Source: Aquisalimonas lutea (GTDB taxonomy: Bacteria; Pseudomonadota; Gammaproteobacteria; Nitrococcales; Aquisalimonadaceae). From it: a stretch of 48,889 bases of DNA. The notes beneath the pieces were generated by a model. It worked only from the letters and a program-made list of their open reading frames with translations, searched no databases and had not been told where the DNA came from. Each line of letters begins with the position of its first letter. The stretch's first letter is position 1. The stretch covers positions 1 to 48,889 of the forward strand of contig NZ_JAUFPK010000005.1 of assembly GCF_030409225.1 (NCBI RefSeq). The letters are read 5' to 3'. This document shows positions 1 to 48,889 of the stretch, in pieces. The position numbers were made by a program, and so were the translations under genes.

Positions 1-62
1 TTGCCATTCGCGAAGGCGGCCGCACCGTCGGCGCCGGCGTCGTCTCGAAGATTATCGAGTAA
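1..62 (+). CDS. tuf: Elongation factor Tu, C-terminal end (partial)
   Basis: Only the last 19 codons are present, read from base 3. They end in the motif [17 protein letters not shown], the canonical C-terminus of EF-Tu, the GTPase that delivers aminoacyl-tRNA to the ribosome. The stop codon is at 60-62, only 5 bases before the rpsJ start. This places the str operon (rpsL-rpsG-fusA-tuf, outside the window) directly in front of the S10 cluster. The call rests on the diagnostic C-terminal peptide and on gene order. Confidence 0.95.
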
Positions 63-67
63 TCACT

Positions 68-382
68 ATGGCTACGAACCAGAAAATCCGTATTCGCCTG
101 AAAGCGTTCGATCATCGGCTCATCGATGTGTCCGCTGGCGAGATCGTCGAGACCGCGAAACGGACGGGCGCCCAGGTCCGGGGCCCGATCCCGCTGCCGA
201 CGAAGAAGGAACGCTACACGCTGCTGATCTCGCCCCACGTCAACAAGGACGCGCGGGATCAGTACGAGATCCGGACGCACAAGCGGCTGATGGACATCAT
301 CGACCCGACGGACAAGACCGTGGACGCGCTCATGAAGCTCGACCTGGCCGCCGGGGTGGATGTCCAGATCAAGCTGTACTGA
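68..382 (+). CDS. rpsJ: 30S ribosomal protein S10
   Basis: The 104-residue protein matches the usual S10 length (E. coli 103). It contains the typical segments [14 protein letters not shown] near the N-terminus and [15 protein letters not shown] in the middle. S10 is part of the 30S head and, as NusE, pairs with NusB in transcription antitermination. It opens the S10 cluster and starts 5 bases after the tuf stop. That leaves no room for an E. coli-style S10 leader, so it is probably transcribed from upstream str-operon promoters (inference). Confidence 0.98.
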
Positions 383-455
383 GGCGTTACGCTAAGCAGG
401 GCCCGGCCGTGCGTGTCGGCGCGGTCAGGGCTCTTTGTCTCTGGAAGAGGTAACG

Positions 456-1118
456 ATGGCTATCGGAATCGTCGGTCGTAAACGCGGCATGACGCGCATC
501 TTCACCGAGAGCGGGGCGGCTGTCCCGGTCACGGTGATCGAAGCGACGCCGAACCGTATAACACAACTCAAGACCGTGGACGCGGACGGCTATCAGGCCG
601 TGCAGGTGACGACCGGCTCCCGCCGTCCGTCCCGGGTCACGCGCCCGGAAGCGGGTCATTTCGCCAAGGCGGGTGTCGATGCCGGGCGCGGCCTGTGGGA
701 GTTCCGCCTGGCCGAGGGTGAGCAGCCCGAGCCGGCCCTGGAGGTCGGCGGCGAGATCAAGGTGGACCTGTTCGAGGCGGGCCAGCACGTGGACGTCCGC
801 GGGGTGAGCAAGGGCAAGGGCTTCGCCGGCAACGTCAAGCGGCACAACTTCGCCACCCAGGACACGACCCACGGCAACTCGAAGTCCCACCGCGCGCCGG
901 GCTCCATCGGCCAGAACCAGTCGCCGGGGCGCGTGTTCAAGGGCAAGAAGATGGCCGGCCAGATGGGCAACAAGCGCAGCACGCAGCCGAATCTCGAGAT
1001 CGTGCGCGTGGATGCCGAGCGCAACCTGCTGCTGGTCAAGGGAGCGATCCCCGGGCCGAACGGCGCCGACGTCATCGTGCAGCCGACGGTCAAGGCCGGT
1101 GAAGGGAGGGGCAGCTAA
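456..1118 (+). CDS. rplC: 50S ribosomal protein L3
   Basis: The protein has 220 residues. I chose the ATG at 456 because GAAGAGG at 444-450 is a good ribosome binding site and L3 proteins begin M-x-I-G-I-V-G-R-K-x-G-M. A TTG 21 bases upstream is less likely. L3 helps assemble the 50S subunit and reaches the peptidyl-transferase centre. The conserved [18 protein letters not shown] stretch around residues 149-166 carries the glutamine that PrmB methylates in enterics. The stop overlaps the rplD start by one base, which suggests translational coupling. Confidence 0.97.
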
Positions 1119-1720
1119 TGGAACTCCAGAAACACGGCGGCGAGACGGTTACCGTCTCGGACAAGGCGTTCGGCCGCGAATTCAACGAAGGCCTGGTGCA
1201 CCAGGTGGTCACCGCCTACATGGCCGGCGGCCGTGCCGGGACCAAGGCGCAGAAGAGCCGTTCCGACGTCAGCGGCGGCGGCTCCAAGCCCTGGCGCCAG
1301 AAGGGCACCGGCCGCGCCCGGGCGGGGACGATCCGCAGCCCCATCTGGCGCAGCGGCGGCAAGACGTTTGCCGCGCGGCCGCGGGATTACTCGCAGAAGG
1401 TCAACCGCAAGGTCTACCGGGCCGCGATCAGCAGCATCTTCTCCGAGCTGGCGCGCCAGCAGCGCCTGGTGGTGGTGGACTCCTTCGACGTGGATGCACC
1501 GAAGACCAAGTCCCTGCTGGCGAAGCTCGGCGAGCACGGCGTCGATCAGGCGCTCATCGTCACGCAGTCGACCTCGGAGAACCTGGCGCTGGCGGCGCGC
1601 AATCTGCCCCACGTGGACGTGACCGATACGGCCGGGCTGGATCCGGTGCGGCTGGTTGCCTTCGAGAAGGTGGTGATCACCGTGGATGCGCTCAAGCGCG
1701 TCGAGGAGTGGCTGGGATGA
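1118..1720 (+). CDS. rplD: 50S ribosomal protein L4
   Basis: The 200-residue protein is the family's usual length (E. coli 201). The central loop motif [14 protein letters not shown] that reaches into the exit tunnel is clear, around residues 63-76. In E. coli L4 also represses its own operon through the S10 leader RNA. That leader seems absent here (see the tuf-rpsJ spacing), so this control may be missing. It overlaps rplC by one base and rplW by four bases (ATGA), typical of translational coupling. Confidence 0.97.
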
Positions 1721-2013
1721 ATCAGGAACGCATGTACAACATCCTGCTTGCGCCGCACGTATCCGAGAAGAGCACCATCGTTGGCGACGAGGCCAACCAG
1801 GTGGTCTTCCGGGTCAAGCGCGATGCCAGCAAGGGCGAGATCAAGACCGCGGTGGAGCAGCTGTTCGACGTCAGGGTCGAGAAAGTGCGCACCGCGGTGA
1901 TGAAGGGCAAAGAAAAGGGCTTCGGCCGGATCAAGGGCAGGCGCCCGAACTGGAAGAAGGCCTACGTGGCCCTGGAGGCCGGCCAGGATATCGATTTCCT
2001 GGGCGGCGAATAA
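1717..2013 (+). CDS. rplW: 50S ribosomal protein L23
   Basis: The 98-residue protein begins [19 protein letters not shown], a recognisable L23 start, and has the [15 protein letters not shown] loop near residues 68-82. L23 sits at the exit of the nascent-chain tunnel and docks trigger factor and SRP. The ATG at 1717 lies inside the end of rplD (ATGA overlap). The reading frame is open far upstream, but nothing before this ATG resembles L23. Confidence 0.97.
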
Positions 2014-2041
2014 CGAACGCGACCAGCGACGGACAGGAACC

Positions 2042-2878
2042 ATGGCACTGCTCAAGGCGAAACCGACATCCCCCGGGCGCCGCTTTGTCGTTCAGATTCG
2101 CAACGACGAGCTGCACAAGGGTGAACCGTACGCGCCCCTCGTGGACAAGAAGTCGCGGACCGGCGGCCGCAACAATGCCGGCCGGATGACCACGCGCCAT
2201 CGCGGCGGCGGTCACAAGCAGCGGTATCGCATTATCGACTTCAAGCGGAACAAGGACGGCATCCCGGGCAAGGTGGAGCGCCTGGAATACGATCCCAACC
2301 GCAGCGCCAATATCGCATTGATCCTTTATGCGGACGGCGAGAGGCGGTATATTATCGCGCCCCGCGGGCTGCGGGTGGGCGCGCAGGTCCTCGCGGGCGA
2401 GGAAGCGCCGATCAAGCCGGGCAATGCCCTGTCCCTGCGGAGCATTCCGCTGGGTACCCAGGTCCACTGCGTGGAGATGCGCCCCGGGAAGGGCGCACAG
2501 CTGGCCCGTGCTGCCGGAACGGCGGCACAGCTGGTCGCCCGGGAAGGCAATTACGCGACGATCCGGCTTCGCTCGGGCGAGATGCGCAAGGTGCCCACGG
2601 CATGCCGCGCGACGGTCGGCGAAGTCGGAAACCAGGAACACAGCTTGCGTTCCCTCGGCAAGGCCGGTGCCACTCGGTGGCGCGGCCGCCGCCCCACGGT
2701 GCGCGGCGTGGTCATGAACCCGGTGGATCACCCACACGGTGGCGGCGAGGGCCGGACGTCCGGCGGCCGTCACCCGGTGACGCCCTGGGGCATCCCCACC
2801 AAGGGGTACAAGACCCGCAAGAACAAGCGCACGGACAAGTACATTGTCCGGGGCCGAGGCAAGAAGAAGCGCAACTAG
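2042..2878 (+). CDS. rplB: 50S ribosomal protein L2
   Basis: The 278-residue protein is slightly longer than E. coli L2 (273). The near-invariant [12 protein letters not shown] motif is at about residues 227-238. Its histidines lie near the peptidyl-transferase centre and are needed for subunit association. The strongly basic C-terminal tail ([19 protein letters not shown]) is typical. It lies 28 bases after rplW and 18 before rpsS. Confidence 0.98.
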
Positions 2879-2896
2879 CAGCGAGAGGTCGTATTC

Positions 2897-3172
2897 GTGC
2901 CACGTTCAATCAAGAAGGGCCCGTTCGTTGACACCCACCTGCTCAAGAAGGTCGAGCAGGCGGTGGACGCGAACTCGAAGCGGCCGATCAAGACCTGGTC
3001 GCGCCGGTCCATGGTCCTGCCGGACATGGTGGGTCTCACCATCGCCGTCCACAACGGCAGGCAGCACGTACCGGTGCTTATCAACGAGAACATGGTCGGT
3101 CACAAGCTCGGCGAGTTCGCGGCGACGCGGACGTACCGGGGCCACATGGCCGACAAGAAGTCCAAACGGTAG
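2897..3172 (+). CDS. rpsS: 30S ribosomal protein S19
   Basis: The 91-residue protein starts with GTG at 2897, preceded by a GAGAGG ribosome binding site. It reads [20 protein letters not shown], the standard S19 start. S19 binds 16S rRNA with S13 in the 30S head near the A-site. The conserved [21 protein letters not shown] segment region lies in the middle of the protein. GTG is the only plausible start, since no ATG precedes the conserved N-terminus. Confidence 0.97.
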
Positions 3173-3181
3173 GGGTGACCC

Positions 3182-3514
3182 ATGGAAGTCGCAGCGAAGC
3201 ACAGGTATGCCCTGATCTCGCCGCAGAAGGTGCGGCTGGTCGCCGACCAGATCCGCGGCCAGTCGGTGGGCAAGGCGTTGCAGACCCTGGAGTTCAGCCC
3301 GCGGAAGGCCTCCGCCATGGTGCGCAAGGTGCTCATGTCGGCAATTGCCAACGCCGAGCACAACGAGGGCGCGGATATCGACGAGCTCCGCGTGTCGTCG
3401 ATCTATGTTGACGAAGGGCCGATGTACAAGCGGATCCAGGCGCGCGCCAAGGGCCGCGCGAACCGGATCCTCAAGCGCACCAGCCACATCACCGTGAAAG
3501 TGGCTGAGCAGTAA
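3182..3514 (+). CDS. rplV: 50S ribosomal protein L22
   Basis: The 110-residue protein has the L22 fold signature [16 protein letters not shown] near the N-terminus. The C-terminal hairpin segment [18 protein letters not shown] is the part that lines the exit tunnel and contacts macrolides in other bacteria. Length equals E. coli L22 (110). It starts 9 bases after rpsS and ends 15 bases before rpsC. Confidence 0.97.
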
Positions 3515-3529
3515 TAACGGGAGCAGTTC

Positions 3530-4216
3530 ATGGGTCACAAAGTCCACCCGACCGGATTTCGTCTGGGCGTCACCGAAGACTGGCGGTCCATGTGGTATGC
3601 CAAGAGTTCGGACTTCGGGACGTTCCTCAACACCGACCTGAAGGTGCGCGAGTTCATCAAGAAGAAGCTCTCGCACGCGTCGGTGAGCACCATCCGGATC
3701 GAGCGCCCGGCGAAGAACGCGCTGGTGACCATTCACACGGCGCGCCCGGGGATGGTGATCGGCAAGAAGGGCGAGGATATCGAGGTCCTCCGGCGGGAAG
3801 TGAGCAAGCTCATGGGCGTGCCGGTGCACATCAATATCGAGGAGGTGCGCAAGCCGGAGCTGGACGCCCAGCTGGTGGCCGAGAACGTGGCCCAGCAGCT
3901 CGAGCGGCGGATCATGTTCCGCCGCGCCACCAAGCGCGCCGTGGGTAACGCCATGCGCCTCGGTGCCCAGGGCATCAAGCTCAACGTCGCCGGCCGCCTC
4001 AACGGTGCCGAGATCGCGCGCACCGAATGGTACCGGGAAGGGCGCGTGCCGCTGCACACGCTGCGCGCGAACATCGACTACGGCTTTGCCGAGGCGTTCA
4101 CCACCTACGGCGTGATCGGCGTCAAGGTGTGGGTGTTCAAGGGCGAGATTCTGGAGCCGGAGCTCTTCCAGCAGGGGCAGGAAGGCAAGGCAGAACGCGC
4201 CGGGGCGACCAAGTAA
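3530..4216 (+). CDS. rpsC: 30S ribosomal protein S3
   Basis: The 228-residue protein starts [18 protein letters not shown], typical of S3. An N-terminal KH type 2 domain has its GKKG loop at residues 78-81. The C-terminal domain follows and ends in an acidic/basic tail of about 15 residues. S3 lies at the mRNA entry channel and, with S4 and S5, forms the helicase site. It is slightly shorter than the E. coli protein (233). Confidence 0.97.
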
Positions 4217-4228
4217 GGATCAATAGCC

Positions 4229-4642
4229 ATGTTGCAACCGAAGCGGACGAAATTTCGCAAGCAGCAGAAGGGCCGGAACTACGGGCTCGCGAACCGGGGC
4301 GACCAGGTCAGCTTCGGCGAGTTCGGCATGAAGGCGACGACGCGCGGGCCGGTCACCGCCCGCCAGATCGAGGCGGCGCGACGCGCCATCAACCGTTACG
4401 TGCGCCGTGGCGGCAAGATCTGGATCCGCGTGTTCCCGGATTATCCGGTGACGTCGAAGCCGCTCGAGGTCCGGCAGGGCAAGGGCAAGGGTAACGTCGA
4501 TCACTGGGCCGCCCGCGTGCAGCCCGGTCGCGTGCTCTACGAGATTGAAGGGGTCTCGGAGGAAGTGGCCCGCGAGGCGTTCCGCCTGGCGTCGGCGAAG
4601 CTTCCCGTGAAGACCCGATTCGTTTCCCGGACGGTGCTGTGA
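4229..4642 (+). CDS. rplP: 50S ribosomal protein L16
   Basis: The 137-residue protein starts [17 protein letters not shown]. It contains [20 protein letters not shown], around residues 58-77, which contacts tRNA at the A-site. Length is the bacterial norm (136-137). L16 helps organise the A-site of the 50S subunit. Its stop overlaps the ATG of rpmC, consistent with coupled translation. Confidence 0.97.
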
Positions 4643-4845
4643 TGAAAGCAAACGAACTGCGGCAGAAAGACATCTCCGAGCTCGAGAAGGAGCTCCTGGA
4701 AAAGCGCAAGGAGCAGTTCAACCTGCGCATGCAATCCGCCACCGGGCAGCTGGGTCGTCCCGATCTGGTCAAGACCGCGCGGCGTGACGTTGCGCGGATC
4801 AAGACTGTGCTGAACGAAAAGCGCAAGGCGAGTGAACAGTCATGA
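4642..4845 (+). CDS. rpmC: 50S ribosomal protein L29
   Basis: The 67-residue protein begins [20 protein letters not shown] and is a two-helix bundle typical of L29, which sits beside L23 at the tunnel exit. I chose the ATG at 4642, which overlaps the rplP stop (TGATG). The GTG one codon earlier is possible but would add only a residue. It overlaps rpsQ by four bases. Confidence 0.96.
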
Positions 4846-5105
4846 GTGACAATCAGAAGACGAGGCGGACCCAGGTTGGGCGGGTCGTGAGCGCGAAGAT
4901 GGATCGCACCATCACGGTCTATCTCGAGCGGATGGTCAAGCATCCGCTGTACGGCAAGTTCATTCGTCGTTCGACGAAGCTGCACGCGCACGACGAGAAC
5001 AACGAGTGCCGCGAGGGCGACTGGGTGTCCATCGAGGAGTGCCGGCCCCTGTCGAAGACCAAGTCCTGGCGCCTCGTGGAAGTCGTCGAGCGCACACGTC
5101 GCTGA
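4842..5105 (+). CDS. rpsQ: 30S ribosomal protein S17
   Basis: The 87-residue OB-fold protein contains [19 protein letters not shown] and the [11 protein letters not shown] loop, both characteristic of S17, an early 16S-binding assembly protein. It overlaps rpmC by four bases (ATGA). A 63-base gap follows. It marks the E. coli boundary between the S10 and spc operons, but I see no clear promoter or terminator in it. Confidence 0.97.
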
Positions 5106-5168
5106 GTGCAGTGCACCGGGCGCCGCCGCGGTGGTGGTCCTCAGGAATAAAGGAAGCGGGTAAACGCG

Positions 5169-5537
5169 ATGATTCAGATGCAGACCGTGCTGGATGCGGC
5201 CGACAACAGTGGCGCCCGCAAGGTCCAGTGTATCAAGGTCCTTGGTGGGTCCCGGCGTCGCTATGCCGCCATCGGCGACATCATCAAGGTGAGCGTGAAG
5301 GACGCCATTCCGCGGGGCCGCGTGAAGAAGGGCGAGGTCTACAACGCCGTGGTGGTGCGCAGCCGCAAGGGCGTGCGCCGCGCCGACGGGTCGGTGATCC
5401 GTTTCGACGGCAACGCCGCGGTCCTTCTGAACAACCAGCTCACCCCGGTGGGCACGCGCGTGTTCGGCCCGGTGACGCGCGAGCTGCGGACCACGCAGTT
5501 CATGCGCATCATCTCGCTGGCACCCGAAGTGCTGTGA
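5169..5537 (+). CDS. rplN: 50S ribosomal protein L14
   Basis: The 122-residue protein is exactly the family length. It starts [18 protein letters not shown] and contains [21 protein letters not shown]14 lies at the subunit interface and binds the silencing factor RsfS. It is the first gene of the spc group and has a GGAAGCGG-type ribosome binding site before the ATG. Confidence 0.98.
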
Positions 5538-5551
5538 GCGGAGAGAGGATC

Positions 5552-5872
5552 ATGCAGAAGATCAAGAAGGGCGACGAAGTCATTGTGGTCGCCGGCAAGG
5601 ACAAGGGCCGCCGCGGGACGGTCGTGCGCGTGCTGCGCGACGACAACCAGGTGGTGGTCGAGAACGTCAACATGGTGAAAAAGCACGTGCGGGGCAACCC
5701 GCAGCGGGGCGAGACCGGCGGCATCCAGGAAAAGGAAGCGCCGGTGGACGTCTCCAACGTGCAGCTCTACAACCACAAGGCCGGCAAGGGTGACCGTGTT
5801 GGCATCAAGGTACTGGAGGACGGCCGCAAGGCGCGTTACTTCAAGTCCAACAACGAACTCGTCGACGTCTAG
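5552..5872 (+). CDS. rplX: 50S ribosomal protein L24
   Basis: The 106-residue protein has an N-terminal KOW motif ([20 protein letters not shown], residues 5-24). It also has the conserved [20 protein letters not shown] segment. L24 initiates 50S assembly by binding the 5' end of 23S rRNA. The ATG at 5552 follows GGAGAGAGG, a strong ribosome binding site, and the gap from rplN is 14 bases. The frame is open upstream, but that part does not resemble L24. Confidence 0.96.
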
Positions 5873-5880
5873 GTGCGGTC

Positions 5881-6420
5881 ATGGCCAGGTTGCAGCAGCA
5901 GTACAGAAATGAAGTGGTCGGGCAGCTGCAGAGCCAGTTCGCCTACCGGAACATCATGCAGGTACCGCGCATTACCAAGGTGACCCTGAACATGGGCCTG
6001 GGTGAGGCGGTCAAGGACAAGAAGATCATCGATCACGCCATGTCGGACATGGCGGCGCTGGCCGGACAGCAGCCGACGATCACGTATACGCGCAAGTCCA
6101 TCGCCGGGTTCAAGATCCGCGACGGCTGGCCCATCGGCTGCAAGGTGACGCTGCGCCGCGAGCGCATGTGGGAGTTCCTGGACCGGTTCATCAACGTCGC
6201 CGCGCCGCGCATCCGGGACTTCCGCGGCTTCTCGCCCAAGTCCTTCGACGGGCGGGGCAACTACAACCTGGGCGTGCGCGAGCAGATCATCTTCCCGGAG
6301 CTGGAGTTCGACAAGGTCGACCGCATCCGGGGGCTGGACATCACCATCGCGACGACGGCGAATACTGACGAGGAAGGCCAGGCGCTGCTGGAAGCGTTCG
6401 GCTTCCCGTTCCGGAAATAG
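5881..6420 (+). CDS. rplE: 50S ribosomal protein L5
   Basis: The 179-residue protein matches E. coli L5 in length. It shows [18 protein letters not shown] near residues 26-43 and [20 protein letters not shown] in the second half. L5 binds 5S rRNA and contacts S13 across the intersubunit bridge. It starts 8 bases after rplX. In E. coli the S8 repressor site overlaps the start of this gene. I could not confirm such a structure by eye. Confidence 0.98.
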
Positions 6421-6431
6421 ACGAGGGCGAT

Positions 6432-6737
6432 ATGGCAAAGAAGTCGATGGTGGCGCGTGAAGAGAAGCGGGCGCGCCTCGTTCGCAAGTACGCCGAGAAG
6501 CGCAAGGCGCTCAAGGCGATCATCCAGAATCCGGAGAGCTCTCCGGAGGAGAAGCTGGAAGCCCAGGAGAAGCTGCAGAATCTGCCGCGGAATTCCAGCC
6601 CCGTGCGTCGGCGGAATCGGTGCCAGGTGACCGGTCGTCCACGCGGCTACTACCGCAAGTTCGGCCTCGCGCGTAACAAGCTGCGGGAAGCTGCCATGAA
6701 GGGCATGATCCCGGGCCTGACCAAGTCGAGCTGGTAA
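6432..6737 (+). CDS. rpsN: 30S ribosomal protein S14 (zinc-free form)
   Basis: The 101-residue protein is the long, zinc-independent S14 type. The C-terminal segment [20 protein letters not shown] lacks the paired CxxC motifs of the short form, and only one cysteine is present. S14 binds late in the 30S head. By contrast L36 in this cluster keeps its zinc ligands, so the cluster mixes the two types, as is common in gammaproteobacteria. Confidence 0.97.
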
Positions 6738-6784
6738 GTGCCGTTCCCGGGCCCTGGAATACTGACAAAACAGGTACGTAGAGC

Positions 6785-7180
6785 ATGAGCATGACCGATC
6801 CCATTGCGGACCTGCTGACACGCATCCGCAACGCACAGACCGCGAACAAGGCCGAGGTGACCGTGCCCTCCTCCAAGCTGAAGCAGGCTGTCGTCAGCGT
6901 GCTCAAGGAGGAAGGCTACATCGAGGACTTCCGGGTCGAGGGCGAGCCCAAGAAGCCGGTCATCGCGATCCGGCTCAAGTACTTCCAGGGGCATCCCGTG
7001 ATCGAGCGGATTCAGCGGGTCAGCCGGCCCGGGCTGCGCATCTTCCGGGACAAGTCCTCGCTGCCGAAGGTCAACGGCGGGCTGGGGGTGGCCATCATCT
7101 CGACCTCGCGGGGCGTCATGACGGACCACGCGGCCCGTTCGACGGGCGTCGGCGGTGAGGTCCTCTGTGAGGTCTTCTAA
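6785..7180 (+). CDS. rpsH: 30S ribosomal protein S8
   Basis: The 131-residue protein starts [18 protein letters not shown], matching the E. coli MSMQDPIADMLTRIRNGQ, so the first ATG at 6785 is preferred over the second at 6791. The C-terminal signature [14 protein letters not shown] lies around residues 101-114. S8 is a primary 16S-binding protein and, in E. coli, the spc-operon repressor. A 47-base gap separates it from rpsN. Confidence 0.98.
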
Positions 7181-7195
7181 GACAGGATGAACTGA

Positions 7196-7729
7196 ATGTC
7201 CAGAGTAGCGAAGCAGCCGATCAGGATTCCGTCCGGCGTCGAGGTCACGCTCGACGGCAAGGACGTGACGGTGAAGGGCAGCAAAGGCGAACTGCGCTTC
7301 CACGTGCACGGTGACGTGGAAGTGGTGCAGGACGACGGCGAGCTGCGCTGCCGGGCGGTGAAGGATCGCCAGAGTTCCGTGGCACTTGCCGGGACCACCC
7401 GCGCCATTCTCAACAACATGGTGACCGGGGTCTCCGAGGGCTTCGAGCGCAAGCTGGAGCTCCGCGGGGTCGGCTATCGTGCCCAGAGCCAGGGCGACAA
7501 TCTGAATCTCACCCTTGGTTTCTCCCACCCGGTGAACTTCCAGGTCCCCGACGGGGTGACCGTGGAGACCCCGAGTCAGACGGAAGTGGTCGTCCGGGGC
7601 ATCGACAAGCAGCGGGTCGGCGAGGTGGCCGCGCAGATTCGCCGGTATCGTCCGCCGGAGCCCTACAAGGGCAAGGGCGTGCGCTACGTCGGCGAACGCG
7701 TGGTCATGAAAGAAGCCAAGAAAAAGTAG
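7196..7729 (+). CDS. rplF: 50S ribosomal protein L6
   Basis: The 177-residue protein equals E. coli L6 in length and has the two related L6 domains. The C-terminal signature [19 protein letters not shown] is at about residues 150-168. L6 binds the sarcin-ricin region of 23S rRNA. It begins [17 protein letters not shown], 15 bases after rpsH. Confidence 0.98.
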
Positions 7730-7741
7730 CAGGTAGGGGTT

Positions 7742-8095
7742 ATGGACAAGAAGGCAGCACGACTGCGCCGCGCCCGCAGGGGCCGGATGAAGATCCGCGA
7801 GCTCGGTGTCTACCGGCTCAGCGTCCACCGGACGCCGCGGCATATCTACGCCCAGGTGGTCGAGGCGGACGGCAGCCGCACGGTGGCGGCGGCGAGCACG
7901 CTCGACAAGAACGTGCGCGGTTCGGTGTCGGCCACCGGCAATACCAGCGCCGCCGAGGAGGTGGGCAAGCTGATCGCCGAGCGGGCCAAGGCCGCGGGCG
8001 TCGAGCGCGTGGCGTTCGACCGTTCCGGATTCCGCTACCACGGCCGCGTCCGCGCCCTGGCCGAAGCCGCCCGCGAAGGCGGACTGCAGTTCTAA
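7742..8095 (+). CDS. rplR: 50S ribosomal protein L18
   Basis: The 117-residue protein matches L18 in length and shows the C-terminal [20 protein letters not shown] motif. L18 binds 5S rRNA with L5 and forms the central protuberance. The N-terminus is highly basic ([18 protein letters not shown]), as expected for its rRNA-binding tail. It lies 12 bases after rplF. Confidence 0.97.
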
Positions 8096-8110
8096 CCGAG
8101 GCATAAGACG

Positions 8111-8611
8111 ATGGCGATGAACGACAGCAATACCGACGGCCTCCAGGAAAAGCTCATCACGGTCAACCGGGTGGCCAAGGTCGTGAAAGGCGGCCGGCAG
8201 TTCGGGTTCACGGCGCTGACGGTGGTCGGCGACGGCGACGGCCGGGTCGGCTTCGGCTACGGCAAGGCGCGCGAGGTGCCGGCGGCTATCCAGAAGGCCA
8301 TGGAGAAGGCGCGCGCCAACATGGTCACGGTGCGGCTCAACGACGGCACGCTGCAGTACCCGATCACGGCGCGGCACGGTGCCAGCAAGGTATTCATGCA
8401 GCCCGCCTCGGAGGGTACCGGGATCATCGCCGGCGGCGCCATGCGCGCCGTGTTCGAGGTGATGGGCGTGCACAACGTCCTGGCCAAGAGTCTCGGATCC
8501 CGCAATCCGATCAACGTGGTGCGGGCGACGGTCAATGGTCTTTCCGCCCTGCGGGCGCCGGACGAGGTGGCCGCCAAGCGCGGCAAGACAGTGGAAGAGA
8601 TCCAGGGTTGA
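8111..8611 (+). CDS. rpsE: 30S ribosomal protein S5
   Basis: The 166-residue protein has an N-terminal dsRBD-like domain with [20 protein letters not shown] around residues 15-34. The loop [20 protein letters not shown] follows. S5 helps fidelity and is a site of spectinomycin resistance in other bacteria. Two in-frame ATGs (first and third codons) are possible starts and I kept the first. The stop is 2 bases before the rpmD ATG. Confidence 0.97.
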
Positions 8612-8613
8612 TC

Positions 8614-8802
8614 ATGGCCAACACGAAGCAGCTCAAGGTAACACTACGCCGCAGCGTCAACGGGCGCACTGCGCGTCATCGCGCCTGCGTTTTCGGGCTG
8701 GGCCTGCGCCGCATGCACCACACGGTGACGGTCGCCGACACGCCCGAGAATCGCGGCATGATCAACAAGGTCGCGTACCTTTTGCACGTCGAGGAGGCCT
8801 GA
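8614..8802 (+). CDS. rpmD: 50S ribosomal protein L30
   Basis: The 62-residue protein contains [19 protein letters not shown] and [20 protein letters not shown], the standard L30 core. I chose the ATG at 8614 over a TTG two codons upstream, because L30 proteins start two or three residues before the K-x-x-K/Q-V segment. It is adjacent to rpsE and rplO, as in most proteobacteria. Confidence 0.96.
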
Positions 8803-8804
8803 AC

Positions 8805-9239
8805 ATGCGCCTGAATAGCCTGAAGCCGGCTGCCGGTAGCCGCAAGGAGCGCACGCGCGTCGGGCGCGGCCTTTCCGAAGGGCACGGCAAGACTGCCGGG
8901 CGCGGCCACAAGGGCCAGCACTCCCGTTCCGGCGGCTACACCAAGGTGGGCTTCGAGGGCGGTCAGATGCCGCTCCAGCGGCGCGTGCCCAAGAGCGGCT
9001 TCCGCTCGCGGAAGTCCCTGGTAACCGCCGAGGTACGCCTGTCGGAGCTCAAGTACGTGGTGGGCGATACCGTGGATCTCGGCACCCTCAAGGAAGCCGA
9101 CGTGATTCCGGAGCAGTCCCGGGCGGCGAAGGTCATCGCTTCCGGTTCCGTGGATCGCGCGGTAACGGTACGGGGCGTGGGCGTTACCCGGGGTGCCCGG
9201 GAAGCGATTGAAAAGGCCGGCGGCACCGTCGAGAGCTGA
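8805..9239 (+). CDS. rplO: 50S ribosomal protein L15
   Basis: The 144-residue protein starts [20 protein letters not shown]. It continues with the glycine/arginine-rich [19 protein letters not shown] region at about residues 26-44, typical of L15, a late 50S assembly protein. The ATG at 8805 follows GAGGAGG and lies 2 bases after rpmD. The open frame extends further upstream but only as a shadow of rpsE/rpmD. Confidence 0.97.
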
Positions 9240-9274
9240 TCACGAAACCCGTACCCCCGGCAGGCTGAGCCCAA

Positions 9275-10606
9275 ATGTCGTCACTCGGTGGAATCGCGAA
9301 ACTGACCGAAGTCCGCCAGCGCCTTCTGTTCGTTCTGATGGCGCTGGTTGTCTTTCGTATCGGCACGCACCTGACCATTCCGGGCATCGACCAGGAAGCG
9401 ATGGTGCGGATGTTCGAGGAGCAGTCGGGCACCATCCTGGACATGTTCAACATGTTCTCCGGGGGTGCGCTGCAGCGGCTGTCCATCTTCGCCATCGGCA
9501 TCATGCCGTACATCTCGTCGGCGATCATCATGCAGCTGCTCACCGCTGTGGTGCCGTACCTGGAGCAGCTGAAGAAGGAAGGCGAAGCCGGGCGGCGCAA
9601 GATCACGCAGTACACGCGCTACGGCGCCCTCGGGCTGGCCATCGTCCAGGGCATCGGCGTGTCGGTGGCGCTGCAGAACCAGGGCGTGACCCACGGCGGC
9701 GCCAGCGCGGGCTTCGATATCGCGTTCACGTTCACCGCGACGGTGACGCTGGCCACCGGGACCATGTTCCTGATGTGGTTGGGCGAGCAGATCACCGAGC
9801 GCGGCATCGGCAACGGCATCTCCATCATCATCTTCGCCGGCATCGTCGCCGGTCTGCCCGCGGCCCTGGGCAGCACGCTGGAGCTGGCGCGCACCGGCGA
9901 GCTGAGCATGTTCCTGGTACTGGTCCTGGCGGTGGGCGTGCTGCTGCTCACGGCGTTCGTGGTGTTCATCGAGCGGGGACAGCGGCGCATCACGGTGAAC
10001 TACGCCAAGCGCCAGCAAGGGCGGAAGATGGTCCAGGGGCAGAGTACCCATCTGCCCCTGAAGCTGAACATGGCCGGCGTGATCCCGCCGATCTTCGCCT
10101 CGAGCATCATCCTGTTCCCGGCGACGCTGGGGCGCTGGTTCAGCGATCCCGAGGGCGCGGGCATCATCAGCCGCCTGGCGCAGACGCTGCAGCCGGGCGA
10201 GCCGCTGTACGTGGTGTTCTACGCCGTCGCCATCGTGTTCTTCTGCTTCTTCTACACGGCGCTGGTGTTCAACTCCCGGGATACGGCGGACAACCTGAAG
10301 AAGTCCGGGGCGTTCATCCCCGGGATTCGGCCGGGGCAGCAGACGGCGAAGTACATCGACGGCGTCATGACGCGGCTGACGGCGGCCGGCGCGGTCTATA
10401 TCACGGCGGTGTGCCTGCTGCCCGAGTTCCTAATCCTGTACTGGAACGTGCCGTTCTACTTCGGCGGGACATCGCTGCTGATCATCGTGATCGTGGTGAT
10501 GGACTTCATGGCGCAGCTGCAGTCGCACCTGGTGTCGCACCAGTACGAGCCGCTGATGAAGAAGTCGAACCTCAAGTCCTTCGGCCGGTCGGGAGCGCCC
10601 CGCTGA
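9275..10606 (+). CDS. secY: Protein translocase subunit SecY
   Basis: The 443-residue membrane protein equals E. coli SecY in length. About ten hydrophobic segments are visible. The plug-region sequence [19 protein letters not shown] is near residues 70-88, and the cytoplasmic loop [20 protein letters not shown] is near residues 232-251. SecY forms the protein-conducting channel with SecE and SecG, for secretion and membrane insertion. It lies between rplO and rpmJ, the standard spc position. Confidence 0.98.
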
Positions 10607-10643
10607 CGGTCGCGTCGCGGGGGACGCATTGCCGGGACGAATC

Positions 10644-10652
10644 TGGTATAGT
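10644..10652 (+). promoter_or_regulatory. Candidate extended -10 promoter upstream of rpmJ
   Basis: The bases TGGTATAGT form a TGn-extended -10 box in the 87-base secY-rpmJ gap, with no good -35 hexamer upstream. It could give extra transcription of rpmJ and the alpha group. This is a motif call only. Confidence 0.35.
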
Positions 10653-10693
10653 ACGCGCCCTTCGTGGCAGGGCGGACGTTTTGGAGAACGATC

Positions 10694-10807
10694 ATGAAGG
10701 TACGCGCTTCGGTCAAGAAGATCTGCAGGAACTGCAAGATCATCCGTCGTGGCGGCACGGTGCGGGTGATCTGCACCGAGCCCCGGCACAAGCAACGGCA
10801 GGGCTGA
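10694..10807 (+). CDS. rpmJ: 50S ribosomal protein L36 (zinc-binding form)
   Basis: A 37-residue basic protein starts [20 protein letters not shown] and ends with [11 protein letters not shown]. Cys11, Cys14, Cys27 and His32 form the CxxC...C-x4-H zinc site of the C+ form of L36. L36 is the smallest 50S protein and binds 23S rRNA domain VI late in assembly. A GGAGAACG ribosome binding site lies just upstream. Its position between secY and rpsM is conserved in proteobacteria. Confidence 0.96.
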
Positions 10808-10818
10808 TCCGCTCGCGC

Positions 10819-10848
10819 TTGATGGCAAGTCAAGGTATTCGCTAACAT
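10819..10848 (+). promoter_or_regulatory. Candidate alpha-operon promoter before rpsM
   Basis: TTGATG (10819-10824), an 18-base spacer and TAACAT (10843-10848) make a reasonable sigma-70-type promoter in the rpmJ-rpsM gap. The E. coli alpha-operon promoter lies at the same place. This is a motif-based inference. Confidence 0.45.
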
Positions 10849-10882
10849 TGCGGGTTTTCCGCACAAAGCAGGAGTTTCACTC

Positions 10883-11242
10883 ATGGCGCGTATTGCTGGC
10901 GTCAATGTCCCGGACAACAAGCACGCGGTCGTCGCGCTGACGTACATCTACGGCGTCGGACGCTCCGCGGCTGCGGCCATCTGCAAGGAGTCCGGGATCG
11001 CCGAGGATCGCAAGATACGCGACCTGGCGGAGCACGAGGTGGAAGCCCTCCGGGGCATCATCGGCAACAACTACCTGGTGGAAGGGGACCTGCGCCGCAA
11101 GGTTGCCATGGACATCAAGCGGCTCATGGACCTGGGCTGCTACCGGGGGATGCGGCATCGCCGCGGCATGCCGGTGCGGGGTCAGCAGACGCAGACCAAC
11201 GCACGCACCCGCAAGGGGCCGCGTCGGGCCGTGCGGAAGTAA
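10883..11242 (+). CDS. rpsM: 30S ribosomal protein S13
   Basis: The 119-residue protein starts [19 protein letters not shown] and ends in the arginine-rich tail, with [19 protein letters not shown] around residues 93-111, that contacts P-site tRNA. S13 bridges the 30S head to L5 of the large subunit. It is the first gene of the alpha group, after a 75-base gap with a candidate promoter. In E. coli, S4 represses the operon at a pseudoknot here. I did not find a convincing equivalent. Confidence 0.98.
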
Positions 11243-11293
11243 CCATCATTCGCGGCCGGCATGGCCGGCGGCCAGGAACTGGGATTCATCGCT

Positions 11294-11683
11294 ATGGCGA
11301 AAGCTTCAAGCCGGACGCGCAAGCGCGTCACGAAAACGGTTGTTGACGGCATCGCGCACATCAACGCGACGTTCAACAACACCATGATCATGATTACCGA
11401 CCGCCAGGGCAACGCCCTGAGCTGGGCGAGTGCGGGTGGCAGCGGTTTTCGTGGCTCGCGCAAGAGCACGCCGTTCGCTGCGCAGGTCGCCTCGGATCGC
11501 GCGGGGCAGGCGGCCAAGGACTACGGCCTGAAGAACCTGGAAGTCCGGGTGAAAGGGCCCGGTCCGGGGCGGGAGTCGGCGGTGCGTGCCCTCAACAATG
11601 CCGGGTTCAAGATCACGAATATCGCCGACGTCACGCCGATCCCGCACAACGGCTGCCGTCCGCCCAAGAAGCGTCGCGTCTGA
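11294..11683 (+). CDS. rpsK: 30S ribosomal protein S11
   Basis: The 129-residue protein equals E. coli S11. It starts [19 protein letters not shown] and has the C-terminal signature [18 protein letters not shown]11 lines the platform near the mRNA exit and the E-site. I chose the ATG at 11294. An in-frame ATG at 11261 would add 11 residues not found in the family. Confidence 0.97.
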
Positions 11684-11700
11684 TCGACTGGAGCACATGA

Positions 11701-12321
11701 ATGGCTAGGTATCTCGGTCCCAAATGCAAGATCGCCCGCCGCGAGGGAACGGATCTGTTCCTCAAGAGCGGCGTGCGGGCCATCGACAGCAAGTGCAAGC
11801 TGGACACGCCGCCGGGGCAGCACGGCCAGCGTCGTACCCGCCTGTCGGACTACGGCCTGCAGCTGCGCGAGAAGCAGAAGGTCCGGCGCATGTACGGCGT
11901 CATGGAAAAGCAGTTCCGCAACTATTACAAGGAGGCAGCCCGGCGCAAGGGCGCCACCGGCGAGGAGCTGCTGCGTCTGCTCGAAGGGCGCCTGGACAAC
12001 GTCGTCTGGCGCATGGGCTTCGGGTCGACGCGCCAGGAAGCGCGTCAGCTGGTCAGCCACCGCGCCGTGATGGTCAACGGCCGCACTGTGAACGTGCCGT
12101 CGTTCCAGGTGTCTCCGGGTGACGTGGTCACGGTGCGCGAGAAGGCGCGCAAGCAGGACCGCGTGCAGGCGGCGCTGGAGCTCGCGCAGCAGTCGGGTTT
12201 CGTGGACTGGATCGACGTGGATCCGTCGAAGTTCGAGGGCACGTTCAAGGCCCGCCCCGACCGCGCGGATCTTCCGGCCGAAATCAACGAGCACCTGGTG
12301 GTCGAGCTCTACTCCAAGTAA
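11701..12321 (+). CDS. rpsD: 30S ribosomal protein S4
   Basis: The 206-residue protein equals E. coli S4. The S4 RNA-binding domain [18 protein letters not shown] is around residues 91-108. The N-terminus has only two cysteines (Cys9 and Cys32), so this is not the four-cysteine zinc form. S4 nucleates 30S assembly and affects decoding fidelity. The C-terminus [12 protein letters not shown] is nearly invariant. Confidence 0.98.
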
Positions 12322-12366
12322 GAGCCGACGACACGAGCCGTACCAAGACGTAGAGAGGGCGAGGCG

Positions 12367-13365
12367 ATGCAGGCCCAGTTCCAAGATTTTCTCAAGCCGC
12401 GCGTGGTGGATGTCCAGGCCCAGAGCGAGACCTCTGCCCGCGTGGAGATCGAGCCGCTGGAGCGTGGCTTCGGCCACACGCTGGGCAACGCGCTGCGGCG
12501 GATTCTGCTTTCCTCCATGCCGGGTTTCGCGGTGGTGGAAGCGGAGATCGAAGGGGTGCTCCACGAGTACACCGCCATCGAAGGGGTGCAGGAGGACGTC
12601 GTCGACATCCTGCTGAACCTCAAGCAGCTGGCCGTTCGCCTGCATTCCCGGGATGAGGCCAGTCTCAAGCTGTCGAAGAAGGGCCCGGGCGTGGTCACTG
12701 CGGCGGACATCGAGGCGGGGCACGACGTCGAGATCAAGAATCCCGACCTGGTGATCGCGCACCTGACCAAGGCCGGCGAGCTCAGCATGACGCTCAAGGT
12801 CGCCAGGGGCCGTGGCTACCAGGCCGTGACCCAGCGCAGCGACGAGGAAGACCGGCCTATCGGCCGTCTGCAGCTCGACGCCAGCTATTCGCCGGTGCGG
12901 CGGGTGGCCTACAGCATCGAGAGCGCCCGCGTGGAGCAGCGCACGGACCTGGACAAGCTGGTCATGGAAATCGAGACCAACGGCGTCATCGAGCCGGAAG
13001 AGGCGATGAAGTTCGCCGCCGGGCTGCTGCAGGATCAGCTGTCGGTGTTTGTCGCGCTGGAAGGCGGCGAGGATTTCGCCGAGCCGACGCGCAAGTCGCC
13101 GGAAGTCGATCCGGTGCTGCTGCGGCCCATCGACGACCTGGAGCTCACCGTGCGCTCGGCCAACTGCCTGAAGGCGGAGAGCATTCACTACGTGGGGGAT
13201 CTGGTGCAGCGCACCGAGGTGGAGCTCCTGAAGACGCCGAACCTGGGCAAGAAGTCGCTCACCGAGATCAAGGAAGTGCTGGCCTCCCACGGCCTGTCGC
13301 TGGGCATGCGGCTGGAGGACTGGCCGCCGGCCGGTCTCGCTGGAAAGGAACAGGCCACGGGCTGA
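12367..13365 (+). CDS. rpoA: DNA-directed RNA polymerase subunit alpha
   Basis: The 332-residue protein has the N-terminal assembly domain with [19 protein letters not shown] around residues 38-56. A linker and the C-terminal DNA-binding domain follow. Arg263 in [10 protein letters not shown] corresponds to E. coli Arg265, which contacts UP elements and activators. Alpha dimerises to scaffold RNA polymerase. The gene sits between rpsD and rplQ, as in nearly all bacteria. Confidence 0.98.
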
Positions 13366-13409
13366 TCGCGCCGGGAGGCGTGCACCGACGAACCAGAAGG
13401 TAACGAACC

Positions 13410-13817
13410 ATGCGTCATCGCAAATCCGGGCGTCAACTGAATCGCAACAGCAGTCACCGACAGGCCATGTTCCGGAACATGGCGGTGTCCCTGTTCGAGC
13501 ACGAGGCCATCAAGACCACGCTGCCGAAGGCGAAGGAGCTGCGCCGCGTGGCGGAGCCGCTCATCACGCTGGCGAAGGAAGACGGCGTCTCGCGGCGGCG
13601 GCTGGCGTTCTCGCGGCTGCGGGACAAGGCGGCCGTGGGCAAGCTCTTCAGCGAGCTGGGTCCGCGCTACCAGGCCCGGCCGGGCGGCTATCTGCGCATC
13701 CTCAAGTGCGGCTACCGGCCCGGGGACAACGCGCCGATGGCGTTCGTGGAGCTCGTGGACCGTCCGTTCGGTGAGCAGGAAACCAGCCGGGAGAGCCAGG
13801 AAGCGGCTGCCGAATAG
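13410..13817 (+). CDS. rplQ: 50S ribosomal protein L17
   Basis: The 135-residue protein starts [20 protein letters not shown], the L17 signature, and contains [21 protein letters not shown]17 is located near the tunnel exit. It is the last gene of the ribosomal cluster and is followed 25 bases later by a strong intrinsic terminator. The C-terminal tail is acidic ([10 protein letters not shown]), slightly longer than in E. coli (127 residues). Confidence 0.98.
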
Positions 13818-13842
13818 GCCGCCGGATATCGTGGCGCTCTCC

Positions 13843-13872
13843 AGGCCGGGCCTTGTGCCCGGCCTTTTTTTT
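13843..13872 (+). terminator. Intrinsic terminator of the ribosomal cluster
   Basis: GGCCGGGC at 13844-13851 pairs perfectly with GCCCGGCC at 13857-13864 around a 5-base loop, and is followed by eight T at 13865-13872. This is the cleanest rho-independent terminator in the window and closes the S10-spc-alpha transcript after rplQ. Confidence 0.92.
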
Positions 13873-13931
13873 GCGCCCGGCCCGGCCACGGGGCGAGAAT
13901 ACGGTTCACGGCACGGCGGAGCAGAGGGCGT

Positions 13932-14660
13932 ATGTTCGCGTTGTTCACGGATTTCGGCTGGCAGGGCCCGTACGTGGGACAGCTGAAGGCCGCCCTGTGG
14001 GCACGGGCGCCCGGGGTACCGGTGGTGGATCTGCTGCACGATGCCCCGGCCATGGACCCGCGGGCTGCCGGCTACCTGCTCGAGCCCTTTGCCCGGCCGC
14101 TGCCGCCGGAGACGATCAACGTGGCCGTCATCGATCCGGGGGTTGGCACCGAGCGCCCCGGATGCGCGCTGTACGCCGACGAGCGCTGGTACGTCGGCCC
14201 CGTCAATGGCCTGTTCGAGTTCGTCGCGCGCCGTGCGGGCGAATGGGCGGCCTGGGAGCTGGCGCCGCCGCCCGCCGATGCGGCGCCGACCTTCCACGGG
14301 CGGGATGTCTTTGCACCCGCGGCGGCCGCGCTGTGGCAGGGGGACCGCTCGTGGCTGGGGCAGCGTCTTGACGATCGCCCCGGGGCCGAATGGCCGGACG
14401 ACGTGCCGCGCATCCTGTACCTGGATTCTTACGGCAACGCCATGACCGGAATCCGCGGCAGCGCCGTCAGCGACGATGCCGTCATCGAGGCGGGTGACCG
14501 CCGCCTGGGCCGGGCGACGACGTTCGCGGACAACGAGCCGGGCGTGCCGTTCTGGTACCGTAACTCCAGCGGCCTGGTGGAGGTGGCCGTGAACGGGGGC
14601 AGCGCCGCCGGGCAGCTGCATCTGGTGCCGGGAAGCCGGGTCCGGCTGATCCGGCCCTAG
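13932..14660 (+). CDS. SAM hydrolase / SAM hydroxide adenosyltransferase family (DUF62)
   Basis: The 242-residue protein has the family's N-terminal TDFG (residues 6-9) and YVG (14-16). DPGVGT is at 68-73 and HGRD at 122-125, with a C-terminal beta-barrel-like region (DSYGNAMTGI near 160). Characterised relatives cleave S-adenosylmethionine to adenosine and methionine, or use chloride/fluoride as the nucleophile. With no halide-biosynthesis neighbours, SAM hydrolysis is the likelier activity (inference). It starts 60 bases after the ribosomal terminator and is followed 35 bases later by the DUF6489-like gene. The physiological role of such housekeeping copies is unclear. Confidence 0.85.
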   Translation: MFALFTDFGWQGPYVGQLKAALWARAPGVPVVDLLHDAPAMDPRAAGYLLEPFARPLPPETINVAVIDPGVGTERPGCALYADERWYVGPVNGLFEFVARRAGEWAAWELAPPPADAAPTFHGRDVFAPAAAALWQGDRSWLGQRLDDRPGAEWPDDVPRILYLDSYGNAMTGIRGSAVSDDAVIEAGDRRLGRATTFADNEPGVPFWYRNSSGLVEVAVNGGSAAGQLHLVPGSRVRLIRP

Positions 14661-14695
14661 CGGTACCTGCGTATTCCGGAGAACAGGAGAGCGCC

Positions 14696-14980
14696 ATGAA
14701 GGTGAACGTGGAAGTCGATGCGACGCCCGAGGAGTTGCGGCGGTTCTTCGGATGGCCGGACGTCCAGCCCCTGCACGAGGAGATGCTGCGAACCATTCGC
14801 GAGCGCATGCAGGCGGGCACGGAAGGCTACGATCCGGCGACCCTGATGCAGTCGTTCATGCCCTCCCAGTTCCAGAACATGGAAGGCATCCAGCGTGCGT
14901 TCTGGGACGCCATGGCCGGCGGCTACGGCCGCTCCGGCGGCGGCAGCGGCGGCCGGGAGGGAGGCAGCGGCAACGACTGA
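14696..14980 (+). CDS. Small conserved protein, DUF6489-like
   Basis: The 94-residue protein begins MKVNVEVDATPEELRRFFGW and has a helical middle (PLHEEMLRTIRERMQ) and the sequence MPSQFQNMEGIQRAFWDAM. It ends in a glycine/serine-rich tail of about 20 residues. It resembles the small DUF6489 proteins of unknown function, a family match I make from memory with moderate certainty. There is no signal peptide or membrane segment. A GGAGAACAGGAG ribosome binding site precedes it. It sits between the SAM hydrolase and mdh genes. Confidence 0.7.
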   Translation: MKVNVEVDATPEELRRFFGWPDVQPLHEEMLRTIRERMQAGTEGYDPATLMQSFMPSQFQNMEGIQRAFWDAMAGGYGRSGGGSGGREGGSGND

Positions 14981-15012
14981 CGGTGACGATGCCGAGCGGA
15001 CGGCACCTCTGC

Positions 15013-15018
15013 TATAAT
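15013..15018 (+). promoter_or_regulatory. Candidate -10 box for mdh
   Basis: A perfect TATAAT hexamer stands out in GC-rich sequence 119 bases before the mdh ATG. No good -35 hexamer lies at 16-18 bases upstream. It would give mdh its own transcript with a long leader. Motif evidence only. Confidence 0.4.
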
Positions 15019-15136
15019 CCGGGGCCGAAAAACCGCTGCGGTGCAACATCTGGGTGCATGGCGGTGGCTACGCGGCCGGGGCGTTCGCCGATGGGCGCGC
15101 CGGGCCCGGATTCGAGCTAATCGACAGGAGAAGACC

Positions 15137-16120
15137 ATGAAAGCACCCGTTCGCGTTGCAGTTACCGGGGCCGCCGGCCAGATCGGCTACAGTCTGCTGT
15201 TCCGGATCGCCTCCGGTGACATGCTGGGCAAGGACCAGCCGGTGATCCTGCAACTGCTGGAGATCACGCCGGCGCTCGAAGCGCTGGGCGGTGTGGTCAT
15301 GGAGCTCGAGGACTGCGCGTTCCCGCTGGTCGCCGGCATTTCCACCAGCGACAAGGCCGAGGAGGTCTTCAAGGACGCGGACTACGCGTTGCTGGTGGGC
15401 GCGCGCCCGCGGGGCCCGGGCATGGAGCGCAAGGATCTGCTCGAGGCGAATGCCGCCATCTTCTCCGTTCAGGGCAAGGCCCTCAACGACGTGGCGAGCC
15501 GCGACGTACGGGTGCTGGTGGTGGGCAATCCGGCCAACACCAATGCCCTGATCGCCCAGCAGAACGCACCGGATCTCGATGCCGGCCAGTTCACCGCCAT
15601 GACCCGCCTGGACCACAATCGCGCCCTGGCCCAGCTGGCGAACCAGACCGGCGTCCACACCCAGGACATCACGCGGCTCACGGTCTGGGGCAACCACTCC
15701 TCCACGCAGTACCCGGACATCAGCCAGACCCTGATCAAGGGCGAGCCGGCGCTGGAGAAGGTCGACCGCCAGTGGTACGAGAACGAGTTCATCCCCACCG
15801 TCCAGCAGCGCGGCGCCGCCATCATCAAGGCGCGCGGTGCCTCCAGCGCCGCCTCGGCCGCCAGCTCGGCCATCGATCACATGCGCACGTGGGCCCTGGG
15901 CACGGCCGAGGGCGACTGGACGAGCATGGGCATCCCGTCGGACGGCAGCTACGGCATTACCGAAGGGATCATCTACTCGTTCCCGGTGACCTGCAGCCAG
16001 GGGCGCTACGAGATCGTCCAGGGCCTGGAGCTGGATGCGTTCAGCCGCGACCGGATGCAGGCCACCGAGCAGGAACTGGTGGAAGAGCGCGACGCGGTCA
16101 AGCACCTGTTCCCGAGCTAG
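15137..16120 (+). CDS. mdh: Malate dehydrogenase
   Basis: The 327-residue protein belongs to the long (about 327 residues), cytosolic-type MDH group also seen in Burkholderia-like bacteria, not the 312-residue E. coli type. The NAD-binding loop TGAAGQIG is at residues 10-17. Active-site features follow: MTRLDHNRA (substrate Arg and catalytic Asp) and [12 protein letters not shown] (catalytic His). It interconverts malate and oxaloacetate in the TCA cycle. The ATG at 15137 follows ACAGGAGAAG. The stop is followed by a REP-type inverted pair before the convergent uvrA. Confidence 0.96.
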
Positions 16121-16132
16121 AGCTCCCGGAAA

Positions 16133-16186
16133 GTCGGGGCTGAAGCCCGTCCCACCGGTCCTTGTGGGACGGGCTTCAGCCCCGAT
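16133..16186. repeat. Inverted pair of REP-type palindromes after mdh
   Basis: Two 23-base units, 16133-16155 (minus orientation) and 16164-16186 (plus), face each other across an 8-base loop. Each has the core GGGCTTCAGCCC and the outer GTGGGACG...CCCCGA. They can fold into a hairpin of about 22 base pairs. The pair lies between the convergent mdh and uvrA genes and may stabilise or end both transcripts. The same core recurs at 37.4-37.6 kb and 46.3-46.4 kb. Confidence 0.85.
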
Positions 16187-16224
16187 CGGCTTGACCGCGT
16201 GTTAGCCCGGTGCCGGTGCTACCC

Positions 16225-19089
16225 TCAGCCGAGCCCTTCCCGGGCGCCGGTGTCCGGCTCCGCCTGCTGCGCCAGCAACGGCGCCAGGTACCGGCCGGTG
16301 TGGGAGTCCGCCATCGCCGCAACGGCCTCCGGCGTGCCCTCGGCCACGAGCCGGCCGCCCCCGGCACCCCCCTCGGGGCCCAGATCCAGGATCCAGTCCG
16401 CGGTCTTGATGACGTCCAGGTTGTGCTCGATGACGATCACCGTGTTGCCGTGATCCCGCAGCCGGTGGAGAACCCCCAGGAGCTGGTCGATGTCCTGGAA
16501 GTGCAGGCCCGTGGTGGGCTCATCCAGGATATACAGGTTCTGCCCGCCTTCCCGCCGTGACAGCTCCCGGGCCAGCTTGATCCGCTGCGCCTCGCCGCCG
16601 GACAGCGTGGTCGCGCTCTGCCCCAGGCGCACGTAGGACAGGCCCACGTCCATCAACGTCTCCAGCTTGCGGCGAAGCACCGGCACGGCATGGAAGACGT
16701 CCAGGGCCTGCTCCACGGTGAGCTCCAGGGCCTCGTGGATGTTGAGGCCGCGATAGCGTACCTCCAGTGTCTCGCGGTTGTACCGCTGGCCCTTGCAGAC
16801 GTCGCAGGGCACGTGGATGTCCGGCAGGAAGTGCATCGCGACCCGGGTCACGCCTTCCCCCTGGCAGGCCTCGCAGCGCCCGCCCTTGACGTTGAAGCTG
16901 AACCGTCCCGGCGAGTACCCGCGGGCCCGGGCCTCGGGCGTGCCGGCGAAGAGCTCCCGGATGGGGGTGAACAGCCCCGTGTACGTGGCGGGGTTGGAGC
17001 GGGGCGTCCGGCCGATGGGGCTCTGGTCGATGTCCACCACCTTCTCCAGCTGCTCCAGTCCTTCCACGGCATCGCACTCGGCCGGCTTCATGGTGGCACC
17101 GTTGAGGGTGCGGGCCGCGACCGGGTACAGGGTCTCGTTGATCAGGGTGGACTTTCCCGAGCCGGACACCCCGGTCACGCAGGTGAGCAGGCCCAGGGGA
17201 ATGGCTATGTCGAGGCCCTGCAGGTTGTTGGCCCGGGCATTGCGCACCGTGACCTGCCGGCTCGCGTCGGGCGTCACGCGCGCATCGGGAACGCGGATCC
17301 GCCGCGTGCCGGCCAGGTACTGGCCGGTGAGCGACTCGCTGTGCCCGGCGATCCGCTCCGGCGGGCCTTCGGCGATGACGCGGCCGCCGTGCACACCCGG
17401 CCCGGGCCCCATGTCCACCACGTGATCGGCGCGCCGGATGGCGTCCTCGTCGTGCTCGACGACGATGACCGTGTTGCCCAGGTCGCGGAGACGGCACAGG
17501 GTATCCAGGAGCCGGTTGTTGTCGCGCTGGTGGAGACCGATGGAGGGCTCGTCCAGCACGTACATCACCCCCACCAGCCCGGCGCCGATCTGGCTCGCCA
17601 GCCGGATGCGCTGGGCCTCGCCGCCGGAGAGGCTGTCGGCCCCCCGGTCCAGGGTGAGATAGTCGAGGCCGACGTCGGCAAGAAAGGCGAGGCGCTGGGC
17701 GATCTCGCGCCGGATCGGCGCGGCGATCTCGCCGCGCGCGCCCTCCAGCTGGAAGGCCTGGAAGAAGGCCAGGCCGTCGCTGATGGACAGCGCCGCCAGC
17801 TCCGGCAGGCTGTGCCCGGCCACCAGGACATTGCGGGCCGCGCGGTTCAGGCGAGTGCCGTCGCAGTCCGGGCAGCGGCGGGTACTGCGGTAGCGGGCGA
17901 GCTCCTCGCGCACGATCCCGGAGTCCGTCTCCCGGTGCCGACGGGCCATGTTGGGGATCACCCCCTCGAAGGCATGGCTGCGCTTGCGGGTGCCCCCCTG
18001 GGGCGTCATGTAGCGGAACGCGATGGCTTCGTCGCCGCTGCCGTAGAGGATGATCTCGCGGACGGCCTCGGGCAGCTCCCGCCACGGCGTTTCCGTGGAG
18101 AAGCCGTAGTGCTCGGCCAGGGACCGGATCATCTGGCTGTAGTAGGCATTGCGACGGTCCCAGCCGCGGATGGCGCCGCCGGCCAGGCTCAGGCCCGGGT
18201 TGGCCACCACCAGCGCCGGGTCGAAGAAGTCCTGCTCGCCCAGGCCGTCGCAGGTCGGGCAGGCGCCCCGGGGGTTGTTGAACGAGAACAGCCGGGGCTC
18301 CAGCTCGTCCAGCGAGTAGCCGCACTCCGGGCACGCGTAGCGGGCCGAGAACACCAGGTCCTCGGCCTCCGGGTGGTCCATCCAGGCCACCCGGGCGATG
18401 CCGTCGCCGATGCCCAGGGCGGTCTCGAAGGAATCGGCCAGGCGTCCGGCCAGGTCCGGGCGGACCTTGAAGCGGTCCACCACGGCCTCGATGGTGTGCA
18501 CCTTCCTGCCGTCCAGGGCCGGCGCGTCGTCCAGGTCCACCACCAGGCCGTCGATGCGCGCACGCACGAACCCCTGGGACTTCAGCTCCTGCAGCGCGTG
18601 CAGGTGCTCGCCCTTGCGCTCGCTGACCACCGGAGCCAGAAGCAGCAGCCGCGCCCCTTCCGGCTGGGCCAGTACCTGGTCCACCATTTCGCTGACCGTG
18701 CGGGCGTTGAGCTCCACCTGGTGATCCGGGCACCGGGGCGTTCCCGTGCGGGCGAACAGCAGGCGCAGGTAGTCGTGGATCTCCGTGACCGTGCCCACGG
18801 TGGAGCGGGGGTTGTGCGAGGTCGACTTCTGCTCGATGGCGATCGCCGGGGACAGGCCCTGGATCTCGTCCACGTCGGGTTTCTCCGTCATGGACAGGAA
18901 CTGCCGCGCGTAGGCCGACAGGGATTCCACGTACCGCCGCTGCCCCTCGGCGTAGATGGTGTCGAATGCCAGCGACGATTTCCCCGAGCCGGACAGGCCG
19001 GTCATCACGACCAGCCGGTTCCGGGGCAGGTCCACATCGATGTTCTGCAGGTTGTGGGTCCGGGCACCGCGGATGCGGATGGATTCCAT
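16225..19089 (-). CDS. uvrA: UvrABC system protein A (excinuclease ABC subunit A)
   Basis: The 954-residue protein is close to E. coli UvrA (940). The first ATPase half has Walker [10 protein letters not shown] near residue 31, a zinc module with CPECGY and CPTCDG, and the ABC signature [14 protein letters not shown]. The second half has [13 protein letters not shown], the zinc site CEACQGEG...CDVCKGQRY, a second [14 protein letters not shown] and [12 protein letters not shown]. UvrA with UvrB finds bulky DNA lesions for nucleotide excision repair. I start at the ATG complementary to 19087-19089 ([15 protein letters not shown]) and not 33 bases upstream. I see no classic CTGT-N8-ACAG LexA box upstream. 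Confidence 0.97.
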
Positions 19090-19120
19090 GGGCTCTCCGG
19101 CAACGGGTCGCAAACCTCCC

Positions 19121-19126
19121 ATTGTA
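19121..19126 (-). promoter_or_regulatory. Candidate -10 box for uvrA
   Basis: On the minus strand the bases read TACAAT, 32 bases before the uvrA start codon. A weak TCGTGA lies 17 bases further upstream. It is the best promoter-like match in the uvrA-MFS divergent gap. Motif evidence only. Confidence 0.35.
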
Positions 19127-19230
19127 CTCGCCGCGGGCGCGCGTCACGAAACGCATTCGAAGTGATACCATGAGCGCCGTATCGAGCCAGGAGGGTTGCA
19201 TGGGGAGTTGCGCTGTCGCACGCCGCGGGG

Positions 19231-20436
19231 ATGGACGTGATGACATCGGGTGAGCGACGTACCGCCGCGGGGCTGGCCAGCATTTTCGGCCTGCGCATGT
19301 TCGGCCTGTTCCTGATCCTGCCTGTATTCGCTGTCTACGGTGTCGAGCTGGAAGGGGCGACCCCGGCGCTCATCGGCGTGGCCATCGGTATCTACGGACT
19401 GACGCAGGCCCTGCTGCAGATCCCCATGGGCTTCCTGTCCGACCGCTTCGGCCGCCGGCCGGTGATTCTCGCGGGCCTGCTGGTGTTCGCGGCGGGCAGC
19501 ATGGTTGCCGCCGCCTCCGACCACATCGCCGGGGTGATCGTCGGCCGTGCCCTCCAGGGCGGGGGTGCCATTGCCGCGGCGGTGCTGGCGCTGGCCGCCG
19601 ATCTCACGGAGCCGCGGCAGCGAACCAAGGTCATGGCCGTGATCGGCATGAGCGTGGGCGCGACCTTCCTGCTCGCCATGGGACTCGGGCCCGTTCTCGC
19701 CGGTGTCGGCGGGCTGGCGAGTATCTTCTGGGTGTCCGCCCTGCTCGCCGTGGTCGCCATCGGGCTGTTGTACCGGTTGGTGCCGGCTCCGCCGCCACAG
19801 AGCGTGCAGGCCGATGCCGAACCCGTGCGCAGCCGCTTCGCCGGGGTGCTCCGGGATGCCAACCTGCTGCGGCTGGATCTCGGCATCTTCGTCCTGCATT
19901 TCGTCCTCACGGCCGCCTTCGTGGTGCTGCCGCTCATGCTCCGGGACAGCCTCGGCCTGGCGGTGGGGCAGCACTGGCAGGTCTATGTCCCGGTGCTGGT
20001 GCTCTCGGTGGTCGCCCTGGTGCCCGCGGTCATGGTCAGCGAACGCAGGGGGTGGCACCGGGAAGTGCTGTGCATGGCCGTCGCCGGGCTGACCCTTGCC
20101 CAGGTGGCCATGGGCATCCTCGGGCAAACGCCGGTGTTCCTGCTCGTGGGGCTGTGGCTGTGGTTCGCCGGCTTCAATGTGCTCGAGGCCACCCTGCCGG
20201 CGCTTATATCGCGGTATGCGCCGGCGGAGTCCAAGGGCACGGCGCTGGGCGTCTACGCGACGGCCCAGTTCAGCGGCGCCTTCCTGGGCGGGGTCACCGG
20301 GGGCATCGTTCACGGCACGGCCGGGGTGACCTGGGTTTTCCTGGTGTGCGCGGCGGCCACGCTGGTCTGGCTGGGAAGCCTGCGCGGCATGGGGCAGGTC
20401 CCCGACGCCCGGCACGTCGCGGCCTCCGAGGGATGA
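19231..20436 (+). CDS. MFS transporter, YajR-like
   Basis: The 401-residue protein has about 12 hydrophobic segments. The major-facilitator motif GFLSDRFGRRP is between segments 2 and 3. Its N-terminal half follows E. coli YajR closely in pattern (SGERR...GLRMFGLFLILPV; IGIYGLTQALLQIPMG; GRALQGGGAIAAAVLAL). E. coli YajR has an additional C-terminal soluble YAM domain that is missing here. The substrate is unknown, probably a drug or metabolite/proton antiport. An in-frame ATG at 19240 is an equally good start. It sits between divergent uvrA and ssb, a neighbourhood common in gammaproteobacteria. Confidence 0.9.
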   Translation: MDVMTSGERRTAAGLASIFGLRMFGLFLILPVFAVYGVELEGATPALIGVAIGIYGLTQALLQIPMGFLSDRFGRRPVILAGLLVFAAGSMVAAASDHIAGVIVGRALQGGGAIAAAVLALAADLTEPRQRTKVMAVIGMSVGATFLLAMGLGPVLAGVGGLASIFWVSALLAVVAIGLLYRLVPAPPPQSVQADAEPVRSRFAGVLRDANLLRLDLGIFVLHFVLTAAFVVLPLMLRDSLGLAVGQHWQVYVPVLVLSVVALVPAVMVSERRGWHREVLCMAVAGLTLAQVAMGILGQTPVFLLVGLWLWFAGFNVLEATLPALISRYAPAESKGTALGVYATAQFSGAFLGGVTGGIVHGTAGVTWVFLVCAAATLVWLGSLRGMGQVPDARHVAASEG

Positions 20437-20545
20437 CCGGGATTGCGGCTGTCGTCGGCGGCGCAAACACGCTACATTTCCGGTTCGGGCACGCCAGGGA
20501 AGCGGGGTGCCCGGGCCGAAACCAATATACTGAAGGAGGACTGAC

Positions 20546-20998
20546 ATGGCCCGCGGAGTGAACAAGGTCATCCTGATCGGCAATCTCGGCGCCGATCCCG
20601 AGGTCCGCTACAGCCCCAGCGGGGCGGCGGTGACCAACGTCCGTCTGGCGACCACCGATTCGTGGCGCGACAAGCAGACGGGGGAGCAGCAGGAGCGCAC
20701 CGAGTGGCATCGGGTGGTGTTCTTCGGCAAGCTTGCGGAGATCGCGGGCGAGTACCTGCGCAAGGGCTCCAAGATCTACCTGGAGGGGCGCCTGCAGACC
20801 CGCAAGTGGCAGGGGCAGGACGGCCAGGATCGCTACACCACCGAGGTGGTGGCCGGGGACATGCAGATGCTGGACGGCCGCGGCGGCGGTGGCGGCGGTG
20901 CACCCATGGACGACAGCGGCGGCCGCAGCCAGGGGCAGTCCGCTCCACAGTCGTCCCCCGAGCCCGCGGACGACTTCGACGACGATATTCCCTTCTGA
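20546..20998 (+). CDS. ssb: Single-stranded DNA-binding protein
   Basis: The 150-residue protein has an N-terminal OB fold ([49 protein letters not shown]). A glycine/serine/glutamine-rich linker of about 30 residues follows. The C-terminal acidic tip DFDDDIPF binds SSB-interacting repair and replication proteins. It coats ssDNA during replication, recombination and repair. AGGAGG at 20533-20538 is a strong ribosome binding site. The protein is shorter than E. coli SSB (178), mainly in the linker. It ends 21 bases before the convergent SMP-30 gene. Confidence 0.97.
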
Positions 20999-21019
20999 GC
21001 GATTCCTCCCCTCGTACCC

Positions 21020-21919
21020 TCAGGGGATGCCCGCGTGCGGGGCGTCCACGCGGACGGTCCACAGGGCCGCCTCCCGGGCGGCCCGGCGCTTTCGCTCCGA
21101 GGAGTCGGGCGCGCAGCACAGCAGCAGCGTCCGACCGTCGGCGCCGCCGAGCATGCAGGCGAACACGCCAAGCCCGTCGGGGCCGGTCACGGTGTCCACG
21201 ATCTCGCCCCCTTCCGCGACCCGGATGCAGCGCCGGCCCACGGCATCCGCGACCCAGATACAGCCATCGGCATCGAGGCAGCACCCGTCCGGCGCCACGG
21301 CAAGGTGCCGGCGCATCTCGCCGGCAGGATACCGCGTCGGATCCTCCCCGAACTGCGCCCAGGTACGGCGATCCACCAGTTCGCCCTCCCGGGACACGGT
21401 GAACGCCGTCAGCCGGCCGGCGAAGGTCTCGGCGACCACCAGGGTGCCGCCGTCCGGGAAGATCGCCATGCCGTTGGGGAAGTAGAGATCCCCGGCCGCG
21501 GGCATGCTCGTGCCGCCCGGGTCGATGCGCGCCAGCGTGGCCGGGCGCGGGTCGTCCCCGGCCATGAGGTCGAAACCGAAGTTGCCGACCCATGCACGCC
21601 CCGAGGGATCGACCACCATGTCGTTGGCGTGCCCGGTGGCGATCCCGGCGAGGGTGGCGTGCTCCGTGGTCCGGCCGTCGGGCCAGCGACGGAGCACGCA
21701 CTGGTCCCGCATGGATACCGCCAGTAGCGAGTCGTCGGGGAGCCAGCCCAGGCCCGAGGGCCGTCCGGGGACCGTCAGCACCGTCTCCTGCCCGCCGTCC
21801 GGCGCGACCGTGTGGACGGTATGCCGGTAGAAGTCGGACACCCACCAACGACCTTCGTGCCAGCGTGGGGCCTCGAAGAAGCATCCGCCGGTCAGCAAGG
21901 GGGTCGGAGGTGTTGCCAT
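21020..21919 (-). CDS. SMP-30/gluconolactonase family protein
   Basis: The 299-residue protein is a six-bladed beta-propeller of the SMP-30 family, whose members hydrolyse sugar or other lactones using one divalent metal. Likely metal ligands are the Glu in FFEAPRWHEGRWWV (about residue 15), the Asn in HANDMVVDPSGRAWVGNFG and the Asp in WVADAVGRR. I start at the ATG complementary to 21917-21919, preceded on the minus strand by GGGGAGCG. The longer open frame upstream is low-complexity and unlike the family. The substrate cannot be told from sequence. No sugar-metabolism genes are adjacent. Confidence 0.85.
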   Translation of the reverse strand: MATPPTPLLTGGCFFEAPRWHEGRWWVSDFYRHTVHTVAPDGGQETVLTVPGRPSGLGWLPDDSLLAVSMRDQCVLRRWPDGRTTEHATLAGIATGHANDMVVDPSGRAWVGNFGFDLMAGDDPRPATLARIDPGGTSMPAAGDLYFPNGMAIFPDGGTLVVAETFAGRLTAFTVSREGELVDRRTWAQFGEDPTRYPAGEMRRHLAVAPDGCCLDADGCIWVADAVGRRCIRVAEGGEIVDTVTGPDGLGVFACMLGGADGRTLLLCCAPDSSERKRRAAREAALWTVRVDAPHAGIP

Positions 21920-22088
21920 GGGCGCTCCCCGTTGCGTCGATCCACCAGTGTCCCGGGCGTGCGTCTCGCGAGGCGCAGCATTCCGGCTGCAAGGGGGGCC
22001 GGTCAAGCCCGTGTTGCTCATACGGAGCACCGGCTCGTCCGTTGCTGCGCTGCCGCATCGATCGTGCCGGGCAGGACGGCTGTACACC

Positions 22089-22116
22089 TTGCATTTGCTG
22101 CCAGAGTCAGTAATCT
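22089..22116 (+). promoter_or_regulatory. Candidate promoter of the ligase-transporter locus
   Basis: TTGCAT (22089-22094), a 16-base spacer and TAATCT (22111-22116) give a fair sigma-70 match at the edge of the AT-rich island, about 244 bases before the acyl-CoA synthetase start. Motif evidence only. Confidence 0.35.
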
Positions 22117-22189
22117 GAAGGCGTAATAATCATTATAAATGTGGCCAATATAAGAGAACCGGCTGCATAAATCGGGAGGAGAACAAAGG

Positions 22190-22297
22190 ATGTGGCACGC
22201 ATTCGATGCGCGCGCGCCGCGGTCATGCCCTGCACAACGCACACGGGCGATCCGCTTTCCGGTCCTTCTTCCCTTCCGCGTTCTGGAATCCGGCTGA
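22190..22297 (+). CDS. Possible 35-residue leader peptide
   Basis: The ATG at 22190 follows GGGAGGA (22174-22180) at good spacing, in the presumed leader of the downstream operon. The frame encodes MWHAFDARAPRSCPAQRTRA and ends RVLESG, stopping 62 bases before the ligase start. The peptide is arginine/proline-rich, lacks runs of one regulatory amino acid, and resembles no family I know. It is too short for coding statistics by eye, so this may be chance. A role in translation-dependent control of the operon is speculative. Confidence 0.3.
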   Translation: MWHAFDARAPRSCPAQRTRAIRFPVLLPFRVLESG

Positions 22298-22359
22298 GTC
22301 CATGGCACAGTTGTGCCTGCGGGGACTGAATCCGCTAATGTTTGCAAGAGGCTGATGTA

Positions 22360-24315
22360 ATGGCGGAAAGCGCAAGCGAACGCAACGACACCTTCCCCAA
22401 GCTGCTCATCCGCAATGCCCGGGAGCGGCCGCAACGGGCGGCGATGCGCGAGAAGGACCTGGGCATCTGGCAGACCTGGACCTGGAGCCAGGTGCTCGAC
22501 GAGGTGGAGGCCCTGGCCGGGGGGCTCAAGAGCCTGGGCCTGGAGCGCGACGACAAGGTGGCCATCGTCGGCAACAATCGGCCTCAGCTGTACTGGGGGT
22601 TCGCGGCCCCGCAGGCCATGGGTGCGGTGCCCGTGCCGGTCTACCAGGACTCGGTGGCCGACGAGATGCAGTACGTGCTCGATCACGGCGACGTCCGCTT
22701 CGCCTTCGTCGAGGACCAGGAGCAGGTCGACAAGATTCTCTCGGTGAAGGACCAACTGCCGAAGCTCGAGGCGGTCATCTACGAGGATCCCCGCGGCCTG
22801 CACAACTACGACGAGCCCTTTCTCTACTCCCTCGAGGCCGTTCAGGACCAGGGGCGGGCGTACGCTCGCTCCCACGAGGGCTTCTTCCGGGAAGAGGCCG
22901 CCAAGGGGCGGGGCGGCGACCTGTCGGTCATCGTCTACACCTCCGGGACCACCGGCCGCCCGAAGGGCGTGATGCTCAGCTATGACAATCTGCTCAAGTC
23001 CGCCGAGCACGCCGTGAAGTTCGATGGCCTGACCGAGAACGACGAAACCCTGGCCTACCTGCCCATGGCCTGGGTGGGCGATCACTTCCTCACCTACTGC
23101 CAGGGGTTTCTGGCGGGGTTCTGCCTGAACTGCCCGGAGTCGCCGGATACCGTCATGACGGATCTGCGCGAGATCGGGCCGTCCTACTTCTTCGCTCCGC
23201 CGCGCACCTGGGAGAACCTGATCACCAACGTCATGGTGCGCATGGAGGACGCCAGCCGGATCAAGCAGCGGATTTTCCACTACTACCTGCGGCTTGCCCG
23301 CCGGGTGGGCGTGGATATCCTCGAAGGCAAGCCGGTTTCCACCGCTGACCGGATCAACTACGCCATCGGCAACCTGCTGGTCTACGGACCGCTGCGCAAC
23401 GTCCTCGGCTTCTCGCGGATCCGTGTCGCCTACACCGCCGGCGAGGCGATCGGTCCGGATATCTTCGATTTCTTCCGCTCCATCGGCGTCAACCTGAAGC
23501 AGCTCTACGGCCAGACCGAGTGCTCGGTGTACCTGTGCCTGCAAACGGACGACGACGTGCGCCCCGATACCGTCGGCCCCCCTGGCGAGGGCGTGGAGAT
23601 CCGGCTCGACGATAACGGTGAGGTGCTCTACCGCAGCCCCGGGGTGTTCATGGGCTACTACAAGAACGACGAGGAGACGCAGAAGACCAAGACCCCCGAA
23701 GGCTGGGTGCACAGCGGCGATGCCGGGCTGTTCACCGAGGATGGGCACCTGCGCATCATCGACCGCGCCAAGGATGTGGGGCGACTCAACGACGGCACGA
23801 TGTTCAGCCCGAAGTTCGTGGAGAACAAGCTCAAGTTCCACCCGCACATCATGGAGGCGGTGGCATTCGGGCACGAGCGCGAGTCGGTGATGGCGTTCAT
23901 CAATATCGACTTCGAGGCGCTCAGCAACTGGGCCGAGCGCGAGAACATCACCTTTACCGGCTACGTGGACCTGGCCGGGCGACCGGAGGTCTACGACCTG
24001 ATCCGCCAGGAGGTCGAGGCGGTGAATCGCGATCTCGCCTCCGACCCGGAGCTTGCCCCCATCCAGATCACCCGCTTTGTCATCCTGCACAAGGAGCTGG
24101 ACCCGGACGACGGCGAGATCACCCGGACCCGCAAGGTGCGGCGGCGGATCATCAACGAGCGCTACGGCGAGCTCATCGAGGCCCTCTACCGGGGCGACGA
24201 GAGCGTCCAGTTCGAGGTGCCCGTCACCTACGAGGACGGCAGCACCGGTGTCCTCGGCGCGACGCTGCGGATCAGCGACGCGACCACCTACCAGCCCATG
24301 AGCAAGGCAGGATAA
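22360..24315 (+). CDS. AMP-dependent acyl-CoA synthetase (long-chain/FadD15-like)
   Basis: The 651-residue enzyme is of the adenylate-forming ligase family. The phosphate-binding loop YTSGTTGRPKG is at residues 193-203, GQTEC near 384-388 and SGDAG near 451-455, followed by the hinge region (RIIDRAKDVG). Its size and GDLSVIVYTSGTT pattern resemble the long FadD15/bubblegum-type synthetases. It should activate a carboxylic acid to its CoA thioester with ATP. The ATG at 22360 follows AAGAGG, and a TTG 18 bases upstream is less likely. It is 6 bases from the transporter ATPase gene, which suggests activation of an imported acid (inference). Confidence 0.92.
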   Translation: MAESASERNDTFPKLLIRNARERPQRAAMREKDLGIWQTWTWSQVLDEVEALAGGLKSLGLERDDKVAIVGNNRPQLYWGFAAPQAMGAVPVPVYQDSVADEMQYVLDHGDVRFAFVEDQEQVDKILSVKDQLPKLEAVIYEDPRGLHNYDEPFLYSLEAVQDQGRAYARSHEGFFREEAAKGRGGDLSVIVYTSGTTGRPKGVMLSYDNLLKSAEHAVKFDGLTENDETLAYLPMAWVGDHFLTYCQGFLAGFCLNCPESPDTVMTDLREIGPSYFFAPPRTWENLITNVMVRMEDASRIKQRIFHYYLRLARRVGVDILEGKPVSTADRINYAIGNLLVYGPLRNVLGFSRIRVAYTAGEAIGPDIFDFFRSIGVNLKQLYGQTECSVYLCLQTDDDVRPDTVGPPGEGVEIRLDDNGEVLYRSPGVFMGYYKNDEETQKTKTPEGWVHSGDAGLFTEDGHLRIIDRAKDVGRLNDGTMFSPKFVENKLKFHPHIMEAVAFGHERESVMAFINIDFEALSNWAERENITFTGYVDLAGRPEVYDLIRQEVEAVNRDLASDPELAPIQITRFVILHKELDPDDGEITRTRKVRRRIINERYGELIEALYRGDESVQFEVPVTYEDGSTGVLGATLRISDATTYQPMSKAG

Positions 24316-24321
24316 GACTCC

Positions 24322-25143
24322 ATGGCAGCACAACCCCAGGAAAGCGCCGGCGCCGCCCGTGCCGGAGAGAGCCTGCTGAAGGTCGAGGACGTGCAGCTCT
24401 CGTTCGGCGGCGTGCACGCGCTGCGCAACGTGAGCTTCGAGATCCGCCGCCGGCAGATCTTCTCCATTATCGGCCCCAACGGTGCGGGCAAGTCGTCCAT
24501 GCTCAACTGCATCAACGGCTTCTACCAGCCCAGCGCCGGCACGATCACCTACAAGGGCGAGCCGCGCAAGCAGATGCGGCCGTACCAGGCCGCCAGCCAG
24601 GGCATCGCCCGGACGTTCCAGAACATCGCCCTGTTCACGGGCATGAGCACGCTCGACAACATCATGACCGGGCGCCACCTCAAGGCACAGTCGACGCTGG
24701 TGGAGAACGCCCTGTGGATCGGCCGTGCCCGGCGCGAGGAGATGGCGCACCGGCACTTCTGCGAGGAGATTATCGATTTCCTGGAGATCCAGCAGCACCG
24801 CAAGACCCCGGTGGGAACACTGCCCTACGGCCTGCAGAAGCGCGTCGAGCTCGGGCGGGCGCTGGCGGCGGAGCCGGAGCTGCTGCTCCTGGACGAGCCC
24901 ATGGCCGGCATGAACCTGGAGGAGAAGCAGGACATGGCCCGCTTCATCCTCGACGTCAATGACCAGTACGGCATGACCATCGCCCTGATCGAGCACGACA
25001 TGGCCGTGGTCATGGACCTCTCCGACCGCATCGTGGTGCTCGACCACGGCGAGAAGATCGGCGAGGGCACACCCGACGAAGTGAGCTCCGATCCCCGGGT
25101 CATCGAGGCCTACCTGGGTACGCAACAGGAAGAGGAGGCCTGA
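24322..25143 (+). CDS. livG: Branched-chain-amino-acid-type ABC transporter, ATP-binding protein (LivG-like)
   Basis: The 273-residue ATPase has Walker A GPNGAGKSS at residues 51-59 and the LivG-type signature LPYGLQKRVELGRAL in place of canonical LSGGQ. The Walker B LLLLDEPMAGMN and H-loop IEHDM follow. It energises one half of a HAAT-family importer with the permeases that follow. It lies 6 bases after the ligase gene and 2 before the permease. The substrate may be an amino acid or, given the flanking ligases, a carboxylic acid. The symbol reflects family, not proven substrate. Confidence 0.9.
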   Translation: MAAQPQESAGAARAGESLLKVEDVQLSFGGVHALRNVSFEIRRRQIFSIIGPNGAGKSSMLNCINGFYQPSAGTITYKGEPRKQMRPYQAASQGIARTFQNIALFTGMSTLDNIMTGRHLKAQSTLVENALWIGRARREEMAHRHFCEEIIDFLEIQQHRKTPVGTLPYGLQKRVELGRALAAEPELLLLDEPMAGMNLEEKQDMARFILDVNDQYGMTIALIEHDMAVVMDLSDRIVVLDHGEKIGEGTPDEVSSDPRVIEAYLGTQQEEEA

Positions 25144-25145
25144 CC

Positions 25146-26030
25146 ATGGCGTTTTTCATCGAGGTACTGGTCGGCGGCCTGCTGGCGGGGTTGATGTACT
25201 CCCTCGTCGCCCTGGGCTTCGTGCTGATCTTCAAGGCCTCCGGCATCTTCAATTTCGCCCAGGCGGCGATGGTGCTGTTCGCCGCCATGTTCATCGCCGG
25301 CATGAGCGGTGAGTGGGGTGTGCCGCTGTGGCTGGCGATACCCATCACCATCGTCCTCATGATCGGCGTTGCCTGGGTGGTGGAACGCGTAGTGCTGCGG
25401 CCCCTGGTCAACCAGGAGCCGATCGTGATGTTCATGTCCACCATCGGCATCTTCTTCTGCCTCATCGGCATCGCCGAGATCTTCTGGGGCAGCAGCTCCC
25501 GGACGCTGGATGTGGGCATTCCGCGGGATCCCATCTTCGTCGGCAACATGCTCTTCCAGACCTACGATCTGGTGGCCGGCGGCATCGCCGTCGTGCTGGT
25601 TCTGCTTCTGGCCGCGTTCGCCCAGTGGACCCGCATGGGCCGGGTGCTGCGGGCAGTGGCGGACGACCACCAGGCCGCCCAGGCGGTGGGGATCCGCCTG
25701 AGCACCGTCTGGGTGGTGGTGTGGTCCATCGCCGGCTTCGTGGCGGTCGTGGCGGGCGTGGTCTGGGGCGGCAACCTGGGCGTGCAGCCGGTGATGGTCG
25801 ATGTGGCCTTCAAGGCGCTGCCGGTGCTGCTGCTGGGCGGGCTCACCTCCATCCCGGGCGCCATCGTCGCGGGCCTGATCATCGGCGGGGGCGAGGCGCT
25901 GGCCGAGGTCTACCTGGGCCCGATCATCGGTGGCGGCATTCAGGACTGGTTTGCCTACATGATCGCCATGGCCTTCATGGTGTATCGCCCGGAAGGCATG
26001 TTCGGCGAAAAGATCATCGAAAGGATCTGA
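25146..26030 (+). CDS. livH: Branched-chain-amino-acid-type ABC transporter permease (LivH-like)
   Basis: The 294-residue membrane protein has about eight hydrophobic segments. The LivH hallmark YSLVALGFVLIFKASGIFNF is near residues 18-37. A cytoplasmic coupling region (DDHQAAQAVGI) and the GLTSIPGAIVAGLIIGGGEA C-terminal part follow. It forms the inner-membrane channel with the LivM-like protein encoded 4 bases downstream. It starts 2 bases after the livG stop, so the genes are tightly coupled. Confidence 0.9.
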   Translation: MAFFIEVLVGGLLAGLMYSLVALGFVLIFKASGIFNFAQAAMVLFAAMFIAGMSGEWGVPLWLAIPITIVLMIGVAWVVERVVLRPLVNQEPIVMFMSTIGIFFCLIGIAEIFWGSSSRTLDVGIPRDPIFVGNMLFQTYDLVAGGIAVVLVLLLAAFAQWTRMGRVLRAVADDHQAAQAVGIRLSTVWVVVWSIAGFVAVVAGVVWGGNLGVQPVMVDVAFKALPVLLLGGLTSIPGAIVAGLIIGGGEALAEVYLGPIIGGGIQDWFAYMIAMAFMVYRPEGMFGEKIIERI

Positions 26031-26034
26031 CTGC

Positions 26035-27093
26035 ATGATTTACCGTGAATCCGGACAGTTCAAGACGACCTACGCGGCCGACCAGGCCATGCTGCCGATC
26101 CTGCAGGACAAGATCTTCGTCCTGGCGGTGATCGCCCTGGCCGTGGCGCTGCCGTTCCTGGTCTCCAACTACGTGATCCAGGCGCTGCTGCTGCCGTTCC
26201 TGATCTATTCCCTCGCGGCGATCGGGCTCAACATCCTGGTGGGCTACTGCGGCCAGATCTCCTTGGGCACGGGCGGATTCATGGCGGTGGGGGCCTTCGC
26301 CGCCTGGAATATCCTCACCCGCATGCCGGAGATGCCCATCCTGGTCGGGTTCGTCCTCGGCGCGCTGTGCGCCTCCGGCGCCGGGGTGCTCTTCGGGCTG
26401 CCGGCGTTGCGGATCAAGGGCTTCTATCTCGCCGTCACCACCCTGGCGGCCCAGTTCTTCCTGGTCTGGCTGCTGCAGCGACCCTTCTTTGTCGACTACA
26501 GCGCCACCGGCGTGATTTCGGCCCAGGAAATCCAGCTACTCGGCTGGACCGTGGACAGCGGTATCGACAAGTACCTGTTCGCCCTTGCGGTGGTCGTCAT
26601 CATGGCACTCGTCGCCAAGAACCTGGTGCGCAGCTCCACCGGCCGCAAGTGGATGGCCATCCGCGACATGGACGTGGCCGCCGAGATCATCGGCATCCGG
26701 CCCATGATGACCAAGCTCAAGGCGTTCGCCGTGAGCTCGTTCTTCGTGGGCCTCGCCGGGATTCTCTGGGCCTATCTGTACCTGGGCCAGCTCGAGGCCA
26801 ACGCCTTCGACATCTACACCTCGTTCGACGTGCTGTTCATGGTGATCATCGGCGGCCTGGGCTCGATCCTGGGCAGCTTTCTCGGGGCGGCCTTCGTGGT
26901 CCTGGTGCCGATCTTTCTCAACATCGTGCCGGGCTGGCTGGGGCTGCCCCTGGATACGGCCATGGTCAGCTACATCGAGGTGTTCACGTTCGGCGCGCTG
27001 ATCATCTTCTTCCTGATCGTCGAGCCGCACGGGCTGGCCCGGCTGTGGACCATCGCCAAGCAGAAGCTGCGCTTGTGGCCCTTCCCGTACTAA
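26035..27093 (+). CDS. livM: Branched-chain-amino-acid-type ABC transporter permease (LivM-like)
   Basis: The 352-residue membrane protein contains the LivM pattern SLAAIGLNILVGYCGQISLG near residues 60-79, and FGLPALRIKGFYLAVTTLAA. The coupling segment GRKWMAIRDMDVAAEIIGI and GGLGSILGSFLGA follow. A soluble N-terminal stretch of about 30 residues precedes the first membrane segment. It is the second permease of the importer. About 90 bases separate it from the binding-protein gene. Confidence 0.9.
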   Translation: MIYRESGQFKTTYAADQAMLPILQDKIFVLAVIALAVALPFLVSNYVIQALLLPFLIYSLAAIGLNILVGYCGQISLGTGGFMAVGAFAAWNILTRMPEMPILVGFVLGALCASGAGVLFGLPALRIKGFYLAVTTLAAQFFLVWLLQRPFFVDYSATGVISAQEIQLLGWTVDSGIDKYLFALAVVVIMALVAKNLVRSSTGRKWMAIRDMDVAAEIIGIRPMMTKLKAFAVSSFFVGLAGILWAYLYLGQLEANAFDIYTSFDVLFMVIIGGLGSILGSFLGAAFVVLVPIFLNIVPGWLGLPLDTAMVSYIEVFTFGALIIFFLIVEPHGLARLWTIAKQKLRLWPFPY

Positions 27094-27201
27094 TCTGGAG
27101 GGGCCCGGTCCGGAAGGGTTTCTGGAGGGTATGACGCGGCCGGCCGGTCGCGTTATTGGGAGCGTCAAACGGGTCTGGGTACCCGTATGGAGGAGAAAGC
27201 A

Positions 27202-28536
27202 ATGACAAAATCAATGACCCGGAAGCTGGCGGCGGCGGGTCTGGGGCTCATCGTCGGTTTGACCGGCATGGCGACAGCCCAGGCCCAGTCCGAGGAAGCC
27301 CAGTATCTGCCCAGTCTGGTATACCGTACCGGTCCCTACGCCCCTAGCGGTGTGGGCTTTGCCGACGGTTTCTCCGACTACGTTACCCTGGTCAACGAGC
27401 GCGACGGCGGCATCAACGGCGTGCCCATCGAGCTCGAGGAGTGCGAGACCGCCTACTCCAATGACCGGGGCGCGGAATGCTACGAGCGGCTCAAGAACCG
27501 TGGCGACGGCGACGGCGCGACGGTCATGGCGCCGCTGTCCACCGGCATTACCTACACCCTGATCCCGCGCACCCGCGAGGACAATATCGTCCTCCATACC
27601 ATGGGCTACGGGCGTGCCGACGCAGCCTACGGCCCGGTGATGGACTGGGTGTTCATGGTGCCCACCACCTACTGGTCCAGCACCACGGTGACCATGCAGC
27701 ACATCGCCGACCAGGAAGGCGGCTGGGAGAACCTGGAAGGCAAGACCATCGTCCATGCCTTCCACGACTCCGCCTACGGCCGCGAGCCGCTGGAAGTGCT
27801 GCGGGGCTATGCCGAGGAATACGGCTTCACCCTGGAGGAGATGGCCATCTCGCCCCCGGGCGTGGAGCAGCGCTCCGTGTGGACCCAGATCCGCCGCATG
27901 CAGCCCGACTGGATCTCGCTGTTCGGCTGGGGCGTCATGAACCCCACGGCGATTCGTACCGCCAACTCCATGGGCATTGATGTCTCGAAGATCATCGGCG
28001 GCATCTATGCGGCCCAGGATGATGCGGTGGAGCCGGCCGGCAGCGCCGCCGAAGGCTACAAGGCGGTAACCTTCCACGGTCCGGGCAGCGACTACCCTGT
28101 CTACGACGATCTCCAGGAGTACGTCTATGACCCGGGCCTGGCGGCCGGCGACGGCAGCCAGCAGGGCAAGATCGCCTACAACCGCGGGCTGATCAACGCT
28201 GCCTACATCATCGAGGCCTGGCGCCAGGCGCAGCAGGAGTTCGGTGAAGGCGAGGTCATGGGCCGCGAGGAGACCAAGTGGGCCTGGAACCAGCTGACCA
28301 TCACCGAGGAGCGCACCGAGGAGCTGGGCATGAAGGGCCTGATGCCCCCGGTGGACGTGACCTGCAGGGACCACGAGGGTGGCGGCCTGGCCCTGATCCA
28401 GCAATGGAACGGCGAGTCCTGGGAGCAGGTGACCGACTTCATGGAGCCCGACATGGAACGGGTGTTCCCGCTCTACAGGGAATCCGCGCTGGAGTACGCC
28501 GAGAGCGAAGGCGTCGAAGTCAAGGAATGCGACTAG
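27202..28536 (+). CDS. ABC transporter periplasmic substrate-binding protein (HAAT family)
   Basis: The 444-residue protein has an N-terminal signal peptide (basic MTKSMTRK, hydrophobic AAAGLGLIVGLTGMATA) with a likely signal peptidase I site after AQA, near residue 28. The mature part is a type I periplasmic binding fold (LPSLVYRTGPYAPSGVG at the start; KTIVHAFHDSAYGREPL in the middle). It delivers the substrate to the LivHM-like permeases. GGAGGAG at 27189-27195 fixes the start at 27202 over an ATG 15 bases earlier. The protein is longer than LivJ/LivK (about 370), which suggests a non-amino-acid ligand such as an aromatic or acyl acid (inference). Confidence 0.9.
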   Translation: MTKSMTRKLAAAGLGLIVGLTGMATAQAQSEEAQYLPSLVYRTGPYAPSGVGFADGFSDYVTLVNERDGGINGVPIELEECETAYSNDRGAECYERLKNRGDGDGATVMAPLSTGITYTLIPRTREDNIVLHTMGYGRADAAYGPVMDWVFMVPTTYWSSTTVTMQHIADQEGGWENLEGKTIVHAFHDSAYGREPLEVLRGYAEEYGFTLEEMAISPPGVEQRSVWTQIRRMQPDWISLFGWGVMNPTAIRTANSMGIDVSKIIGGIYAAQDDAVEPAGSAAEGYKAVTFHGPGSDYPVYDDLQEYVYDPGLAAGDGSQQGKIAYNRGLINAAYIIEAWRQAQQEFGEGEVMGREETKWAWNQLTITEERTEELGMKGLMPPVDVTCRDHEGGGLALIQQWNGESWEQVTDFMEPDMERVFPLYRESALEYAESEGVEVKECD

Positions 28537-28545
28537 GCGATACGC

Positions 28546-28578
28546 GGGCCCGGGGGCACGATGCCCCCCGGGCCTTTT
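28546..28578 (+). terminator. Terminator-like hairpin between binding protein and LivF-like gene
   Basis: GGCCCGGGGGCA at 28547-28558 pairs with TGCCCCCCGGGCC at 28562-28574, with one bulged C, around the loop CGA. TTTT follows at 28575-28578. It probably attenuates transcription inside the transporter operon, so that the binding protein is made in excess over the second ATPase and the PaaK-like ligase. Confidence 0.7.
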
Positions 28579-28600
28579 GTCTCGCGTCGGAGAATGACTA

Positions 28601-29428
28601 ATGGCTGAAGCAACAACAGCGCGGGATCCGCTGCTGGTCATGCAGAACGTGGAGGTGGTCTACAACCACGTCGTTCTGGTGCTCAAGGGCGTTTCCCTGG
28701 AAGTGCAGGAGGGCGACATCGTGGCCCTGCTCGGCGGCAACGGCGCCGGCAAGAGCACGACGCTCAAGTCCGTCTCCGGATTGCTGACCGGGGAGCGCGG
28801 CGAGATCACGCGGGGGCACATTACCTACCAGGGCGAGAACGTCAGCCACATCCCGGCGCCGGCCCGGGTGGAGAAGGGGCTGTCCCACGTCATGGAAGGG
28901 CGACGGGTGTTCGAGCACCTGACCGTGGAAGAGAACCTGACGGTGGGCGCCTACAGCCGCAATATCAGCACGCAGCAGACGCAGCAGGACCTGGAGCGCG
29001 TCTACGAATACTTTCCCCGTCTCCGGGAGCGGCGCCGTTCCACTGCCGGGTACACCTCCGGCGGCGAGCAGCAGATGCTCGCCCTGGGGCGGGCACTCAT
29101 GGCGAGCCCGAAGATGATCCTGCTGGACGAGCCGTCCATGGGCCTGGCTCCGCAGCTGGTCGAGGAGATCTTCGAGATCGTCTCCCGGCTGCGTCGCGAG
29201 CAGCAGGTCACCTTCCTGGTGGCCGAGCAGAACACCAATGTCGCGCTAAAGCACGCGGATTTCGGCTACATCCTGGAGAACGGCCGCGTCGTGCTCTACG
29301 GCACCGGCAATGAGCTGCGCGAGAACGCGGACGTCAAGGAGTTCTACCTGGGCGTCGGCTCCGGCGAGGCGCGCAAGAGCTTCCGCGACGTCAAGCACTA
29401 CCGCCGGCGCAAGCGCTGGCTGGCGTGA
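28601..29428 (+). CDS. livF: Branched-chain-amino-acid-type ABC transporter, ATP-binding protein (LivF-like)
   Basis: The 275-residue ATPase has Walker A GGNGAGKST at residues 45-53. The signature YTSGGEQQMLALGRAL, Walker B MILLDEPSMGLAP and switch VAEQNTN follow. It is longer than E. coli LivF (237) because of a basic C-terminal tail (KSFRDVKHYRRRKRWLA). Tails of this kind are common in LivF copies next to ligase genes. It is the second ATPase of the importer, 64 bases after the binding-protein gene and behind an attenuator-like hairpin. Confidence 0.9.
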   Translation: MAEATTARDPLLVMQNVEVVYNHVVLVLKGVSLEVQEGDIVALLGGNGAGKSTTLKSVSGLLTGERGEITRGHITYQGENVSHIPAPARVEKGLSHVMEGRRVFEHLTVEENLTVGAYSRNISTQQTQQDLERVYEYFPRLRERRRSTAGYTSGGEQQMLALGRALMASPKMILLDEPSMGLAPQLVEEIFEIVSRLRREQQVTFLVAEQNTNVALKHADFGYILENGRVVLYGTGNELRENADVKEFYLGVGSGEARKSFRDVKHYRRRKRWLA

Positions 29429-29470
29429 GCGGGGCGCCGGCGTCATTCGATCTGGTCAAGGAGTTGAATC

Positions 29471-30715
29471 TTGAGTGACAACCGCTATTTCGATGCACGC
29501 GAGACGCGCTCGCCGGACGAGCGGCTGGCCGAGCAGATGGCCATGGTGCGTACCGTGCTCGAGCACGCGCGGAGCCGGTCCCGGTACTGGGGCGATCAGC
29601 TCGCGGACGTGGACCCGGCGTCGATCCGCGAGCCGGCGGACATGGCGCGCATTCCGCTGACCCGCAAGGAGGACATCCCGGGCCGGCACGCGGAGCAGCC
29701 CCCGTTCGGCGGCATGGAGGCGGCCTCCATGGCCGACATGGCCCACGTCTTCCAGTCCCCCGGCCCCATCTTCGAGGCCGCCGAGGACAAGGGCGACTAC
29801 TGGCGCTTCGGTCGCGCGTTCTGGGCCGCCGGCCTGCGTCCGGGGGAGCTGGTCCACAACACGCTCTCCTATCACCTCACGCCCGCGGGCATGATGCTCG
29901 ACAGCGGCGCCCGGGCCGTCGGCTGCCCCGTGTTCCCGGCCGGCATCGGCAATACCGACGTGCAGGTCGAGGCCATCGAGCGCCTGCGACCGCCGGTGTA
30001 CGCCGGCACGCCGTCGTTCCTCAAGGCGCTTCTGGACAAGGGCCAGGAGCTCGGCCGCGACGTTTCGTCCATCAATCGGGCCCTGGTGGGCGCCGAGCCG
30101 CTGAGCAGCAGCCTGCGCGAGGAAATGGGCAGCCGCGGCGTGCGCGTGCTGCAGATGTTCGGCACCGCCGAGCTGGGCCTGGTCGCCTACGAGTCCGAGG
30201 CGGTAGAAGGGCTCATCACCGACGAGGACGTCCTGGTCGAGGTGGTGCGTCCCGGCAGCGGCGAGCCGGTGGCCGAGGGTGAAGTGGGCGAGATGGTGGT
30301 GACCGTGCTGCGCGCCGGGGCGTTCCCGATCATCCGCTTCGCCACCGGCGACATGACCGCCTTCCTGCCCGGGCCCAGCCCCTGCGGGCGCACGGCGCCG
30401 CGGATCAAGGGCTGGATGGGGCGCGCCAACCAGACCACCAAGGTCAAGGGCATGTTCGTCACGCCGGAGCAGATCAATGCCGTCATGGCGCGGCACCCGG
30501 AGATCCGGCGGGCGCGCCTGGTGGTGACCCGGGAGAACGAGAAGGACGCCATGACCCTGCATGTGGAAACCCAGGCAGGGGATGCCGGTCTGAATGACAG
30601 GATCGCGGAATCCCTCCAGGCCGTCACCAAGATGCGCGGCGACGTGCGCGTGGCGGCGGAAGGGGAGCTGCCGAACGACGGCAAGGTGATCGCGGACGAG
30701 CGCTCCTTTGACTGA
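29471..30715 (+). CDS. Phenylacetate-CoA ligase-like (PaaK-related) AMP-binding protein
   Basis: The 414-residue protein starts with TTG at 29471, preceded by AAGGAG at good spacing. It resembles PaaK-type ligases in length and in several segments: [59 protein letters not shown] and [19 protein letters not shown]. The last is the PaaK C-terminal hinge. The canonical phosphate-binding SSGTTGKP motif is replaced by FQSPGPIF at about residues 94-101. The protein may therefore be a divergent ligase subfamily or have altered chemistry. It is the second ligase-type gene of the transporter locus, 42 bases after the LivF-like gene. Confidence 0.8.
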
Positions 30716-30753
30716 GTCCGGGATCGCGCCGTCACGACGGTGCAACAACCGAT

Positions 30754-30769
30754 CCCTGCCGAGGCAGGG
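30754..30769 (+). other. Small hairpin in the mmsA leader
   Basis: CCCTGC and GCAGGG form a perfect 6-base-pair stem with a CGAG loop, ending just 2 bases before the GAGGAG ribosome binding site of mmsA. It has no T-run, so it is not a terminator. It could influence translation start. Its small size makes chance possible. Confidence 0.35.
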
Positions 30770-30783
30770 TGCGAGGAGATGCC

Positions 30784-32301
30784 ATGAGTACCGTACGTAG
30801 TGAGACCACGCAGAACGTGCCGCTGCTGATCAACGGCGAATTCGTCCAGAGCACCACCGGCGACTGGATCGACGTCACCAACCCGGCCACCCAGGAAGTC
30901 ATCGGCCGCGCCCCCGTGGCCACGGATGCCGAGATGGCCCGGGCCATCGGTGCCGCCGAGGAGGCGTTCCGGACCTGGCGGGACGTGCCCGTCCAGGAGC
31001 GCATGCGCTGCCTCATGCGCTACCAGGCCCTGCTCAAGGAGCACCACGACGAGCTGGCGGAGATCCTCGCCCGGGAGACGGGCAAGACCATGGCCGACGC
31101 CAAGGGCGATGTCTGGCGCGGCATCGAGGTGGTGGAGCACGGCTGCAGCGTGCCGACCCTGATGATGGGCGAGACCACCGAGAACGTCGCCAAGGGCATC
31201 GACACCCACAGTATCGTCCACCCCATCGGCGTGTGCGCCGGGATCACCCCGTTCAACTTCCCGGCCATGATCCCGCTGTGGATGTTCCCGCTGGCGGTGG
31301 CCTGCGGCAACACCTTCGTGCTCAAGCCCTCGGAGCAGGACCCGCTGACGCCCATGCGGCTGGCGGAGCTGTGGCACGAGGCCGGGTTCCCGGCGGGTAC
31401 GCTGCAGGTGGTGCACGGGCGCAAGGACCAGGTGGACTACCTGCTGGAGGACCCCGCCATCAAGGCCGTGTCCTTCGTCGGCTCGGTGCCCGTGGCCACC
31501 CACGTCTATCGCACGGCCACGCACAACCTCAAGCGGGTGCAGTGCATGGGCGGCGCCAAGAACCACATGGTGGTCATGCCCGACGCCAACAAGGAGCAGG
31601 TGATCAACCACCTGGTGGGCGCATCCTGCGGGGCCGCCGGCCAGCGCTGCATGGCCATCTCCGTGGCCGTGCTGGTGGGCGAGGAGACCCGCGGCTGGAT
31701 GGACGAGATCCGCGAGGCGGTGGGCGGTATCCGCCCCGGGCCCTCGGACGACCCGGACGCCGCCTACGGGCCGCTGATCAGCCCGGCCGCCAAGGAGCGC
31801 GTCGAGCGCTTGATCGGCACGGCGGAGCCGGAAGGCGCGAAGCTTCTGCTGGACGGGCGCGGCCATACCGTGGACGGCTACCCGGACGGCAACTGGGTGG
31901 GGCCGACGCTCATCGACGATGTCACCACGGACATGACCGTCTACCAGGAGGAGATCTTCGGCCCGGCGCTGCTGTGCATGCACGTGGACACCCTCGAGGA
32001 GGCCATCGAGCTGGTCAACGCCAACCCCTACGGCAACGGCACCTCCATCTTCACCCGTTCCGGGGCGGCGGCGCGCAAGTACCAGCACGAGACCGAGGTC
32101 GGCCAGGTCGGGGTGAACATCCCCATCCCGGTGCCGGCGCCGTTCTTCTCGTTCACCGGCGGCAAGAACTCCTTCTTCGGCGACCTGCACGCCTACGGCA
32201 AGCAGGCGATCCGGTTCTACACCGAGACCCGGACCGTCATCAGCCGCTGGCCGGAGTCGGACCTGCCGTCCGGGCCCAACATGACCATCAGTATGCGGTA
32301 G
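30784..32301 (+). CDS. mmsA: Methylmalonate-semialdehyde dehydrogenase (CoA-acylating)
   Basis: The 505-residue aldehyde dehydrogenase has the MMSDH pattern. The Rossmann segment [16 protein letters not shown] is in the middle, followed by [16 protein letters not shown]. The catalytic Cys289 is in GQRCMAIS. It converts (methyl)malonate semialdehyde to propionyl-CoA or acetyl-CoA with NAD+ and CoA, the last step of valine degradation here. The ATG at 30784 follows GAGGAG. It opens the valine operon, which continues for five more genes. Confidence 0.96.
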
Positions 32302-32307
32302 TACCGG

Positions 32308-32330
32308 CGGGGCGGCCGCAGGCCGCCCCG
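32308..32330 (+). other. Intergenic GC hairpin between mmsA and the acyl-CoA dehydrogenase
   Basis: A perfect 10-base-pair stem (CGGGGCGGCC / GGCCGCCCCG) with a GCA loop lies 7 bases after the mmsA stop. There is no T-run, so it is more likely an mRNA-stability or processing element than a terminator. Confidence 0.55.
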
Positions 32331-32349
32331 ACCGATCGGGAGAGCCCGC

Positions 32350-33510
32350 ATGGATTTCGAACTGAACGACGATCAACTCGCGTTCCGGGAGACCGCGCGC
32401 GAGTTCGCCGAGCGCGAGCTCGCGCCCAACGCGGCGCGCTGGGACGAGGAATGCATCTTCCCGGTGGAGACCCTGCGCCTGGCCGGCGAGCTGGGCTTCT
32501 GCGGTGTCTACTGCCCCGAGGACGTGGGCGGCCTGGGGCTGTCGCGGCTGGACGCGACCATCATCTTCGAGGCGCTGTCCGCCGGCTGCACCTCGACCAC
32601 GGCCTACATCACCATCCACAACATGGCCACCTGGATGGTGGCGACCTTCGGCCAGGCCGCGGTACGCGAGGCCTGGTGCCCGCAGCTCACCGCCGGCGAG
32701 AAGCTGGCCTCGTACTGCCTCACCGAGCCGGGTGCGGGCTCCGACGCGGCGTCGCTGCGAACGAAAGCAGTCCGCGACGGTGACGGCTATCGGCTGACCG
32801 GCAGCAAGTCGTTCATCTCCGGCGCCGGCGAGACGGACCTGCTGGTGGTCATGGCCCGCACCGGCAGGGAGGGTGCCGGCGGCATCTCCGCCTTCGCCGT
32901 GCCCGCCGACGCCGAGGGCATCAGCTACGGCCGCAAGGAGGGCAAGATGGGCTGGAACAGCCAGCCCACCCGGGGCATCACCTTCGAGGATGTCTACGTG
33001 CCCGCGGACAACCGCCTGGGCGAGGAGGGCGACGGCTTCAGGATCGCCATGAAGGGCCTGGACGGCGGGCGGCTGAATGTTGCCACCTGCTCGGTGGGCA
33101 CCGCCGCGGCCGCCCTGGATGCCGCCCGCCGTTACGCCGGCGAGCGCAAGCAGTTCGGCCAGGCGCTGGGCGAGTTCCAGGGCGTGCAGTTCAAGCTCGC
33201 CGACATGGCCACGGAGCTGGTCGCCGCCCGGCAGATGGTGCGCCTGGGGGCGGCGCGGCTGGACGCCAACCACCCCGAGGCGACCACCTACTGCGCCATG
33301 GCCAAGCGCCTGGCCACGGACCTGGGCTTTCGCATCTGCAACGAGGCCCTGCAGGTCCACGGTGGCTACGGCTACATCCGCGAGTATCCGCTGGAGCGCC
33401 ACGTCCGTGATGTGCGGGTGCACCAGATCCTGGAAGGCACCAACGAGATCATGCGGGTCATCATCGCCCGGCGCCTGCTGGCACCGGGCGGCGAGAATGT
33501 TGTCGGCTGA
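32350..33510 (+). CDS. Acyl-CoA dehydrogenase, isobutyryl-CoA dehydrogenase-like
   Basis: The 386-residue flavoprotein starts [20 protein letters not shown] and has the FAD/substrate segment [15 protein letters not shown]. The catalytic glutamate is at position 362 in [10 protein letters not shown], the position used by short/medium-chain and isobutyryl-CoA dehydrogenases. It should oxidise isobutyryl-CoA to methacrylyl-CoA, passing electrons to ETF. Position between mmsA and the hydratase/hydrolase genes supports the isobutyryl-CoA assignment over other substrates. Confidence 0.9.
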
Positions 33511-33557
33511 GGCGCTGTCCCGGCCGGGATCCACACGCAGCAACACTGGGGACATCA

Positions 33558-34334
33558 ATGGCTTTCGAAACCATTACCAGCGAAAAGCGCGACGGCATCG
33601 GCGTGATCACGCTCAACCGTCCCAAGGTCCTGAATGCGCTCAACAGCACCCTCATGGGCGAGCTGGGTGAAGCGCTGGCCGCCCACGAGGCGGACGACGA
33701 GGTGGCCGTGATGGTCATCACCGGCAGCGAGAAGGCCTTCGCCGCCGGCGCGGACATCAGCGAGATGCAGCCCAAGAGCTTCGCCGATGTCTACAGCGAG
33801 GACTTCATTACCGCTCAGTGGGAGGAGGTGACCCGCTGCCGCAAGCCGGTCATCGCCGCGGTGGCCGGCTACGCCCTGGGCGGCGGCTGCGAGCTGGCGA
33901 TGATGTGCGACTTCATCCTCGCCGCGGATACGGCCAAGTTCGGCCAGCCGGAGATCAAGATCGGAGCCATCCCGGGGGCGGGCGGCACGCAGCGGCTCAC
34001 CCGCTTCGTGGGCAAGTCCAAGGCCATGGAGATGTGCCTCACCGGCCGCATGATGGACGCCGACGAGGCCGAGCGCTCCGGCCTGGTCAGCCGGGTGGTG
34101 CCGGCGGACCAGCTCCTGGACGAGGCCATGAAGACCGCCGGGAAGATCGCCGGGCTGTCCCGGATCACGGTGCCCATGTGCAAGGAGTCGGTGAACCGCG
34201 CCTATGAGACCACGCTCTCCGAGGGGGTGCGCTTCGAGCGCCGGGTGTTCCATTCCGTGTTCTCCACCGAGGACCAGAAAGAGGGTATGGCGGCCTTCGT
34301 CGACAAGCGCGAGCCGCAGTGGAGGCACCGGTAA
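33558..34334 (+). CDS. Enoyl-CoA hydratase (methacrylyl-CoA hydratase role likely)
   Basis: The 258-residue crotonase keeps both catalytic glutamates of true hydratases: Glu112 in [11 protein letters not shown] and Glu132 in [15 protein letters not shown]. These are 20 residues apart, as in rat ECHS1 (144/164). The oxyanion-hole segment [11 protein letters not shown] is near residues 61-71. It adds water to 2-enoyl-CoA. In this operon the likely substrate is methacrylyl-CoA, giving 3-hydroxyisobutyryl-CoA. The stop overlaps the next start by one base. Confidence 0.94.
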
Positions 34335-35458
34335 TGAGCGACACGCCCGTCGTTTTCGAGACCCTGGACACCGCCGACGGCCAGCAGCTCAAGCGGGTGC
34401 GGCTGAACGCCGAGAAGTCGCTGAACTCGCTGAGCCAGGCCATGATCGATGCGCTGCAGCCGGCCCTGGACGAGTGGGCCGCGGACGATGCCGTGGCCGC
34501 CGTGTTCCTGGAGGGCACCGGCGACAAGGCCTTCTGCGCCGGCGGCGACGTGGTCAGCCTCTACCACGACATGCGCCGGCACGCCGAGGGCGAGCCGGCG
34601 CCGGTGGCGGAGCGGTTCTTCACCACGGAGTACCGGCTGGACCACACGGTGCATACCTATCCCAAGCCCATTGTCTGCTGGGCGGACGGCATCGTCATGG
34701 GCGGCGGTGTCGGCCTGCTGGCGGGCACCAGCCACGGCATTCTCACCGAGCGCTCGCGGCTCGCCATGCCGGAGATGCCCCTGGGCCTGTTCCCGGATGT
34801 CGGCGGCACCTTCTTCCTCGGCCGCATGCCCGGGCGCATGGGCTACTACCTGGGCATTACCGGCGAGCACGTGTTCGGCAGCGATATCTTCGAGCTGGGC
34901 CTGGGCAGCTACATGATCGCCTCGGACCAGCGCGAGACCGTGGTCGAGGCCCTGCGGGCGGCACGCTGGGGACGCTCCGACCGCGACCGGCACGAGACCG
35001 CGAGCCAGGTGCTGGCAGGCGTGTGGCAGGCCCATGATGCCTCGGGTGCAACGCCGCTCATGGACCGGTTCGCGACCATCCAGGCGCTGACCGACCATGC
35101 AACGCCCGGCGCCGTGGTGGAGGCCATTCATCGCGCCGCCGACAGCGACGAGTCGCTGCAGTCGGTGGCCAAGGGGCTGGGGCGCGCCTGCCCCGTGTCC
35201 CAGGCGGTATTCGACCGGCAGTACCGGGGCGGCCGGCACCTGTCCCTGGCCGAGTGCTTCCGGCGGGAGCTGGCCATGGCGGTGCAGGCATCGCGCCGAC
35301 CGGACTTCCGCGAAGGCGTTCGCGCCCTGCTGGTGGACAAGGACCGCAGCCCGAGCTGGTCCGTGCCGTCCCTGGCGGAGGTCCCCGAGGCCACCATCGA
35401 CGCGCATTTCACGCTGCCGGCGGACTACACGTCGCATCCGCTGGCGGATCTGTCGTAA
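34334..35458 (+). CDS. 3-hydroxyisobutyryl-CoA hydrolase
   Basis: The 374-residue protein is a long crotonase-family member of the HIBCH type. The oxyanion-hole segment DKAFCAGGDVVSLYHD is near residues 63-78. Glu147 in MPEMPLGLFPDVGG and Asp155 are the catalytic acid pair typical of the hydrolase. It removes CoA from 3-hydroxyisobutyryl-CoA in valine degradation, preventing build-up of toxic methacrylyl-CoA. The ATG at 34334 follows GGAGG and overlaps the hydratase stop by one base. Confidence 0.94.
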   Translation: MSDTPVVFETLDTADGQQLKRVRLNAEKSLNSLSQAMIDALQPALDEWAADDAVAAVFLEGTGDKAFCAGGDVVSLYHDMRRHAEGEPAPVAERFFTTEYRLDHTVHTYPKPIVCWADGIVMGGGVGLLAGTSHGILTERSRLAMPEMPLGLFPDVGGTFFLGRMPGRMGYYLGITGEHVFGSDIFELGLGSYMIASDQRETVVEALRAARWGRSDRDRHETASQVLAGVWQAHDASGATPLMDRFATIQALTDHATPGAVVEAIHRAADSDESLQSVAKGLGRACPVSQAVFDRQYRGGRHLSLAECFRRELAMAVQASRRPDFREGVRALLVDKDRSPSWSVPSLAEVPEATIDAHFTLPADYTSHPLADLS

Positions 35459-35462
35459 CAAC

Positions 35463-35486
35463 GCCCGGGGCCGAACGGGCCCGGGC
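35463..35486 (+). other. Imperfect GC hairpin between HIBCH and mmsB genes
   Basis: GCCCGGGGCC and GGGCCCGGGC pair with one mismatch around GAAC, just after the 3-hydroxyisobutyryl-CoA hydrolase stop. There is no T-run. It resembles the mmsA-distal hairpin and may act in mRNA stability within the operon. Confidence 0.45.
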
Positions 35487-35509
35487 CAAGCCGTCTGGAG
35501 GAGGGAGCC

Positions 35510-36415
35510 ATGGCGACCATCGGTTTCATCGGACTGGGCAACATGGGCGGCCCCATGGCCACCAACCTGGTTAACGCCGGCCACACCGTGCAGGTGTTCG
35601 ATCTCGCCACGGAGGCGGTGGAGAGGCTCGCGAAGGCCGGCGCGACCGGTTGCCAGAGTGCTGCGGAGGCCGCCAGCGGCGTGGAGATGGTGATCACCAT
35701 GCTGCCGGCGGGCAAGCACGTCCGCAGCCTCTACCTGGGCGACGACGGGCTGCTGGCGAACGTCGCGCGCGGGACGCTGCTGGTGGACTCCAGCACCATC
35801 GATGCGGACACGGCCCGGGCGGTCGCCGCCGAGGCGGAGCAGGCCGGCTGCCCCATGATCGACGCCCCGGTCTCCGGCGGCGTGGCGGGCGCCGAGGCGG
35901 GCAAGCTGGTGTTCATGGTGGGCGGCGCGAGCGGTCCCGTGGAGCAGGCGCGGCCGGTGCTGGACGTCATGGGCCGGGCGGTGTTCCACGCCGGCCCGGC
36001 GGGGGCCGGGCAGGTGGCCAAGATGTGCAACAACATGCTGCTCGCCATCAGCATGATCGGCACCTCGGAGGCCATCAACCTGGGCGTCGCCGAGGGGCTC
36101 GACCCCAAGGCCCTGTCGGACATCATGCAGCAGGCCTCCGGCGGCAACTGGGTGCTCAACGGCTACAACCCCTATCCCGGGGTCATGGACGGCACGCCGG
36201 CCTCGCGCGGGTACACCGGCGGCTTCGGCACCGCCCTCATGCTCAAGGACCTGGGGCTCGCCCAGGACGCCGCGCTCAAGGACGGCAAGGCGACGCCGCT
36301 AGGGGCGCTGGCGCGCAATATCTACGCGCTCCATGATGCCGGCGGCAACGGCCACAAGGATTTCTCCAGCGTGATCGAGTTCCTGCAGCACGGCGGAGGA
36401 TCGGCGTCGCAATGA
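35510..36415 (+). CDS. mmsB: 3-hydroxyisobutyrate dehydrogenase
   Basis: The 301-residue protein has the N-terminal NAD-binding GFIGLGNMGGPMATNL (residues 4-19). The substrate-binding DAPVSGGVAGAEAG and catalytic Lys171 in GQVAKMCNNML follow. It oxidises 3-hydroxyisobutyrate to methylmalonate semialdehyde, the substrate of MmsA. GGAGGAGGGAGCC precedes the ATG. The stop overlaps the next gene (ATGA). Confidence 0.96.
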   Translation: MATIGFIGLGNMGGPMATNLVNAGHTVQVFDLATEAVERLAKAGATGCQSAAEAASGVEMVITMLPAGKHVRSLYLGDDGLLANVARGTLLVDSSTIDADTARAVAAEAEQAGCPMIDAPVSGGVAGAEAGKLVFMVGGASGPVEQARPVLDVMGRAVFHAGPAGAGQVAKMCNNMLLAISMIGTSEAINLGVAEGLDPKALSDIMQQASGGNWVLNGYNPYPGVMDGTPASRGYTGGFGTALMLKDLGLAQDAALKDGKATPLGALARNIYALHDAGGNGHKDFSSVIEFLQHGGGSASQ

Positions 36416-37218
36416 GCGGCATCCGGGTGGAAAAGGACGGCCCGGTGACCACGGTGATCCTGGATCGCCGGCATGCGCGCAATGCCGTGGATCCCGACAC
36501 CGCCCGGGCGCTCTACCGGGCCTTCCTGGACTTCGACGCCGACCCGGACGCCAGCGTCGCCGTGTTCTGCGGCGACCACGGCACCTTCTGCGCCGGAGCC
36601 GATCTCAAGGCGGTCTCCTCCGGGGCCCTGGAGGCCTATCTCGGGGAGCTGGACCCGCCGGAGGACGCCGCGGAAGTGACCGGGTCACCGGCGCCCATGG
36701 GCCCGTCGCGGCTGCTTCTCAGCAAGCCGGTCATCGCCGCGGTGTCCGGCCACGCCGTGGCCGGCGGCATGGAGCTGGCCCTGTGGTGCGATCTGCGGGT
36801 CATGGAAGAAACCGCCGCCTTCGGCGTCTACTGCCGACGCTGGGGCGTGCCGCTCATCGACGGCGGCACGGTGCGGCTGCCGCAGATCATCGGGCTGGGG
36901 CGCGCCATGGACCTGATTCTCACGGGCCGCCGGGTGGACGCGGACGAGGCCCACGCCATGGGCCTGTGCAACCGCGTGGTGCCTGAGGGCGGGGCACGCG
37001 CCGCCGCCGAGGAGCTGGCCCGGGAGCTGGCGCGCTTTCCGCAGCTTTGCATGCGCATGGACCGGGCGTCGGCCTATGCCCAGCACGGGCAGGGGGTCGG
37101 CGAGGCCCTGCGGCACGAGTACCGGCAGGGCCTGCGCGCCCTGCGCGAGGAAGGGGTGGCCGGGGCAAGCCGCTTTGCCTCGGGCCAGGGTCGTCACGGC
37201 GACTTCGACGACCTGTAA
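36412..37218 (+). CDS. Crotonase/enoyl-CoA hydratase family protein
   Basis: The 268-residue crotonase starts MSGIRVEKDGPVTTVILDR. It has the oxyanion-hole pattern GTFCAGADLKAVSSG (about residues 58-72) and VAGGMELALWCDLRVM. The second glutamate of true hydratases, expected in GxPE, is replaced in VYCRRWGVPLIDGGTVRLP. It probably catalyses a different crotonase reaction or an isomerisation, or acts on an unusual substrate. It is coupled to mmsB by a four-base overlap and ends the plus-strand operon before the REP region. Confidence 0.85.
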   Translation: MSGIRVEKDGPVTTVILDRRHARNAVDPDTARALYRAFLDFDADPDASVAVFCGDHGTFCAGADLKAVSSGALEAYLGELDPPEDAAEVTGSPAPMGPSRLLLSKPVIAAVSGHAVAGGMELALWCDLRVMEETAAFGVYCRRWGVPLIDGGTVRLPQIIGLGRAMDLILTGRRVDADEAHAMGLCNRVVPEGGARAAAEELARELARFPQLCMRMDRASAYAQHGQGVGEALRHEYRQGLRALREEGVAGASRFASGQGRHGDFDDL

Positions 37219-37402
37219 GAGGCTTCCCATGCCGAAGCGCTCGCCAGATGCGTCCCTGCCCGCCGCGGCTGAAGCGCTTGCCGCGGGGCCGGCGAGGCCG
37301 TGCGTGGGAGAGGGAGCCGGCAGGGGCGTCTTCCGCCACGGTGATGCCGGGGCTTGCCGGTTGCTTGTCGGCTGTGGCCATCGTAGGGACGGCCGAGGCT
37401 GG

Positions 37403-37579
37403 GTCGCGACTGACGTCGCTCCTACAGCGGGCCGGGGGGAGGTCTCTTCCGAGACCCGCTGTGGGAGGGGCTTCAGCCCCGACCGCCCCGGCTGGGCGGC
37501 GCTCTGGAAGGTCGCGGCTGAAGCCGCTCCCACAACCATGTGTGCCAGCCGCCGCCGTAGGAGCGACGTCAGTCGCGAC
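37403..37579. repeat. REP cluster 1: four palindromic units in alternating orientation
   Basis: Four 23-base units lie at 37403-37425 (-), 37461-37483 (+), 37511-37533 (-) and 37557-37579 (+). All share the frame GT(A/G)GGAG...palindrome...GAC. The palindromic cores are GACGTCAGTC in the outer units, GGGGCTTCAGCCCC in unit 2 and GCGGCTTCAGCCGC in unit 3. The layout is the reverse complement of the cluster at 46282-46448. No REP-associated tyrosine transposase gene is present in the window. Confidence 0.85.
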
Positions 37580-37599
37580 CGTCTCCAGACCCAGACCGA

Positions 37600-37617
37600 C
37601 CCGGCGTTTTCGCCGGG
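37600..37617 (-). terminator. Hairpin downstream of the thiolase gene
   Basis: CCCGGCG and CGCCGGG form a perfect 7-base-pair stem around TTTT (AAAA on the minus strand), 25 bases after the thiolase stop. No T-run follows on the minus strand, so it may be a weak terminator or a 3'-end-protecting hairpin. Confidence 0.5.
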
Positions 37618-37642
37618 CCGGCCGCAGGTCTATACCCCGCGC

Positions 37643-38830
37643 TCAGTCCAACCGCTCCACCGCCACGGCGGTCGCCTCGCCGCCGCCGATGCAGATGGAG
37701 GCCACGCCGCGCCGGAGGCCGTGGCGCTCCAGCGCATTCAGCAGCGTGACCAGGATGCGCGCCCCGGAGGCGCCGATGGGGTGGCCCAGGGCGCAGGCGC
37801 CGCCGTGGACGTTGACCGTGTCGTGGGACAGGCCCAGCTCCTGCATGGCCGCCATGACCACCACGGCGAAGGCCTCGTTGATCTCGTAGAGATCGACGTC
37901 GCCGGCGCTCCATCCCACCTGCTCCAGGAGGTTCCGGGTGGCGCCCACGGGCGCGGTGGTGAACCACTGCGGCTCGCGGGCGTGGCTGGCCTGGCCGCGG
38001 ATGGCCGCCAGGGGCTTGAGGCCGCGCCGGTCCGCCTCGCTGCGGCGCATGAGCACCAGGGCGGCGGCGCCGTCGGAGATGGAGCTGGCGTTGGCGGCGG
38101 TTACGGTGCCCTGCGGGTCGAAGGCCGGCTTGAGGGTGCGCAGCTTGTCGGGGTCGGCGTTCCAGGGCTGCTCGTCGCGGCTAATGGTGCGCTCGCCCTT
38201 GCGCTCGCTGATGGTGATGGGCGTGATCTCGGCCTCGAAGGTGCCGTCCTCGGAGGCCTTGCGGGCCCGCTGCAGGGAGGTCTCGGCGAAGTCGTCCTGG
38301 GCCTCGCGGGTGAAGCCGAAGTGGCTGGCGCAGCGCTCGGCGAACCGGCCCATGAGCTCGCCCTTCTCGTAGGCGTCCTCGAGCCCGTCGAAGAACATGT
38401 GATCGGTGATCCGGCCGTGGCCGAGGCGGTAGCCGCCGCGCGCCTTGTCCAGGAGATACGGGGCGCGGGACATGCTTTCCATGCCGCCGGCGACGGTGAT
38501 GCGGCCGCGGTCCAGGGCCAGGGTGTCGTGGGCGAACATGGTGGCGCGCATGCCGGAGCCGCAGACCTTGCTGACGGTGGTGCAGGGCACGGACAGGGGC
38601 AGCCCGGCGCCCAGGGCGGCCTGGCGGGCCGGTGCCTGGCCCAGGCCGGCGGGCAGGACGTTGCCCATGAACACTTCGTCCACGGTGTCCGCCGGGACGC
38701 CGGCACGCTCCAGGGCGGCGGCGATGCTGCGGCTGCCCAGCTCCGTGGCGCTGAGGGCGGCGACGTCGCCCATGAGGCCGCCCATGGGGGTGCGGGCGCT
38801 GCCGACGATGACAATGGGGTCGTCTTGCAT
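37643..38830 (-). CDS. Acetyl-CoA C-acyltransferase (thiolase)
   Basis: The 395-residue thiolase has all three catalytic residues: Cys90 in VSKVCGSGM, His350 in CALGHPIGASG and Cys380 in SICIGGGEA. It reversibly joins or cleaves acyl-CoA and acetyl-CoA. In this neighbourhood, cleavage of 2-methylacetoacetyl-CoA (isoleucine) or of longer 3-ketoacyl-CoAs is likely. The start at 38830 (MQDDPIVIVGSARTP) is the family start; the open frame upstream is not. A nested palindrome lies upstream of its start. Confidence 0.94.
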   Translation of the reverse strand: MQDDPIVIVGSARTPMGGLMGDVAALSATELGSRSIAAALERAGVPADTVDEVFMGNVLPAGLGQAPARQAALGAGLPLSVPCTTVSKVCGSGMRATMFAHDTLALDRGRITVAGGMESMSRAPYLLDKARGGYRLGHGRITDHMFFDGLEDAYEKGELMGRFAERCASHFGFTREAQDDFAETSLQRARKASEDGTFEAEITPITISERKGERTISRDEQPWNADPDKLRTLKPAFDPQGTVTAANASSISDGAAALVLMRRSEADRRGLKPLAAIRGQASHAREPQWFTTAPVGATRNLLEQVGWSAGDVDLYEINEAFAVVVMAAMQELGLSHDTVNVHGGACALGHPIGASGARILVTLLNALERHGLRRGVASICIGGGEATAVAVERLD

Positions 38831-38901
38831 GGCTCTACTCCTCGCTCTGATGGCTTTGATCTTGGCTGGGACCGGAATCAGCGGGTATCGGCGCGTCGGG
38901 G

Positions 38902-39012
38902 GGCGCGGAGCGGGTACTTTGGTCACGGACACGCTGTAAATACGTCCCTGTACGCTCGACTGCGGCCGTCCTGGCCGCAGACGGTCCGTGACCAAAGCAC
39001 CCGCTCCGCGCC
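38902..39012 (-). repeat. Nested palindrome, copy A
   Basis: Outer 29-base arms 38902-38930 and 38984-39012 are inverted copies with one mismatch. Inside, CTGCGGCC (38960-38967) and GGCCGCAG (38973-38980) form a perfect second hairpin. The remaining core reads, on the minus strand, GAGCGTACAGGGACGTATTT. Size, architecture and core match copy B at 41197-41304 in the opposite orientation. It lies between two minus-strand genes, after the racemase gene and before the thiolase gene. Confidence 0.9.
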
Positions 39013-39106
39013 GTGCTATCGATCACGCTCTTTACTGCAGCGTCCTCATGTTCATGATTCTCCGCCGTCCCTGGCAGGCAGTCCAGCGGTCAGTGATGGT
39101 ACGGAA

Positions 39107-40237
39107 TCAGCAGATTCCCTTGCCCCGCAATTCTTTAATGGTGTTCGCGTCGATGCCCCAATCCGAGAGGGCGGTTTCGGTGTCGGCACCGGGTTCGCGG
39201 GCACCGGTGGTGAGTTCCGGCTGCGTGCGGGAGAAGCGCGGGGCCGGGGCGGCCTGGGTCATGCCGTCGTGGTGGACGAAGGTGCCGCGGGCGCGGTTGT
39301 GGGGGTGCTCCGGGGCTTCGTCCATGTCCAGCACGGGGGCGAAGCACACATCGGTGCCCTCCAGCAGGCGGCACCATTCGTCGCGGCTGCGGGTGGCGAA
39401 CACCGCGGCGAAGCGCTCGCGCATGGCGGGCCAGTTGTGCTTGTTCATCTGCTCGGCGCAGGCCGGCTCATCGGTGAGTTCCAGGCGTTCCAGCAGCTCG
39501 CGGTAGAACTGCGGCTCCAGGGCGCCGATGCTGATGTGCCGGCCGTCGGCGCAAGTGTAGGTGTCGTAGAAGGGCGCACCGCCGTCGAGCAGATTGGTGC
39601 CGCGCTCGCTGGACCATGCGCCTCCGGCCTTCATGCCGTGGAACAGGCTCATGAGGAGTGCCGAGCCGTCGGTCATGGCGCTGTCCACCACCTGGCCGCG
39701 CCCGGATTGCCTCGCCTCGAGCAGGCCGCAGGCGATGCCGAAGGCGAGCATCATGGCGCCGCCGCCGTAGTCGCCCACCAGGTTCAGCGGCGGTACGGGT
39801 CGCTCGCCGGCGCGGCCGATGGGGTGCAGGGCGCCGGACAGGGCGATGTAGTTGAGGTCGTGGCCGGCGGCGCGGGCGAGCGGACCGTCCTGGCCCCAGC
39901 CGGTCATGCGTCCGTAGACCAGGGCGGGGTTGCGCTCCAGGCAGGTGTCCGGGCCCAGGCCCAGGCGTTCCATGACGCCGGGCCGGAAGCCTTCCACCAG
40001 GGCGTCGGCGCGTTCCAGGAGCTTGAGCACGGTCTCGACGCCGGCGGGCTGCTTCAGGTCGACGGTCACCGAGCGCCGCCCGCGGGCGGTAACCGGGTCG
40101 TCCACCGGCAGTGCGCCGGCCGACTTGCGGTCGATGCGCAGCACGTCCGCGCCCATGTCCGCCAGCATCATGGCGCAGAAGGGGCCGGGTCCGATGCCGG
40201 CCATCTCGATGACGCGAATACCCTGCAGGGGGCCCAT
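39107..40237 (-). CDS. Alpha-methylacyl-CoA racemase (CaiB/BaiF CoA-transferase family)
   Basis: The 376-residue protein has His126 (AAGHDLNY), Asp156 (NLVGDYGGG) and Glu241 (GALEPQFY). These match in position the catalytic residues His126, Asp156 and Glu241 of the mycobacterial racemase MCR, which is strong evidence for racemase and not transferase activity. It epimerises 2-methyl-branched acyl-CoA esters so that stereospecific dehydrogenases can act. The start [20 protein letters not shown] is typical. It is divergent from the SDR gene and separated from it by 134 bases. Confidence 0.93.
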
Positions 40238-40280
40238 GAGGTCTCCTCCGATTCCCGGTTCTTTTCAGGCGTGCGCCGGC

Positions 40281-40302
40281 TTGCCCCGGCGTCCGCCGGC
40301 AA
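40281..40302. promoter_or_regulatory. Candidate operator in the racemase-SDR divergent region
   Basis: TTGCC and GGCAA flank a GC-rich 12-base centre, an imperfect 22-base palindrome midway between two divergent starts (40237 minus, 40372 plus). It could bind a regulator of both genes. No regulator gene is in the window, so this is weak motif evidence. Confidence 0.25.
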
Positions 40303-40371
40303 CATTCCCGTGTTTCCCCGGGCAGGTCAAGCGCCGCGCCCGGTCCCCGTTATCACCGAGTGGAGGTCAGC

Positions 40372-41139
40372 ATGAAGATCGACGAACGCGTATTCATTGT
40401 CACCGGCGGCGCCTCCGGGCTGGGCGAGGCCACGGTCCGCCGTCTGGTCGACGGCGGCGCCCGCGCGGTGATCGCCGACATGAACGAGGATGCCGGCAAG
40501 AAGCTCTCCCACGAGCTCAGCGGCGCCGTGCACTTCGCCCGCTGCGATGTCACCCGGGAGTCCGATGCCCAGCACGCCGTGGATGCGGCCCGGGAGACCT
40601 TCGGTGCCGTGCACGGCCTGGTGAACTGCGCCGGCGTGGGCACGCCGGAGAAGACCCTGGGCAAGGAAGGGCCGCATGATCTGGAGCGCTTCAACAAGGT
40701 CGTCCAGATCAACCTGGTGGGTACTTTCAACATGATCCGCCTGGCGGCGCAGGCCATGACCGAGAACACGCCGGACGCCGAGGGCGAACGGGGCGTGGTG
40801 GTGAACACGGCCTCGGTGGCGGCGTTCGACGGCCAGATCGGGCAGGCCGCCTATGCGGCGTCCAAGGCCGGCGTGGCCGGCATGACGCTGCCCATCGCCC
40901 GGGAGTTCGCGCGCTACGGCATCCGCGTCATGACCATCGCCCCGGGCCTGTTCGAGACGCCCATGCTGCTCGGGCTGCCCCAGGAAGTGCAGGACTCCCT
41001 GGGCGCCAGCGTGCCGTTCCCGCCGCGGCTGGGCCGGCCGGACGAGTACGCCCGGCTGGTGGAGAGCATCGTCGGCAACACCATGCTCAACGGCGAGACC
41101 ATCCGCCTGGACGGCGCCATCCGGATGCAGCCGAAGTAG
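40372..41139 (+). CDS. Type-2 3-hydroxyacyl-CoA dehydrogenase (SDR family)
   Basis: The 255-residue short-chain dehydrogenase has the cofactor motif TGGASGLG at residues 11-18 and NAG in VNCAGVG. The catalytic Ser148, Tyr161 and Lys165 lie in [19 protein letters not shown]. Its pattern ([40 protein letters not shown]) is that of HSD17B10-type enzymes, which oxidise 3-hydroxy-2-methylbutyryl-CoA in isoleucine degradation and other 3-hydroxyacyl-CoAs. TGGAGG precedes the ATG at 40372. Nested palindrome B follows the gene. Confidence 0.92.
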
Positions 41140-41196
41140 TCGGGATAATTGCGGTGCGGCGCATTGTTGGGGACGGGATCGAAAGGAGGCACAGGC

Positions 41197-41304
41197 GGGG
41201 AATCGGGTGCTTCGGTCACGGACCGTCTCCAGCCATGGACGGCTGGAGACGAGCCTACAGGGATGTACTTGCGGCGTGTCCGTGACCGAAGCACCCGATT
41301 CCCC
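41197..41304 (+). repeat. Nested palindrome, copy B
   Basis: The outer 27-base arms 41197-41223 and 41278-41304 are perfect inverted copies. An inner 11-base-pair hairpin (CGTCTCCAGCC at 41224-41234, GGCTGGAGACG at 41241-41251, loop ATGGAC) is followed by GAGCCTACAGGGATGTACTT, 41251-41270. Copy A has the same order with different but still complementary arm and stem bases. It lies between the convergent SDR and acyl-CoA dehydrogenase genes and could end both transcripts. Confidence 0.92.
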
Positions 41305-41348
41305 CGCCCCCGGAAGTTACCGTTACCGGTTTCCGGGGAGGAGACCTC

Positions 41349-42488
41349 TCAACGCCCGAGAATCGAACGCGCGATGAGCTCCTTCATGATCTCGTTGCTG
41401 CCCCCGTAGATGCGCTGCACGCGGGCATCGACGAAGTCTCTGGAGATCGGGTACTCGCGCATGTAGCCGTAGCCGCCGAACAGCTGCAGGCATTGATCCG
41501 CCACCCGGAACTGCAGGTCCGTGGTGGTGAGCTTGGCGATGGAGGCATTGGTCGTGGTGAGCTCGCCCCGGTTGTACTCTTCCGTGCACTGCCGGACGAA
41601 CGCCCGGTTGACCTGGATCTGTGCCTGGAGGTCCGCCAGGGCGAAGCGCGTGTTCTGCAGGCTGCCGATGGCCTGGCCGAACGCCTTGCGCTCCTGCACG
41701 TACTGGATGGTGCGCTCCAGCATGCCCTCGCACGCCGAGATCGCACCCACCGCCAGCACCAGGCGCTCGCGGGGCAGCTCATTCATGAGATTGGCGAAGC
41801 CCTGGCCCTCGCCGCCCAGGATCTGGTCGGCGCCCACGCGCAGGTCGGAGAAGAACAGCTCCGCGGTGTCCGAGCCGTGCTGGCCGATCTTCTCCAGGCG
41901 GCGGCCGCAGTCGAACCCGGGCAGGGACGTATCGACGGTGAACAGGGTCACCCCGCGCGCGCCGGCATTCGGGTCCGTCTTGGCCGAGAGGATATGGAGA
42001 TCCGCATGATAGCCGTTGGTGATGAACGTCTTCTGGCCGTTGATGACGAACGCGTCGCCGTCGCGCTGGGCGCGGGTCTTCATGCCCTGCAGGTCCGAGC
42101 CCGCCGCCGGCTCCGTCATGCCGATGGAGCCCACCGCCTCGCCCGTGACCATGCGCGGCAGCCAGGTGTGCTTCTGCTCCTCGGTGCCCAGGTGGAGGAT
42201 GTAGGGCGCGACGATATCCGAGTGCACCGACAGGTTGGTGGCCAGGGCGCCGAAACCGCGGCGCGCCACTTCCTCGATGACCACGGCGGACAGGACGAAG
42301 TCGCCGCCGAAGCCGCCGTATTCCTCGGGGACGTCGACGCACAGGAAGCCGTTCTCCCCGAGCCGGTTCCACAGCGTCCGGGGAAAGAGCTTCTCGTGCT
42401 CCCAGGCCTCGTAGTGGGGGGCGACTTCCTTGTCCAGGAAGCGCCCCAGCGTATCCCGGAACAGCTCGATTTCACTGGCATCCAGCAT
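41349..42488 (-). CDS. Acyl-CoA dehydrogenase, long-chain (LCAD)-like
   Basis: The 379-residue flavoprotein starts MLDASEIELFRDTLGRFLDK and contains GMTEPAAGSDLQGMKTRAQR. The C-terminal IYGGSNEIMKELIARSILGR has Gly where medium-chain enzymes have the catalytic Glu. As in LCAD and isovaleryl-CoA dehydrogenase, the base is probably the Glu in ELPRERLVLAVGAISACEGM, a segment that follows the LCAD pattern closely. It should oxidise long or branched acyl-CoA to the 2-enoyl-CoA. The start at 42488 is the family start; upstream sequence is not conserved. It is divergent from the nitroreductase gene. Confidence 0.92.
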   Translation of the reverse strand: MLDASEIELFRDTLGRFLDKEVAPHYEAWEHEKLFPRTLWNRLGENGFLCVDVPEEYGGFGGDFVLSAVVIEEVARRGFGALATNLSVHSDIVAPYILHLGTEEQKHTWLPRMVTGEAVGSIGMTEPAAGSDLQGMKTRAQRDGDAFVINGQKTFITNGYHADLHILSAKTDPNAGARGVTLFTVDTSLPGFDCGRRLEKIGQHGSDTAELFFSDLRVGADQILGGEGQGFANLMNELPRERLVLAVGAISACEGMLERTIQYVQERKAFGQAIGSLQNTRFALADLQAQIQVNRAFVRQCTEEYNRGELTTTNASIAKLTTTDLQFRVADQCLQLFGGYGYMREYPISRDFVDARVQRIYGGSNEIMKELIARSILGR

Positions 42489-42539
42489 GGTGCCTGTCCT
42501 CCCGCATTCGTCGTTGTCGATCGCGACGAGGTTACCCCG

Positions 42540-42575
42540 GGTCGGGCGGCGCGTCGAACGGCGCGTTGCCCGACC
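42540..42575. promoter_or_regulatory. Inverted repeat in the divergent ACAD-nitroreductase gap
   Basis: GGTCGGGC (42540-42547) and GCCCGACC (42568-42575) are perfect inverted copies 20 bases apart in a 113-base divergent region. They may be an operator or a leader hairpin of the nitroreductase gene. Weak evidence. Confidence 0.3.
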
Positions 42576-42601
42576 GGCACCGCCTGGCATAGGAGCCCGG
42601 A

Positions 42602-43270
42602 ATGAACTTCGAAAACCTCATGCGTCAGCGCTACAGTGCACGTGCATTCCTGGCGGACCCCGTGCCCGCGGGAATCATCCGGCATATCCTGGATGTCGCC
42701 CAGAAGACGCCGTCGTGGTGCAACACGCAGCCCTGGGAAGCCGTGGTGACCGAGACGCCGGCGGCGACGCAGCGCCTGCGGCAGCGGCTGTACGATCACG
42801 CCGCCGCCGGCGGCGAGCCCGGACCCGACAAGCCCTTCCCGCGCGAGTACGTGGGCGCGCACGACACCCGGCGCAAGAAGTGCGGGGCGCAGCTTTACGA
42901 GGCCGTGGATATCGCCCGGACGGATCGCGAGGCGCGCGCCAGGCAGATGCTGCGCAACTACGAGTTCTTCGACGCGCCCCACGTCATGCTGGTGTTCTGC
43001 CACGAGAGCCTGGGCTTCTACGGCGGGGTGGACTGCGGGCTGTACCTGCAGTCGTTCATGCTGGCGGCCCTGGACCAGGGCGTGCATTCCATCGCCCAGG
43101 CGTCCCTGGCGGCGTACCCGGCGGTGGTCCGCGAGCACTTCGACGTCCCGGCCGACCGCCACCTGCTGTTCGGCTGCTCCTTCGGCTACGCCGACGAGCG
43201 TCACCCGGTGAACCGCTATCGCACCGAGCGCGCCGGCATCGCCGACGCGGTGACCTTCGTGCGCGAGTGA
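42602..43270 (+). CDS. Nitroreductase family protein
   Basis: The 222-residue protein has the N-terminal FMN-binding MRQRYSARAFLADPVP and TPSWCNTQPWEAVV. The middle segment GVDCGLYLQSFMLAALDQGV and the C-terminal LLFGCSFGYADERHPVNRYR follow. Such enzymes are FMN-dependent homodimers that reduce nitroaromatics, quinones or enones with NAD(P)H. The natural substrate is unknown. It is transcribed away from the LCAD-like gene. Its stop is 42 bases from that of the convergent aldolase pseudogene, with a CCGGCCC/GGGCCGG hairpin between. Confidence 0.9.
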   Translation: MNFENLMRQRYSARAFLADPVPAGIIRHILDVAQKTPSWCNTQPWEAVVTETPAATQRLRQRLYDHAAAGGEPGPDKPFPREYVGAHDTRRKKCGAQLYEAVDIARTDREARARQMLRNYEFFDAPHVMLVFCHESLGFYGGVDCGLYLQSFMLAALDQGVHSIAQASLAAYPAVVREHFDVPADRHLLFGCSFGYADERHPVNRYRTERAGIADAVTFVRE

Positions 43271-43290
43271 CCGGCCCCGGCGCGGGCCGG
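43271..43290. other. Hairpin between convergent nitroreductase and aldolase genes
   Basis: CCGGCCC (43271-43277) and GGGCCGG (43284-43290) form a perfect 7-base-pair stem with a 6-base loop directly after the nitroreductase stop. There is no T-run. It is a possible weak bidirectional terminator. Confidence 0.45.
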
Positions 43291-43312
43291 CCGCGGGATC
43301 ACGGTGCGGTGA

Positions 43313-44346
43313 TCACTCGCGGAAGCCCGGGTGGTGCGTGTCCGCCAGCCGCACCAGCCCCGGCCAGGCCAGCTTGGCGGCGCCGCCGAGCATCTGTCCC
43401 TGCTCGCGGGTGGTATCGATGGCCGCCTGGTCCGGCAGGTGATGCGGGCCGTTGCCGGCGCGGCCCTGGATCTCGCAGGCGCGGGTGAAGAAGTACAGGT
43501 AGATGAACGCCTCCGGCACCGTCTTTCCGGCCGTCAGCACGCCGTGGTTCCACAGCATCATGATGTTCTTCTCGCCCAGGTCCCGGATCAGCCGCTCGCG
43601 CTCGTCTAGGGAAACGCTGAACCATTCCCGCGTGCTTCTGCGCGCCGCAGCGGTGCTCTGGCAAGGCGGCGTTCGCAGTGAATGGCCGGTCGCCCTTTAC
43701 AAGAACGCCAACGCAGTCCAGAGCACCGCTGCGGCGCGCCCTGCGGGGCCGAGCGGCACAGCCGCAGTCGGCGTTGCGCTGCTTGACTGTACCGCCAGTA
43801 CAGCGCTGCGCAGCGCGCCTTGCCTGCAGCTGCGCCGCTCGGCCAGAAGCGCGCGTGAATGGTTCAGCGTTTCCCCAGCTCCAGGGCCACGCCCTCGTAC
43901 TCGTGGAAGGCCAGGTGCGCCTGGCAGAGCATGGCGGTCTGGCTTAGCGGCTTCAGCCCGCCCCCCTGGGCGGAGACAGCCATGCAGTTGGGCTCGTGCA
44001 GGTGCATGACCGCGTGGGCGTCGTCGCGGGCCATGTGCACGGCGCTGTGGATGGTGAAGCCGGCGGGGTTGATGCGGCCCTTGCCGTCGTCGTCCACGGC
44101 ATTGCCGTCCTTGTCCACCTTCACCAGCGACGAGGCGGTGATCTCGTGGAACAGGTAGCCGTACGGGTTGAGCAGGAAATGATGCTCGGGCCCCGGTACC
44201 CGGCAGGACAGGTGGGTGAAGATCAGGTCGTCCCAGCCGAAGTGGGCTACCAGGCGGTAGGCGGCGGCGAGCTGGACGCGGGCATCCCATTCGGTCAGCT
44301 GTTCGTAGTCGTGCTTCAGGGCCGGGTCGTCGGCTTGCATGTCCAT
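43313..44346 (-). pseudogene. Class II aldolase/adducin family protein, split by a MITE-like insertion
   Basis: The N-terminal half starts at the ATG complementary to 44344-44346, preceded on the minus strand by AAGGAGG. It runs to VALELGKR-stop at 43864. Metal-binding His115 and His117 lie in HAVMHLHEPN. The C-terminal half resumes at LDERERLIRDLGEKN (about 43607) with MMLWNHGVLTAGKT and ends at 43313. A 265-base insert (43610-43874) separates them. Removing the insert and one 4-base duplicate joins GVALEL to DERERL in frame, giving about 256 residues, the normal family length. Intact relatives are zinc enzymes acting on small hydroxy or phospho-sugar substrates. The gene is almost certainly inactive. 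Confidence 0.9.
43610..43874. mobile_element. MITE-like non-autonomous element (265 bp), IS5-like
   Basis: The ends GGAAACGCTGAACC (43610-43623) and GGTTCAGCGTTTCC (43861-43874) are perfect 14-base inverted repeats, with further partial matching inward. The flanks are CTAG (43606-43609) and CCAG (43875-43878), a 3-of-4 target duplication like the CTAR sites of IS5-family elements. The inside has no transposase frame. It holds a 22-base perfect inverted repeat (43640-43661 and 43718-43739) and an 11-base one (43748-43758 and 43834-43844). It interrupts the class II aldolase gene. Confidence 0.88.
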
Positions 44347-44390
44347 GGTGCCTCCTTCGTCGTGTCGTTCGATGACCCGGTGCTCCCTGG

Positions 44391-46196
44391 CTACAGCCAG
44401 TCCGGATCCGTGTTCAGCGGCGTGTCCTCGCCCCGGCGCAACAGCGCGGCCAGGTGATGGATCTTCGGCAGCTCGACGTTCATGAAGTACCGGCAGGCGG
44501 CCAGCTTGCCCTGGTAGAAGGCGCGGTCGTCGTCGCTGGCCGGTTGGGCCGCGGCCGCGGTCGCCGCCTGGCGGAGCCACAGCCAGGCGATGACGATGTG
44601 CCCGAACATGTCCAGGTAGTCGCTGGCGTTGGCGAGATACCGCTCCGTGTCTCCCGTCTCGCCCACGGCCCTCAACGCCCGCGTGGTCTCCTCGAGCGCC
44701 TCCAGGGCGCGCGCCAGGGCCTCCGCCTCGCCGGCCAGCGACCCGGGACCGTCGTGGTTCACCTCGTCCACCGTCGCGCGCATGGTCGCGACCATGGTGT
44801 CGAACGCGGTACCCCCTTCCTGGCGCACCTTGCGGCCCAGCAGATCCTGGGCCTGGATGCCGTGGGTGCCCTCGTGGATGGGGTTGAGGCGGTTGTCCCG
44901 GAAGTACTGCTCCACCGGGTATTCCCGGGTATAGCCGTAGCCGCCCAGGATCTGGATGGCCAGATCGTTGGCCCGCAGGCAGTAGTCCGACGGCCAGGAC
45001 TTGATCACGGGCGTGAGCAGCGCCAGCTGCCGGGTCGCGTTCGCGCGCGCCGCGGCGTCCGGGTGGGTGCGCTCGTCGTCCACGAGCCGGGCGCCGTAGA
45101 GCCCCAGGGCCAGGCCGCCTTCCACGTAGCTCTTCTGGGCCAGCAGCATGCGGCGCACGTCGGCGTGCTCCACCAGCAGCCGCTGCGGCGTCGCCGGATC
45201 CTTCTCGCCCGGCGCGCGTCCCTGGCGGCGCTCCCGGGCGTAGGCCAGGGAATGGAGATAGCCGCCGTAGCCGAGCATGACGGCGCCCAGCCCCACGCCG
45301 ATGCGCGCCTCGTTCATCATGTGGAACATGCACTTGAGGCCGTCGCCCGGCTGGCCGACGAGATACCCGGTGCACTCGTCGTTCTCGCCGAAGTTGAGCA
45401 TGGTCGACGTGGTACCGCGGTAGCCCATCTTGTGGATGAGCCCGGCCAGCTTGACGTCGTTGCGCGGGCCCAGGCTGCCGTCGTCGTTGACCAGGTACTT
45501 GGGCACGATGAACAGCGAGATGCCCCGGACCCCGGCAGGTGCGTCCGGGGTGCGGGCCAGGACCATGTGCACGATATTCTCGGCGAGCTCGTGGTCGCCG
45601 CCGGAGATGAAGACCTTGTTGCCGCGGATGCGGTAGCTGCCGTCGTCCTGCGGGACGGCGCGGGTGCGCAGGTCGCCCAGGGACGACCCGGCCTGGGGCT
45701 CGGTCAGGCACATGGTGCCGAAGAACCGGCCGCTGAGCATGTACGGGGTGTAGCGCTGGATCTGCTCGTCGCTGCCGTGGGCGAGGATCAGGTTGGTGGC
45801 GGCCACGGTCAGGCCGACATAGGCGAAGGTGCCCACGTTGGCGCCCTTGGTGATGGCGGTGCAGGTCTGCGCCACCGTGGCGGGCAGCTGCATGCCGCCG
45901 CGCTCGAAGTCCTGGCCCGCGGCCAGCAGCCCGGTGTCGCAGTAGACATCCAGGGCTTCCTTGACCTCCGGGATGGTGCTGACCTTGTCGCCGTCGAAGG
46001 TGGGCTCGTTCAGGTCCGCCTTGCGGTTGTGCGGCTGCAGGTAGTCCACCGCCACCCGGTGGGCGGTCTCGATGGCGGCGTCGAAGGTCTCGCGGCTGTG
46101 CTCGGCGTAGCGTTCGCGCTCCGTGAGCCGCTCGGTGTCCAGCAGCTCGTAGAGCAGGAAATCCAGGTCGCGGCGGTTGACGATGGGGCTGTTCAT
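44391..46196 (-). CDS. Acyl-CoA dehydrogenase, DmdC-like (601 residues)
   Basis: The 601-residue protein is about 200 residues longer than classical acyl-CoA dehydrogenases. It has an extended N-terminal domain (MNSPIVNRRDLDFLLYELLD), CLTEPQAGSSLGDLRTRA and the helical MMNEARIGVGLGAVMLGYGG. The catalytic Glu is in IHEGTHGIQAQDLLGRKV, with a C-terminal helical extension of about 120 residues. This architecture matches DmdC (3-methylmercaptopropionyl-CoA dehydrogenase) and the related large dehydrogenases acting on various acyl-CoAs. A DMSP role cannot be concluded, since no dmdA/B/D genes are present. The start at 46196 is the first in-family Met. REP cluster 2 lies upstream. Confidence 0.9.
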   Translation of the reverse strand: MNSPIVNRRDLDFLLYELLDTERLTERERYAEHSRETFDAAIETAHRVAVDYLQPHNRKADLNEPTFDGDKVSTIPEVKEALDVYCDTGLLAAGQDFERGGMQLPATVAQTCTAITKGANVGTFAYVGLTVAATNLILAHGSDEQIQRYTPYMLSGRFFGTMCLTEPQAGSSLGDLRTRAVPQDDGSYRIRGNKVFISGGDHELAENIVHMVLARTPDAPAGVRGISLFIVPKYLVNDDGSLGPRNDVKLAGLIHKMGYRGTTSTMLNFGENDECTGYLVGQPGDGLKCMFHMMNEARIGVGLGAVMLGYGGYLHSLAYARERRQGRAPGEKDPATPQRLLVEHADVRRMLLAQKSYVEGGLALGLYGARLVDDERTHPDAAARANATRQLALLTPVIKSWPSDYCLRANDLAIQILGGYGYTREYPVEQYFRDNRLNPIHEGTHGIQAQDLLGRKVRQEGGTAFDTMVATMRATVDEVNHDGPGSLAGEAEALARALEALEETTRALRAVGETGDTERYLANASDYLDMFGHIVIAWLWLRQAATAAAAQPASDDDRAFYQGKLAACRYFMNVELPKIHHLAALLRRGEDTPLNTDPDWL

Positions 46197-46281
46197 AGGG
46201 GCTTCCGTCGGCGGATTCGGATATCGATGACGGCGACGCCCCGGCGGCGTCGGCGGTATCGCCTGCGACTCCGGGGCGTTG

Positions 46282-46448
46282 GTCGCGACTGACGTCGCTC
46301 CTACAGTGGACCCGTGCAATGCCGGCCGGATTCCGGTCCCGTAGGAGCGGCTTCAGCCGCGACCTTCCAGAGAGTCTGCTCGCCGGGATGGTCGGGGCTG
46401 AAGCCCCTCCCACAGCTGGCTTTCCGTAGGAGCGACGTCAGTCGCGAC
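46282..46448. repeat. REP cluster 2: four palindromic units in alternating orientation
   Basis: Units lie at 46282-46304 (-), 46341-46363 (+), 46391-46413 (-) and 46426-46448 (+). The unit order (GACGTC type, GCGGCTTCAGCCGC type, GGGGCTTCAGCCCC type, GACGTC type) is the reverse complement of cluster 1. Linkers are partly conserved too (CGACCTTCCAGAG follows the second unit in both when aligned). It lies between two minus-strand genes, in the leader of the DmdC-like gene. Confidence 0.85.
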
Positions 46449-46463
46449 CCTGCTGCCGGCGCA

Positions 46464-47615
46464 TCACCCCGCCGCCGGCACCTCCATCTGCTCCGAGAAC
46501 CGGTCCATGTGCGCATCGGCATCGCCGAACTGGTTGTCGATCATGGCGATGCGCTTGGCGAAGTGGGAGAGGTTGTACTCCTCCGTCATGCCGATGCCGC
46601 CGTGCAGCTGGATGGACTGCTCGGAGACGAAGCGGCCGCCCTTGCCCACCTGGTACTTGGCGATGGACACCGCCCGCCGGCGCGCGGCGGGGTCGTCGCT
46701 GTCGAGCTTGGCGGCGGCCTTGTAGGTGGCGGAGCGGGACTGCTCCAGCTCCATGCGCATCTCCACCATGCGGTGCTGGACGGACTGGAAGCTGCCGATG
46801 GGCACGCCGAACTGCTTGCGCTGCTTGAGGTAGTCCAGCGTGAGGTCGCAGGCGACGCTCATGGCGCCCACCGCTTCGGCGCACACGGCGAAGGCGCCGC
46901 GGTCCTGGGTGAGCTCGATGAGCGGCACGGCTCCGCCCTCGGCGCCCACCAGCGCGTCTTCGCCGACCTGGACGCCGTCCAGCCGGACCTCGGCGGCGTG
47001 CAGGCCGTCGATGGTCGCATAGCCCTGGACGGAGACCCCCGGGGCGCCGGCGTCCACCAGGAACAGGCTGACGCCGCTGGCGTCGCCGGTATCGCCGCTC
47101 GTGCGGGCGCTGACGACGAGCCTGTCGGCACTGTCGCCGTGCAGGACGACGGTCTTGTGGCCGTGGAGGGTATAGCCGCTGCCGGAGCGCTCGGCCCGGG
47201 TGGCGACCTGCGTGTTGCTGTAGCGGTTGTCCGGCTCGCCGTGGGCGAAGGCCAGGATCAGCTCGCCGCTGACCAGCGGCTCCAGCACGGCGCTCTTCTG
47301 GGCGTCGCTGCCGGCATCGGCGATGAGCTGGCCGGTGGTGACCACGGAGGCGACGTAGGGCTCGAGCACCAGCCCCTTGCCGAAGGCCTCCATGACCAGC
47401 ATGGTCTCCACCGGACCGCCGCCGAAGCCGCCCAGCTCCTCGGCGAAGGGCACGCCGAGCAGGCCCAGCTCCGCGAACTGGTTCCACATCTCGCGGGTGA
47501 AGCCGCCTTCGGCCTGCATGTAGCCGCGGCGCTGCTCGAAACCGTACTGATCCTGCACCAGGCGCTCCACCGTATCCTGGAGCATGCGCTGTTCGTCGGT
47601 CAGAGAGAAATCCAT
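46464..47615 (-). CDS. Acyl-CoA dehydrogenase, pimeloyl-CoA dehydrogenase small-subunit-like (PimD-like)
   Basis: The 383-residue protein starts MDFSLTDEQRMLQDTVERLV and has ELGLLGVPFAEELGGFGGGP and IQLHGGIGMTEEYNLSHFAK. These are features of the small subunits that pair with a PimC-type subunit. Such two-gene dehydrogenases split FAD-binding and catalysis between partners. It lacks the EGT/GGSNEI C-terminal motif of classical enzymes. It follows the large-subunit gene by 32 bases in the same operon, which supports a heteromeric enzyme. Substrates of characterised pairs include dicarboxyl-, steroid- and aryl-acyl-CoA esters. The substrate here is unknown. Confidence 0.88.
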   Translation of the reverse strand: MDFSLTDEQRMLQDTVERLVQDQYGFEQRRGYMQAEGGFTREMWNQFAELGLLGVPFAEELGGFGGGPVETMLVMEAFGKGLVLEPYVASVVTTGQLIADAGSDAQKSAVLEPLVSGELILAFAHGEPDNRYSNTQVATRAERSGSGYTLHGHKTVVLHGDSADRLVVSARTSGDTGDASGVSLFLVDAGAPGVSVQGYATIDGLHAAEVRLDGVQVGEDALVGAEGGAVPLIELTQDRGAFAVCAEAVGAMSVACDLTLDYLKQRKQFGVPIGSFQSVQHRMVEMRMELEQSRSATYKAAAKLDSDDPAARRRAVSIAKYQVGKGGRFVSEQSIQLHGGIGMTEEYNLSHFAKRIAMIDNQFGDADAHMDRFSEQMEVPAAG

Positions 47616-47647
47616 GGTCGTTGCTCCGTTAACCCGTATCGGTGCGC

Positions 47648-48841
<1,194 letters not shown>

Positions 48842-48889
48842 TGCCCTTTGACTCCAGGCGGTTGCATGAAACCGTCAACAGAAGGCCCC

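Follow-up and report, generated by a model that had tools for sequence, protein, structure and literature searches.

The window analysed here, a stretch of 48,889 nucleotides from Aquisalimonas lutea (contig NZ_JAUFPK010000005.1, positions 1 to 48,889 of the forward strand), contains two copies of a nested palindrome, termed copies A and B. Copy A lies between two genes of the minus strand, encoding a CoA-transferase III (3' end at 39107) and a thiolase (start near 38830). Copy B is found between the convergent genes of a short-chain dehydrogenase (plus strand, end at 41139) and an acyl-CoA dehydrogenase (minus strand, end at 41349). The features are as follows.

38902-39012, minus strand: copy A, complete element, 111 bp of arms plus interior
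38984-39012, minus strand: outer arm of copy A, 5' side on the minus strand, 29 nt
38960-38980, minus strand: hairpin 1 of copy A, perfect 8-bp stem CTGCGGCC/GGCCGCAG, loop AGGAC with the first GGA
38941-38952, minus strand: hairpin 2 of copy A, TAC-AGGGAC-GTA, with the second GGA
38931-38940, minus strand: conserved stretch of copy A from hairpin 2 to the 3' arm, TTTACAGCGT
38902-38930, minus strand: outer arm of copy A, 3' side on the minus strand, 29 nt, one mismatch against the other arm
41197-41304, plus strand: copy B, complete element, 108 bp of arms plus interior

The anatomy given in the preliminary description of this DNA, namely 29-base arms with a single mismatch around a nested perfect hairpin, was recovered, the arms of copy A being 97% complementary and enclosing 53 nt. 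Read on the minus strand, this interior runs through hairpin 1, GAGC, TACAGGGA, GTA and GCGT and, as had been claimed, aligns with the 54-nt interior of copy B, where identical landmarks stand in the same order between 27-nt arms (41197-41223 and 41278-41304) that are 100% complementary. The strand that carries the GGA loops, hereafter the GGA strand, folds as RNA with energies of -87.6 kcal/mol (copy A) and -90.1 kcal/mol (copy B), and for each copy none of 200 dinucleotide shuffles folded as well; the fold predicted for copy B places part of the second GGA in base pairs. A 23-base core, GTACAGGGACGTATTTACAGCGT, has one occurrence in the window at up to three mismatches and none in 100 shuffles. 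The octamer TACAGGGA has one extra occurrence outside the elements, at 28474, and is therefore not diagnostic on its own. An intrinsic terminator was ruled out because no T run follows either arm in copies A and B, the two copies checked, and a REP of the type seen in the window (GTGGGAGGGGCTTCAGCCCCGAC) because its sequence differs from that of the element; both exclusions had already been made in the preliminary description. REP-like palindromes of the GTGGGAGGGGCTTCAGCCCCGAC type lie in the window at 16134-16185, 37460-37534 and 46281-46413.

Copies were searched for by blastn with copy A, and then with a covariance model, R1, built from 19 copies of the same genome (G000). At E <= 0.001 this genome yields 20 full-length copies and a single degenerate one, so the likeness between copies A and B is not due to chance. 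The wider family that the preliminary description proposed to search for does exist, with R1 matches in 27 of 59 relatives and in 71 of the 370 genomes sampled from the class Gammaproteobacteria, each at least 90% complete; ten candidates were scored per genome in the class-wide scan, and the counts are thus lower bounds. Copy number by genome ranges from dozens in some species to none detected in others. The core pattern TACANGGAYGTATTYACRGCGT was found in at least 120 stretches of named genome contigs, and the 80 of these loci that were listed all bear names recognised as Gammaproteobacteria, including Marinobacter, Stenotrophomonas, Microbulbifer, Methylotuvimicrobium, Rheinheimera, Ectothiorhodospira, Aquisalimonas and Yersinia similis. 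The Y. similis copy has a match, over 67% of its length, in 5 of 5426 E. coli genomes. Carriage by plasmids or phages is not supported, as a Marinobacter copy had no match at E <= 0.001 in either collection. The longest arms among the G000 copies, 37 nt without a mismatch, belong to L038 (G000:C11:511397-511507).

Covariation within this family is strong. In the alignment of 19 copies from G000, two-sided changes occur at 27 of 40 base pairs and 97.2% of the cells are paired, and none of 500 shuffles reached either value. A second alignment (A5), fitted to the model, comprises 58 copies with E <= 5e-10, for the most part the best one per genome; they come from 53 of 56 loci, the duplicate L053 and the two weaker loci L075 and L076 having been omitted. 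Here, two-sided changes affect 39 of 40 pairs (34.8 in shuffles) and 877 cells (244 in shuffles), including all 29 arm pairs, all eight pairs of hairpin 1 and two of the three pairs of hairpin 2. The arm sequences differ from copy to copy yet remain complementary, and the stem of hairpin 2 appears as TAC/GTA, TCC/GGA, CCC/GGG or CTC/GAG. A further pair joins the base that precedes hairpin 2 to one of the 3' stretch (A5 columns 61 and 79), and the two covary among the 58 copies as C-G (37), T-A (3), G-C (2) and A-T (1), with G.A (13) as the second commonest form. Many copies, strong covariation and a constant core support a structured and probably mobile repeat, as the preliminary description had foreseen for such an outcome.

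The loops read ANGGAN. Loop 1 contains GGA in all 58 copies of A5; loop 2 contains GG in all 58, the final A in 56 and the leading A before N in 57, and both loops have GGA in 56 copies. The base N between A and GGA, and the base after GGA, are variable. A parse blind to GGA, applied to alignment A4, read 56 of 78 rows (the other 22 being reverse-strand reads, one false hit and sense copies that the parser missed) and, among these 56, found GGA in loop 1 of 55 rows and in loop 2 of 53. The same parse read 92 of 102 rows of alignment A3, whose copies were found by a pattern that itself requires GGA in loop 2, and loop 1 had GGA in 85 rows and lacked it in seven. The spacing from GGA to GGA is 22-25 in all 143 rows, of 199 aligned, where both could be placed. 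A constant core had thus been rightly recognised, the A and the GGA of the loop being near-fixed, but it had been wrongly assigned to TACAGGGA as a whole, which is a hairpin with a covarying stem.

The arms also carry a strand-specific signal. Mispairs were counted on the GGA strand with equal penalties for G.T and A.C in 153 of 183 copies, the others having arms too short or poor, and G.T(U) mispairs were far more frequent than A.C (147 versus 22). The same pattern was obtained with the G000 copies only (10 versus 2), with copies found by pattern, that is, in a model-free manner (81 versus 10 in 66 of 86 matches, 20 being without countable arms), and with copies whose neighbouring genes are both antisense (28 versus 3). 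Since decaying palindromes predict near equality, the GGA strand is under constraint as a folded single strand, with RNA as the simplest case; pairing as single-stranded DNA, or a strand-biased C-to-T mutation, could also produce the G.T excess. These counts bear on template switching, in which replication would copy one arm onto the other, such that arm covariation would be silent on selection and the core alone would be functional. Arm changes are indeed mostly two-sided within one genome, and also between species at the site of copy B, as this process would leave them. However, template switching predicts no preference for G.T over A.C leftovers and does not explain the covariation in the short hairpin 2. 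We hold it to be quite unlikely as the explanation, although it can operate alongside the main reading developed below.

Comparison of sites between genomes revealed presence and absence of the element between species. First, G001 and G002 carry the element at the site of copy A, which is empty in G004 and holds an unclear remnant in G003; in hairpin 2, G000 has TAC/GTA and both G001 and G002 have CCC/GGG. Second, at the site of copy B the element is present in G002 and absent from G003, G004, G005 and G008. At this site the sole interior difference between G000 and G002 is the free base N of loop 2, and the arms differ by three two-sided changes plus one wobble. Third, when 19 regions around the copies of G002 were compared, 8 of the 20 copies of G000 had a same-site counterpart. 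Hairpin 1 alleles differ at several other sites common to both genomes, which implies that copies swap sequence or are newly inserted, rather than being clean orthologues. Target duplications of 3-26 bp were sought at sites A and B, where the intergenic flanks are too diverged to align, and no usable pair emerged when the named loci were all compared with one another in search of an empty site. Within the genus of G295, the query locus was matched in all 61 genomes, and the intergenic region was extracted from 28 of 30 fetched loci, with states read from printed sequences. Arm alleles at this one site vary among the 28 regions, and two short ones (L326 and L328) look empty by length and reading. 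Also in this genus, L310 resembles two inverted neighbouring copies that have fused and lost hairpin 1, and five loci (L305, L313, L316, L323 and L324) have another palindromic repeat, whole or partial, inserted into the tip of hairpin 1, as though its insertion targeted hairpin loops.

All 20 full copies of G000 are intergenic according to our own gene caller, as are 162 of 163 further copies, counted after removal of reverse-strand duplicates, locus L053 and one false hit. For the 113 further copies with both neighbours called, the element is in tandem sense in 41, tandem antisense in 32, convergent in 24 and divergent in 16 cases. With the G000 copies included, 95 of 157 upstream genes are sense (p = 0.010), and tandem genes are sense in 49 and antisense in 37 (p = 0.24). 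The nearly even orientation means that in many copies an mRNA would bear the TCC strand and not the GGA strand, which speaks against a strict function at mRNA 3' ends and for mobile spread; a simple cis-acting 3'-UTR module is thereby weakened. Another reading is a bidirectional element at mRNA 3' ends. In such a scenario, the long stem would halt or slow exonucleases or transcription from either side, with no involvement of CsrA. The preference for sense upstream genes fits it, as do the gene 3' ends that face 18 of the 20 G000 copies and the very stable stem that RNA folding predicts for both strands of copies A and B; moreover, YPAL, the Yersinia repeat compared below, is reported in the available part of a review to be co-expressed with upstream genes and possibly to affect transcript stability (PMC2229807). 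But a terminating T run is missing behind the arms of A and B, and a barrier requires neither two near-invariant GGA loops at fixed spacing nor strand-specific tolerance of wobbles, which makes this scenario distinctly improbable in our judgement.

A second dispersed repeat of similar design, of about 245 bp, was noticed at L032:1652-1896 (G000:C12:86761-87005) and at roughly 32 other places of G000 (roughly 33 distinct places in total, from 43 match rows), and it is located upstream of 6 of the 20 G000 copies of the element. It has long palindromic arms in the one copy folded. Of 25 loci, 22 show both hairpins with ANGGAN loops on the strand opposite to that of the neighbouring element, and every locus has one or more; the stems are compensated and N is variable. 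No Rfam match at gathering was obtained for this repeat in L032 and L036.

The signature of CsrA (RsmA) binding is A-N-GGA in hairpin loops, with RUACARGGAUGU as the best site, and CsrA tolerates any base at N. Paired ANGGA hairpin loops at regular spacing, a feature of CsrA-binding RNA, are what the element presents, and hairpin 2 of copy A with its preceding base agrees with that consensus at 11 of 12 positions. CsrA (PF02599) was detected in 324 of the 370 class genomes, namely, in 70 of 71 element-positive and 254 of 299 other genomes (Fisher p = 0.0005, relatedness ignored). The one exception, G228, had no CsrA above the cut-off, and a loose cut-off gave a fragment within a 573-residue frame (E = 0.056).

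On balance, we think it somewhat probable that this is a YPAL-type mobile element whose transcript offers a predicted clamp for a CsrA dimer on a long stem. The element would be a gammaproteobacterial relative of YPAL/RU-2, that is, a short palindromic MITE-like repeat spreading between genes and presumably moved by a transposase acting in trans. When transcribed, the GGA strand would form a long stem carrying two hairpins, each with an ANGGA loop, at a spacing of 22-25 nt that fits the bridging of both predicted sites by a single CsrA dimer. We infer CsrA binding by analogy, from the motif and from the distance that such a dimer is known to bridge. The consequence would most likely be that CsrA is titrated in proportion to how much transcription passes through the copies and/or that, in sense copies, the mRNA acquires a CsrA-marked and nuclease-resistant end. 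The portion available of a study of Pseudomonas putida KT2440 describes intergenic sequences at ISPpu8 sites pulled down with Rsm proteins, one of them a 'long palindromic region' downstream of PP_3547 (PMC7937890), which is suggestive of a candidate member of the same family.

The filled and empty sites of copies A and B, the nearly even orientation and the almost exclusively intergenic location are also expected of purely mobile DNA. A transposase would then read the hairpins as folded single-stranded DNA, much as REP hairpins are thought to be read by RAYT enzymes, the GGA loops would be its signal and the resemblance to CsrA sites would be incidental. Strand-specific constraint is compatible with single-stranded DNA too, and YPAL is itself described as mobile, with duplications of 3-26 bp beside its dyads, in the review text available (PMC2229807). 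Against this, the free base falls precisely at the N that CsrA tolerates, in both hairpins as well as in the second, different repeat; wobbles are tolerated and arm changes are compensated at a site kept between species; and no transposase was seen tied to the element in what was a non-systematic look. We therefore regard purely mobile DNA as unlikely and retain the mobile element with a predicted CsrA clamp. A broader proposition, possible but rather doubtful, is that a mobile palindromic repeat across the Gammaproteobacteria serves as a ready-made CsrA-dimer clamp, with copy number setting a distributed CsrA sponge and insertions rewiring transcripts tied to Csr/Rsm. If these repeats, together with YPAL and the small RNA Ysr224 compared below, were one gammaproteobacterial family of CsrA-site carriers, genomes would hold dozens of good CsrA sites outside the 5' leaders scanned by target predictors, and transposition would make the CsrA sink larger in some species than in others.

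With regard to known systems, the closest is YPAL. The RU-2 sequence, printed and equated with YPAL in the accessible part of its source (PMC2759123), has 3 differences in 167 aligned bases from the Y. similis copy (L172), and both are thus the same Yersinia element. The interior of copy A aligns with RU-2 over 54 positions with a score of 58, against 33 or less in 500 letter shuffles of A, and that of copy B scores 53 over about 54 positions. This 54-base alignment is end to end, through CGTC, a hairpin with an A.GGA loop, CGAGCC, TACATGGATGTA and TTTACGGCGT, and YPAL is likewise dispersed and palindromic, with filled and empty sites, in the available text of both sources (PMC2229807; PMC2759123). 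Judged from these alignments, the element is homologous to YPAL/RU-2, a named mobile repeat, and is consequently not a new kind. The preliminary description, which could name no described family, was wrong on this point. The differences are that YPAL measures ~167 bp and has arms and flanks of its own, compared with 111 bp (A) and 108 bp (B); that the arms are unrelated; and that YPAL was described from Yersinia and Erwinia, whereas the element occurs in many genera. Counts of YPAL given in the part available of another study reach 144 in Y. enterocolitica, with a few matches in E. coli (PMC2847712).

The Yersinia copy also corresponds to a described small RNA, Ysr224 (RF02770), on the opposite strand. 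L172, a locus recovered both by pattern and by model, scored 126.5 bits against this Rfam model (gathering 70) at an overlapping place and was the sole locus to reach the gathering cut-off among 18 scanned with Rfam; copy A scored 23.8 bits on the plus strand, under gathering. The Rfam model represents the TCC strand and has no GGA loops, these being on the opposite, GGA strand of the element. Of ten weak Rfam rows for copy A, Ysr224 was the only meaningful one; the others (plant and animal microRNA precursors, Y RNA) were far under gathering and probably reflect chance similarity of long hairpins. In the excerpts available, Ysr224 is tabulated among the 20 most prevalent sRNAs (PMC9029176), and several of its copies are differentially expressed in Y. 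ruckeri (PMC12112432). Ysr224 stands as a described sRNA with unexpectedly many copies, and YPAL as a repeat of Yersinia and its close kin. Within the open-licence literature, no paper was found that treats YPAL together with CsrA, and the accessible portions of papers on CsrA and repeats did not name this element; an Alcanivorax sRNA paper, in its accessible part, does not present its CsrA-related sRNAs as a repeat (PMC9788540).

TwoAYGGAY RNA (RF01731) resembles the element in its two hairpins with GGA loops, and was proposed as a CsrA binder from this motif; unlike the element, it is described, in the text available, with neither long variable palindromic arms nor dispersed repetition (PMC4333381). 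It was absent from the matches of copy A at E <= 10 and, at gathering, from the 18 loci. CGTC-tagged REPs share the tag, CGTC or TGTC standing directly 5' of hairpin 1 in most copies of the element (A5 columns 30-33, n = 58: C in 48 and T in 10, G in 56, T in 54, C in 45). As far as their description was available, these REPs are 20-40 bp long, with a stem that starts with A-T pairs and a tail that is mostly CCA (PMC3733652). In the element, by contrast, the first stem pair is G-C in 31, U-A in 14, A-U in 9 and C-G in 2 of 58 copies, and the tail is TCG in 35 of 58, with CCA outside the eight commonest tails. The same source, in its available part, places CGTC-1 dimers of Halothiobacillus neapolitanus within 41-bp palindromes followed by 'attcacg' (PMC3733652); this motif follows here too, and these palindromes are possibly the same element.

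CsrB/CsrC and RsmX/Y/Z are sRNA genes with their own promoters and several to many GGA sites, which act as CsrA decoys. By analogy, the element resembles them in placing hairpins with GGA loops on one RNA, and differs in being a repeat with two predicted sites and no shown promoter. What is new with respect to all these systems is a broad gammaproteobacterial spread together with paired, predicted sites of the CsrA/RsmA type, which we put forward as a new and testable view of YPAL-like repeats.
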